This document shows positions 1-41,667 of a stretch of 41,667 nt of DNA, one piece after another (within the stretch, counting starts at the first letter, position 1; each line of letters begins with the position of its first letter). The translations under genes were made by a program, and so were the position numbers. The DNA lies in IMG/VR virus record IMGVR_UViG_3300028400_000015, positions 1 to 41,667 of that record, one strand, 5' to 3'. Below the pieces are notes generated by a model. That model did not search any database. It saw only the letters and a list, made by a program, of their open reading frames with translations, and was not told the origin of the DNA. The stretch is from a virus.

Positions 1-80
1 CCTCAAGCCGCCCTGGACGCCCTCAAGCCGCCCTGGACGCCCTCAAGCCGCCCTGGACGCCCTCAAGCCGCCCTGGCCAC
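1..80. repeat. Left-end 20-bp tandem repeat array
   Basis: Four head-to-tail copies of cctcaagccgccctggacgc occupy bases 1-20, 21-40, 41-60 and 61-80; the last copy diverges in its final bases (ggccac). The same unit, in phase, forms the right end of the window. No gene lies in the array. It could be a terminal direct repeat, an array at a circular junction, or a site used in packaging or replication. Assembly may have collapsed the true copy number. Confidence 0.95.
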
Positions 81-200
81 CACCCTATACCCCGCGCCGC
101 CACAAAAAAGCCCGTCAATGGCTTTTTGCCGCGAAAATCGAATAGACCCAACCGTTTTTCAAATCGGACCAATTCCGACGGGGCAAAAGTCGGCCGGCGC

Positions 201-349
201 GGTAACAGGGTAACACCCTTCCCTATAGAGCTATAAAAATACCCACTATTTTTTCCTATTCCTAAAAAATTACAAAAAAATGTCACTAAATAATTATATA
301 AAATATATACCCTACAACATAGACTATTGGGGTATGTTACCCTGTTACC
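201..349. repeat. Perfect 15-bp inverted repeat flanking an AT-rich island
   Basis: The left arm ggtaacagggtaaca (201-215) and right arm tgttaccctgttacc (335-349) are exact reverse complements. Each arm contains two half-sites of the GTAACA box. The spacer is dominated by A and T. Confidence 0.9.
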
Positions 350-408
350 AGAAACTTCAAATTTTTGCGAAACCCGCACCACACAAGGCTTTCGGAAGGT
401 CGCCCATC

Positions 409-435
409 GGTAACACCCTCGCCACGGGTGTTACC
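409..435. repeat. 10-bp inverted repeat, 7-nt spacer
   Basis: GGTAACACCC (409-418) and GGGTGTTACC (426-435) are perfect reverse complements separated by tcgccac. No T-run follows, so a protein-binding site is more likely than a terminator. Confidence 0.9.
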
Positions 436-495
436 ACCCCGTTACCGCCCTTTTTGCAAGAAATTTGCAGAAAAACATCGCCCGCAAAAATTAGC

Positions 496-532
496 GGTAA
501 CACCCAAAACCGAAAAACGCCAGGGTGTTACC
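496..532. repeat. 10-bp inverted repeat, 17-nt spacer
   Basis: This is the same box pair as at 409-435: GGTAACACCC at 496-505 and GGGTGTTACC at 523-532, with a 17-nt spacer. Reuse of identical arms with different spacers suggests that a protein recognises the arms, rather than an RNA hairpin. Confidence 0.9.
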
Positions 533-560
533 GCCGCCACACCACCGAAACCCGCTCAAC

Positions 561-583
561 AAAAAGGCGGCCAATGCCGCCTT
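561..583 (-). terminator. Rho-independent terminator of the leftward replication operon
   Basis: On the minus strand the 8-bp stem AAGGCGGC/GCCGCCTT with a 4-nt loop is followed by a T-run. It begins about 30 nt beyond the stop codon of the primase-helicase gene, as expected for the end of the leftward operon. Confidence 0.8.
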
Positions 584-613
584 CCTGCCAAAATTGACTT
601 CATTTCCAGCCGC

Positions 614-2953
614 CTACTTCCCGAAAGGCAGAACCTTACCCGTTGTGTCACCATTAAGTCGCAATTCCTCTTTAATATCAGACACTTGCACATCGTCCTT
701 TTCCCACTTTTCCCAGTTCCTGAGCACCCACGGGCGCACTGGCGCACCGCCTGCCTTGATCTGTTTCCCGCCCAGCGCAGGCACTCGGCGCCCGCGCTTC
801 GACAGCACGGCTTTCAGTACCCGGTCCAGCAGGTCGCCGTCGGGGATGTCGTAGCCGCCCCGGTTGACCCGTCGGAACACGAACGCCCGCCACTGCGCCA
901 GGGTGCAGAGTTCGCCCTTCGCGTCCTGCACCCATTCGTCGAACAGCACATCGACATCGTTGCGCGAGGATTCGATCATGGCTTCCTTCGCCGGTGTCAT
1001 CATCGGCTCGCCGTTCGGCTGGTACCGCACTTCGCGCGCCATCAGCCACTGGTACAGCCCGGCCACAAACGAGTCTTGCTGCCAGGCGTGATGCACGCGC
1101 AGCATCAGGTTGCCCTCGGCGTCCGCCAATGGCACCCGGCCGTTTTCCAGCACCAGCAGCCGCCGGTCGCCGTGGGGGATGGCCAGGGCATCCTCGTGAT
1201 TGGTAGAGATCAGCACCGACGAAAAAACCTTCTCGTGGCTGTTGCGCCCGAACTTGCGTTTTACCAGCACTTCCTTGTCGCCGGGGTCGCATAGGTCTTT
1301 CAGGTGCTCATAGGCCGACGCCCGCGCATAGTAGCGACTGCGATCCTGTTCCAGTTCCAGCGCCTCGGGCACGGTCAGGATCAGCGACCCGGCCAGGTAC
1401 TCGTTGAAGGTGGCCTGGCCATGCCCGCCGGTGAGGTCGTTCAATGGCACTTCGCGCACGTATTCGCCGCCGAACAGCCGTTTCAGCAGCTTGCCCAGCG
1501 TCCCGCGCCCGACGCCGAACACGGGCGTCACCATCACCACGGCATGCAGGCGCTGCCACGGCTCGCGCAGCTTCACCGCGAGCCAGTCCAGAAACAGCTC
1601 GCGCTCGGCGTCCCTCGGCAGCAGGTGGGTCATGAATCGCTCGAACACGTCCCTGTCTTCCAGCGACCATAGCGATCCCTTCCAGTCGTGCCACATGGGC
1701 CTGCAGTAGGTATTGAACACGATCTGCAAGCCTTCCTGAATGAACGCATCATCCGGGTGATCCGGGCGCAGCTCGGCGCGGTCGGCTCGGGCGGTCTGGG
1801 GGTGGGCCTTCCATTCGTCCACGGCGAGCACGGTGCGGTCGGGCTGCGCCTTAGTCGGCGCATCAATGGTCAGGTGGGAGTTCTTGAGACGGAAGCCTTC
1901 AAAGGTGAACGCATGCGCCGGGGCCTCGATATAGCGCACGGTCTTGTCGGCCAGCAGGACGTAGGTTTTCAGAAGATAGCGCAGGCAGTCGGGAGTGCTG
2001 TCGAGCAGGTCCAGATCGTCAGCGTCCTTCCCCTCGGCTATGACCACCTCGGCAGCCCGTTCCAGCGCCTCGGTCAGCCCGTTCGGCATAACCTGCTCGA
2101 AGTGCGTCACGTCGCGTGGAAAATCGTGACAGCATGCTTCCCGCGAGCCTTCGGCCAGGTAGCAGTGGATACCGCCGGAATCGCCGAATTCGCCATCCTC
2201 GCGGCGCATGTTGAGCATGACGCCCTGTTCGTCAAGGGTGGGTTTCAGCTCCGACCAGGTGACAATGGCGCCGTTCGGGTCGAGGAATTCGGTATCGGGC
2301 GAGAGATCGTAGAGGTGGCGCACAGACCGGCCGTTGCCGAGCGACATGCCGCGGGACACTCGCGGCCAGCCGTGCGCGTCCAGGTGCTTCGTGATGGCGT
2401 CCATGATCCGCTGCGCCTGGCCGCTGTCCAGCGCCGGCAGGCTGCTGATCTTGTGATGCAATGGTTCTTCGCTGTCCCAGTAGTAGGGCTTGCCGGTGCC
2501 CGGGTGAGTGCCGTAGGCGGCGAACTGGCGGCCGCTGCCGGCCAGCAGCTCGACCATGTGGATTTCCCCGTCCTCGCCTTCGTAGCGGGGCGTTCGGGAG
2601 GACGGTATCGCGGTACCCGTGCGCCGAAACAGCAAAAGCCGCTTCGGGTACCGGCCGATCCGGCAATAGTCGGTGCCGCCGGTTTCCTCGCAGATCAGAT
2701 CGTCGATGGCGTCGGCCACGTCTTCGTCGAGGATGTCGATGTCGAAGGCGAGCAAATCGTCGCAGCGCAGGCCCGTGTTCGGCATGGACCGGGATCGGGC
2801 AAAGCGTTTGAGCCACTTGGCGTCTATTTTCTCGCGCGACCAGCCTTTGATGAAAATACCCTTGTCGCGAAGGGGGAGGGGAACGAAACCGTTGCGCAAC
2901 AGCTTGTTGCGAATATCCGCTGGTTTCATGCTATCATTGTTGTCGTCTGTCAT
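614..2953 (-). CDS. Primase-helicase: N-terminal prim-pol domain, C-terminal DUF5906/D5-type ATPase
   Basis: Probable bifunctional replication protein of 779 aa. The N-terminal third resembles archaeo-eukaryotic primase/prim-pol domains: an F-D-I-D segment near residues 70-73 supplies the acidic metal-binding pair, followed by a GRQFAAYGTHPGTGKPYYW segment. The C-terminal half resembles the superfamily 3 ATPase of DUF5906/VirE-type phage proteins, which unwinds DNA. Its P-loop, near residue 480, reads GVGRGT, with arginine where lysine is usual; GDRR further on may give the arginine finger. An in-frame ATG at 2971 would add six residues, but GAGG lies 8 nt before the ATG at 2953, so I chose that. 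It is the last gene of the leftward operon and is preceded closely by a hairpin terminator. Confidence 0.85.
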   Translation of the reverse strand: MTDDNNDSMKPADIRNKLLRNGFVPLPLRDKGIFIKGWSREKIDAKWLKRFARSRSMPNTGLRCDDLLAFDIDILDEDVADAIDDLICEETGGTDYCRIGRYPKRLLLFRRTGTAIPSSRTPRYEGEDGEIHMVELLAGSGRQFAAYGTHPGTGKPYYWDSEEPLHHKISSLPALDSGQAQRIMDAITKHLDAHGWPRVSRGMSLGNGRSVRHLYDLSPDTEFLDPNGAIVTWSELKPTLDEQGVMLNMRREDGEFGDSGGIHCYLAEGSREACCHDFPRDVTHFEQVMPNGLTEALERAAEVVIAEGKDADDLDLLDSTPDCLRYLLKTYVLLADKTVRYIEAPAHAFTFEGFRLKNSHLTIDAPTKAQPDRTVLAVDEWKAHPQTARADRAELRPDHPDDAFIQEGLQIVFNTYCRPMWHDWKGSLWSLEDRDVFERFMTHLLPRDAERELFLDWLAVKLREPWQRLHAVVMVTPVFGVGRGTLGKLLKRLFGGEYVREVPLNDLTGGHGQATFNEYLAGSLILTVPEALELEQDRSRYYARASAYEHLKDLCDPGDKEVLVKRKFGRNSHEKVFSSVLISTNHEDALAIPHGDRRLLVLENGRVPLADAEGNLMLRVHHAWQQDSFVAGLYQWLMAREVRYQPNGEPMMTPAKEAMIESSRNDVDVLFDEWVQDAKGELCTLAQWRAFVFRRVNRGGYDIPDGDLLDRVLKAVLSKRGRRVPALGGKQIKAGGAPVRPWVLRNWEKWEKDDVQVSDIKEELRLNGDTTGKVLPFGK

Positions 2954-2984
2954 TCGGCAGCCCTCTTTCATGGTCTGGAAGTGG

Positions 2985-3015
2985 AAAAAGCGCCCCCTGT
3001 CCGGGGGCGCTTTTT
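2985..3015. terminator. Strong bidirectional hairpin terminator just upstream of the primase gene
   Basis: This is a perfect 13-bp stem, aaaaagcgccccc/gggggcgcttttt, with the 5-nt loop tgtcc and T-runs on both strands. It lies between the lipoprotein gene and the primase-helicase gene, about 30 nt before the chosen primase start. Leftward transcripts must pass it to express the primase, so it probably acts as a partial terminator or attenuator. Confidence 0.9.
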
Positions 3016-3070
3016 TATTGAACGCCTCGCGGGCGTCGCGGTCAAGGTAAACCGGAGCACTCGGCGCTGC

Positions 3071-3496
3071 TTAATCGTTTCTGTCCGGTGTTACAGCCTG
3101 CATTGCCGCCCCAGTATTACCCCGGAAATCAATATCCGGCAGTATCGCTTGTGGTTTGAATGTGCGCCGGTAGTGATATACATTGATTGGTACGGGGGCC
3201 ATTTGTTCTACGAAATAGACTGTGTTATCTGATTTGCCGTAGAAATTCCTGATGTATTGGCCTTCGCCAACCTTACAGATAACCGAAGTTCTGAGTGGTC
3301 CTGGCTCTACTGAGCATCTGCCTTCTGTCACCAATACGATCTTGTCAGTGATAGAGTTGTAAAAGACAATTCGGCGCATTATCTCGAAGTTGTCTGCCGC
3401 TTTTGTCAGGTTGTGTTGCGCCACATCCGCATCGTCGCACCCTGCAAGTAGGATTAAGGGCAACATCGGTAACAGCATAAATAGCTTCTTTTTCAT
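3071..3496 (-). CDS. Small phage lipoprotein, beta-sandwich lipoprotein type
   Basis: This 141-aa protein begins with a lipoprotein signal: charged MKKK, a hydrophobic stretch, then the lipobox LAGC with the lipidated cysteine at residue 20. Mature segments such as LTKAADNFEIMRRIVFYNSITDKI and YHYRRTFKPQAILPDIDFR (quoted only as landmarks: residues 31-54 and 107-125) match my memory of phage proteins annotated beta-sandwich lipoprotein. Membrane-anchored phage lipoproteins often block superinfection; that role is inference here. AGGTGA precedes the start by about 6 nt. The gene is separated from the primase by a strong terminator. Confidence 0.7.
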   Translation of the reverse strand: MKKKLFMLLPMLPLILLAGCDDADVAQHNLTKAADNFEIMRRIVFYNSITDKIVLVTEGRCSVEPGPLRTSVICKVGEGQYIRNFYGKSDNTVYFVEQMAPVPINVYHYRRTFKPQAILPDIDFRGNTGAAMQAVTPDRND

Positions 3497-3506
3497 TGGT
3501 AATCAC

Positions 3507-3938
3507 CTATACGATTTTGCAGCGGTTGACAATTTGCTTCACCGGACGCCCCGCTGCGTTACGCACCGGTGAGCTGTGTCGTTTGCGCCCGCGCACGCTT
3601 TCGTTGATGGCGCGGGTCATGTGGTTCAAAGGCTTCACGATGAAGCCGTCGCTGTCGGTTTCAATGGCGTCGATCCCGCCGAGATAGTCCAGGTAGGCAA
3701 ACCACAAGTCGCCCATCGGCACGCACACCGCCGCACCCAGACTGTCGCGCAGATCAACGCATGCGGCGCAGGTCTTGAAGCGGAAAATATCCCCATTCCA
3801 CTTGCCAGAAATCGTCTGGTAGTCTTCGCCGGGCTGTATAGCGCATCCGCATTCGCAGCATGAATGTTCCACCCTGGCCCGCCGCCATACCTCGGTGAAG
3901 AATACCGGCGAATCGTCGTAATCGGTACAGCAGCTCAT
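3507..3938 (-). CDS. Unknown protein with cysteine-rich putative zinc-binding N-terminus
   Basis: This 143-aa protein has clustered cysteines near the N-terminus (CC at 3-4, then HSCCECG and CAACVDLRD, together about residues 26-62), spaced like a small zinc ribbon or recognition domain. The C-terminal third is basic (SVRGRKRHSSPVRNAAGR). I do not recognise the family. It overlaps the upstream gene by ATGA, so the two are probably translationally coupled. Confidence 0.75.
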   Translation of the reverse strand: MSCCTDYDDSPVFFTEVWRRARVEHSCCECGCAIQPGEDYQTISGKWNGDIFRFKTCAACVDLRDSLGAAVCVPMGDLWFAYLDYLGGIDAIETDSDGFIVKPLNHMTRAINESVRGRKRHSSPVRNAAGRPVKQIVNRCKIV

Positions 3939-4159
3939 GACGCGGTTTTGAAATTCGATTTCAGGCGGCCGCGGGGGCCGAAGGCGAAACCGAACCGGCT
4001 CCCAGCTGCGGTCCGCCGCTCATCCTCACCCCGCCGGCAGCCGGCCCGCCAGGCGCCGTGCAGCCAACGGGCCTTCGGCTGGCCAACGTCGCGGCCATAA
4101 CGGCCCAGCTTGTAGCCGGCGTTGAATGCGCTTTCTCTGCGCTGTCGGTTCTTGCTCAT
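3935..4159 (-). CDS. Rmf/CrpP-like small basic protein
   Basis: This 74-aa protein starts MSKNRQRRESAFNAGYKLG. The pattern GY-x2-G-x2-GR (residues 15-22) followed by RWLHGAWRAG (about residues 30-39) closely recalls ribosome modulation factor, which has GYQAGIAGR and then QWLGGWREA. Rmf binds the 30S subunit and dimerises ribosomes into inactive particles in stationary phase. A phage version could alter host translation, but that is inference. An in-frame upstream ATG at 4243 was rejected because the ATG at 4159 overlaps the previous stop as ATGA and has GGGG about 9 nt upstream. The C-terminus is arginine- and glycine-rich. Confidence 0.65.
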   Translation of the reverse strand: MSKNRQRRESAFNAGYKLGRYGRDVGQPKARWLHGAWRAGCRRGEDERRTAAGSRFGFAFGPRGRLKSNFKTAS

Positions 4160-4533
4160 GAATTCGCCCCATTCCGCGCTATATATCGGCGCACATCTAG
4201 ATTTATTTCGGGTTTTAAGAAATGCCGTATTTCGCGGATACACCCATTAGCCACAACCACGACTATCGGCCTCCCCGCCAGATCCTTCCAACTTGCAACA
4301 TCGGCCACTCGTAAAGTTTGTATCAGCACGTAGGAAGTGAGATGGGTCGCCTCCGACGATATATGAGTGCCGTTGGCTGTCTTAGGACTCAGTTTCGCCG
4401 TAGGCATTAGGGTGAATTCCTGGCACATCCCGCCGTAATCCACCAGCAACGAAAAACCGAGTCTATCCCTCTCGCCGCCAGACAGGAAAAGATCAGCGCC
4501 CTTTATGGAGGCATTGTAAACACCGTCATCCAT
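4156..4533 (-). CDS. Unknown 125-aa phage protein
   Basis: I do not recognise this protein. It looks like a single soluble domain, alternating short strands and loops, ending with GRPIVVVVANGCIREIRHFL near residues 93-112. It overlaps both neighbours: its stop forms ATGA with the Rmf-like gene, and its start lies 8 nt inside the end of the diphosphohydrolase-like gene. Its place in a run of small operon genes supports translation. Confidence 0.75.
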   Translation of the reverse strand: MDDGVYNASIKGADLFLSGGERDRLGFSLLVDYGGMCQEFTLMPTAKLSPKTANGTHISSEATHLTSYVLIQTLRVADVASWKDLAGRPIVVVVANGCIREIRHFLKPEINLDVRRYIARNGANS

Positions 4534-4978
4534 CGTTCTTCTCCGATTCGTTTACCGGTTTGCCAGCTTCCAGTTCCTCGATCAGCAGTTCGAGGGTGGC
4601 CAGCGCGTTCCAGGCGGCGTGCGCGGCGTGCAGCAGGCCGCTTTCGAGGTCGTAATCCCCTTCGATATGGGCCGCCAGTTCGTGCCGGTACTGCGCCGCC
4701 TTGTAGCGATTGAGCGCATCCGGCACGGTCTTCCAGCTGTGCGGGGCGTACTTCCCGGCCCCGAAGGTGGCCACGTCCCCGACGGCCATCAGCGCCTTCG
4801 GGAAGCCTTGCAGCACCAGGTCCATGCGGGTCTTGCCGCCGTCGAACTTCGGGCCGCCCTGGTAGTCATGGAAGGGATCGGTGCGTTTCGCGGCCCTGTC
4901 AGCGAATTCTTCGCGGACTGACCGCAATTGTTCAGGCGTAAGCCACACGTCGAGTTCCAATTGTTCACCCCTGCTCAT
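4526..4978 (-). CDS. dATP/dGTP diphosphohydrolase N-terminal-domain protein (DUF5664-like)
   Basis: This 150-aa protein has the signature FDGGKTRMDLVLQGFP, then ATFGAGKYAPHSWK, YKAAQYRHELAAH and ESGLLHAAHAAWNALATLELL. I recognise this as the small all-helical family (formerly DUF5664) that Pfam names dATP/dGTP diphosphohydrolase, N-terminal. Such proteins are related to MazG/HAM1-type nucleotide hydrolases and are expected to trim dNTP pools. I see no purZ, so a 2-aminoadenine genome is not indicated. The ATG at 4978 overlaps the upstream stop as ATGA; the longer frame to 5122 is unlikely. Confidence 0.75.
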   Translation of the reverse strand: MSRGEQLELDVWLTPEQLRSVREEFADRAAKRTDPFHDYQGGPKFDGGKTRMDLVLQGFPKALMAVGDVATFGAGKYAPHSWKTVPDALNRYKAAQYRHELAAHIEGDYDLESGLLHAAHAAWNALATLELLIEELEAGKPVNESEKNDG

Positions 4979-5190
4979 GACCCACCCCCGATGATCCGCG
5001 CGGCCCACAGGACCAGGGTCACGGCGCCGGCAGCGACCAGGGCGGCCGAGCACAGCATCACGATCCAGAACAGCACCTTCTCGATGAAGGTCAGCTGCTG
5101 AACCGGATAGTGTTCCGGGCAATCCTCGGCCCGCCGGCCGCCGTCAAGCGTTCCGGTGTTCAGGTCGAGGAATTCGGTATCGTCTTTCAT
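4975..5190 (-). CDS. Small single-pass membrane protein
   Basis: This 71-aa protein has a hydrophilic, acidic N-terminal half and one strong hydrophobic segment, VLFWIVMLCSAALVAAGAVT (about residues 39-58), predicting one transmembrane helix. GGAG lies 8 nt before the ATG at 5190; the upstream in-frame start at 5247 was rejected. The function is unknown. It sits between two soluble-protein genes and is coupled to the next by ATGA. Confidence 0.75.
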   Translation of the reverse strand: MKDDTEFLDLNTGTLDGGRRAEDCPEHYPVQQLTFIEKVLFWIVMLCSAALVAAGAVTLVLWAARIIGGGS

Positions 5191-5224
5191 GTCGTTTTCT
5201 CCGATTGGTTTACAAAATTGCGCC

Positions 5225-5623
5225 TCAGTAGGTCCGGCACTCCACACCGTCGGCCAACACCTTCGGCCAGTTTTCCAGTGCCATTTTCGCCACGTTGCGC
5301 TTTGTCTTCGCTTCGTACAAACGCCGTTTCAGGTGCACGACTTCCAGCTCCTTTCGGCGCAGCAGGCTTTTCAGGGCTTCTTCCTTGTCATGATGGGCGA
5401 ACTTCTTGGCCGCCGCGTCCAGGCAGAAGTGCATTTCGCCGAAGGGGCGGTTTGCCACCCAGTACCCCTTCGGCGTTGTCTTCACCACGAAATAGCGCGT
5501 GAATACGAGATAATGTTTGGGTAACGACTCGCGCCCCCAAAAGCCTGAATAGCTCAGTTCAACATCCGCACGAAAAACCTTTGCGGCGCTTTTCGGTATC
5601 GGTTTGTCCCAGGTCTTTTTCAT
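5225..5623 (-). CDS. Conserved-looking phage hypothetical protein, 132 aa
   Basis: This is a basic protein with a beta-rich N-terminal half (YLVFTRYFVVKTTPKGYWV) and a helical C-terminal half beginning KFAHHDKEEALKSLLRRKEL. The arrangement resembles small phage proteins I have seen with a KEEAL-x-S-x3-RK helix; their function is unknown to me. AGAGGA lies 8 nt before the start. It follows a 36-codon membrane-protein gene. Confidence 0.75.
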   Translation of the reverse strand: MKKTWDKPIPKSAAKVFRADVELSYSGFWGRESLPKHYLVFTRYFVVKTTPKGYWVANRPFGEMHFCLDAAAKKFAHHDKEEALKSLLRRKELEVVHLKRRLYEAKTKRNVAKMALENWPKVLADGVECRTY

Positions 5624-5641
5624 ATCAGCATCCTCTAGGAT

Positions 5642-5752
5642 TTATCCGGCGGCACCGATCAGGGCCAGCACCAGGCCCAGCGACGCCAGGGCGGCCAGCA
5701 TGCACAGGAAAGCGCATGCCGCCGACAGCCAGCTTTCGCCGGGATCGTTCAC
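5642..5752 (-). CDS. 36-aa membrane peptide with GTG start
   Basis: The translation begins MNDPGESWLSAACAFLCMLA, continues through a hydrophobic leucine/alanine stretch and ends GAAG, predicting one transmembrane helix. The GTG start at 5750-5752 overlaps the upstream stop as GTGA, and GGGGGG lies about 6 nt before it. It fills an otherwise unexplained 125-nt gap in a packed operon. The function is unknown. Confidence 0.7.
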   Translation of the reverse strand: MNDPGESWLSAACAFLCMLAALASLGLVLALIGAAG

Positions 5753-6021
5753 GATGTACCCCCCACCGGAATGTTGGCCAGGGCATTGTCGCTGGACAGC
5801 GATACGCCGGTAGCCAGGCGCAGGGCAGCGGTTATGGTGGCGATCACTTCTTCCAAGCGGGCGATTTCTGCATCCGCCTGGCGGATCACTTGCAGCGCGT
5901 CGGCCACCATCTTCGCCTTTTCGCGAAGTGTGGCGTCGTCATCGCCGCGGTTCGCACCGGCCAGGATGGTAGCCAGCTCGTCGAGGGTGGTTTCCTCGGT
6001 CACGATATGGGTGACGTTCAT
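5749..6021 (-). CDS. Small helical (coiled-coil) unknown protein
   Basis: This is a 90-aa acidic protein. Residues about 28-68 form a long amphipathic helix (KAKMVADALQVIRQADAEIA and on), suggesting a coiled coil and oligomerisation. AGAGGAAACAAGACC precedes the ATG, a ribosome-site cassette shared with several other genes here. It is the first gene downstream of the leftward promoter-like site at 6062-6097. The function is not recognised. Confidence 0.75.
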   Translation of the reverse strand: MNVTHIVTEETTLDELATILAGANRGDDDATLREKAKMVADALQVIRQADAEIARLEEVIATITAALRLATGVSLSSDNALANIPVGGTS

Positions 6022-6061
6022 GGTCTTGTTTCCTCTCGTTTCAGGGTTTTGGCGTATCAGC

Positions 6062-6097
6062 GATATAGAATGTATATCAGTTGTATATCAATGTAAA
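6062..6097 (-). promoter_or_regulatory. Leftward promoter-like site with TTGATATAC motif
   Basis: On the minus strand, TTTACA (6097-6092) is followed directly by TTGATATACAACTG, with TATATC (6067-6062) 18 nt beyond TTGATA. The site lies in the 103-nt gap between the methyltransferase and the 90-aa gene. Nearly the same TTTACA-TTGATATAC block occurs before the ribbon-helix-helix gene. It is probably an internal promoter and operator for the distal part of the operon. Confidence 0.55.
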
Positions 6098-6124
6098 GGA
6101 AAATTTGCAGAAAATTTGCAAAAA

Positions 6125-6943
6125 CTAGGCGGGCCAGCCCGCGGCCGCCCGGATAAATTCGGCGGCTACTTGCGGGACGATGGCATTCCCGTACCCGCGC
6201 AGGCGTCCCACTCGGGCGGGTAGCCCATGACCCATCGGGAATGTGCCGGGTTCAACAGGCCGCCACTTTCCATCCCGGCAGAACAGCCAGTCAGCAGCTC
6301 GCCAGAAAATGTCAGCCTTGCCGGCGTTGTCAGCGCAGCTTGTCGCGGCATCTGATCCACTCTCGTTCGCCCGTCCTTCCTCTGAGTCGTCATACCCGGG
6401 GTGTCTTTCCAGTCCCTCGAATTTGCTGTCACCCACCCACCGCGCCGTAAACCATAGTCGCTGCCGGATGTGCGGCGCGCCGACGCTACAAGCCGGGGCA
6501 ACTGCCGCCCCGCAGGCGTATCCTGCGTCTTCCAGCGCATCGAATAGAGAATCAAGCCATCCGTCTTTGATAACGGCTGTCGCAACCTGTTCCCCAAAAA
6601 CCGTTGCAGGTCGGCACTCGCGCACGAGATCGAGGAAAACCGGCGCGAGGTGCCGTTCATCGTCAACGCCTTTTCCGAGTCCCGCGCTGCTGAAAGGCTG
6701 GCAGGGCGGGCTTCCAGTCCACACGGGTCTGTCGTCCGGCCATCCAGCGAGTCGGAGGGCGTGGCTCCATCCGCCGATTCCGGCGAAGAAATGGCATTGC
6801 ATGTAACCTTTGAGGTCATTCGGTGTCACCTCCGATATGCTTCGTTCGTCAACATCCCCGTCGGCGATAAGCCCTTTGCGGATCAGCTGGCGCAGCCAGG
6901 CAGCCGCGAACGGGTCGAATTCGTTGTAGTAGGCTCCGCTCAT
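6125..6943 (-). CDS. C5 cytosine DNA methyltransferase
   Basis: This 272-aa enzyme is predicted to transfer a methyl group from S-adenosylmethionine to C5 of cytosine in DNA. The motifs are in canonical order: FAGIGG (motif I, residues 53-58), GSPPCQPFSSAG (motif IV, catalytic Cys81), GEQV in place of the usual ENV (motif VI, glutamate kept), RQRLWF (motif VIII) and GNAIVPQVA near the C-terminus (motif X). The target-recognition part is short, so the enzyme is compact. No partner restriction enzyme is visible, so protection of phage DNA from host restriction is the likely role. The ATG at 6943 overlaps the upstream stop as ATGA. Confidence 0.9.
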   Translation of the reverse strand: MSGAYYNEFDPFAAAWLRQLIRKGLIADGDVDERSISEVTPNDLKGYMQCHFFAGIGGWSHALRLAGWPDDRPVWTGSPPCQPFSSAGLGKGVDDERHLAPVFLDLVRECRPATVFGEQVATAVIKDGWLDSLFDALEDAGYACGAAVAPACSVGAPHIRQRLWFTARWVGDSKFEGLERHPGYDDSEEGRANESGSDAATSCADNAGKADIFWRAADWLFCRDGKWRPVEPGTFPMGHGLPARVGRLRGYGNAIVPQVAAEFIRAAAGWPA

Positions 6944-7161
6944 GGCACATCCGTTCCCCATTCGTTGTCCCGCAAATGGTTACGGACACGAAAGAAATCG
7001 TGGATGGTGGCCGGCTTGTAGCAGGGGCCGGCCGGCAGCCGCTCGACCGATCCCTTGACCCGGCGCACGTGGCCGCCCAGACGGCAAAGGCCGTGTTTCA
7101 GCGCCTTGCAGCCGTTGCATGTCTTCTTCTGCGAAAAAATGATGCGTGAATGTTTCATCAT
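6940..7161 (-). CDS. Small cysteine-containing unknown protein
   Basis: This 73-aa basic protein has cysteines arranged CNGCKALKHGLC and a later C (about residues 15-46), compatible with a small zinc site. The first of two adjacent ATG codons (7161) overlaps the polymerase stop as ATGA; the longer frame to 7236 overlaps the polymerase and was rejected. It is coupled to the polymerase upstream and the methyltransferase downstream. The function is unknown. Confidence 0.75.
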   Translation of the reverse strand: MMKHSRIIFSQKKTCNGCKALKHGLCRLGGHVRRVKGSVERLPAGPCYKPATIHDFFRVRNHLRDNEWGTDVP

Positions 7162-9275
7162 GGTTTCCTCACCTTCCCCTTTGAATAGAACGGCCCGCGA
7201 TCCATGTCCACGTCGAGCGGCAGGCCCTCGGCCCATTCCGGCAGGAACAGCATCGCGCCTTCGAGTTCGTTGGCCACGAAATCGGCTTCATCTTCGTCAA
7301 CTTCACAAACGATTTCGTCGTGGGTGTGCAGCACCACCCAGTCGCACATTTCGGTCAGCGCACCGCGCAGGAACGATGCCGCCGTGGCCTGGGTGATGTT
7401 CTCGGCGAGCATGCCATACCACAAATCCACCCGGCCATACCCCCCGCCGAAGCCCTTGACGAACGAGGTTTGCCAGCGCCATTTCGCCTTGCCGGTCTTT
7501 TCGTCCTCGACCATCTTGCGCTCGTGGCGGAATTGCGGGTACACGATCCAACGCCCGCACGGCAGCGCGCAGACCAGCGTTCCGTGCATCAGGCCCGGGT
7601 GGAACAGGTATCGCACGCGCCCGGCGCTGTACCAGGTGCCCGGGTCTTTGAAGGCCCCGATGGCGGCATTCCAGATTTCGTCCCAGAACGACACGCACCA
7701 GCGGTTCGCGCTGCGCCAGGCGGTCACGATGTCCACGATCTGTTCTTCCGGCAGGAAGACGCCATACCCCCGCGCCATCGCCTTGAACGCGCCTACAGCG
7801 CCGCCGAAGCCCAGGGCCAGCTCGGACACCTTGCCCACTTGCCGCTGGTCGTCCGTGGCATCCTCGGGCCGGTCCAGGCCGAAGATCGGCTGCGCGGCGT
7901 AGAGGTACACATCCTCGCGGCGCCGGAAAATGTCCAGCTTGGCGTCGCCCCCGCGGCTGTTCGACAGCCACGGCAGGACGCGCGCTTCGATCTGCGACCA
8001 GTCGCCCCACACCAGCGTCTTGCCGGGCCGGGCCTGGAAGCTGGGCCGGATCAGCCGGGCCAGCAGGCGGGAAATGGTGTGGCCGTACTCGGCTTCCAGC
8101 ACTTCAACCGGCGTGCCGTCGATAATGTCTTCGATGGCGTCCATGTCCCGGTTGCGGTCCTTCTTGTCCAGCGGGTCGCGGATCAGGTTGTGAACCTGCA
8201 AACCCCGGCTTGAGAAACGCCCGGTCTGGCCGGCCCCGGAAAAGCTGTAGTGTCCGCGCACAACGCCATCGACTTCCTGATTCAGCATAGCCGTGAACTT
8301 GCGCACGGCGGCGCTGTTTCCGGCTTCGATCAGTTCCAGCACGGTGCGAACCTTGTGCAGCTGATCGTCGGGGAATCGGTCGGCATGCTCGGGCTGGTCC
8401 AGGGCGTCCATCAACGCCTCGCGGGTCGGCCGGTCCGCCGAGAAGCGTTCCTTCCCGTCCTTCTCGGGCCGGCGCACCAGTTCCTGCAATTCTTCGTCCG
8501 GCCACAGGGCCTTGTGCAGCCAGCGCGCTTTGCCCAGGTGGTTCGTGATGGTCACTTTCGGGTCTTTCGTCAGCTCCCACAGGCGCGCGTTCAGATCGTC
8601 GCTTTCGGCGTTGGCGTAGCGCTGCGCGGCAGCCGCGAATTCGACATCGACCATCACGCCGTTGTCGTTGACGATCTCGCTGGCGTGGTACTCCCGCCAT
8701 TCCGGCACGGTCAGGGGGCGCGTGGCGTTCCACACGTCCCTCATGGCCATGCAATCGGAATGGCAGTAGGACCGGAAGTGCCCCATGACATCGGGCGTCT
8801 GCCAGTCCGTTTTCCATCCGCTGCGCCCTTCGCCGATGCACAGGCGGGCGATCAGGCGGGCGCCCTTCGGGTCTTTCTTGTAGGGCGTGTTCAGCGCCTC
8901 AGCGGCCTTTTCCAGCTTCCCCGGCAGGTTGTTGGCCTCGGCCTGGGCCTGCGCGCACAGTACCTGTTCCAGACGCAAAGGCGGCCAGCCGTACTTCCTG
9001 ACCATGACGTTATTCCACACGTGACGGTCGAAAAAGGCGTTCCAGGCCACGAAATAGCCACCGTTCTCGATGTGATCCAGCAGGGCGGTAGGTTCTTCCG
9101 GGTCGCCGTCCCAGCACCAGTCGGGCGACCACACACCACCGGCCGGGTCGCCATCGAACACCCACCCCCACACCAGTATCTCGGTGGAAGGGTGGGAGGC
9201 GTACTTGTAGGCGCCCGCGGTCTGGATCGGTACCGGGGATCGGGTTTCGCTGTCCGCGAATACGAAATCGGCCAT
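7158..9275 (-). CDS. Family A DNA polymerase with 3'-5' exonuclease domain
   Basis: This 705-aa replicative polymerase acts on the phage genome. The N-terminal proofreading domain shows D8 and E10 (FADSET, Exo I), NAFFD near residue 85 (Exo II) and SDCMAMRD near 172 (Exo III). The polymerase domain shows motif A DWSQIEAR near 424, motif B RQVGKVSELALGFGG near 475-490, and motif C HTHDE near 650. It has no 5'-3' nuclease domain, consistent with its length. The ATG at 9275 follows the previous stop by one base; an upstream in-frame extension to 9461 runs through another gene and is not protein-like. Confidence 0.95.
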   Translation of the reverse strand: MADFVFADSETRSPVPIQTAGAYKYASHPSTEILVWGWVFDGDPAGGVWSPDWCWDGDPEEPTALLDHIENGGYFVAWNAFFDRHVWNNVMVRKYGWPPLRLEQVLCAQAQAEANNLPGKLEKAAEALNTPYKKDPKGARLIARLCIGEGRSGWKTDWQTPDVMGHFRSYCHSDCMAMRDVWNATRPLTVPEWREYHASEIVNDNGVMVDVEFAAAAQRYANAESDDLNARLWELTKDPKVTITNHLGKARWLHKALWPDEELQELVRRPEKDGKERFSADRPTREALMDALDQPEHADRFPDDQLHKVRTVLELIEAGNSAAVRKFTAMLNQEVDGVVRGHYSFSGAGQTGRFSSRGLQVHNLIRDPLDKKDRNRDMDAIEDIIDGTPVEVLEAEYGHTISRLLARLIRPSFQARPGKTLVWGDWSQIEARVLPWLSNSRGGDAKLDIFRRREDVYLYAAQPIFGLDRPEDATDDQRQVGKVSELALGFGGAVGAFKAMARGYGVFLPEEQIVDIVTAWRSANRWCVSFWDEIWNAAIGAFKDPGTWYSAGRVRYLFHPGLMHGTLVCALPCGRWIVYPQFRHERKMVEDEKTGKAKWRWQTSFVKGFGGGYGRVDLWYGMLAENITQATAASFLRGALTEMCDWVVLHTHDEIVCEVDEDEADFVANELEGAMLFLPEWAEGLPLDVDMDRGPFYSKGKVRKP

Positions 9276-9276
9276 G

Positions 9277-9471
9277 TCAGCCGGCCCGGCTGCGATGGAT
9301 TTCGTGAGGCGGTATTTCCTCGTAATCCGACAGGTGCTTGCTGCACATCGGACCGCGGCACGGATAGTCGAGGCGCGCGTAATCGCGCAGTTCCTTCGTG
9401 ATGATGAACCCGCACGAAGGACACCGGAACAACACCGGCGGCGGGTCTTGAGGCGTTTCACCGAGGGTCAT
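9277..9471 (-). CDS. Small zinc-ribbon protein
   Basis: This 64-aa protein contains CPSCGF (residues about 17-22) and PCRGPMC (about 37-43), a two-knuckle pattern typical of a zinc ribbon. GGAGG stands 8 nt upstream of the ATG at 9471. It lies just before the polymerase gene and overlaps the end of a 59-codon gene by 14 nt. A role in nucleic acid binding is plausible but not shown. Confidence 0.75.
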   Translation of the reverse strand: MTLGETPQDPPPVLFRCPSCGFIITKELRDYARLDYPCRGPMCSKHLSDYEEIPPHEIHRSRAG

Positions 9472-9637
9472 GGTCTGGTCCTCCCTTGAAGTAGGTTTGC
9501 ATTTCGATGGTCCGAATGGCGATGTAACGCTGGAAATCCGGGTCATCCTTACGGGAACAGGTGCGCCAGATAAGCCGCGCACCGAAGGCAAGTCGTTGGC
9601 GTTCATTGGAGTAGAAGCGTGTGAGTTGAAAAAACAT
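9458..9637 (-). CDS. 59-aa unknown basic protein
   Basis: The translation begins MFFQLTRFYSNERQRLAFGA and continues with RLIWRTCSRKDDPDFQRYIA, ending GPDHDPR. The composition is protein-like and basic. GAGG lies 9 nt before the ATG at 9635-9637. It fills the gap between the 100-aa gene (35-nt overlap) and the zinc-ribbon gene (14-nt overlap). The alternative frame through 9606 has a less natural composition. The function is unknown. Confidence 0.65.
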   Translation of the reverse strand: MFFQLTRFYSNERQRLAFGARLIWRTCSRKDDPDFQRYIAIRTIEMQTYFKGGPDHDPR

Positions 9638-9905
9638 TCTCGATAACCTCCCGGTCGATGTGGTCGGGCTGCGCCTCGAACAGCTGCAAGGTTTTCAGTT
9701 TCACCTCGGCAGCCAGTTCCGGCCCCATTTCACCCCAATCGACGCAATGCAGGGCTTCCAGGGCCTTCCAATCAGGGCCGCCGGCGTGAACACCGGCCAG
9801 GTCCAGCACGTTGCGCACGACGCAAATGTTGAAGTGCCTGCCGTCGAACATGGTTTTCAGCGCACGCACGGCCGCGTCGCGCTGGAATTTTGTAAGGTTT
9901 CTCAT
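9603..9905 (-). CDS. Unknown 100-aa protein
   Basis: The start was taken at the ATG at 9905 (MRNLTKFQRDAAVRALKTMF), preceded by AGGTG; the in-frame ATG at 9944 would overlap the upstream gene. The protein is predicted to be mostly helical and slightly acidic toward its end. I do not recognise the family. It belongs to the run of small genes between the polymerase and the nuclease/tailed-protein pair. Confidence 0.75.
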   Translation of the reverse strand: MRNLTKFQRDAAVRALKTMFDGRHFNICVVRNVLDLAGVHAGGPDWKALEALHCVDWGEMGPELAAEVKLKTLQLFEAQPDHIDREVIENVFSTHTLLLQ

Positions 9906-9913
9906 GGCAACAC

Positions 9914-10105
9914 CTATACCCGGAACAAGCCTTCGTGCATGCACGGCTGCAATGCCTTCGCGCAGCCGTACACCCGATTAAGCTCGGTGGTGTAAACCTC
10001 TATCCACCAGGCGCATTTGTCGCCTCTGCACAGGGCGATATTCGCGCCCCGGCTCATTACGGGGCAAATGGTGCCCGGGAATGGTTTTGATCGTTCTGTG
10101 TTCAT
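9914..10105 (-). CDS. Small cysteine-containing unknown protein, 63 aa
   Basis: Four cysteines (CPV, CRGDKC, GCAK, PC) and a WW pair are spread over 63 residues, which may fold around a metal, though the spacing is not a standard ribbon. GAGGAACCAGACC directly precedes the ATG, the cassette shared by many genes here. The function is unknown. Confidence 0.75.
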   Translation of the reverse strand: MNTERSKPFPGTICPVMSRGANIALCRGDKCAWWIEVYTTELNRVYGCAKALQPCMHEGLFRV

Positions 10106-10141
10106 GGTCTGGTTCCTCGTTTTCTGGTGTATAGGGCGCGT

Positions 10142-10279
10142 TTATTTCCCCATTTTTAGGATTTTTATCTCTAAAAACTTACGCCAAATAGAGAGGGCGC
10201 ACGACGCAGAATATAAAAGCAGCCACACGCCGAAAACTGCAATAACCCAGGCAGGAAATTGTATCTCTAAATGTATCAC
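10142..10279 (-). CDS. 45-aa single-pass membrane protein with GTG start
   Basis: The translation begins MIHLEIQFPAWVIAVFGVWL, continues hydrophobic to about residue 30 and ends in a lysine-rich tail (RKFLEIKILKMGK), predicting one transmembrane helix with a positive cytoplasmic end. The GTG start at 10277-10279 is preceded by GAGGAATCAGACC, matching the ribosome-site cassette of neighbouring genes. A terminator lies just upstream. It is more AT-rich than its surroundings. Confidence 0.7.
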   Translation of the reverse strand: MIHLEIQFPAWVIAVFGVWLLLYSASCALSIWRKFLEIKILKMGK

Positions 10280-10305
10280 GGTCTGATTCCTCGTTTTCTG
10301 GTCTG

Positions 10306-10347
10306 AATAAAAAGACGCCCGGCACCAGTCGCAGCCGATGCCGGGCG
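10306..10347 (-). terminator. Rho-independent terminator after the acidic/basic-tailed protein gene
   Basis: On the minus strand the 9-bp stem CGCCCGGCA/TGCCGGGCG with a 14-nt loop is followed by TCTTTTTATT. It lies about 55 nt beyond the stop of the 261-aa gene and probably reduces, rather than ends, leftward transcription. Confidence 0.8.
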
Positions 10348-10399
10348 AAACGCCTGCCGTCAGAGGTAAGAAACGGCCAGGCGGGAGCGACGCCCGGCG

Positions 10400-11185
10400 T
10401 CAGGCGCGCCGGCGACGGCGCTTGCGCTCGCGGCCCTCGCCAGCACCCGGCGCCTCGGTTTCCTCGGCAGTCCGGGCGGCCCGGCTGCGACGGGTGCGCC
10501 CGTCGGCCTTTTTCGTAGGCTCAGGCTCATGCTCAGGCCCAGATTCATGCTCAGGCTCAGGCTCAGGCTCAGACGCGGCGGCCTGTTCCGGTTCTTCGCC
10601 GGCAGCGGCTTCCCCTTCCATGCTGATCCAGTCCAGAATCTCGAATTCCGGGTAGAAAACCTCGCCGTACTTCTTGTGGTGGTAGCTTCCCACGTCCAGG
10701 CTGACGACGGGAACCACGTGTTCCGGGTCTTCGCCGGCCTTCGCAATAATGGCGTTGATGAGGTCTTTCATCGCCGTGCGCAAGCCGAGAGACGTGCTTT
10801 TGTAGAGCACTTCGACGCCTTCATCCTCGCCGTTCAGGCATTTCAGGTGCGCCGAGATTTGCGGCTTCCATTCGTCACCATAATCGGGCAGGGTGTCCGG
10901 GTTCGGCAGTTGGGCGTTGAACGGGAACATCTGTTCGCCCAGCAGTTCACCATCGGACCAGCAGGCGAAACCGTGCTGAATCGAGTACGGATTGACGGCC
11001 CACATGCTGCCTTCCTCGATCTCGATGTTTTCCGGGCCGTAGACGTAGGCCCCGGATTTCAGCAGGCGCAGATAGGGCGTTCCGCCCCCGGTCTGGACGT
11101 TGGCCGCGAGGTTGGCCAGGCCGGCCACCAGGGCGTCAGGGGATGCCGGCAGGCCGCCGGGCTTTGTCGTTGCAATATCAGGCAT
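10400..11185 (-). CDS. Putative DNA-replication accessory protein with acidic repeat and basic tail
   Basis: This 261-aa protein has a folded part (about residues 1-190) that I recognise only as a phage replication-module type, possibly a single-stranded DNA-binding protein; support is positional. After it comes an acidic Pro-Glu repeat (EPEPEPEHESGPEHEPEP), then an arginine-rich end (RERKRRRRRA). AGGAG lies 7 nt before the ATG at 11185; the in-frame ATG at 11218 lies inside the upstream gene. It directly follows the DUF2800-type nuclease. Acidic tails of phage single-stranded DNA-binding proteins recruit partners, but the basic end is unusual. Confidence 0.65.
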   Translation of the reverse strand: MPDIATTKPGGLPASPDALVAGLANLAANVQTGGGTPYLRLLKSGAYVYGPENIEIEEGSMWAVNPYSIQHGFACWSDGELLGEQMFPFNAQLPNPDTLPDYGDEWKPQISAHLKCLNGEDEGVEVLYKSTSLGLRTAMKDLINAIIAKAGEDPEHVVPVVSLDVGSYHHKKYGEVFYPEFEILDWISMEGEAAAGEEPEQAAASEPEPEPEHESGPEHEPEPTKKADGRTRRSRAARTAEETEAPGAGEGRERKRRRRRA

Positions 11186-11186
11186 T

Positions 11187-12410
11187 TCAGTCTCCTGTTT
11201 CCTGTTTAGAAAGGGCATTCGCCAGCAGGTCCATCCCGCCGGTGACTGCCACGCGCTTGTCGGACTCCGGCACCACGGTCAGGCCCGACGATTTCGACTC
11301 GACAAGAGAAGCCAGCCGTTTGTGGTACAGCTTCTTGTGAGCCTTTTCAATCGCCGCCGGGGATTTCAGCTTGCGATCAAAAATCTGGTCAACCTTGAGG
11401 CGGGCCTTGCGCAAAAGGTCTTCCGCCTTCTCGGGGTCTTTCCAGCGCCGGGTGGCGCGCTTCGGCACCAGCTTCCAGCCCGGCACTTCCACCCCGCGCT
11501 CCATTTCATCCTGGGCGTAGGCATAGAGGTCGCGAATCCACCCCTCAAGGATTTTCGCCTTCTCCATGTAGTCGGCGATTTCCATCGCGGTCAGCACTTT
11601 CGGCTTCACTTCGAGCGACTGGATGACCGTCTTCGACTGCTCAGGGCATTTGATTTTACCGCGACACCAGCGGCAATGCTTGCCCGATTTGTAAACGTCA
11701 TCCTTGCCTTCGGCGATCTTCTTGCCGAAGGTGATGATGCGCTGCTCCACACTCTCTACCCAGTCCATGCCGGCCTCCCAGGATTCCAGGCAGTCGTCCT
11801 CGGGGTCGGCCGGCTGGACGATGTGAACCCACACATTATCCGGTTCTACCTCGAACAGATCGCCAGTGGCGTCTTCATCGACCAGGGCGGCCACGGCGTA
11901 GAAGCCCAGGCCCAGGTTCTCCACAGGTGACACCGGCACCCCGTCGCCGAACTTCCAATCGAGGATGTGCAGGTCGAGCATGGTGTAATCATCCTTGATG
12001 AATTCGCTCACGGCCACAATGTCAGCCGTGCCGAACGCCCCCGGCACCAGTTCGCCGAGGTCCAGCTGCTGCTCGATCAGGTAGTCGGTGATCGCGAAAT
12101 CGTTGATGAACTTGAACCAGGCCAACAGGGCCGGTTTCAGCTTCGTTTCTATCAGCTCGCGGGTGATCTCGTGACCCTCGAATCCGAGGTTCTGGCCTTC
12201 CAGTTCTTCCAGCAGGGGCTGGGTGGCGGCCATGTCCTCGGGCTGGGCGGTCAGGATCAGCTCCATCGCGGCGTGCAGCATGCTGCCGCGTTCGGCGAAT
12301 TCGCTGGTCTCGCCTTCCGGCATCTGCTTTTCCAGTTTCAGGCTGCCGATGCAGTTCAGGCGCCGGTCGGCGGACGATCCGCCGATGATGTGCGAATGTT
12401 CAGTGGGCAT
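11187..12410 (-). CDS. DUF2800-type PD-(D/E)XK nuclease with probable Fe-S cluster
   Basis: This 407-aa protein resembles the RecB/Cas4/AddB-like nuclease family annotated DUF2800 in phages. Visible elements are LNCIGS with Cys20, ERGSMLHAAMEL (His46 of the family's RG-x3-H), GTADIV, then ILDWKFG near residue 151 (the D-x-K of the active site) and ENLGLGFYA. HCRWCRGKIKC near residues 244-255 supplies three cysteines that, with Cys20, match the four-cysteine iron-sulphur arrangement of AddB and Cas4. The likely role is exonucleolytic processing in replication or recombination. AGAGGAATCGAA precedes the ATG. Confidence 0.85.
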   Translation of the reverse strand: MPTEHSHIIGGSSADRRLNCIGSLKLEKQMPEGETSEFAERGSMLHAAMELILTAQPEDMAATQPLLEELEGQNLGFEGHEITRELIETKLKPALLAWFKFINDFAITDYLIEQQLDLGELVPGAFGTADIVAVSEFIKDDYTMLDLHILDWKFGDGVPVSPVENLGLGFYAVAALVDEDATGDLFEVEPDNVWVHIVQPADPEDDCLESWEAGMDWVESVEQRIITFGKKIAEGKDDVYKSGKHCRWCRGKIKCPEQSKTVIQSLEVKPKVLTAMEIADYMEKAKILEGWIRDLYAYAQDEMERGVEVPGWKLVPKRATRRWKDPEKAEDLLRKARLKVDQIFDRKLKSPAAIEKAHKKLYHKRLASLVESKSSGLTVVPESDKRVAVTGGMDLLANALSKQETGD

Positions 12411-12425
12411 TTCGATTCCTCTCGG

Positions 12426-12620
12426 TTACAGGGGGGTGATCCGCGCCGACGGGTCGGCGCGGTGCTCAAGATAGGCTTCGTCAATGAGAATCTCCAAAAG
12501 CTGACGGCGTGACCGATCATTCACGCGGCACAGGCTGTCCAGCTTCTTTACCTTGTCCGGGTTCATGCGCAGGACCACGGAAACCGTGGGAATTGCGCGC
12601 CGGCTGCGTTTTCTTGCCAT
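12426..12620 (-). CDS. Ribbon-helix-helix (Arc/CopG-like) DNA-binding protein
   Basis: This 64-aa protein starts MARKRSRRAIPTVSVVLRMN. A short strand (TVSVVLRMN) is followed by two helices (PDKVKKLDSLCRVN and SRRQLLEILIDEAYLE), the ribbon-helix-helix order. Such proteins bind short palindromes as dimers. GGAGG stands 6 nt before the ATG. It is the first gene of the leftward operon and sits beside the divergent promoter region, where the palindrome TATCATGATA overlaps a promoter, so autoregulation is plausible. A longer frame to 12926 overlaps the helicase gene and was rejected. Confidence 0.75.
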   Translation of the reverse strand: MARKRSRRAIPTVSVVLRMNPDKVKKLDSLCRVNDRSRRQLLEILIDEAYLEHRADPSARITPL

Positions 12621-12645
12621 AATTACCTCCGATGTTGGTTCGGCG

Positions 12646-12681
12646 ACATTATCATGATAGCATTCGTATATCAACTGTAAA
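12646..12681 (-). promoter_or_regulatory. Leftward promoter and operator region in the divergent intergenic gap
   Basis: On the minus strand, TTTACA (12681-12676), a 16-nt spacer and TATCAT (12659-12654) with an extended TGC form a good sigma70-like promoter. An alternative is TTGATA with TAATGT at 17 nt. The block TTTACAGTTGATATACGAATG nearly repeats that at 6097-6078. The palindrome TATCATGATA (12650-12659) covers the -10 element and would suit a ribbon-helix-helix dimer. The rightward helicase gene begins at 12699. Confidence 0.6.
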
Positions 12682-12698
12682 TCAAAAAAGGTGGAAAA

Positions 12699-14105
12699 AT
12701 GCTGAAAACCGCGGATATGCTGGACAGCCGGCAGCGCCAGGCGATTGATTTCATCAACAGCGGCGAGGACTCGCTGATCGCGGCTGATGTGGGCACCGGC
12801 AAGACGGTGATTTCCATGACCGCAATCGCCGCCACCCCGGGCACGCGCTGGCTGGTGTTGGCCCCGCGGATGGTCGCCTTGCTCACCTGGGCGAAGGAAG
12901 CGCAGGAATGGGAGCATTTGCAGCACCTCAAGGTGGCCCTGGCTATCGGCAGCGAGAAGCAGCGCCTGGCGGCCGTGGAGTCGGACGCGGATATTGTGGT
13001 CATGAACTACGAGAACCTGTCCTGGCTGATGCGGGCGTTCCCCAAACCCCGCCGGGGGAAGCCTGAGACGCTACCCTTCGACGGGCTGATCTGCGACGAA
13101 ATCGACAAGCTGCGCAACGTGTCATCCAATCGGTTCAAGGACTTTCGCAACCGCATCGGGATGTTCAGCCGCCGCATCGGCCTCACGGGAACCGTGCTGC
13201 CGAAGGAACTGACCGATATATGGGGGCAGGTCTACATGGTGGATGGCGGCCAGACTTTCGGGCGCAGCTTCTACCGCTGGCGAGACAAGTTCTTCTACCC
13301 GACGGACTTCAACCGCTACCAGTGGGCGCCCTTTCCAGGTACGAAGGAAAAGATCGTCGATGGGGTGTCCGATCTCATGTTCCGTCTGGAAGCCGAGGGG
13401 CTGCCGGATGTGGCGTTCATGGATGCCGAGATACTGCCGATGGGCGCCCGTCAGGGCTTCTACTACCGGCAAATGGACAGCAAGCACATGACGGTTGAAA
13501 TCCCACGTGACGACGCCACCGGCTACATCGTGACTGCCGAGAACGCCGCCGTGGCCCAGGGCAAGCTGCAACAGATCACGGCGGGGTTCCTCTATGTCGA
13601 GGAACAGGGGAAGAACAAGCCGATCTGGTTCGATTCGGCGCGTCAGGAATGGGTGGCTGACATGCTGCACAGTCAGCGCCTGCGCGAGCGACAGAAGCTG
13701 ATCTTCTACCACTTCGACGCTGAATTCGAGTTTCTGAAAAAGCTGTTGCCCGGGGCGCGGCACCTGGGACGCGGCCAGTCGGATGCGCAGAATCTGGCCA
13801 TCGTCGATGCCTGGAACCGGGGGGAACTTGGGGAACTGCTGCTGCACCCCGAATCCGCCGGGCACGGCCTGAACTTGCAAAAAAGCGGCTGTGAGGACAT
13901 TCTGTTCACTACCCAGCCGTGGACGGGCGGCATGATGCGGCAGGTCACAGGCCGCCTCGCGCGCCGCGGCGCCCTGACGGACTGTGTGTACGTCCACACC
14001 TCGGCAGCCGCTGACACCGTGGATGAACGGGTTATGCAGGCGTGGAAGGAACGCCTTTATTTGCTGGACGAATTTCTTTATGCGATACCCGAAAAAGCTG
14101 TCTGA
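12699..14105 (+). CDS. SNF2/DEAD-type superfamily 2 helicase
   Basis: This 468-aa ATP-dependent DNA helicase or translocase carries Walker A DVGTGKT (residues 30-36), Walker B CDEID near 131, GLTGT near 160-164 (motif III), and QVTGRLARRG near 414 (motif VI with its arginines). This is the compact two-domain form common in phage replication modules, where it is often followed by a VRR-NUC nuclease, as here. AGGTGG precedes the ATG. It is transcribed opposite to the main replication operon from the shared 78-nt gap. Replication, recombination or branch processing are the expected roles. Confidence 0.9.
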   Translation: MLKTADMLDSRQRQAIDFINSGEDSLIAADVGTGKTVISMTAIAATPGTRWLVLAPRMVALLTWAKEAQEWEHLQHLKVALAIGSEKQRLAAVESDADIVVMNYENLSWLMRAFPKPRRGKPETLPFDGLICDEIDKLRNVSSNRFKDFRNRIGMFSRRIGLTGTVLPKELTDIWGQVYMVDGGQTFGRSFYRWRDKFFYPTDFNRYQWAPFPGTKEKIVDGVSDLMFRLEAEGLPDVAFMDAEILPMGARQGFYYRQMDSKHMTVEIPRDDATGYIVTAENAAVAQGKLQQITAGFLYVEEQGKNKPIWFDSARQEWVADMLHSQRLRERQKLIFYHFDAEFEFLKKLLPGARHLGRGQSDAQNLAIVDAWNRGELGELLLHPESAGHGLNLQKSGCEDILFTTQPWTGGMMRQVTGRLARRGALTDCVYVHTSAAADTVDERVMQAWKERLYLLDEFLYAIPEKAV

Positions 14106-14397
14106 GAAACAGATCGAGGACCGTTGCGTGGCGCTGGCGAGGGCCGTCGGCATTCGCTGCGAGAAGATCGACAGGATCAGGCGGGCCTGGCCGGATCGGA
14201 TGTTCTTCGCCCCGGACATGCCGCCCTACTACGTGGAGTTCAAACGGCCGGGGGAGTACCCCCGGCCAGATCAGCGCGAGATTCACCGGCGGCTGTTCGC
14301 CGCCGGGTATCCCGTCGTGGTGGTATGGTCTGTCAGTCAGTTCCGGGTTCTTCTGAATCTTCTATCGGTTCTTCGAGAAGATCGCCGAGGGCGGTAG
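14080..14397 (+). CDS. VRR-NUC domain nuclease
   Basis: This 105-aa protein matches the small stand-alone VRR-NUC branch of PD-(D/E)XK nucleases: EKQIEDRCVALARA (N-terminal helix with glutamate), AWPDRMFF (aspartate), YYVEFKRPG (E-x-K), then RPDQREIHRRLFAAGYPVVVV. Such enzymes may cut branched DNA. It overlaps the helicase end by 26 nt, so translation is likely coupled; an in-frame ATG further upstream lies inside the helicase. Its last 65 nt overlap the convergent gene at 14333-14515. Confidence 0.85.
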   Translation: MRYPKKLSEKQIEDRCVALARAVGIRCEKIDRIRRAWPDRMFFAPDMPPYYVEFKRPGEYPRPDQREIHRRLFAAGYPVVVVWSVSQFRVLLNLLSVLREDRRGR

Positions 14398-14515
14398 TCA
14401 GGGCCTCGTGCAGCTGCATGGCCACGTTGACCGGGTAGATCATCTTCTGCCCGTCGATGAACACTTCGATATAGGTGGCCGGCACGGCTATGACTTGCGG
14501 GGCTTCTGCTTGCAT
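14333..14515 (-). CDS. Small acidic unknown protein at the end of the late operon
   Basis: This 60-aa protein has a beta-hairpin-like core (ATYIEVFIDGQKMIYPV) and an acidic C-terminus (LEEPIEDSEEPGTD). GAGGAACCTGACACC precedes the ATG, giving good translation support. It is the last leftward gene of the late region, and its 3' end overlaps the convergent VRR-NUC gene by 65 nt. No terminator hairpin is evident between the two convergent units. The function is unknown. Confidence 0.7.
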   Translation of the reverse strand: MQAEAPQVIAVPATYIEVFIDGQKMIYPVNVAMQLHEALTTALGDLLEEPIEDSEEPGTD

Positions 14516-14538
14516 GGTGTCAGGTTCCTCGTAGGGGG

Positions 14539-15882
14539 TTAATTGGCTACGCGAAGAACCTTATACCCCGTGCCGCCTGAATCGGCAACGCCAAAGGATA
14601 CTTTTTTCAGCGAAGCCCCGTCGCGAATCGCTATTGGCGACTCGCCGGCCAGCACCTCGCCGTCGATCTCGAAATCGTTTACCGTGGCACCGAGGACTGT
14701 ATTCACTGAAAACAGCCCCCCGACGGTGGATGTAGGAAACCGCCCTCCGACCAGCGGATTGTCGGTAGCCCGGTCATTGATATACAGCATGTAGCTCACA
14801 GACCCGAGTGCGCCGGGTCCGGCCCCCGGGCCGATGGCGACATTGTGCGACGATTTCCCGTTGGCGTTCAATCCGGCGGAATACCCGATCAGCACGTTTT
14901 GCGCTGATCCGTTCAGGCCATCGTCTGCCAGGTTATACCCGGCCTGATAACCAATCGCGATATTGTCAGTCAGGGCGTAGATACTGCCGACATTAAGTGT
15001 GAACGGACCGATGGCTATGTTTCTAGCCGATGTACTGGCCACGCCGAAACCGGACAGGTAGCCCACGCAAGTATTGTAGCTGCCGCCCATTTTGGCCCCA
15101 GAACGGTACCCTATGGCCACGTTTCGAGAGTTGCCAGCCTGCGATAGGTACCCTGCTTCTTGGCCTATATACACGTTGCGGATTTCGGTTCCATCTTGGG
15201 ATGTTCCAGAGAAAGCGCGGGTGCCAAGTACGGTGTTGGAATAATCCATCTTCGAGCCGGCGCCTGAGCCGATCACCACGTTGTCGTATCCCGTGGTGAC
15301 GCCGGAAGCCGCGCCATCGCCCATGATTACGTTCGTCGATCCGGTGGTGACGGCATCACCAGCGCCGATGCCGAAGAAGGTGTTTTTCGTACCCGTGGTG
15401 ATCGCCGCGCCGCCGCCGGCCACCAGACTGTTCGCTTCCGGGCTTTTCACGACTCCCGGGAACTTGCCGCCTACACGGAAGGCCGTGCCGTCGCAGACGA
15501 ACAGGTACATGCCGGGTTGCAGGTCGCCGGCGGCGATGGTGCTGCCGTCCAGGCGTTTCAGGGTAGCCGAAATCGTGCTGTTCACGGTGATACTCGGCGA
15601 CGCGCTGGCGTTGGCAGTGGCCACCAGGCCGCGGAAGGTCAGACCCCGGAAAATGGTGGTGTACCCGACTTCGTTCAGCGCCACGCTGTAGGTGTTCGTG
15701 GGGTTGTCATAAGCCAGGTCCAGCGACCCGTTGATGTCTCCGAAGAACCGGCGTACGGTGCCCTGGACGGCGCGCCCGGCGTCGTTCACTTCGCTGTACT
15801 TCATGGTGCCCTCGGGCCAGCCGTCGGGCGGTGTGGCGTTGTTGTTCGCGTCCGTCGTGGACCAGGCATTCAGCGTCGCCAT
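14539..15882 (-). CDS. Tail fibre with YadA-like head repeats
   Basis: This 447-aa protein has an N-terminal part of about 170 residues and then at least nine repeats of the form N-x-x-I/L-G-x2-A/S-G (NVVIGSGAG, NTVLGTRAF, NVAIGYRSG, NIAIGYQAG, NVLIGYSAG, NVAIGPGAG). These match the left-handed beta-roll of trimeric YadA-type adhesin heads, which recur in phage fibres and imply a trimer. The C-terminal 100 residues lack the repeat and may end the fibre or bind the receptor. I see no intramolecular chaperone motif. It is the most distal large gene of the late operon, a usual place for host-recognition proteins. Confidence 0.75.
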   Translation of the reverse strand: MATLNAWSTTDANNNATPPDGWPEGTMKYSEVNDAGRAVQGTVRRFFGDINGSLDLAYDNPTNTYSVALNEVGYTTIFRGLTFRGLVATANASASPSITVNSTISATLKRLDGSTIAAGDLQPGMYLFVCDGTAFRVGGKFPGVVKSPEANSLVAGGGAAITTGTKNTFFGIGAGDAVTTGSTNVIMGDGAASGVTTGYDNVVIGSGAGSKMDYSNTVLGTRAFSGTSQDGTEIRNVYIGQEAGYLSQAGNSRNVAIGYRSGAKMGGSYNTCVGYLSGFGVASTSARNIAIGPFTLNVGSIYALTDNIAIGYQAGYNLADDGLNGSAQNVLIGYSAGLNANGKSSHNVAIGPGAGPGALGSVSYMLYINDRATDNPLVGGRFPTSTVGGLFSVNTVLGATVNDFEIDGEVLAGESPIAIRDGASLKKVSFGVADSGGTGYKVLRVAN

Positions 15883-15883
15883 G

Positions 15884-16264
15884 TCAGAAACCCTCGTTTG
15901 CGATGTCTTCGGATACCCCGTAAACGCTGATATTCAGCGCATTCGCGACGGAAGCCTCGACACCGAGATACCCGCCGCGTTTCAGCATGATACCACTGCC
16001 GAGGTGGTTTGACTGGAACACCAGCGAATCCCCGCCGTCCGCCATTGTCGCGGTCATAATCAGGCTGTCATTGTCGAAGGTGGCAGCCACGTCGTTGTGA
16101 TAGATTTTGACTATCACGTTGCCGGACCCCGGCACCACGGCGGCGCGGATTTGCGTCACTTCGAGGCGCAGGGGGCCATTCGACAGCACCGCCACCGGCG
16201 TTGTGACGGCAGGGCGCACGCGCCCCAGCAAACCGCCCCTGGCACCTGAAAAGCTGCTGGCCAT
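15884..16264 (-). CDS. Small putative virion protein, 126 aa
   Basis: This glycine- and valine-rich protein appears mostly beta (TTPVAVLSNGPLRLEVTQIR, NVIVKIYHNDVAATFDND), like a small jelly-roll or tail accessory domain. The ATG at 16264 overlaps the upstream stop as TGATG; a GTG three bases earlier is an alternative. It sits between the ejection-type protein and the fibre, suggesting a tail or fibre-attachment role. The family is not recognised. Confidence 0.65.
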   Translation of the reverse strand: MASSFSGARGGLLGRVRPAVTTPVAVLSNGPLRLEVTQIRAAVVPGSGNVIVKIYHNDVAATFDNDSLIMTATMADGGDSLVFQSNHLGSGIMLKRGGYLGVEASVANALNISVYGVSEDIANEGF

Positions 16265-18351
16265 CACGGATTACCGTATTTCAAACCGGGCTGTAGCAGG
16301 CCGGCGGCAGTCAGCCCGCCAGACAGCGCGGCGGCAGAGGTCGGTACCGGATTTCCGCCCAGCAGCCCCTCGATCCGTGGCGGGGCCATCAGCGCATCCA
16401 GATCGGCGCCGCGCAGGGCGTTCACTTTGGCGGTGGTTAGCATGTTCATCCGGCTGTTCATCACGTTTTTGCGCGTGGCATCGGTGGCCTTTCGCGCGAG
16501 GTACCCGCCGATGGAGGGCGGCAGTCCGACGCCGGAAGACATGGCAGCACCGTAGCCGAGCAAGGCAGCCAGTTTGCTCGTGGTGTCCTGGGTGCTTTTC
16601 TGAGCCAGATATTTCGCGGTATTGGAATTTCCGATGGACTCCTTGAACGTCTCGAACATCTTTTTCTCGCGCTCAATGAAATCCATGAATTCATCAAATT
16701 TCTGCTTTCCACCGAAAGCCACGCGCAGGGCGTCGCGGGTGTTCGGACGGTCGAAAATGCCCTTCGTCAGATCGGCCGTGTCGGACTTGTTGCCTAGCTT
16801 CCGCGCCGTGGCGCGCAGGGCGCCGATCTTGAACCACGCTTTCTCGCTGTCCGTCATGCTGCGAACCAGATCGGCGGAAATGTCCGCGTCGTCGCGGAAA
16901 ATGCGCAGGCCGAGTTCGACGGCATCTTCGTTGGCCTTGTCGCTGGCCCACATGGCGCGTGCGTCGCGCAAAGCCGGGTTTTGCTGGTAGATCAGCTCGC
17001 GGAAGGCATCGCGGTTTTCCCTGGCCGCACCGGCGCGGGCGCTGTTACCGGCACGGTATAAGCCGTTCACCACGTCGTCGTATGCGCGCAAAATGGTGTC
17101 CATGTCTTCGGTATCGACAACCCCGCCCTTCGCTTTCAGCACGGCTTTCGGGTCGCGTCCTTTTTCCTTGAGCAACAGCTTTCCCTCTTTCAGTGCGGCT
17201 TTTCCGGCGGGTGTTTTCATCAATTTCCGCATTTCAGGCGTGATGCGCACAGGACTGGCATAAGCCATATCGTACATCTTCTCGGCCTTCATCTTCATGC
17301 CGGACATCAGCTCGCGAGTGGCCTTCCCGAAGTTGTCTTCCTGCTTTCCGGTAAGGGCCTGCGCCAGACGGGGGAACACGCGATGCCACTGCTCCTTGTT
17401 GCGATCTTTCAGCCACTGCCGGAACTGCGTGGACGCTGGAACCGGCATTTTCGATACTTCTTCGGCCAGTTCCCGCGTGGAAGGGCCGAGGTCGGCAATG
17501 GTCATTCCGGGCGTCTCGGACAGCAATCGCTTCGCTTCGTCCAGGGTGATCTCGCCGGCGGCGATGTCGTCCTTCACGGCCTGCACCACGGCCTGCTTGC
17601 CTTCGTTGTTCAGCACGGCCTGCTTCGTGAACGGTTTGCTCACAAACTTGGCTACCTGCTTACCAACGGCGCCGGCGGCGGGCATCAGCATATTCAATGC
17701 CCCTCCCGTTGCGCCCATAATGGCAGCGTCCTGGCCGGCTTGCACGGCTTCCGGCACTACATCCTCGCCGGCAGCCAGGGCGGCCAGGGGATCGCCTTCG
17801 CTGTAGCCGTAGCCGGACGCGGCGCCCATAGCGGTACCCTGGGCGCCCAAACGGGCAAGAGTGCCGACCAGACCGCCGCCCGCTTTTACCGTCCCACCCA
17901 TCAGGCCACCACCGGATGCCAGACCGCCGATCAGCTCGCCCGCCAGGGTAGTGCCGGCGTCCTCCCGGCGCGCGGTTTCCAACATCTGCCGATTCTGGCC
18001 AAGCGCCCGCCGGTAGCGGTCCATGTAGTCGTCGGCATAGGTGGACTGCATCGTGTCGTACAGCTCGCCGAAGGACGCATTTTCAAGCCCTTTCGACGGG
18101 GCCAGCTTGTTTGCCGTGGCGAATATCAGCGGCGCTACCCATTTCTCAGTGCCGGCACGGATCGCTGCCGATATTTCGTCGCCGAAGCCGAACGTGACGC
18201 CCTGGCTCAGTCCCAGGGCGCCGGACACGGCATCGTTCTGGCTTTCCTCGTAGTTGCCCTCGTGGATGGCTTTGGCAAGCTCCCGCGCGTCTTCCGATCC
18301 GGCGGCGTCAGCCGCCTGCAATGCTTTCACCAGCTGTTCGTAGGTAGCCAT
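16264..18351 (-). CDS. Large internal virion/DNA-ejection-type protein
   Basis: This 695-aa protein is mostly helical. A glycine/alanine-rich stretch (GELIGGLASGGGLMGG to GAASGYGYSEG, about residues 138-188), able to associate with membranes, is followed by long charged helices such as KEKGRDPKAVLKAKGG. This pattern and its place beside other helical late genes resemble podoviral ejection proteins, which leave the capsid first and form a channel across the cell envelope. No lytic transglycosylase motif is apparent. It is coupled closely to its neighbours. The assignment rests on position and composition rather than a recognised domain. Confidence 0.6.
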   Translation of the reverse strand: MATYEQLVKALQAADAAGSEDARELAKAIHEGNYEESQNDAVSGALGLSQGVTFGFGDEISAAIRAGTEKWVAPLIFATANKLAPSKGLENASFGELYDTMQSTYADDYMDRYRRALGQNRQMLETARREDAGTTLAGELIGGLASGGGLMGGTVKAGGGLVGTLARLGAQGTAMGAASGYGYSEGDPLAALAAGEDVVPEAVQAGQDAAIMGATGGALNMLMPAAGAVGKQVAKFVSKPFTKQAVLNNEGKQAVVQAVKDDIAAGEITLDEAKRLLSETPGMTIADLGPSTRELAEEVSKMPVPASTQFRQWLKDRNKEQWHRVFPRLAQALTGKQEDNFGKATRELMSGMKMKAEKMYDMAYASPVRITPEMRKLMKTPAGKAALKEGKLLLKEKGRDPKAVLKAKGGVVDTEDMDTILRAYDDVVNGLYRAGNSARAGAARENRDAFRELIYQQNPALRDARAMWASDKANEDAVELGLRIFRDDADISADLVRSMTDSEKAWFKIGALRATARKLGNKSDTADLTKGIFDRPNTRDALRVAFGGKQKFDEFMDFIEREKKMFETFKESIGNSNTAKYLAQKSTQDTTSKLAALLGYGAAMSSGVGLPPSIGGYLARKATDATRKNVMNSRMNMLTTAKVNALRGADLDALMAPPRIEGLLGGNPVPTSAAALSGGLTAAGLLQPGLKYGNP

Positions 18352-18352
18352 G

Positions 18353-19420
18353 TCATTTCAACCATTTGTTGACCAGCGAATCGACATCGCTCGCAGCCGG
18401 CGGCGTGCCGAGTCCGAGATTCTTGCGCGTCGCCGGCGCAGCCGTAGACGTGGGCGCGGCGGGCGCCGAGGATGAAGTCGGGGCGGCAGGCGCGGCCGTT
18501 GCACTCGGCGGATTCGACAATCGTTTATCGACAGGCTCCCAGCGGATTCCCGCGCGCGCCGCCGCCTGGTCTATCAACCAGTCCTTGTTCTTGTTCCAGT
18601 CGGAAAGCTGCCCGGCCTGCGACTTATTGCGGCTCAAATAGGCTGCGGAATGAGACGCCTGCGCCATTTCAATGACACGCAGTTTCTGCATCCCGCGCAG
18701 GAAACGCGCGAGGTGTTCCGGGTCAGCCGTGGGTTTCGGCCATCCTTCCAGCACCAGCCGAATATCGCGGTCTGATGCAGGCCCTTTCGGCAAGCTGTTG
18801 ATCGCCCCCGATACGCGCAACTGGTTGTATTCCGTGCGCAGACGGGTCACTTCGTCTTCGCTACCCATCAGGCGCGCCAGCCACTCGGAGGCAGACCCGG
18901 CGGCGCCAGACATCAGCTGGGGCTTCATTTCCTCGAAACGATTGGCAAGTGTGGCCATGCGCCCCACATCGTATTCCGCCTTTTGCGCGCGAGTGATCGC
19001 TTCGTTCAGGAAACCTTGCTCCTTGTTGCTCAGATCGTCGATGCGCTGCAACAAATCGAATCGCGGCTGCCCGGTCTGAACGAATGTGTCCTGAAATTTT
19101 TGCAGCGATTCCGGCGTGAAATCTCGCGGGTTGATCGACCCGTACATCTTCAGGAACTGCTCCATCGGATTTGCCGATTGCTGCGCCTGGGCCTGCTGTT
19201 TCCGAATCGCCATCAGCTTGCTGGCGTAATCCAGTCCCACATCCGTCGGGTCGTTGGCATACTGAGCCAGCAGGCCGTAGAGTTCCCGCGGCATTTGCGG
19301 GACGGCAGGGGGCGGCGCGGCGGCCGGCATTTGCGGCGCCGACATGCCGGCATTCGGAGCAAGCAGACCCAGCTGCCGCGCTCGCAGTGCCGGGTCGTTG
19401 GTCAGATCAAGCAGGCTCAT
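18353..19420 (-). CDS. Putative DNA-ejection/virion protein, 355 aa
   Basis: This is a helical protein with an alanine/proline-rich region near residues 25-45 and a low-complexity linker near the C-terminus (TAAPAAPTSSSAPAAPTSTA), ending in a short helix. The segment INSLPKGPASDRDIRLVLEG (about residues 207-226) with LARFLRGM after it resembles a motif I associate with podoviral ejection or internal virion proteins. GAGG precedes the ATG. It lies in a run of four helical late genes after the tail genes. Confidence 0.6.
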   Translation of the reverse strand: MSLLDLTNDPALRARQLGLLAPNAGMSAPQMPAAAPPPAVPQMPRELYGLLAQYANDPTDVGLDYASKLMAIRKQQAQAQQSANPMEQFLKMYGSINPRDFTPESLQKFQDTFVQTGQPRFDLLQRIDDLSNKEQGFLNEAITRAQKAEYDVGRMATLANRFEEMKPQLMSGAAGSASEWLARLMGSEDEVTRLRTEYNQLRVSGAINSLPKGPASDRDIRLVLEGWPKPTADPEHLARFLRGMQKLRVIEMAQASHSAAYLSRNKSQAGQLSDWNKNKDWLIDQAAARAGIRWEPVDKRLSNPPSATAAPAAPTSSSAPAAPTSTAAPATRKNLGLGTPPAASDVDSLVNKWLK

Positions 19421-19429
19421 GGCCCTACC

Positions 19430-19780
19430 TCACTGGTTTTGCATTTGCGACAGATACTGCATGTAAAGCGGCATCGCGTTCATACCGAGGGCCGCGCCGC
19501 CGACATCGTAGTTCACGTCCGGCATCTGCACGCCATTGTTTTGCAACATCGACCCCACAGCCCCGCCCCGCAGGAAGAATTCGCTCAGGGCTTCGCGCAT
19601 TTTTTCCATGCGCTGACGGTCGCTTTGCTTGTTCTTGAATTCACTCGACGCCAGCAGGCCCTGGACGGCGGCCGCCGCCGGGTTCACCCCGCCGTCGTAT
19701 CGGGATTGCAACAGGCCCATGCCGACGGTGAACAGGGGGTTCCCCATCAGGCCCTGCATTTTATTCATCCAGTCTTCCAT
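19430..19780 (-). CDS. Small putative virion protein, 116 aa
   Basis: An N-terminal helical segment (MEDWMNKMQGLMGNPLFTVG) is followed by NPAAAAVQGLLASSEFKNKQ and a glutamine/asparagine-rich end. It resembles the small helical protein that often accompanies ejection proteins, but I cannot name a family. GAGGAAATGAACG precedes the ATG. It lies between two large virion-type genes. Confidence 0.6.
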   Translation of the reverse strand: MEDWMNKMQGLMGNPLFTVGMGLLQSRYDGGVNPAAAAVQGLLASSEFKNKQSDRQRMEKMREALSEFFLRGGAVGSMLQNNGVQMPDVNYDVGGAALGMNAMPLYMQYLSQMQNQ

Positions 19781-19796
19781 CGTTCATTTCCTCGTT

Positions 19797-21104
19797 CTAT
19801 TGGTAGCCGAGAATGCCGCCGCCAAGCGCGAGCAAAGCGGTGTAGGGGTTGCTCAGGGACAGCATGGAACCGATGCTGGCCCCCGCCATCGCCCCGCCGA
19901 GTGCGCCCGCCCCGCGGCTGCCGCCTGCGCCGGTTTGCGTCATCGTTCCGAACGACGGCACACCGTTGATCGCGTTGGCGTAGTCCTGCAACCGCCGCAT
20001 CGGGGCGTTCTGCGTGTAATCCCAGCGGGCGAGGGCGTCCCCGATGATGTCCTGCGCCTGGCCCTGCACCGTATCGCCGACCGTGGCCAGCTTGTTGATG
20101 TTGCTGTCGTAGAGCGATTGCAGCAATGGCACCTGTCGCCCGGCTTCCAGGCGCGCGCGGTTGACGGAATCGAACAGGTCGCCCATTTGCTCGGTGCCGC
20201 GGGTGCCCAGCTGCCCCAGCGTGCCGCCTGCTTGCAGCCGGCGGTTGGCCGCCGTGTTGAACAGGTTGGCCGCCAGGGCGTTCTTCTGGCCGTAGAGGCT
20301 GCCGGCGGTGTTTGTCAGGTTGGCCGCGGTCTGGCCCAGCTGGCCGGCCGCCTGCACTTGACGGGTCCGCTCGTTGTTGTAGTTCTGACCATACAGGTTG
20401 CCGGCCATCTGCGACAGCGAATCGGTCAGCTCGCCGGTGGCGCTGTTCAGCATCTGCTGCTGTATCCCGCTGCCGGTACGCCCGGCCGCCGAAAAGGTGG
20501 CGTTGATGCCTGGCAGCACGCTTTCGTTGAACTTTCGGGTCACGTCGTTTGCGGCGTCGCCGAACATGCGACTCAGGTACGGGTTGGCTCCGAGGTACCG
20601 GCCAGCGGCAGTCTGTTCCAGCTGACCAAACCCGCGGCTGCCCGCCATGCCCAGGCCGGCCGCGTTCTGCATCGTCTGCGCCTCGCGGATCACTGCCGGA
20701 TCGTAGCCCACGCCGGCCTGCTGCCGGGCCTGCGCCACGGAAGTCGGCCCCATCGTGCCGGCCTGGCGGGCCAGGTCGATACCCGGCTGCAAGGCCCGGG
20801 TGGCCGTGGCCGCGCCGAAGGCCACCTGGCTCGGGTTGACGTTGCCCATGCCCATCGTGTCTTGCAGGGTCGAACTGTAGGCCCGCTGTTCCGGCGTGCC
20901 GTGCAGCCCCATGTTTTCCATTATCGCCATAGCCTGCTGTTGCTGGGGCGCAAAAGGCGCCACAGTGCTTCCGCCGTAGAACGAATTATAGCGGCCCTGG
21001 CCGTATATCCGCTCAGCTTCCGAAAACAGCTTCTTGAGGTATGGTTTCGCCTCGGACCAGGGTTCGCTGGTTTGCGTTACGTCGCCGCCGCTGCTGCCAC
21101 CCAT
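19797..21104 (-). CDS. Glycine/glutamine-rich virion protein, 435 aa
   Basis: Starting MGGSSGGDVTQTSEPWSEAK, this protein is rich in G, A, Q and N with long helical stretches (QARQQAGVGYDPAVIREAQT, NYNNERTRQVQAAGQLGQTA) and a glycine-rich C-terminus (GGSRGAGALGGAMAGASIGS). I have seen this composition in podoviral internal or tail-associated proteins. The ATG at 21104 overlaps the upstream stop as TAATG; a longer frame to 21188 was rejected. It is probably part of the tail/ejection set. Confidence 0.65.
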   Translation of the reverse strand: MGGSSGGDVTQTSEPWSEAKPYLKKLFSEAERIYGQGRYNSFYGGSTVAPFAPQQQQAMAIMENMGLHGTPEQRAYSSTLQDTMGMGNVNPSQVAFGAATATRALQPGIDLARQAGTMGPTSVAQARQQAGVGYDPAVIREAQTMQNAAGLGMAGSRGFGQLEQTAAGRYLGANPYLSRMFGDAANDVTRKFNESVLPGINATFSAAGRTGSGIQQQMLNSATGELTDSLSQMAGNLYGQNYNNERTRQVQAAGQLGQTAANLTNTAGSLYGQKNALAANLFNTAANRRLQAGGTLGQLGTRGTEQMGDLFDSVNRARLEAGRQVPLLQSLYDSNINKLATVGDTVQGQAQDIIGDALARWDYTQNAPMRRLQDYANAINGVPSFGTMTQTGAGGSRGAGALGGAMAGASIGSMLSLSNPYTALLALGGGILGYQ

Positions 21105-21535
21105 TACAGGTTCCTCCGATAAATAGTCCAGGGCGCCTTGTAGGCCGAGAACTTGCTGGTGAGTTTCTTCCAGCCTGGCCGCCCGCACGCCTCAATGGCT
21201 GTGCATTCGTACTCCCGGGCGTAGGTTTCCATCACGTCCACCAGATCATCGACCCATTCCTTCATCCGGTCGCCGGCGATGAACTGGACCCACAGCACCT
21301 TGTCCGTGGGCCGTTGCACGATCTTCGTGCAGGCAATAGCCTGGAAATCGCGGATCGACCACAGCAACAGGCCGCCGGTGGCCAGTTCGGCCATGACCGA
21401 TGTCAAGGTGTACCCGCTGTCACGTGTCGCCACTCGCCGAAGCAGCCCTTCGGCCCGGGGCCAGAACAGGGCCACGTGCTCGGTCGGCACTGCGAAGATC
21501 GGCGGCGTTTCCACAGCTTCCAGGTTCGCAGTCAT
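21104..21535 (-). CDS. GNAT-fold-like phage protein in the virion cluster
   Basis: This 143-aa protein is about the size of a single GNAT acetyltransferase domain. GYTLTSVMAELATGGLLLWSI, AIACTKIVQRPTDKVLWVQF and CGRPGWKKLTSKF follow the order of GNAT strands, and its ending resembles phage proteins of this size found beside tail genes. A clear acetyl-CoA pyrophosphate loop (Q/R-x2-G-x-G/A) is not visible, so it may be structural or inactive. It is coupled to both neighbours. Confidence 0.5.
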   Translation of the reverse strand: MTANLEAVETPPIFAVPTEHVALFWPRAEGLLRRVATRDSGYTLTSVMAELATGGLLLWSIRDFQAIACTKIVQRPTDKVLWVQFIAGDRMKEWVDDLVDVMETYAREYECTAIEACGRPGWKKLTSKFSAYKAPWTIYRRNL

Positions 21536-21536
21536 G

Positions 21537-22178
21537 TCATCCTCCCGGCAGCGGTTGAGTGCTCGGGTTCACCGTCGGCGGCGCGCCCTTTCCGTCGATG
21601 TACGCATTCGGCTCACTTGGCGCCGGCACCGGCGAATTGGTCACAAGCCCCGGCAGGGTCTGCACAGGTTCCGGCGTGACCGGCGCCGGCGCCCCGTAGA
21701 CGCCAGTAAAATCCGGCACAGCCGGGGCCGGTGTATTCGGGTGGTAGTATTGCGTGGTCCCGTCCGCGCCGTTAATCGCCGTTGGAAGCCCGGGAGCCGC
21801 ATTGTCGATGGCCGTGCCCAGGTCAACCGGATCGGGCGTGCTGTTCAGCACCGGGATCGGCTGAGTGGTGGGAGGCGGCGCCGGCAGGGTCGGCGGCAGC
21901 GGCAGCCCGGGGGCGTTTGTAGTACCCCCGACAGCCCCACCCTTCGGCGCCGTGCCAGTTCCGCCACCGGCGGGGGCGGCCGGATTGCCAAACTGCCCTG
22001 GGATCGGCACGTTGTTGGCGACCCCGGCCATGTTGTAAGACATGGCGTTGTAGTCGGGCGGGCTGCCGTTACCGAACGGGTACATCGGAATCGGTGTCGG
22101 GGTATAAGGTACCGGAGTGTTCCAGGCGTCAGGTGACGTGCCGGGTGAAATCGGCCCAAGTGACGATGATTGACCCAT
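21537..22178 (-). CDS. Proline/glycine-rich putative virion protein
   Basis: This 213-aa protein consists largely of P, G, T, A and N (for example LPLPPTLPAPPPTTQPIP) with almost no predicted secondary structure. Such extended proteins in tail clusters may act as linkers or decoration, but no family is recognised. The ATG at 22178 overlaps the upstream stop as TAATG, tying it to the beta-propeller tail gene. Confidence 0.65.
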   Translation of the reverse strand: MGQSSSLGPISPGTSPDAWNTPVPYTPTPIPMYPFGNGSPPDYNAMSYNMAGVANNVPIPGQFGNPAAPAGGGTGTAPKGGAVGGTTNAPGLPLPPTLPAPPPTTQPIPVLNSTPDPVDLGTAIDNAAPGLPTAINGADGTTQYYHPNTPAPAVPDFTGVYGAPAPVTPEPVQTLPGLVTNSPVPAPSEPNAYIDGKGAPPTVNPSTQPLPGG

Positions 22179-23659
22179 TATCTCTCCCCTCCCGCCGGGT
22201 TGACTGTTATTTTAACCCCATCTGCGTAGGCAAAGCCACCAGTGACTTGCACGCGAAATCGCATGAATCTTGCATTTTTGCGGAACGGTACCTGCCGGGA
22301 CGCCGAATGTGGCGCTTTCGGGTTCGTGTAAACCGGCGTGTCTTCCAGCGAATTTCGCGTGCCCACGGATACCGTGGTGGCCGTGGAACCGTTACCCTCT
22401 ATCAACGGCCGAACGGCTGACAGGAACAGCCGCTGCATCCCCGGGTCGCTGACTTCGCTGCTTTCCAGCTCGGCGGTCAGGTAGGCCCCGTCGAAAGTGC
22501 CGCCAGTGTTATCCGCGGCGAAAGCCATCGTGTTCAGCCCCCCGCCCGAGTAGGCGCTGGAATCGACCAGGATGCTGTCGGTGTCGATGCCATTGACCAA
22601 AAAAGTGTCTAAATTGTCGAGGGTGACGCCCGGCGGCACGTACTCGCCGATGAATTGCGTCTCCACTTCTGCTGTGGCCCATTTATCGGCCACCCAGTTG
22701 TAGATCAGAAGCCGGTCGTTGTTGGCCGCGGACGCCGAGGATTTGAACGCCCATATCAGCAGCCTGCGCGGGATGTCCACGGTGCCCACCATGTCTTCCC
22801 AGGCTGTCGGGTCCGAATTGTCGGCGAACCAGCGCGATATTCGGTTGTGGCTGATCGAGACGGGTTCGCCGGAACCGGCATCCAGGCGGTAGAAACCGTC
22901 CCATCCGAAGAACCAGATCGTGCTGCCGGCCCACACAACAGATCGGGGCGACGGCGTGCCGCGTTTCACAGCGATTTCGTCGAACTGGAAAATGGTCGGC
23001 GGTCCGGTGTATCGGCCGATGTAGATCGACTGCTCCAACAGCACCGTGGCCCAGCGCCCAGGGACGATCCGCTGCACAGCCCCGCCGTTGCCGAACAGTT
23101 GCTGCTGATCCGATTGCGTTGCGATGTCTGGCGTCCACAGCTCGGAATTGTTGTAGCCTGACCATTGCACGAAGTTCGGCCCCTTCCCGTCGATGTCACC
23201 GAGCATGACGAAATCGCGCACGATAGCGATGTGCTTCGCCACCGGCGGCGACCCGGCCAGATCGGAAAACGCCGTGTCGGTCCCCACATCGAATTTTTGC
23301 ACGGGGTCGCCGCCGTTCGTGGCGATGACCCGTTCGCCGAATTTTGCGAATTCCCAGTAACCGCCGGCCGTGTAGCCGCCAGCCTTGCTCACATCCACCC
23401 ATGAACTGCCATTGGAATCCAGCTTGTAGAGCGTAAGCGGATCGCCGGCCATGTTCACGATATTGCCGTTCTTGTCGTTCATCCAGAACAGCCCTTTGCA
23501 GGCCCCGGCCAGGGCGTTCGTGAACGGCAGCAGGGAGCGCAGCCCAGCAAAGGAGTTGATGCTGGGGATCACATTCTTCGCGACGATAGACCCTGGATTG
23601 CCGTTTGCCGGCAGGTCAGGCAGCCACTCGCCGAAAGGGATTGTGGACGGGACGCGCAT
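22178..23659 (-). CDS. Beta-propeller tail protein, P22 gp10-like
   Basis: This 493-aa protein shows repeated beta-blade-like segments, such as FGERVIATNGGDPVQKFDVG, HIAIVRDFVMLGDIDGKGPN, STIWFFGWDGFYRLDAGSGE and RLLIWAFKSSASAANNDRLL. These match the tail hub/DNA-stabilisation proteins of P22 gp10 type, which close the portal-adaptor channel and carry the tail needle or spikes. It directly follows the gp4-like adaptor gene, the usual podoviral order, and is coupled to it by overlap. Confidence 0.75.
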   Translation of the reverse strand: MRVPSTIPFGEWLPDLPANGNPGSIVAKNVIPSINSFAGLRSLLPFTNALAGACKGLFWMNDKNGNIVNMAGDPLTLYKLDSNGSSWVDVSKAGGYTAGGYWEFAKFGERVIATNGGDPVQKFDVGTDTAFSDLAGSPPVAKHIAIVRDFVMLGDIDGKGPNFVQWSGYNNSELWTPDIATQSDQQQLFGNGGAVQRIVPGRWATVLLEQSIYIGRYTGPPTIFQFDEIAVKRGTPSPRSVVWAGSTIWFFGWDGFYRLDAGSGEPVSISHNRISRWFADNSDPTAWEDMVGTVDIPRRLLIWAFKSSASAANNDRLLIYNWVADKWATAEVETQFIGEYVPPGVTLDNLDTFLVNGIDTDSILVDSSAYSGGGLNTMAFAADNTGGTFDGAYLTAELESSEVSDPGMQRLFLSAVRPLIEGNGSTATTVSVGTRNSLEDTPVYTNPKAPHSASRQVPFRKNARFMRFRVQVTGGFAYADGVKITVNPAGGER

Positions 23660-24315
23660 CAGACAATGGCCGGCGGCCGGCTTTGACGTTTCAGCATGGC
23701 GCCGTTGCGTTTCATGTTCTCGGATCGGTTGAATTGCTCGACGGCGCGGGTGAACAGCCCATCATAGCGGGCTTCGATTTCCGGCGACTGGATGTACCCA
23801 GCTGCCACTTTCATCAGACCGTACAGGTAGAGGTCCATCTGGTTTTCCAGCAGCCAGTTCGTATCGGTGTCGTTTACCAGCCGGGGAATCTTCGATTGGT
23901 AGAGAACTTCCAGGCTCACCGTGGCCGTAGCGTTCGGCTTCGGGGCCAGTACGATCCGGGTGCGAATGTCCGGCGCCGTGCTGTTCGTGGCGTCCCCCTC
24001 GAAGCTGTGCAGCTTGCGGCGGCCGCCGCGGCCCAGCCATTCGGATGTCTGGCGCAGGGCCTGCGGCGTGTGGAAAACGGATTCCTCACCATCCACGTAG
24101 ACCGACAGCGGGGAGCGGAAATCCGCCGGCATTTGCACGTATTCGCTGGCCACGGCGGCGTTCGAGTAGGCTTTCTCGGTGAACGCCGGCCGGATCACAC
24201 GATCCAATTCGGCTTCGAGGATGCCGAGGATGTACGGGAAATCCGCATTCGTCACCGCGATGTCATCGCGGGCGAACCAGGAATCCACAGTGCTTTTCAG
24301 GGTCTGCAAGTCCAT
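23659..24315 (-). CDS. Head-tail adaptor, P22 gp4-like
   Basis: This 218-aa protein opens with MDLQTLKSTVDSWFARDDI and contains FPYILGILEAELDRVIRPAF, then MPADFRSPLSVYVDG. These resemble the helical adaptor that binds the underside of the portal ring in P22-like podoviruses (gp4 family). It is encoded immediately before the gp10-like protein. A role in sealing the connector after packaging is expected. Confidence 0.75.
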   Translation of the reverse strand: MDLQTLKSTVDSWFARDDIAVTNADFPYILGILEAELDRVIRPAFTEKAYSNAAVASEYVQMPADFRSPLSVYVDGEESVFHTPQALRQTSEWLGRGGRRKLHSFEGDATNSTAPDIRTRIVLAPKPNATATVSLEVLYQSKIPRLVNDTDTNWLLENQMDLYLYGLMKVAAGYIQSPEIEARYDGLFTRAVEQFNRSENMKRNGAMLKRQSRPPAIV

Positions 24316-24317
24316 CG

Positions 24318-24665
24318 TCAGAGTGCCGAGGGTTTGCCGCGAACGTCATCAGTACGAAGGCGGGCGTTGTTCGGGTCGTTCAGTTTCATGATCTCGAACT
24401 GCTGCCACGTCATCTTGTCGCTGTACTGTTCGCGCCATTCCTTCTTCCAGGCGTTGTAGGTGTTGATCGGAATACGGGCCACGTGGCGCATATTGGCACG
24501 CCGGTTTTGCGGCAAGCCGCGCAAGTCATGGCAACTGTCCATGATGGACTGTTCCACCGACGACGGGGTGTGCTCGACCGTGGTCAGAACGTCCCCGTCA
24601 GGGTCGATCTCGACGTGGTGTTCGACGCCTGTGGCAGACCGCTCAAACAGTAGCTTCTTGGGCAT
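24318..24665 (-). CDS. Unknown virion-cluster protein, 115 aa
   Basis: The start MPKKLLFERSATGVEHHVEI was chosen because GGAG lies about 9 nt before the ATG at 24665; it overlaps the upstream gene by 23 nt. The protein has a short beta N-terminus and a helical end containing HVARIPINTYNAWKKEWREQ. Lying between the capsid and adaptor genes suggests a head-completion role, but nothing in the sequence identifies one. Confidence 0.65.
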   Translation of the reverse strand: MPKKLLFERSATGVEHHVEIDPDGDVLTTVEHTPSSVEQSIMDSCHDLRGLPQNRRANMRHVARIPINTYNAWKKEWREQYSDKMTWQQFEIMKLNDPNNARLRTDDVRGKPSAL

Positions 24666-25077
24666 CGGCTTTCTCCCGGCGGGCGCGCCGACGACTTTTC
24701 GCTTCACCGCCGCCCTTCACTTCCGGTTTCACAGAAGCCGGCTTCTTGCCGAGGGCAAGGCGTCGCGCGACGGCAATGGCCGCTTCGCGGGCTTCGGCTT
24801 CCTCCGACGTGTCATGCGGGCGGAAATTCGGCGCGCACAGCTCAGCCTCGCGGTAGCTTTCATAATCCAGCGGTCGGGTGGCGTCTTCCAGCGTGATTTC
24901 CAGCTTGCCGGTTTCCATCAGGACATGCGCGAGAACGCGACCGTCTTCGGTCAGCACATCCTCGCTGATCGCCACGATCTCGCCGGGTTCCAGCTTGCGC
25001 CGTTCCGGGCCGCCGCCCATGTGGACGCCGGAAGTGGATACGCGGTCGTCCAGTTGCTTGATCTTGAGATTCGGCAT
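24643..25077 (-). CDS. Unknown capsid-proximal protein with basic tail
   Basis: This 144-aa protein has a beta-rich first half (PNLKIKQLDDRVSTSGV, PGEIVAISEDVLTEDGRVLA) and a helical, lysine/arginine-rich C-terminus (GGGEAKSRRRARREKADAQE). The first half could be a small beta-barrel. It follows the major capsid gene and its terminator. AGAGGAACTGAA precedes the ATG. It may be a decoration or head-completion protein; this is inference from position. Confidence 0.65.
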   Translation of the reverse strand: MPNLKIKQLDDRVSTSGVHMGGGPERRKLEPGEIVAISEDVLTEDGRVLAHVLMETGKLEITLEDATRPLDYESYREAELCAPNFRPHDTSEEAEAREAAIAVARRLALGKKPASVKPEVKGGGEAKSRRRARREKADAQEATV

Positions 25078-25099
25078 TTCAGTTCCTCTCGTGTTGTGG

Positions 25100-25127
25100 A
25101 AAACACCCCCGGGTTGCCCCGGGGGTG
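25100..25127 (-). terminator. Terminator downstream of the major capsid gene
   Basis: A 10-bp stem CACCCCCGGG/CCCGGGGGTG with a 4-nt loop is followed by TTTT on the minus strand. It lies 17 nt after the capsid stop codon and probably raises capsid mRNA relative to downstream tail genes. Confidence 0.85.
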
Positions 25128-25143
25128 GTCAGGTCAGACCGGA

Positions 25144-26157
25144 TCAGGCCACCATTGCAGCCGCGGAATCCACGTCTGCGATGACACCGCTGGCCGCCTC
25201 GTTGTTGGACTTCAAAGCCCAGTCAACGAGGATGTGCCGGCGCTCGGCGTCGCCGATTTTGGCGATGGTTTCGGTCTTGTAGCCGTCCAGGTAGCACATT
25301 TCCCAGTATTCGGTATCGAGCACCCAAACGTCCCGCTCGCGCTGGAAGCGGTTGGGCACGATGTCCAGAACACCGTAATCGGAAACGTAAACGTCCACCG
25401 CACCGACCACGGACACGCCACCGCGAGGCGACTTGCCCTGATCCTGGTACTGGGTGGCCACACGCGCGGAAGAACCGAACAGATAATTGGACAGGCGCTG
25501 CTTCACAGTCGGCCCTACCATAATCATGTTCGGGCTGCCGCCCTGGATGTAGCACTCGCGGATGATCTGCAACAGATTGGTTTCCGAGAGCGCAGCCACA
25601 GTACCGTCAGTGGCCGCCGTGGTCGGCTCGCCGTAGGTGGTGTTGGACAGCGCCGGATCGGCCCCGCCCACACCGCGAACGGTGTTGGTCTTCACCCAGG
25701 CGCCCAGGCCGGCCGTCAGCGAAGCCACAGTGGAAGAACCGGCCAGGGTGGCCTGGTTCAGACACGCGATGGCTTCCACGTCGCGGCGCAGCTCGCGGCC
25801 CTTTTTGGCGATCTGGTACGCCAGCTCGGACTTGCGGCCCGCCTTGTTGACGATATTGGCCCGACGTGAGATCGCCAGATATTTGATGGAAATCTGGTGA
25901 TACACCCCGATGCGGGACGCCGGATCGGACGAATCGGTGCCGAAGTCGGCGCCGTCGATTGCAGCGTTGCCGGTGTCAGCGGCGGCCAGTTCGTCGATCT
26001 GCCATTCCTTGAGCACGTTGCTCGCGGAACCGCGGCCGATGTTGGATTGCAGGGGAACCTCGGTCGGCGAAATGTTGTAGATCACATCGGTCAGGTCTTC
26101 CCGAACATTGTCGCCCTGGGTCGCCAGGTTGTAGCGGTCAAAGTTGGTTGTTGCCAT
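25144..26157 (-). CDS. Major capsid protein, SU10/LUZ24 type
   Basis: This 337-aa protein matches the SU10-like HK97-fold major capsid family (formerly DUF5309). Recognised segments are FDRYNLATQGDNVREDLTDV, ISPTEVPLQSNIGRGSASN, EWQIDELAAADTGNAAIDG, and NKAGRKSELAYQIAKKGREL. It assembles, with the scaffolding protein encoded just upstream, into the procapsid. GAGGAAATACC precedes the ATG, a strong ribosome site, and a terminator follows the stop, fitting high expression. Confidence 0.9.
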   Translation of the reverse strand: MATTNFDRYNLATQGDNVREDLTDVIYNISPTEVPLQSNIGRGSASNVLKEWQIDELAAADTGNAAIDGADFGTDSSDPASRIGVYHQISIKYLAISRRANIVNKAGRKSELAYQIAKKGRELRRDVEAIACLNQATLAGSSTVASLTAGLGAWVKTNTVRGVGGADPALSNTTYGEPTTAATDGTVAALSETNLLQIIRECYIQGGSPNMIMVGPTVKQRLSNYLFGSSARVATQYQDQGKSPRGGVSVVGAVDVYVSDYGVLDIVPNRFQRERDVWVLDTEYWEMCYLDGYKTETIAKIGDAERRHILVDWALKSNNEAASGVIADVDSAAAMVA

Positions 26158-26170
26158 TGGTATTTCCTCG

Positions 26171-27406
26171 CTAGAGCATGCTTTCGATTACCTTTGCAGC
26201 ATCCTCGACGCGGCCGGACTGTTTCGCTTTCCGGCGCAGCTTGCTGAGTTTTTCGGACTTAACTCGCAAAGGCTTCGGCGACTGTTTCCCGCCTTTCGAG
26301 GTCATCTTCGGCACGTTTTTCCGTACCTTCTTGACCGCTTTTTCGCCTTTCGCAACCTGGTTCCGAAGTTTCTCAACTTCCGCGCGCAGATCGGCCAGTT
26401 CCAGCGCCCCGAGCACGATTCGATGGTCCATGATCTGCGCCGCTTCCTCGGGCGAGTAGCCCAGCGACGTAATCACTTCCGAAGCCTTCGTGACGTGTTC
26501 CTCGCCGAAGCCTTCCACCTTCGATTGCAGACTCTGCATTTCAGCGGCTTTCTTCGCCATCATGAATTGCTGGTTCTGCGCCTCGTATTGCTGCATCGCT
26601 TGTGAGCGGTATGATTGCAGGGTTCGCAGCCGGTTGTTCAGTTCCTCTTTCCGAGCCGCCCATTCAGCCGGGTCGGTTTGTCGGAGGGTCTGCATTTCCG
26701 GGCTGTCCATATCGCTGACTAGCAACTGTTCGGCGGCCATCATGGTCGTCGCCAGTTCCCGGTGCTGCTGCTCGAATTGCTGATGTCGCAGGGCGTAGTC
26801 CTGTTCCATCTTCTTCGACTGTTCTGCAATCTGGCTCGTTTTGCGTCGATAATCGGCGTCACGTTGGTACCCTTTTTCGAGTTCCGCGAGTGTGACCGTC
26901 ATTTCCTCCCCGGATGCTGTGAACGTGTGCTGCAAGGATTCCTTGAGTTGATCCAACGGGATTTCAAGGGCCTCGGCCAGTTCGCTCAGGGACTGGATTT
27001 CGTCGGTTTCCCCGGACTCGGATTCGGTTTCCGTTGCCGATTCCTCGCCTTCTTCATCCTCGGATTCAGCGTCGTCGGTTTCCGAATCGTCAGTTTCCTG
27101 GTCTTCGGAGTCACCGGCGTCTTCGCCTTCATCCTCGAATTCTTCTTCGTCAACGCCCTCGGCGTTGTCTTCTTGTTGCTTGCGGAACCGGCCGCGCTGG
27201 TCGCGGGCCTGGCTCCCTTCGTTCTCGCCGTCCGGGTCAAGCGCCCGGCTGGGTGTGCCCGACGGGTTTACGTGCCCGTCATCATCCAGCAGCCCCTCGA
27301 TAGCGGCTGCTGCGCTGGATACGGTGCCCCCGATATGGGATTGACCGCTGATCTCGCCGGCGTCTTCCGGCGCCATAAGCACGTATTTGAGAACGGTTCG
27401 GTACAT
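26171..27406 (-). CDS. Scaffolding protein
   Basis: This 411-aa protein has three parts. The N-terminal 150 residues are very acidic (DEEEFEDEGEDAGDSEDQET). The middle (about residues 150-350) is a long coiled coil rich in Q, E, K and R (LRHQQFEQQHRELATTMMAA). The C-terminus is strongly basic with many lysines (AKGEKAVKKVRKNVPKMTSK). This is the usual design of podoviral scaffolds, whose basic end binds the capsid protein. It directly precedes the capsid gene. GAGGAATAAACC precedes the ATG. Confidence 0.8.
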   Translation of the reverse strand: MYRTVLKYVLMAPEDAGEISGQSHIGGTVSSAAAAIEGLLDDDGHVNPSGTPSRALDPDGENEGSQARDQRGRFRKQQEDNAEGVDEEEFEDEGEDAGDSEDQETDDSETDDAESEDEEGEESATETESESGETDEIQSLSELAEALEIPLDQLKESLQHTFTASGEEMTVTLAELEKGYQRDADYRRKTSQIAEQSKKMEQDYALRHQQFEQQHRELATTMMAAEQLLVSDMDSPEMQTLRQTDPAEWAARKEELNNRLRTLQSYRSQAMQQYEAQNQQFMMAKKAAEMQSLQSKVEGFGEEHVTKASEVITSLGYSPEEAAQIMDHRIVLGALELADLRAEVEKLRNQVAKGEKAVKKVRKNVPKMTSKGGKQSPKPLRVKSEKLSKLRRKAKQSGRVEDAAKVIESML

Positions 27407-27409
27407 GGT

Positions 27410-27718
27410 TTATTCCTCTTTCACAGGTTGAAAATCAGCCAGGCGCAGCTGGTCCACTTGGGTACTCAGGGCCAGCGCGCGTTTCAGGCTGCTCAAAGTC
27501 CGCAAAACGCGGCACAGTTCCATTTCGTAGTCCACGGTGGCCTGCTGACCATCGTGGCGCAATTCTTCGATCTCGCGGATCATGCTGTCGCGGATAGTAT
27601 CGAAAGCGTGGGTCATCGCCGGGTCGTTCAGCAGTCGGTTTGCATCTTCCGACAATGTTCCCCGTGAAACCTTGCGCCGGCGGCGGGTCCGCCGATGTGC
27701 GTTCTCGGTGTCAACCAA
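27410..27718 (-). CDS. Unknown helical head-cluster protein with TTG start
   Basis: This 102-aa protein has a basic N-terminus (RRTRRRRKVSRG) and a long helix pair with coiled-coil character (IRDSMIREIEELRHDGQQAT, ELCRVLRTLSSLKRALALST). It starts with TTG at 27716-27718, with GAGG about 8 nt upstream. It is the first gene after the promoter-like site at 27754-27782 and immediately precedes the scaffold, suggesting an assembly role. The family is not recognised. Confidence 0.65.
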   Translation of the reverse strand: MVDTENAHRRTRRRRKVSRGTLSEDANRLLNDPAMTHAFDTIRDSMIREIEELRHDGQQATVDYEMELCRVLRTLSSLKRALALSTQVDQLRLADFQPVKEE

Positions 27719-27753
27719 TGCGAAATCCTCGCTGAAAAAGTGCCATAGTCGCT

Positions 27754-27782
27754 ACAATACGCCCTGTTTTTCGCAGTATCAA
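27754..27782 (-). promoter_or_regulatory. Leftward sigma70-like promoter before the scaffold/capsid genes
   Basis: On the minus strand, TTGATA (27782-27777), a 17-nt spacer and TATTGT (27759-27754) agree well with a sigma70 promoter. It lies in the only gap (65 nt) between the portal-side genes and the head genes, about 36 nt before the TTG start of the 102-aa gene. Confidence 0.6.
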
Positions 27783-27783
27783 G

Positions 27784-28134
27784 TCAATGGGGCTTGCGTC
27801 CCTTTATGCGCATGCCCGTGGTCTGACCGCCTTCTTTCACAAAAACCACATCAAAATTGCTCGGCGGGTCCGGCGGCAGCGCGGTAGCCGCGAGCACTTT
27901 GGTCAGTTCGTCCTGCACTTTCAGCTGGGCCTGAGCCACCACGGAAACTATATCCGCCAGCTCGGCCACCGCCATCGCCATCTTCTGAACCTCGGCGGCT
28001 ATTTCCTCGGTCCTGACCGTGACCGGCGCCTCCACGGAAACTTGCGGAGCGGCCACTTGTACTTCAACTTTCGGCGCCGGCGTCGGTTTCTTCTTCGCCG
28101 CCTTCTTCGGCGTTATCCGGTCCTTCATCTTCAT
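27784..28134 (-). CDS. Unknown protein overlapping the portal gene
   Basis: This 116-aa protein has a lysine/proline/alanine-rich leader (KKAAKKKPTPAPKVEVQVAA) followed by an amphipathic helix (IAAEVQKMAMAVAELADIVS), as in small trimeric coiled-coil proteins. Its first 71 nt overlap the portal C-terminus in another frame, and GGGGG lies about 9 nt before the ATG. The function is not recognised; a head-assembly role is suggested only by position. Confidence 0.7.
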   Translation of the reverse strand: MKMKDRITPKKAAKKKPTPAPKVEVQVAAPQVSVEAPVTVRTEEIAAEVQKMAMAVAELADIVSVVAQAQLKVQDELTKVLAATALPPDPPSNFDVVFVKEGGQTTGMRIKGRKPH

Positions 28135-30298
28135 CGTTCATTTCCCCCGATTCGCTGACCAATTTCAGGGCCTGCTGGTATGTTTCGGAAACCTCGACGG
28201 CAGTGGCAGCCGCCTCGGCCATCGTCTTGTCTGCCTGCGCGCGCTTCACTTGCGTATCCGCTTCGATATTCTCGATGCGTTGCTCGATTTCCTCGCGTTC
28301 CTTTTCGTCGGTGTCGATCTTCATCAACAGCTCGCGTTCTTTCAGCAGCAGTTCGTGGTCCTTGCGCGCATTCTCGGCCTGTCGCGCCGCGATCTCGGCC
28401 TGAGCGCGTGCGGCATCCAGTTGCGCCTTCTGCTGCGCCTCCGCGGCCTTGCGCCGCTGCTCCATGCCCAGGGCCTGCGCCTGCGCCTGCGCCAACAAGG
28501 CTTCCGGCGGCGGGGGCGGCGGTTCCGGCGGTTGGTATTCCGGCGATTGCGGGTCGATAAAGAACGTGCTCGGATCGCCGATGTCGCTGGCGTTCACGAT
28601 GCGCGCCATTGTGTTGTGGATGCGCTTCATGTCCGCCAGGCCCGCCGGCAAGGACTCTTTCTGCATCGCCAGGATGTTTTGCAGGATCATGATGCGCTGC
28701 TGTTTCGTGCTGTATCCCAGGCCGACTTCGATGGTCAGATCGGTGCGTTCCGGCCACAGGGAGGGGTCTACGTTCACCCAGTCCCCGCGCAATTTCACTT
28801 GAAGCCCCTCGCCCCACGAATCGCGTAGCAGCTGATGGACTTTCAACATCAGTTGCCGGTAGCCGGTTTCCGCGAACACGCGCACCAGCATTTCCACGCG
28901 CTGCGAAGCACGTTCCAGGGCGTTGTTGAACACGTCCTGCCGCACTTCTTGCAGCGCACTCGCGTCAACCGAGGTGTCCGGCGATACGCCGGTGCGGTTT
29001 ACCCGGGCCATGTCCACGTGCTTGATGACCGGCAGAATCTCCGACACCAGCGACGGTGACGGCTCGGCGGCGAAGGCGTTTTGCGCCATACCGCGCACCG
29101 GGATGTATTCGGCCTGGGTGTTCATGATCGCTTCCATCGTGCTGCCGTCTTCCAGCAGGGCCGATTCGCTGAACACCTTGCGGCGCAGGTTGATCCGATA
29201 GATATTGTCCAGAAGGTTCCGGGTCAGCACGGATGACAGCAGCTGCAAATCCTTCACGGTATCCACGTAGGACATGCCAGTGTGCTTGTGCTGCATCAGG
29301 ATAGACGACATCGAAATGAACGGCTGGAAGCTGACCGGCTCGTTATCGACTATCGTTTCGCCGACCATGCGGATATACCGCAATTCGGCCACCCCATCAC
29401 CGTCGTAATCGACCATGACATAGAGTTTGTGGACCACATATCGACGCATGGATTCGTCAATGCTTTCGTCGGTGTCCGATTCTTCCTCGGCGTAGAACAT
29501 GCGATTGGTTTCTTCGTCGCCGTCGTTGCCTTCATCGGAATTCGGGGTGCTGGGTATCTTGTCCAGCGTTTTCTGGTCCACCCCGTCCTTCACCAGCTCG
29601 GTGTAGGTGGCCTCGAACCGGCGGCCTACTATCTCGCCGTCATCCAGATTCGGGGAGGTCAGTGTGCTGTCGATAATCATCTGCTCAGGCGGCACAGGGC
29701 TGACGGACAGCACGTTGTATTCCTTGCGCTGGCGCACCCGGACATTGAACACCGGCACGTCGCCGTCCATTCCAACTTCTTCCTGTTCCATGATTTCGAT
29801 GTCCTTATCGTCCTCAAGCAAGCCGAGTCCCACCGGGTTGATGCCTTCTACCACGCCGGTTTCCGTCGTTTCCCGCTTCTCTATCGCAACCTCCACGTAT
29901 CCGTTCGGGTTCATGATGGCATCCTTCATCCAGGTGTAGAGTGTCGTGAAGCCGCCCTCCCCACCACGGTTTTTCCGCATGATGCAGTGGTTCACCACTT
30001 CCGTTTCGAGCTGCGCCTGTTCTTCGTCTTCCGGCCCTGTGGCATCGAAGGAACCGATCTGGTCCCCGGACAGGAACGTGCGCAATACCGAAGGCAGCAC
30101 CCATTCGACAGTCTCTAGAACCTCACGGGTCACGAACTTGGAATACCCCTCGCGTTCGTTCCCGTATTCCTTCCCGACGTAATAATTCAGGTTCTCTTTT
30201 CGGACATCGTTCAGGTCGCTGTCAGTCCCGCCGCCCACGGATGTAAGCAGTTTGTTTTTCAGCATCCCGGCGAGTTCTGTGTCGTTCTTGATGGCCAT
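28064..30298 (-). CDS. Portal protein, P22-like
   Basis: This 744-aa protein forms the dodecameric DNA gate of the capsid. Typical segments are NYYVGKEYGNEREGYSKFVT, VEWVLPSVLRTFLSGDQIGS, and LYTWMKDAIMNPNGYVEVAI. The long helical C-terminal part is rich in A, Q, E and R (KAQLDAARAQAEIAARQAEN), comparable to the coiled-coil barrel of the P22 portal, and ends in a very acidic tail. Its length matches the P22-like family. It follows the large terminase gene, the standard order. Confidence 0.9.
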   Translation of the reverse strand: MAIKNDTELAGMLKNKLLTSVGGGTDSDLNDVRKENLNYYVGKEYGNEREGYSKFVTREVLETVEWVLPSVLRTFLSGDQIGSFDATGPEDEEQAQLETEVVNHCIMRKNRGGEGGFTTLYTWMKDAIMNPNGYVEVAIEKRETTETGVVEGINPVGLGLLEDDKDIEIMEQEEVGMDGDVPVFNVRVRQRKEYNVLSVSPVPPEQMIIDSTLTSPNLDDGEIVGRRFEATYTELVKDGVDQKTLDKIPSTPNSDEGNDGDEETNRMFYAEEESDTDESIDESMRRYVVHKLYVMVDYDGDGVAELRYIRMVGETIVDNEPVSFQPFISMSSILMQHKHTGMSYVDTVKDLQLLSSVLTRNLLDNIYRINLRRKVFSESALLEDGSTMEAIMNTQAEYIPVRGMAQNAFAAEPSPSLVSEILPVIKHVDMARVNRTGVSPDTSVDASALQEVRQDVFNNALERASQRVEMLVRVFAETGYRQLMLKVHQLLRDSWGEGLQVKLRGDWVNVDPSLWPERTDLTIEVGLGYSTKQQRIMILQNILAMQKESLPAGLADMKRIHNTMARIVNASDIGDPSTFFIDPQSPEYQPPEPPPPPPEALLAQAQAQALGMEQRRKAAEAQQKAQLDAARAQAEIAARQAENARKDHELLLKERELLMKIDTDEKEREEIEQRIENIEADTQVKRAQADKTMAEAAATAVEVSETYQQALKLVSESGEMNDEDEGPDNAEEGGEEETDAGAES

Positions 30299-30301
30299 GA
30301 T

Positions 30302-31879
30302 CTATACCAGGTGATCGTAAGTAGGTAGCAGCGTCGTATTGCCGCCGAATGCTTTTTCCGCGATGTAACGGCGTCCCGTCCGGTGGCTGCGCGCCTGTTC
30401 CGCCCAGGTGTGCCGTTCGCCGTTGTAGCCCTGGGCAAACTGCCGGATGGCGTCAGCGCCGTGGCACCCCCAGTTCTTCGCCGGGATTTGCCGCGTCACC
30501 TTGCCCACGGCATCCCAGGTCCACTCGTATGCCATTAGCGCGCGCAGCCCCTCAGCGCAGCCTTCTTCGTCGAAATAGCACAGGGAAAACGCCTTGCGCA
30601 TCAGCTCGATGCCGTCGTTCAGAACCCGCGGCTTCGGCACGACTTCTATGGGCCGCACCCCGGCGCTTTCCAGAATCTCTCGCCGAGATTCGCTGAATTC
30701 GCTGGAAATGTCCACCACCTCGACATCGTGCGGCAGAAAGTGCCTGCCGTAGAACCATCCGTGTTCTTCCTTCATTTCACGCAGCAGATCGGCGTAGTAG
30801 GTTAAATCGCGCAGGCGGTCCTGATGGTACTTCACGAAATGGTGCTTGCCGCTGACTTCCTGATGGAACCATATCGCCGTGTAGTCGTTGCGCCCCAAGT
30901 CCCAGAACGTATTGACGGGAACGCCGCGGGCAATCGGCAACTTCGTGATCCGGCCTTCGCGCCGCGCGTCGCGCAGCTGCTGGCCGTATATCATCAGTTC
31001 GGTGTTGCGCTCGAAGGCTTCCGCCGGCGTGGACGGGTATTCCTGCTTCATCTTGTCCGTCTGTTCGGCCGCCTTTTTCACGTACCAGTTCTTTTGCTTC
31101 CGGTTCAGGCTGATGCCGTGCTGTTCCTTGAGATCGCGGAAATACAGTTCCAGCTTTTCGTCGATCTCCACATCGTCTTCCAGCTTGTAATCTGGATGTT
31201 TCCACCACGGGAAGAAAAAGAATTTCCAATCCATCTTCGTGAAGACGGCCTTTTTCTGGTTCACTTTTTCCAGCAGGTCTTCGCCCACCTTGCACATTTC
31301 GTAGAATTCGCCGAAAGGCCCTTCCGCCGTAGATTCAATGAAGGCGATCTGCCCCGGTACAATGGTGTTCAGAGTTCCAGTGATGACTTCCTCGGCTTTC
31401 TCGGGGAACCGGGCGCACATCTTCCCGAATTCCGAAATATGCACATACTGGTAGGTGCCGGACCGTAGCGACGTGCCCACGCGAATTTTCGACCCGTTAC
31501 TGAATTTCAGCGACCGCACGGTGTCGCTTTCAGCCGTTATCATCGCGCGCAGGTCTTCCGGCAGGTTATCGTAGGCGTACTTGATCTTGTCCTCGAAGAA
31601 TTCTTCGGCGTCCTCCCGGTTGTGGGCCACGATGCCCATACTCAGGTTGTCGTTGAACAGGGCGCGGTCCAGCATGAATATCTGGATGAAGGTGGTCAAA
31701 CCCATTTGCCGCGCTTTCAGGATCAGGTTCAGATACCACATATCCGAGTAGAGCGCGCGCTGCGCCCAGTTCAGCTTGAACCGAATTTTCTGACCCTGCT
31801 TATTCTTGATGAAATACAGGTTGTTGAGCCGCCACCAGGGGTCGGTCAGCTTCACGGCGAGGGCAGTTTTCGCTCCCAT
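30302..31879 (-). CDS. terL: Large terminase subunit
   Basis: This 525-aa packaging motor and nuclease shows a Walker A-like KARQMGLTT (residues 55-63), a Walker B-like IAFIESTAEG near 180, and a C-terminal RNase H-like nuclease domain beginning FWDLGRNDYTAIWF near 325, with a later aspartate in HGADAIRQF. The enzyme cuts concatemeric DNA and pumps it through the portal. It directly follows the small subunit gene and precedes the portal gene. GGGAG precedes the ATG. Confidence 0.9.
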   Translation of the reverse strand: MGAKTALAVKLTDPWWRLNNLYFIKNKQGQKIRFKLNWAQRALYSDMWYLNLILKARQMGLTTFIQIFMLDRALFNDNLSMGIVAHNREDAEEFFEDKIKYAYDNLPEDLRAMITAESDTVRSLKFSNGSKIRVGTSLRSGTYQYVHISEFGKMCARFPEKAEEVITGTLNTIVPGQIAFIESTAEGPFGEFYEMCKVGEDLLEKVNQKKAVFTKMDWKFFFFPWWKHPDYKLEDDVEIDEKLELYFRDLKEQHGISLNRKQKNWYVKKAAEQTDKMKQEYPSTPAEAFERNTELMIYGQQLRDARREGRITKLPIARGVPVNTFWDLGRNDYTAIWFHQEVSGKHHFVKYHQDRLRDLTYYADLLREMKEEHGWFYGRHFLPHDVEVVDISSEFSESRREILESAGVRPIEVVPKPRVLNDGIELMRKAFSLCYFDEEGCAEGLRALMAYEWTWDAVGKVTRQIPAKNWGCHGADAIRQFAQGYNGERHTWAEQARSHRTGRRYIAEKAFGGNTTLLPTYDHLV

Positions 31880-31881
31880 GT

Positions 31882-32523
31882 TCAGCTCCCGTCAATGGGC
31901 GGCGGCAGGCCGTCCGTCTTGTTCGATGCCATTTTCAGGATGTCGGCCAGCTCGCCTTTTACGCCGTGGCTCACATCCACTTTGTCCCCGTATATCTTCG
32001 GCAGCAGCTTCGTGGCCAGCCATTTTCGCGTGTCGATGCGCAACCGGCTACGCTGCACCGTGTCGTTGTTCGGTACCCATCCGGTGAAATTCCCGGCGGC
32101 GTCGTAGGTCGGCTCCCAATCCTCGGAACGGTCATCCGCCAGGGTGATAATTTCCTCGATCAGCAGTTCGGCATAGACCCGCTTGGCGTAGTAGTACATT
32201 TCTCGGAAATCAGCCAGTTCCGGGTTCGCCAACCATTTCACCACCGTATTTGAGGATGGCATTTTCGGGTCTTTCGCGATTTCTTTCAGCGTCTCCCCGT
32301 GCATGATTCGCTCGCATATACGCCGCGCCACCGGGGCGCTGTAGGATGTCCCGACGTACTGGCGAACCTTGCTTCGCGGCGGGGGGCCGGCGAAGCTGGC
32401 CGGTTCGGGGATTCCCCGCTTGCCCGGCGTCAGGGCGTGCTGCTCCCCGTACTTCTCGAAAAATTCCTCGCTCGGGTACGGGTTCAGCGTAGGCCGCTTG
32501 TTTTGTGACGCCCGATTGCTCAT
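31882..32523 (-). CDS. terS: Small terminase subunit, Sf6 gp1-like
   Basis: This 213-aa protein recognises the packaging site. A helix-turn-helix region reads RRICERIMHGETLKEIAKDP and SNTVVKWLANPELADF. It is followed by YYYAKRVYAELLIEEIITLA and the signature RSRLRIDTRKWLATKLLPKI, familiar from Sf6-type small terminases. It sits immediately before the large subunit, and its start overlaps the holin stop as ATGA. Confidence 0.85.
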   Translation of the reverse strand: MSNRASQNKRPTLNPYPSEEFFEKYGEQHALTPGKRGIPEPASFAGPPPRSKVRQYVGTSYSAPVARRICERIMHGETLKEIAKDPKMPSSNTVVKWLANPELADFREMYYYAKRVYAELLIEEIITLADDRSEDWEPTYDAAGNFTGWVPNNDTVQRSRLRIDTRKWLATKLLPKIYGDKVDVSHGVKGELADILKMASNKTDGLPPPIDGS

Positions 32524-32939
32524 TGCTTCACCGTTCGGACAATATGCGCGCCGAAGAAAAACGCCCCGATACCGAGTACCAGATAGCTCATGGGATCATG
32601 GGTAGCGATCTTGAAAGCGTACTCCGACCAGTCCTGAAACCACGGATATGTGGCCAGGCTGAATATGAGGAAGAACACTTCCACGCGGATGATCCACAAC
32701 GCAATATCCCGCCGCGTTCGCGACCGCTCGGTGTTTTCGTCGGCCGTGCTGGCAAGGAATTTCGAGTACACGTTGGCCGTTTCCAGCATGAATTTCGCCC
32801 GTTCTTCGTCGGTGAAATTCTGTTCGTCTATCCATGTTCCGACCCCGCGTGCAACCTCCATGACGCGATCCGCGCCGTCCTTCGTGCCGATCCCGAATAC
32901 CGCCTTGACGCCGGTCCACAAGCCCTTGATGATGTTCAT
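32520..32939 (-). CDS. Holin, three-transmembrane (GTA-holin-like)
   Basis: This 139-aa protein has a charged helical N-terminal half (GTWIDEQNFTDEERAKFMLE, DENTERSRTRRDIALW) and two clear hydrophobic segments, ALWIIRVEVFFLIFSLATYP and SYLVLGIGAFFFGAHIV; a third weaker one may lie near the N-terminus. It resembles the holin family named for gene-transfer-agent release. It overlaps the endolysin gene by ATGA and is expected to let the enzyme cross the inner membrane. Confidence 0.7.
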   Translation of the reverse strand: MNIIKGLWTGVKAVFGIGTKDGADRVMEVARGVGTWIDEQNFTDEERAKFMLETANVYSKFLASTADENTERSRTRRDIALWIIRVEVFFLIFSLATYPWFQDWSEYAFKIATHDPMSYLVLGIGAFFFGAHIVRTVKQ

Positions 32940-33373
32940 AGTATGATCTCCACATGCCCGTAATCACGCAGGCGATGGTCGAGTGTGCTGCCGTCGCCGT
33001 CCCAGTCGCCGCCCCATCGTATCCGCACCCCAAGCTCGTTCGCGGATGCCAGAATCACGCCCGCCACCACGCAGAATATGCCGATGTCTTTCCACGGTAT
33101 CGCACCGTCGATCCACGGCGCAAAATCCACGGCTTCCGACATCGGCATACCGTTCGGCAAAGTCGCGTTGTGCTTCGATTCAGGCCACCGTTTCGTGCTC
33201 GCGCCCGTATCATAGAGGGTGTTTTGCGCTTCTTCGCCGCGCCAGCCGTGAACTATCGTGATGTCGTAGGGCGTGCGCAAAATGGCCCGTTCCATCACCC
33301 TTTTCAGATCGGGATGAACATTGTCCAACTTCGCTTTGCTACGTTTTCCGTAGGCAAATTTTCCCATTTCCAC
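32936..33373 (-). CDS. Endolysin, M15 L-alanyl-D-glutamate peptidase type
   Basis: This 145-aa enzyme is predicted to cut the peptide stem of peptidoglycan at lysis. Zinc ligands of the M15/VanY-like fold are visible: SKHN with His68, EAVDFAP with Asp83, and DYGHVEI with His140. The length fits T5-type endopeptidases. There is no signal peptide, so release depends on the holin encoded directly downstream. No spanin genes were recognised next to it. Confidence 0.9.
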   Translation of the reverse strand: MEMGKFAYGKRSKAKLDNVHPDLKRVMERAILRTPYDITIVHGWRGEEAQNTLYDTGASTKRWPESKHNATLPNGMPMSEAVDFAPWIDGAIPWKDIGIFCVVAGVILASANELGVRIRWGGDWDGDGSTLDHRLRDYGHVEIIL

Positions 33374-33380
33374 ACCCCCG

Positions 33381-33635
33381 TCAGCTGTAATATATCACCC
33401 GAATCGCAGCGAGTGCCAGCGCCGCCAGTTCATCGTCCGTGTAATCTTGCGGCAGCTCGATCTCGAATACATCCTCATCCTGCGCCGGCGCCGGTGGCAA
33501 AATCACCTTTCGGTACGGCTCCACACCGCCCGATCCGGCCCCTTTTTCGACCGCCGGCGCGCCGCCGGGGCAGGGCACCCATCCCAGGGTCCATGCTTCC
33601 TCGGCGCAGCTCGCCGTCCAGCCCTCGTTTATCAT
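33381..33635 (-). CDS. Small unknown protein before the endolysin
   Basis: This 84-aa protein has a tryptophan/glycine-rich start (MINEGWTASCAEEAWTLGWV), a proline/glycine linker, and an acidic end with DYTDDELAALALAAIRVIYY. Its ATG overlaps the stop of the upstream virion-associated gene as ATGA. I do not recognise it; it may be an accessory of the upstream virion proteins. Confidence 0.65.
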   Translation of the reverse strand: MINEGWTASCAEEAWTLGWVPCPGGAPAVEKGAGSGGVEPYRKVILPPAPAQDEDVFEIELPQDYTDDELAALALAAIRVIYYS

Positions 33636-34207
33636 GGCGTTCTCTTGACCGTATGCGTGCCGTCGCCATTGTCGGTCTTGTCCAGGCTGCCGAAGGCGCC
33701 CGTGATCTTCGAGCGGTCACCCCAGTATTTGTTCGGGTTCAATTCGTCGAGGTCCATGCGCTTGTAAAGCATATCGACCCAGGCGTTGATCGCCGACAGC
33801 TTGGAATCCTGATCCGGTGACAGCCCTGATCCGGTGGACACGGTTTGCAGACCGGCCGAATTGGTCGGGATAACCTGCACCTGGTTCTGCACCAGAATCC
33901 CGTTCTGCACATCGAAAATGTTGTTGTTCGAGCCAATCAGGCGCACCGAATAGGCCCCATCCTCGTACTGCACCCGATAGCCATTGATGATCTCAATGGT
34001 CCGCGCGTAGGTTACGCCGGCGACGGTGACTTCGGTGTTGTGCCGATGGGTGCGCAAGTGCGTGATGCCGCCGGATGCTGCGTCCAGGGACAGCAGTTCT
34101 TTCCGAAACGCATCAGTGTCGTGATCGTAGAGGGTTCCCGTGACCGGCGTCAGGTCCGCCTTCGGCACCGTGATGATCTTGCTGGCCCTGTCGATGCTGA
34201 TCGCCAT
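33632..34207 (-). CDS. Conserved virion-associated protein, 191 aa
   Basis: This is a beta-rich protein with IITVPKADLTPVTGTLYDHD, YARTIEIINGYRVQYEDGAY and SVRLIGSNNNIFDVQNGILV, segments I recognise from structural proteins in many unrelated phages, usually in the same small cluster as its neighbours here. Repeated strand-turn units suggest a tail, fibre or capsid decoration role, but the exact function is unknown. The C-terminal part is helical (LSAINAWVDMLYKRMDLDEL). Confidence 0.65.
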   Translation of the reverse strand: MAISIDRASKIITVPKADLTPVTGTLYDHDTDAFRKELLSLDAASGGITHLRTHRHNTEVTVAGVTYARTIEIINGYRVQYEDGAYSVRLIGSNNNIFDVQNGILVQNQVQVIPTNSAGLQTVSTGSGLSPDQDSKLSAINAWVDMLYKRMDLDELNPNKYWGDRSKITGAFGSLDKTDNGDGTHTVKRTP

Positions 34208-34208
34208 G

Positions 34209-35963
34209 TCATTCGTCCTTCGTCAGTAGCGCCGTGACATCGGCGCCAGTGGAAGCGTTGATGACGAAATCCAGCGGGAACTGCTTGTAACGCGCCCCCG
34301 GGCTGGTCATCAGGCGCACCCACCCGTCTACCGGCTGATTCGCGCTCAAGGTGCGCGTGTCCGACACCTCGCCGTTGACATCGGTGGTGGTGTAGATAAT
34401 CGTGGTGCCCGCGGCCAGCGGCCCGCCTGACTTCGCTTTCAGGTACACCATCGCCCCCTGCAACAGGGCGTTTGTGCCGAATTCCTTTGCCGTGATCTTC
34501 GTGGTCACGGGCGATCCCGCGGGGATGTTCACCACACCGGGTCCGTCGTTCTTCACGCTGGGAATGGTTTTTCCCGGGGTCACGTTGATCGTCAGCGTCT
34601 GGCCTGACGCCACGTTGACCAGGATGGTTTCGTTGCCGCTGGTGCCTGGCGTGATCGGCTCGCCGGCGGCCTGTGACGGGTATCCGGTCACGTCGTTGTC
34701 CCACGCCATCGACACGGAAGCCGAGATCGTGCCCAGATCAACCGCGTGCCCGGTGCCGCCGGTATTGTCGAAGCTGTGCCCGCTGATCTTGTCCAGCGAA
34801 TCGGTGGTGATGAAGGCCGCGCCGGTTGCCGTGTTGTGCAGGGTAGTGGACCCGCCGCTGATCGCATCGTTCGCGGCGGTCAGCGTCACCGCGTCGCAGT
34901 TCGAGAACACCGGATCGGTCAGGGTGACGCCCCCGGGCACGATGGTTCCGCATTCGATGAACGAATCGGTGTCCGACGTGGTGTTGCCGTTGAATTTCAC
35001 CGAGGATGCGTAGACGTAGATCGAGCGCAGGGACGAAAAGCTGTCCCCGGCTCCCAGCAGCGACGCATCGAACTGGAACGGCAGGGATCGGGACACGCCC
35101 TTCCAGGTGACATCCGTGAAGTCAATCACCGTGGCCCCGGTGGTGCCGTCGGCAAAGGTCACGCGGTAGTAGTCCGCCGCCACCGAAGGCACGACGGTAT
35201 TCCCGCCGGCACCGTTGTTCACCGTCAGGTTGGCGAAGTTGATCGTAACCAGCGATTCTTTCAGGTAAGTGGTGGCCCCGGCCGCACCCCACGTCACCGG
35301 CCCTTCGACGAAGAAAGATCCACCGCGGTCGCGCAGCATGCCATAGTAGGCCGTGTCCGCGTCAGCGCAGTTCTTGAAGGTGATTTCGTCGCCAGACGTG
35401 CCCCCGGTAAAGGTCACGCCGTCGCCGTCGTTACCGATGCGGATGGCGTCGAGGTAGCAGTTTTGCAGGAAATCCTCACCCTTCGACACCGAGATATTCC
35501 CACAATAGCCAACCCGGGTGAGATTCCCCGTCAGGTTTGCGCCGAGGGACACCGCCGGGCGATCCGCGTCGTCCAGGTTCAGGATCACGTGGAACCAGTC
35601 TCCGAGGTAGCCCTTGTCCAGCCCCGTGACGTAGTAGAGCGATTCGTTCGCCCCGTCGCCGATGTAGAAGGACACCCCGCCCACGTTGACGTTGCGAATC
35701 GGGTAAAGATCGCGCACCCAGGCGTGCAAATGCTTCCCGACGCGAGCCGTGGAAGTCACGGCCGAATACATGCCGCGGAACTGGCTGATCGCGGTCGGAT
35801 TGGTCGGACCCACCGACCCGGCGTGGCCAATGGCCGCGCAGTTCGCCCCTTGCAGCTGGATCGCCGTTTCCGACGCCTGCGCGTTGCCTGTACCCAGCTT
35901 CGTCGGCGCCCCCGGGTCCAGGTTCAGATCGGTCAGCTGGCTGGTGAGCGTAGCGGTAGCCAT
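34209..35963 (-). CDS. Large beta-rich virion protein, 584 aa
   Basis: The sequence is dominated by short strands and turns with many G, T, N and D residues. A middle section resembles a parallel beta-helix or glucanase-like fold (NCYLDAIRIGNDGDGVTFTG, ITFKNCADADTAYYGMLRD). A C-terminal immunoglobulin-like part follows (AGTTIIYTTTDVNGEVSDTR, VDGWVRLMTSPGARYKQFPL). This suggests an exposed receptor-binding or decoration protein. No catalytic motif is evident. It lies between two other virion-type genes. Confidence 0.65.
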   Translation of the reverse strand: MATATLTSQLTDLNLDPGAPTKLGTGNAQASETAIQLQGANCAAIGHAGSVGPTNPTAISQFRGMYSAVTSTARVGKHLHAWVRDLYPIRNVNVGGVSFYIGDGANESLYYVTGLDKGYLGDWFHVILNLDDADRPAVSLGANLTGNLTRVGYCGNISVSKGEDFLQNCYLDAIRIGNDGDGVTFTGGTSGDEITFKNCADADTAYYGMLRDRGGSFFVEGPVTWGAAGATTYLKESLVTINFANLTVNNGAGGNTVVPSVAADYYRVTFADGTTGATVIDFTDVTWKGVSRSLPFQFDASLLGAGDSFSSLRSIYVYASSVKFNGNTTSDTDSFIECGTIVPGGVTLTDPVFSNCDAVTLTAANDAISGGSTTLHNTATGAAFITTDSLDKISGHSFDNTGGTGHAVDLGTISASVSMAWDNDVTGYPSQAAGEPITPGTSGNETILVNVASGQTLTINVTPGKTIPSVKNDGPGVVNIPAGSPVTTKITAKEFGTNALLQGAMVYLKAKSGGPLAAGTTIIYTTTDVNGEVSDTRTLSANQPVDGWVRLMTSPGARYKQFPLDFVINASTGADVTALLTKDE

Positions 35964-35967
35964 GCGC

Positions 35968-36300
35968 TCAATCCACGGCTACGAAATTGACGCCCGTTTT
36001 CAGCTGGTAGAGAACGCCCAGACCGCGCTGCACATCGGCCATCGCCTGCATCGCCTCGGCCTGATCCGCCGGCGGCAACGCAGCAATGAACGCATCCATG
36101 TCGTCGATCAGCAGCGGCGCCTCGGGCTTGTGCTTGTAGTAGCGCACCCCGTCGGCGTCTCGCCCGTACAACTGAACCTCGGCCGAAATGGCCGTGCGGT
36201 AGGGCGGCTCGCGCGACACGGAAACGTGCAGCTGGTTGTATTGCACATGGTCCAGCGTGATTGCCGGGATGCTGCCGGTTGCGTCGGTCTTGATGGCCAT
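35968..36300 (-). CDS. Small virion-cluster protein, 110 aa
   Basis: The N-terminal half is beta (ITLDHVQYNQLHVSVSREPP), the C-terminal half helical (DQAEAMQAMADVQRGLGVLY). GGGGAGG stands just upstream of the ATG, a very strong ribosome site. It is encoded between two large virion proteins and may be an accessory or chaperone. The family is not recognised. Confidence 0.65.
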   Translation of the reverse strand: MAIKTDATGSIPAITLDHVQYNQLHVSVSREPPYRTAISAEVQLYGRDADGVRYYKHKPEAPLLIDDMDAFIAALPPADQAEAMQAMADVQRGLGVLYQLKTGVNFVAVD

Positions 36301-36312
36301 GCCTGCCTCCCC

Positions 36313-38031
36313 TTATGCGTCGGACTGATGGATGATGGACACGCTGCCGCCGGACGACGAAAACGCGCTCGGCGAGATAAACTGCTTCTCGGGGGTTGTC
36401 CCGCCGTCGCGGACGACAACCACCAGATCGACATCCACCGATTCGTAAACCGCCGTGAAGGACTCCGACGTGGCCGTGGCCAGCTTGTCGATGTAGGTCA
36501 GGAACACGCCCTGGTTGACCGCCGCCGGCGTGGACGTGAAATCATGTGACACCGTGAAGGTGTTGGTCGTGCGGTTCACCGCGGTATAGTTCACCAGGAT
36601 GTCCTGCCCGGCATCGCTCACCACGCGCAGCGTGCCCGTGTCCGGGGTGGATTTCGGGATGGTATCGACAACGATGGCCGTTTCGTTGCCGGTCAGCGCC
36701 GTTTGCAGCGTCATCTGGTTCTTGTTGATGGCCGGGTTGCCTTCCGGGTCGGTGGTCGTACCGTCCCAGGGTGCCACCAGGATGTAGCTTTCGCCCACCT
36801 TCGCGTTCGTGATGACCCAGGTCTGCTGATCTTTCGGCAGGCGCTGGGTGTTGTTGAGATCGGTGAACTTGTCGCCGGCCAGAACGTCGGTGGCCACCAT
36901 GCCCAGGCCGTAGGCGGCGATCAGGCGGCTGCCGGTGGACGATCCACAGAACACCGGGCTGATTGTGCGCGAGGTGACGCCCGTGCCTACGGTCGCGGTC
37001 ACGGCACCCTGGGTGATCGTGTCGGTGTTCGACGGCGCCACGCCGGTCAGCAGCTGAATCCACATCTTGTCCACGCCGTTGTCGGCGAGGATTTGCGCGG
37101 TCGCGCCGTTGCCGAAGGTGACGGACGCTGATTCGTTGAAGGTGCCCCCGGCCAGGCTGCCGTAAGGAATCTCGTGCGTGATGCCGCGGAACAGCTCGCC
37201 GGACAGGCCGTAGAGGGTTTCCGCGCTGCCATCCCGTTGCAGATATTTGCAGTATTCATAGAAATCGTTTTGCGAACGGGTGGCTGCCTTGTCGAATGCC
37301 GAGTAGTAGGGTTCGCCGGTGCCATCGCCGTCGATGTCGATGGTGCCGTATCCCTCGGTGTTCGAGAAGTCGGATGCCGTGATCCACCCGGCCACGGTGG
37401 CCGTAGTGCTCGCGTTGTTCAGATCGGTGCCGTTGTCGAGGGCCAGGGTGTTGTTGCCTCGATCCGTGCCGTTGATCGTGAATTCCTTGTAGGTCTTGCC
37501 CCATTCCCGCGTGAAACCGATCAGGCGCCGCCCGTCGATGTCTCCACCAGCGGCGGCGTCGCTCACCAGAAGCAGGAACTGGTGCGAAATACCCCGGGTC
37601 GGGTCTTCGTTCACGCCGAGTCCGCTGGCCAGGTTCCACCAGTCGTTCGCGATCACGACACCGTTCTGGATCAGCTGAATCTTGATCCCCGAGTTGCCGT
37701 AGTTCACGATGCCGTCGTAGATTTTCTCGTTGGCCCCGCCCAGGTCTTCGACAATCGAGCCACCGTACAGGTGCTCGACGGCCGTGGTGGTCAGGGTGTA
37801 CCCGTTGATAAGCCGGATATACCGATCCGTCTGCCGATCCGACGGCAACAGGTCGGTCGCTTGCAGCTGGTCGTCGCCCGTCGAACTGGGATCGTCCGCC
37901 AGGTCGCTCAGCCATCGGTGCAGTTCCAGCACCGTCGCGTAGGAAGGGGCCGCGCCACCATGCGCATCCCCGATGTAGTCGATCACTTTGGTTGATCGCG
38001 TCACCGTCCAGTCGGCTGCTACGATGGGCAT
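36313..38031 (-). CDS. Conserved virion-associated protein, 572 aa
   Basis: The N-terminal region (DWTVTRSTKVIDYIGDAHGG, SYATVLELHRWLSDLADDPS, then DRYIRLINGYTLTTTAVEHL) is one I recognise from structural proteins in phages of several morphologies, where it is encoded beside relatives of the 191-aa protein above. The remainder is beta-rich with glycine and threonine. It is probably a virion surface or tail-associated protein; the exact role is unknown. GAGGTGACAAA precedes the ATG. Confidence 0.7.
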   Translation of the reverse strand: MPIVAADWTVTRSTKVIDYIGDAHGGAAPSYATVLELHRWLSDLADDPSSTGDDQLQATDLLPSDRQTDRYIRLINGYTLTTTAVEHLYGGSIVEDLGGANEKIYDGIVNYGNSGIKIQLIQNGVVIANDWWNLASGLGVNEDPTRGISHQFLLLVSDAAAGGDIDGRRLIGFTREWGKTYKEFTINGTDRGNNTLALDNGTDLNNASTTATVAGWITASDFSNTEGYGTIDIDGDGTGEPYYSAFDKAATRSQNDFYEYCKYLQRDGSAETLYGLSGELFRGITHEIPYGSLAGGTFNESASVTFGNGATAQILADNGVDKMWIQLLTGVAPSNTDTITQGAVTATVGTGVTSRTISPVFCGSSTGSRLIAAYGLGMVATDVLAGDKFTDLNNTQRLPKDQQTWVITNAKVGESYILVAPWDGTTTDPEGNPAINKNQMTLQTALTGNETAIVVDTIPKSTPDTGTLRVVSDAGQDILVNYTAVNRTTNTFTVSHDFTSTPAAVNQGVFLTYIDKLATATSESFTAVYESVDVDLVVVVRDGGTTPEKQFISPSAFSSSGGSVSIIHQSDA

Positions 38032-38035
38032 TTTG

Positions 38036-38410
38036 TCACCTCGCTGGGTACAGGATGATAATCACGGGAACCACACCGGCGCGTTTTACCGTACCTTCCA
38101 TGCGCTCGGCGTAGTCCAGTTCGTCGGGGGTGCGCGCCAGCATGGCGCAGACAGGCGTCTTTCCGGTTTCCTCGGCGTAGGCAATCGCCTGGCCGATGCA
38201 CTCGTACACCTTTGGCCGCTTTGCCCAGTCGAATTCCACGACGGCGAAGCGGGTTTCGCAGTCCGGGCGGATGCCGGACGGCAGGGCGGTCGGGGCGCCG
38301 CCCCAGGCCGCGCAGTGCTGATTCGAGTAGAAGGTTTCGCGCTCGAAGTCACCCGCCGGCCAGACGGCCGGGGCGGTCAGCAACAGCAGCAGTGACAGCA
38401 GCACGCGCAT
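38036..38410 (-). CDS. Exported PD-(D/E)XK-like protein
   Basis: This 124-aa protein has a signal peptide (MRVLLSLLLLLTAPAVWPA, residues 1-19). The mature part follows a pattern I associate with a PD-(D/E)XK-like family: RPDC (Asp50), AVVEFDWAKR (Glu59, Asp61, Lys64), then ECIGQAIAYAEETGKTPVCA. The active-site lysine position differs from the classical E-x-K, so activity is uncertain. Export of a nuclease-fold protein is odd for a phage. It is coupled to a LydA-like holin gene upstream. GAGGGAATACC precedes the ATG. It could act on periplasmic DNA, or on the envelope during lysis. Confidence 0.6.
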   Translation of the reverse strand: MRVLLSLLLLLTAPAVWPAGDFERETFYSNQHCAAWGGAPTALPSGIRPDCETRFAVVEFDWAKRPKVYECIGQAIAYAEETGKTPVCAMLARTPDELDYAERMEGTVKRAGVVPVIIILYPAR

Positions 38411-38419
38411 GGTATTCCC

Positions 38420-38749
38420 TCATTTCAGGCCGAGTTTGCTACGGACCGCTGATATTATCAAGTCCGCGAAGCGAACGCCGATCCAGCCGCCCACGCCGCC
38501 GGACGCCTTCGCCGCTTCCACCGAGTACCCGAGTTCGACGGTCCAGGTGTTCACCACCCAGCCGAAAAAGATCGCCGCCGCGCAGTGCAAGCACAAGGCC
38601 GCGATGTTGAATTTCCTGATTTTCTGCTGGATTTGCCTTGCGTAATCCAGCAGCCCCCCGATGAAAGCCGGAACCATGACCGGCAACAGCTCGATGACGT
38701 TCTTCCACGCCACGGCGGCCAGTGACACCGCCTCTTTTTCGTCGTTCAT
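38420..38749 (-). CDS. LydA-type holin family protein
   Basis: This 109-aa protein has hydrophobic segments NVIELLPVMVPAFIGGLLDY, FNIAALCLHCAAAIFFGWVV, and GGVGGWIGVRFADLIISAV, with the signature DYARQIQQKIRKFN between the first two. This matches the phage P1 LydA-like holin family. It would be the second holin-like gene in the genome, 5.5 kb from the endolysin. It is coupled by ATGA to a 33-aa membrane protein. Confidence 0.75.
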   Translation of the reverse strand: MNDEKEAVSLAAVAWKNVIELLPVMVPAFIGGLLDYARQIQQKIRKFNIAALCLHCAAAIFFGWVVNTWTVELGYSVEAAKASGGVGGWIGVRFADLIISAVRSKLGLK

Positions 38750-38847
38750 GCCGACAGCACCCCTCCAAAATACAGCGCCAACAGGATGAATATCGCGATG
38801 GATATTACCTCCCTGACCAGTAGCCCGATCAGCTTTTTTGTCCGCAC
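38746..38847 (-). CDS. 33-aa membrane peptide, first gene of the late operon
   Basis: The translation begins MRTKKLIGLLVREVISIAIF and ends ALYFGGVLSA, giving one transmembrane helix after a basic N-terminus. The GTG start at 38845-38847 is preceded by AGGG; the stop overlaps the holin start as ATGA. Small membrane peptides next to holins can act as holin partners or antiholins, but this is inference. Confidence 0.65.
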   Translation of the reverse strand: MRTKKLIGLLVREVISIAIFILLALYFGGVLSA

Positions 38848-38855
38848 TGTCACGC

Positions 38856-38888
38856 CCTTTTCACTGTGTCACCTTTTCAGTGTGCCAC
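38856..38888. repeat. Tandem 16-bp direct repeats before the late operon
   Basis: CTTTTCACTGTGTCAC (38857-38872) is followed immediately by CTTTTCAGTGTGCCAC (38873-38888), two mismatches in 16. They lie 10-41 nt upstream of the first late start codon, where an activator or repressor of late transcription could bind. Confidence 0.85.
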
Positions 38889-38899
38889 GGCCCGCTCCG

Positions 38900-38963
38900 A
38901 AACGCAAAATCAGGGCCTTAAAACCCGCAAATTTTTTGTAAAAATTTTCGCGGTTTTGCGTTT
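38900..38963. repeat. 64-bp AT-rich near-palindrome
   Basis: The outer arms aaacgcaaaa (38900-38909) and ttttgcgttt (38954-38963) are perfect reverse complements. Inside, aaaacccgcaaattttt and aaaaattttcgcggtttt match with single-base slips around a short loop near 38938. The structure could extrude as a cruciform or serve as a binding or origin element. It is not followed by a typical terminator T-run. Confidence 0.8.
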
Positions 38964-39157
38964 ATGGGGTGCGGTTTCTGGTGTGTCTGGTAAGGGGTGT
39001 GGGTCTAGGATTTCGGGGTAATGTTCTCGTTTTCTTCTCAGGGTTCAGTTTCAAAAAATTTGCGAAAGCGCGAGTGGAGTCCCACGGCCGAAGCCACCCC
39101 CACAAAACTCAGAAAACCCCCCGCACCCCCTTCTTGCCTGGAAAATCGACCGCACCA

Positions 39158-39199
39158 CTGAACCCGAACAGCTGAACCCGAACAGCTGAACCCGAACAC
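39158..39199. repeat. Three tandem 14-bp repeats
   Basis: Three adjacent copies of ctgaacccgaacag lie at 39158-39171, 39172-39185 and 39186-39199; the last ends in ac rather than ag. They directly precede the GAGGC microsatellite. They could be iterons or slippage products. Confidence 0.9.
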
Positions 39200-39203
39200 C
39201 ATC

Positions 39204-39248
39204 GAGGCGAGGCGAGGCGAGGCGAGGCGAGGCGAGGCGAGGCGAGGA
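39204..39248. repeat. GAGGC pentanucleotide microsatellite
   Basis: Eight exact copies of GAGGC run from 39204 to 39243, followed by one GAGGA. The array is strand-asymmetric (G-rich on plus). Copy number may vary between isolates. Confidence 0.95.
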
Positions 39249-39467
39249 CGCGCCGGAAAGCTGCAAGGTTTTTGCAGTGTCCTGGCAGCCGTGTGGTGCT
39301 GCCGTGTGGCTACCAGGCGCGCAGATCGAGGGATCAGGGGTATGGTGTGCGGAGTGTGGATGGTGGATTTTGCTTTAAGAATCAAGGGGTTAGGTAACGG
39401 GCGCGAGGGGCGGAACGCTTCGATAGTCTGTCTCTATCGGGTCTCAATTTTCGATAAAAATTTGTTA

Positions 39468-39496
39468 TTTTGATATACAAATGAATACACTATAAT
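39468..39496 (+). promoter_or_regulatory. Rightward early promoter
   Basis: TTTTGA (39468-39473), a 17-nt spacer and consensus TATAAT (39491-39496) form a strong sigma70 promoter about 35 nt before the first early start codon. The overlapping TTGATATACAAATG matches the block in the two leftward sites at 6062-6097 and 12646-12681, suggesting shared control. Confidence 0.7.
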
Positions 39497-39530
39497 CGGC
39501 ACTCCACACCATGAAAAACGAGGCTAGACC

Positions 39531-39875
39531 ATGAACGTAATCACATTATCCCCCACTGATTGCGCACGGGAAATGCGCGCGGATGAAACCCGGTTCGGGG
39601 GTGTGCCTTTTGACGCCCTGGAAACCCTCGCCAAGTATTACGCGGAATCGAGTGGTGCGGCCGACGAACCCCTCGACTTTGACCCCGTAGGATGGTCGTG
39701 CGATTGGGCTTGGTACGAAAAGGGCGACGGCTATCTGATCCCTGACCATGACTACCTGCTAGACGAAAACGACGATGAAGACGACGAAAGCCGCGAGGAA
39801 AATCTTATTAAAGAATTGCGCGGCCGAACTACCGTACTCGATACAGAAACCGGCTATTGGATACGCGCCTTTTAA
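39531..39875 (+). CDS. Acidic early protein, 114 aa
   Basis: This is the first gene of the rightward early operon. It is strongly acidic, with DENDDEDDESREEN near residues 78-91 and many other D and E residues, plus a Trp-rich segment (PVGWSCDWAWYEKGDGYLIP). Acidic early phage proteins sometimes mimic DNA and block restriction or host enzymes, but I see no recognised family and this is speculation. CGAGG lies about 9 nt before the ATG. It is more AT-rich than the late genes. Confidence 0.75.
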   Translation: MNVITLSPTDCAREMRADETRFGGVPFDALETLAKYYAESSGAADEPLDFDPVGWSCDWAWYEKGDGYLIPDHDYLLDENDDEDDESREENLIKELRGRTTVLDTETGYWIRAF

Positions 39876-39904
39876 CCGACCGCGAAAGAATGAGGATTGT
39901 AAGA

Positions 39905-40102
39905 ATGACCAATATCAGCGAATACCTGATTAAATCCGCGCGCCAGCTGGCGCGCTCCCGCTCCGAATTTGTCTACCTGGTGCGGGAAGGCGAACAGGTA
40001 GCAGTCGCCACCGAATTCGACCTTGACACGTACCACGCAGGCGCGCCTATCCTGGCCGAAATTGGCCCTGATGGCGAAATGCAAGAACTTGCCACCTACT
40101 AG
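39905..40102 (+). CDS. Small early unknown protein, 65 aa
   Basis: Starting MTNISEYLIKSARQLARSRS, it has a helical N-terminus and a beta-type second half (EFVYLVREGEQVAVATEFDL). GAGG lies 9 nt before the ATG at 39905; an earlier ATG at 39890 and a TTG at 39857 are in frame but less well placed. The function is unknown. Confidence 0.7.
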   Translation: MTNISEYLIKSARQLARSRSEFVYLVREGEQVAVATEFDLDTYHAGAPILAEIGPDGEMQELATY

Positions 40103-40125
40103 CTAAACAGCGAGGAAAACAGACC

Positions 40126-40698
40126 ATGAACAATACAGCGGAAACCGAATCAAGAACCCCCGAAGAAATTGCGCAGTACCTGGCAGACATGGGCTTTTCA
40201 CTCCATTGCGTAAGCACTCCCGCGCCCTACAAGCCAAAAGATAAAGACCATTGGGATGCGTTTGCGTACAGCTGCACAATTTCGCGCAATAAGCATTCAA
40301 TGCAGATCCCTTACCGAAAAGGATTGGCGTATGTGACCATCAAAAAACCGAAAAAATGGCCCCGATTCGAACGCTCATGGATTTATCATGATCTGCTGCG
40401 CCAGCTGATCGAAACTCCGAAAGATTCCGCACAATCATGGGAAAGTGGAATGCGGGTCATGATGACCCGACAGCCGCCTACCCTGGATGAAGTGATCTAC
40501 TCAATCGTAATGGATAGCGATGCCTACACTAATAACATGACTTGGCCGGAATTCGCGGCCGAATACGGCTACGACGACGACAGCATGAAAGATTACGAAA
40601 CATATCAAACATGCACGAAAATCGGGCGCGAATTCGAGTACCTGTTAGCGAGTCGCGAAGAATGGGGCGAATTGCGCGATCTGTTCGCCGACTACTGA
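40126..40698 (+). CDS. Early protein with recurrent phage/plasmid C-terminal domain
   Basis: The N-terminal half of this 190-aa protein looks beta-rich (SLHCVSTPAPYKPKDKDHWD, AFAYSCTISRNKHSMQIPYR). The C-terminal half (PPTLDEVIYSIVMDSDAYTN, MTWPEFAAEYGYDDDSMKDY, CTKIGREFEYLL) resembles a helical module I have seen in small phage and plasmid proteins of unknown function (P-P-x-L-x-D-V-x-Y-S followed by W-x2-x-YGYD). GAGGAAAACAGACC precedes the ATG. It may be a host-takeover protein, judging by position only. Confidence 0.7.
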   Translation: MNNTAETESRTPEEIAQYLADMGFSLHCVSTPAPYKPKDKDHWDAFAYSCTISRNKHSMQIPYRKGLAYVTIKKPKKWPRFERSWIYHDLLRQLIETPKDSAQSWESGMRVMMTRQPPTLDEVIYSIVMDSDAYTNNMTWPEFAAEYGYDDDSMKDYETYQTCTKIGREFEYLLASREEWGELRDLFADY

Positions 40699-40718
40699 CA
40701 CCACGAGGAAACCAGACC

Positions 40719-41210
40719 ATGAACGAAACAGTATATTTTGAAGAAAACGACTTACCCTTTCGTGACCCTCGCCCGGCTCACGATGTAGCCAACGCAATAC
40801 GATATGCAGGATGGTACATCGACGAATTTTGCGACGACACATTTACCGGCTACGTGTTCCGGCTCCCGCATGGCCGTTTTGCTATCGGGTACCGCGATAG
40901 CATGTCCGACGGCTACTTGATCGACAAAACGTGCATTTTCGATTCAGACGACGAAATCGGCGCGGCCCTCGCGGCCGACAGCATGGCCGAAGCAGCCGCA
41001 CAGGAAGAACGCGAATACCAGGCGCGCGAGAACGCGCGAATGCGCATGGAAGAAGGGCGCGCCGAGCTGGCGCAAATGCTGCGCGAATTCCGCGCTATGA
41101 AGCGTTTATGCGATACCAGCAAATTTCCCGCCCTGGCCGAACGCTTCGCGGGCGACATCGAATCCAAACGCGAAGAACTGCACCAGCTGGCAATGGAGGC
41201 GCAATCATGA
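40719..41210 (+). CDS. Early unknown protein with long helical C-terminus
   Basis: Residues 1-80 of this 163-aa protein look like a compact alpha/beta domain (ANAIRYAGWYIDEFCDDTFT, GYVFRLPHGRFAIGYRDS). The rest is a long charged helix rich in A, E and R (AAAQEEREYQARENARMRME) with coiled-coil character. CGAGGAAACCAGACC precedes the ATG. Its stop overlaps the next start as ATGA. The function is not recognised. Confidence 0.75.
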   Translation: MNETVYFEENDLPFRDPRPAHDVANAIRYAGWYIDEFCDDTFTGYVFRLPHGRFAIGYRDSMSDGYLIDKTCIFDSDDEIGAALAADSMAEAAAQEEREYQARENARMRMEEGRAELAQMLREFRAMKRLCDTSKFPALAERFAGDIESKREELHQLAMEAQS

Positions 41211-41416
41211 CCGACCACACCATCAAACGCTCCCGAGTGCGCATCCTCAGCAAAACAGCGCGTTTCCCTCGCACCTTTGACGCACGGGTAAAAACCATTC
41301 CCGAATCTTTTTGGGACTCCCTGACAGCCGCTCAAATCGCGACCATCATCGACGCGCCTATGCAAGCCGCCTACATGGCCGGATTCAATACCGGCTACAG
41401 CGAGGCGCGGTCATGA
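41207..41416 (+). CDS. Early unknown protein, 69 aa
   Basis: This small basic protein begins MTDHTIKRSRVRILSKTARF and ends with SLTAAQIATIIDAPMQAAYM and AGFNTGYSEARS, a helical tail. The IPESFWDSLTAAQIATIID stretch resembles a short conserved helix of small phage proteins, without a known role. It is coupled to both neighbours by ATGA overlaps. Confidence 0.7.
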   Translation: MTDHTIKRSRVRILSKTARFPRTFDARVKTIPESFWDSLTAAQIATIIDAPMQAAYMAGFNTGYSEARS

Positions 41417-41526
41417 AACTGCCAGGACCGAAAGCAGTCAGCGCGTTTCTCGCGCTGTCGCTGATCTTCGCGGCCGGGTGCATCGCGCTGATTGTGCGCA
41501 TTGCGTACCTAATCAAGACCCTGTAA
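41413..41526 (+). CDS. 37-aa membrane peptide, last early gene
   Basis: The translation begins MKLPGPKAVSAFLALSLIFA and ends RIAYLIKTL; the middle forms one transmembrane helix. The sequence FAAGC resembles a lipobox but lacks the usual leucine at -3, so lipidation is doubtful. The ATG overlaps the previous stop as ATGA, and a terminator follows 12 nt after the stop. Confidence 0.7.
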   Translation: MKLPGPKAVSAFLALSLIFAAGCIALIVRIAYLIKTL

Positions 41527-41538
41527 TCCATCCACCAC

Positions 41539-41568
41539 AAGGCGCGCCCTGTACCGGGCGCGCCTTTT
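41539..41568 (+). terminator. Terminator of the rightward early operon
   Basis: An 11-bp perfect stem, aaggcgcgccc/gggcgcgcctt, with a 6-nt loop is followed by further T residues. It lies directly after the last early gene and before the right-end repeat array. Confidence 0.9.
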
Positions 41569-41573
41569 CTCGC

Positions 41574-41667
41574 GCCCTGGACGCCCTCAAGCCGCCCTGG
41601 ACGCCCTCAAGCCGCCCTGGCCGCCCTCAAGCCGCCCTGACCGCCCTCAAGCCGCCCTGACCGCCCT
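41574..41667. repeat. Right-end 20-bp tandem repeat array
   Basis: A partial unit (41574-41584) is followed by four units of the same 20-bp repeat as the left end, at 41585-41604, 41605-41624, 41625-41644 and 41645-41664, then cct. Copies differ near their ends (ggacgc, ggccgc, gaccgc). The final cct equals the first three bases of the window, so the array continues across the junction. Confidence 0.95.

Follow-up and report, generated by a model that had tools for sequence, protein, structure and literature searches.

The window analysed here is the whole stretch of viral DNA, 41,667 nucleotides in length, and the array of GGTAACA boxes at positions 196-534 is, with a probability that we put at about 0.88, a phage replication origin whose boxes are read by the C-terminal winged helix of the adjacent primase-helicase. 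Binding, strand opening and initiation at the array are steps that we infer. The original prediction had offered two readings of the region, a replication origin with iterons or a cluster of sites for an unknown DNA-binding protein. Gene order, arrays beside homologous primases, and covariation of the box word with a hairpin of the protein now make the iteron origin the best reading, and the unknown protein has a named candidate in the adjacent primase-helicase. The type of origin is most likely that of P4, SaPIs and PICIs, an iteron origin of a kind already known from phage satellites. An otherwise unstudied phage group is thus provided with a concrete origin and an initiator candidate.

The array is composed of inverted repeats, all of which turned out to be exact as originally described. 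The longest is a 15-bp repeat (201-215 and 335-349) with arms separated by 119 nt, and two perfect 10-bp pairs lie to its right (409-418/426-435 and 496-505/523-532). Two features had been overlooked. First, the arms of the long repeat contain two boxes each, at a spacing of 8 bp: the inner left pair (201-218, plus strand) has GGTAACA at 201-207 and 209-215, and the inner right pair (335-349, minus strand) appears as TGTTACC at 335-341 and 343-349. Second, a degenerate ninth box with one mismatch, GGTAACG on the minus strand, is found at 440-446, 11 bp from its neighbour. The outer inverted pair (409-435) is formed by GGTAACACCC at 409-418 on the plus strand and 426-435 on the minus strand. 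The same unit recurs in the second outer pair at 496-505 (plus) and 523-532 (minus), where the arms lengthen to a perfect 12 bp (494-505/523-534), so that the pair spans 494-534. GGTAACA occurs 10 times in the whole record against 2.05 copies expected from shuffles, a clustering far beyond chance; eight of the ten copies fall at 201-532 (Poisson P of about 2e-19 for eight in 350 bp).

Enclosed by the inner pairs is an island (216-334, no strand assigned) with an AT content of 73%, as compared with 40% for the genome, which is a putative strand-opening site. The earlier description of this stretch as very AT-rich was borne out: positions 226-310 reach 81% AT, and the 100 bp at 223-322 have the lowest stability in the genome (stacking -107; mean -154.5, sd 8.2). 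Among 27 non-redundant GGTAACA arrays, the window included, the spacer between facing box pairs was AT-richer than its own contig in all 27. The GC skew of the record was uninformative.

Once the ends of the record are joined, two operons converge on the array, with minus-strand genes arriving from the right and plus-strand early genes from the left. The array does lie past the replication-operon terminator, as had been claimed; this strong hairpin (558-589, minus strand, z -4.4) sits between the primase stop and the array, and across the gap a likewise strong terminator hairpin at 41539-41566 (plus strand) ends the converging early operon. The claim that this is the only long gap stands for convergent operons, yet a second long non-coding stretch exists at about 38770-39530, between divergent operons. 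There, upstream of the plus-strand early operon, positions 39158-39247 carry two short tandem repeats, with 2.9 copies of the 14-bp unit CTGAACCCGAACAG and nine copies of the 5-bp unit CGAGG. Both record ends (1-76 and 41573-41667) fall within one and the same tandem repeat of a 20-bp unit (CCTCAAGCCGCCCTGGACGC and variants), which makes a circular form plausible. The assembly probably broke inside this repeat, in a genome that is circular or circularly permuted.

As a rival reading, the array could be a cluster of hairpins or operators that act on the two converging transcripts, or a centromere. As RNA, the inverted pairs of 10 and 12 bp can form hairpins, and on the minus strand a U-rich stretch comes after the one at 494-534. 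However, better terminators precede the array in both operons, no promoter-like site was found in positions 1-700, and the ParA and ParB families were not found in the record. Moreover, hairpins leave the AT island, the facing box pairs and the covariation of box word and protein hairpin unexplained, and we regard a regulatory, terminator or partition cluster as very unlikely.

The initiator proposed under the origin reading is encoded at 614-2971 on the minus strand, and the terminator lies within the 81 bp that separate the last box (532) from the end of the gene (614). This primase-helicase of 785 residues comprises a Prim-Pol domain, a DUF5906 helicase and a C-terminal winged-helix-like domain, with Pfam matches to PF09250 (Prim-Pol) and PF19263. 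By profile, the best PDB match to its helicase region is the primase-helicase of phage NrS-1 (6k9e/6k9c, E 3e-35), with further matches to 7pds (SaPI PriRep1) and 7ola (SaPI5 Rep), and the modelled helicase core retrieves the same set of structures (NrS-1, PriRep1, SaPI5). The full-length AlphaFold model is poor (pLDDT 58) and interpretable for the helicase core only. In a model of the C-terminal domain, helices at 691-705 and 712-726 precede a hairpin at 738-745, an order of elements that suggests a winged helix. The matches of this model in the PDB are weak, all with E above 0.1, and several winged-helix proteins are among them. The predicted wing hairpin (codons 736-750, KQIKAGGAPVRPWVL; positions 722-766, minus strand) is proposed as the box-reading element on the strength of the model and of covariation in relatives.

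A search of related phages for the same pattern had been suggested in the original prediction, and it proved rewarding. With the primase of the window as single query, viral_contigs gave no match, and a nine-sequence primase profile yielded no conserved stretch. A four-sequence profile of homologs led to 66 loci, 64 of which were evaluable. An array was considered dense when one 7-mer, not preset, occurred at least 6 times within 600 bp 3' of the stop, and when this count exceeded that of every other 600-bp interval of the same locus. By this definition, 40 of the 64 evaluable homologs have a dense array 3' of the primase stop, which often begins 3-9 bp past the stop with the layout ++-++--+--. 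The box words drift among the homologs (GGTAACA, GGTGACG, GGTGGCA, GGTGTCA, GGTGACA, GGTTACA and GGTACC). Paired GGTAACA boxes flank an AT-rich island in the closest relative, L393 (35% identity), just as they do in the window. Repeated boxes of other words were seen by eye 3' of the primase in 606R2, YeP5, Jess A, phiAH14b and Mel-JY33. Other words follow the primase in the named relatives L155, L151, L153 and L154, for example ACCCGGGT, AGGTTGTCT, GGGGAACAG and ATTGCGTAGG. About a third of the homologs, such as the Chi-like phages, have no dense 7-mer array at this place, and no obvious boxes were seen by eye 3' of the primase of Chi.

The guess that the primase-helicase binds the boxes therefore has comparative support from these arrays, to which the covariation of box word and hairpin is added. 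Among 30 non-redundant homologs, identity over the last 110 residues follows the box word and not the identity of the rest of the protein (permutation p of 2e-4, a value that is optimistic since pairs of homologs share ancestry). The hairpin itself, of 17-18 residues, was compared in pairs of homologs with at least 90% identity outside it, and its divergence is 0.9% in same-word pairs (n=13) versus 43.5% in different-word pairs (n=31). L416 and L417, which differ in box word, are separated by 8 of 821 residues, four of them within the hairpin. At the position just ahead of [VI]K, all 13 GGTAACA relatives have Q or L, and all 16 others have K, R or A; the window, which is outside that set, has Q737 there. 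The relatives can be seen as a natural binding-specificity series, with at least six box words matched to versions of one hairpin, and origin recognition by primase-helicases becomes directly testable through the exchange of about 17 residues.

Given these relationships among the homologs, we lean towards the view that origin specificity in this phage group is an exchangeable cassette, in which the last ~50 codons of the primase-helicase, with the hairpin, recombine together with the array. Two cases look like an exchange of hairpin and array as a unit. L404 and L421 are 95% identical upstream and 93% identical downstream of a segment of about 400 bp, which starts 150 bp ahead of the stop, ends 250 bp past it, contains both hairpin and array, and is 72% identical. 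The array at L417:6457-6750 is a mosaic, with six GGTAACA boxes on the gene side and three GGTACC sites beyond them, at positions that agree with those of its sister L416 to within 1 bp. Exchange events are visible in the relatives and not in the window, which would be a member of the group with the GGTAACA reader. If the cassette is real, phages could acquire a new box word and evade replication interference in a single step, and the joint travel of hairpin and array would show how phages and satellites may escape mutual replication interference.

As for the mechanism, several copies of the primase-helicase would bind GGTAACA via the C-terminal winged helix, the beta-hairpin at about 736-750 reading the box. 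Binding on both sides of the island, at 201/209 facing 335/343, would allow hexameric helicases to open it, load onto the strands thus freed and prime bidirectional synthesis. The two outer inverted pairs (409-435 and 496-532) may provide extra binding sites or take part in copy-number regulation.

The window matches the origin kind of P4, SaPIs and PICIs in every feature for which the test gave a clear outcome: a primase-helicase lies beside the array, the array is directly 3' of the gene, and facing iterons surround an AT-rich region. P4 has the same order of gene (alpha), terminator (t-alpha) and array (crr), and the type I iterons of its crr and ori1 are short boxes in both orientations, with GGTGAACA in place of GGTAACA. 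However, P4 carries both crr and ori1 as cis elements and its primase is of the Toprim type, whereas the window has a single array of a 7-bp box and a Prim-Pol-type primase; a P4 replicon proper was ruled out on these differences. In phage lambda, the O iterons adjoin an AT-rich region; they sit inside the O gene, the initiator is a different one, and the helicase is recruited from the host. In SaPIs and PICIs, the ori is located directly 3' of rep, two sets of iterons lie on either side of an AT-rich region, and Rep recognises this ori through its C-terminal domain (PMC6092414, PMC7581432). The array in the window shares this layout, with its place 3' of the primase-helicase gene and its facing iteron sets around an AT-rich region. 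Nevertheless, SaPIs and PICIs are satellite elements that use other words, whereas the window, at 41.7 kb, is a phage that encodes a capsid, a portal and a DNA polymerase of its own. The ori region of EcCICFT073, a PICI of E. coli, has the same layout with boxes of the GGTAGACA type, and deletion of this ori lowered plasmid maintenance, with significantly reduced colony numbers. ORF904 of pRN1 combines a Prim-Pol, an SF3 helicase and a winged helix, and the origin lies just downstream of the gene (PMC4234260); unlike the array in the window, the pRN1 origin is a large stem-loop without iterons.

Beyond the primase homologs, a pattern of three GGTAACA boxes is present in at least 120 viral contigs, as compared with 21 for a reversed control word, and in at least 116 contigs of a genome collection covering varied bacterial phyla. 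This second set is partly due to chance, since 55 of its 116 listed matches have only three boxes. Among the matches listed, 42 of 85 viral arrays with at least five boxes have the stop codon of an ORF of 400 aa or more no further than 100 bp away, as against 0 of 21 control loci within this distance of a large-ORF stop. The large ORFs flanking arrays of at least five boxes are chiefly primase-helicases of several families, and DUF5906, VapE-like, Toprim, AAA_25 and Prim-Pol are the most frequent Pfam assignments of the large ORFs flanking arrays. A scan for GGTGACG also returned some primase-type arrays among the matches listed, so GGTAACA is one word of a family and not special. No relevant paper on the GGTAACA word itself was found among the literature matches listed. 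A second group of GGTAACA arrays is located within or adjacent to small-terminase genes and a third next to integrases; an origin can thus not be recognised from the word alone.

The second group raises the question of whether the boxes in the window are a pac/cos site, bound by the small terminase to start packaging. At L005:5297-5652, fifteen GGTAACA boxes lie inside a small-terminase-like gene and code for a GN/VT-rich linker; boxes are also found inside such genes in L109 and L123, possibly as a pac/cos site that uses the same word. GGTAACA also occurs about 95-130 bp upstream of genes of the small-terminase family phrog_51 in L018, L034, L067, L073, L104, L008 and L085, with arrays about 126 bp upstream in L034, L073, L018 and others. 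The terminase pair of the window is at 30302-32523, but its small terminase (31882-32523, Sf6 type) has no BLAST match to the small terminases of those loci, and the nearest GGTAACA box is more than 14 kb away. The genes common to the window and the array loci are, moreover, mostly replication genes, and we hold a packaging site here to be highly improbable.

Among bacterial genomes, L172, L181, L182, L193 and L213 have three GGTAACA boxes by the start of tyrosine-integrase-like ORFs, in one case inside, and these are possibly attP arm sites. For the window, an attP in which integrase arm-type sites flank a core is barely credible: some three-box arrays do adjoin tyrosine integrase genes and the P4 attP arms are close to crr, but neither a tyrosine integrase (PF00589) nor a large serine recombinase (PF07508) was found in the record, and the AT island with paired facing boxes resembles the primase-linked arrays instead. 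As the main function of the array, attP, pac/cos, partition and terminator were all rejected as fitting worse than an origin.

Three further observations concern other parts of the record. At 3071-3496 (minus strand), a protein of the Phage_VG64 family bears the PHROGs label recombination directionality factor, in a record in which no integrase was detected. The 155 bp at 6153-6307 share about 86% identity with DNA methyltransferase genes of Escherichia phage K1G-like phages; for a stretch that is otherwise unmatched, this similarity is unusually high. Lastly, positions 6456-6805 show a 76% match to Komagataeibacter phages.
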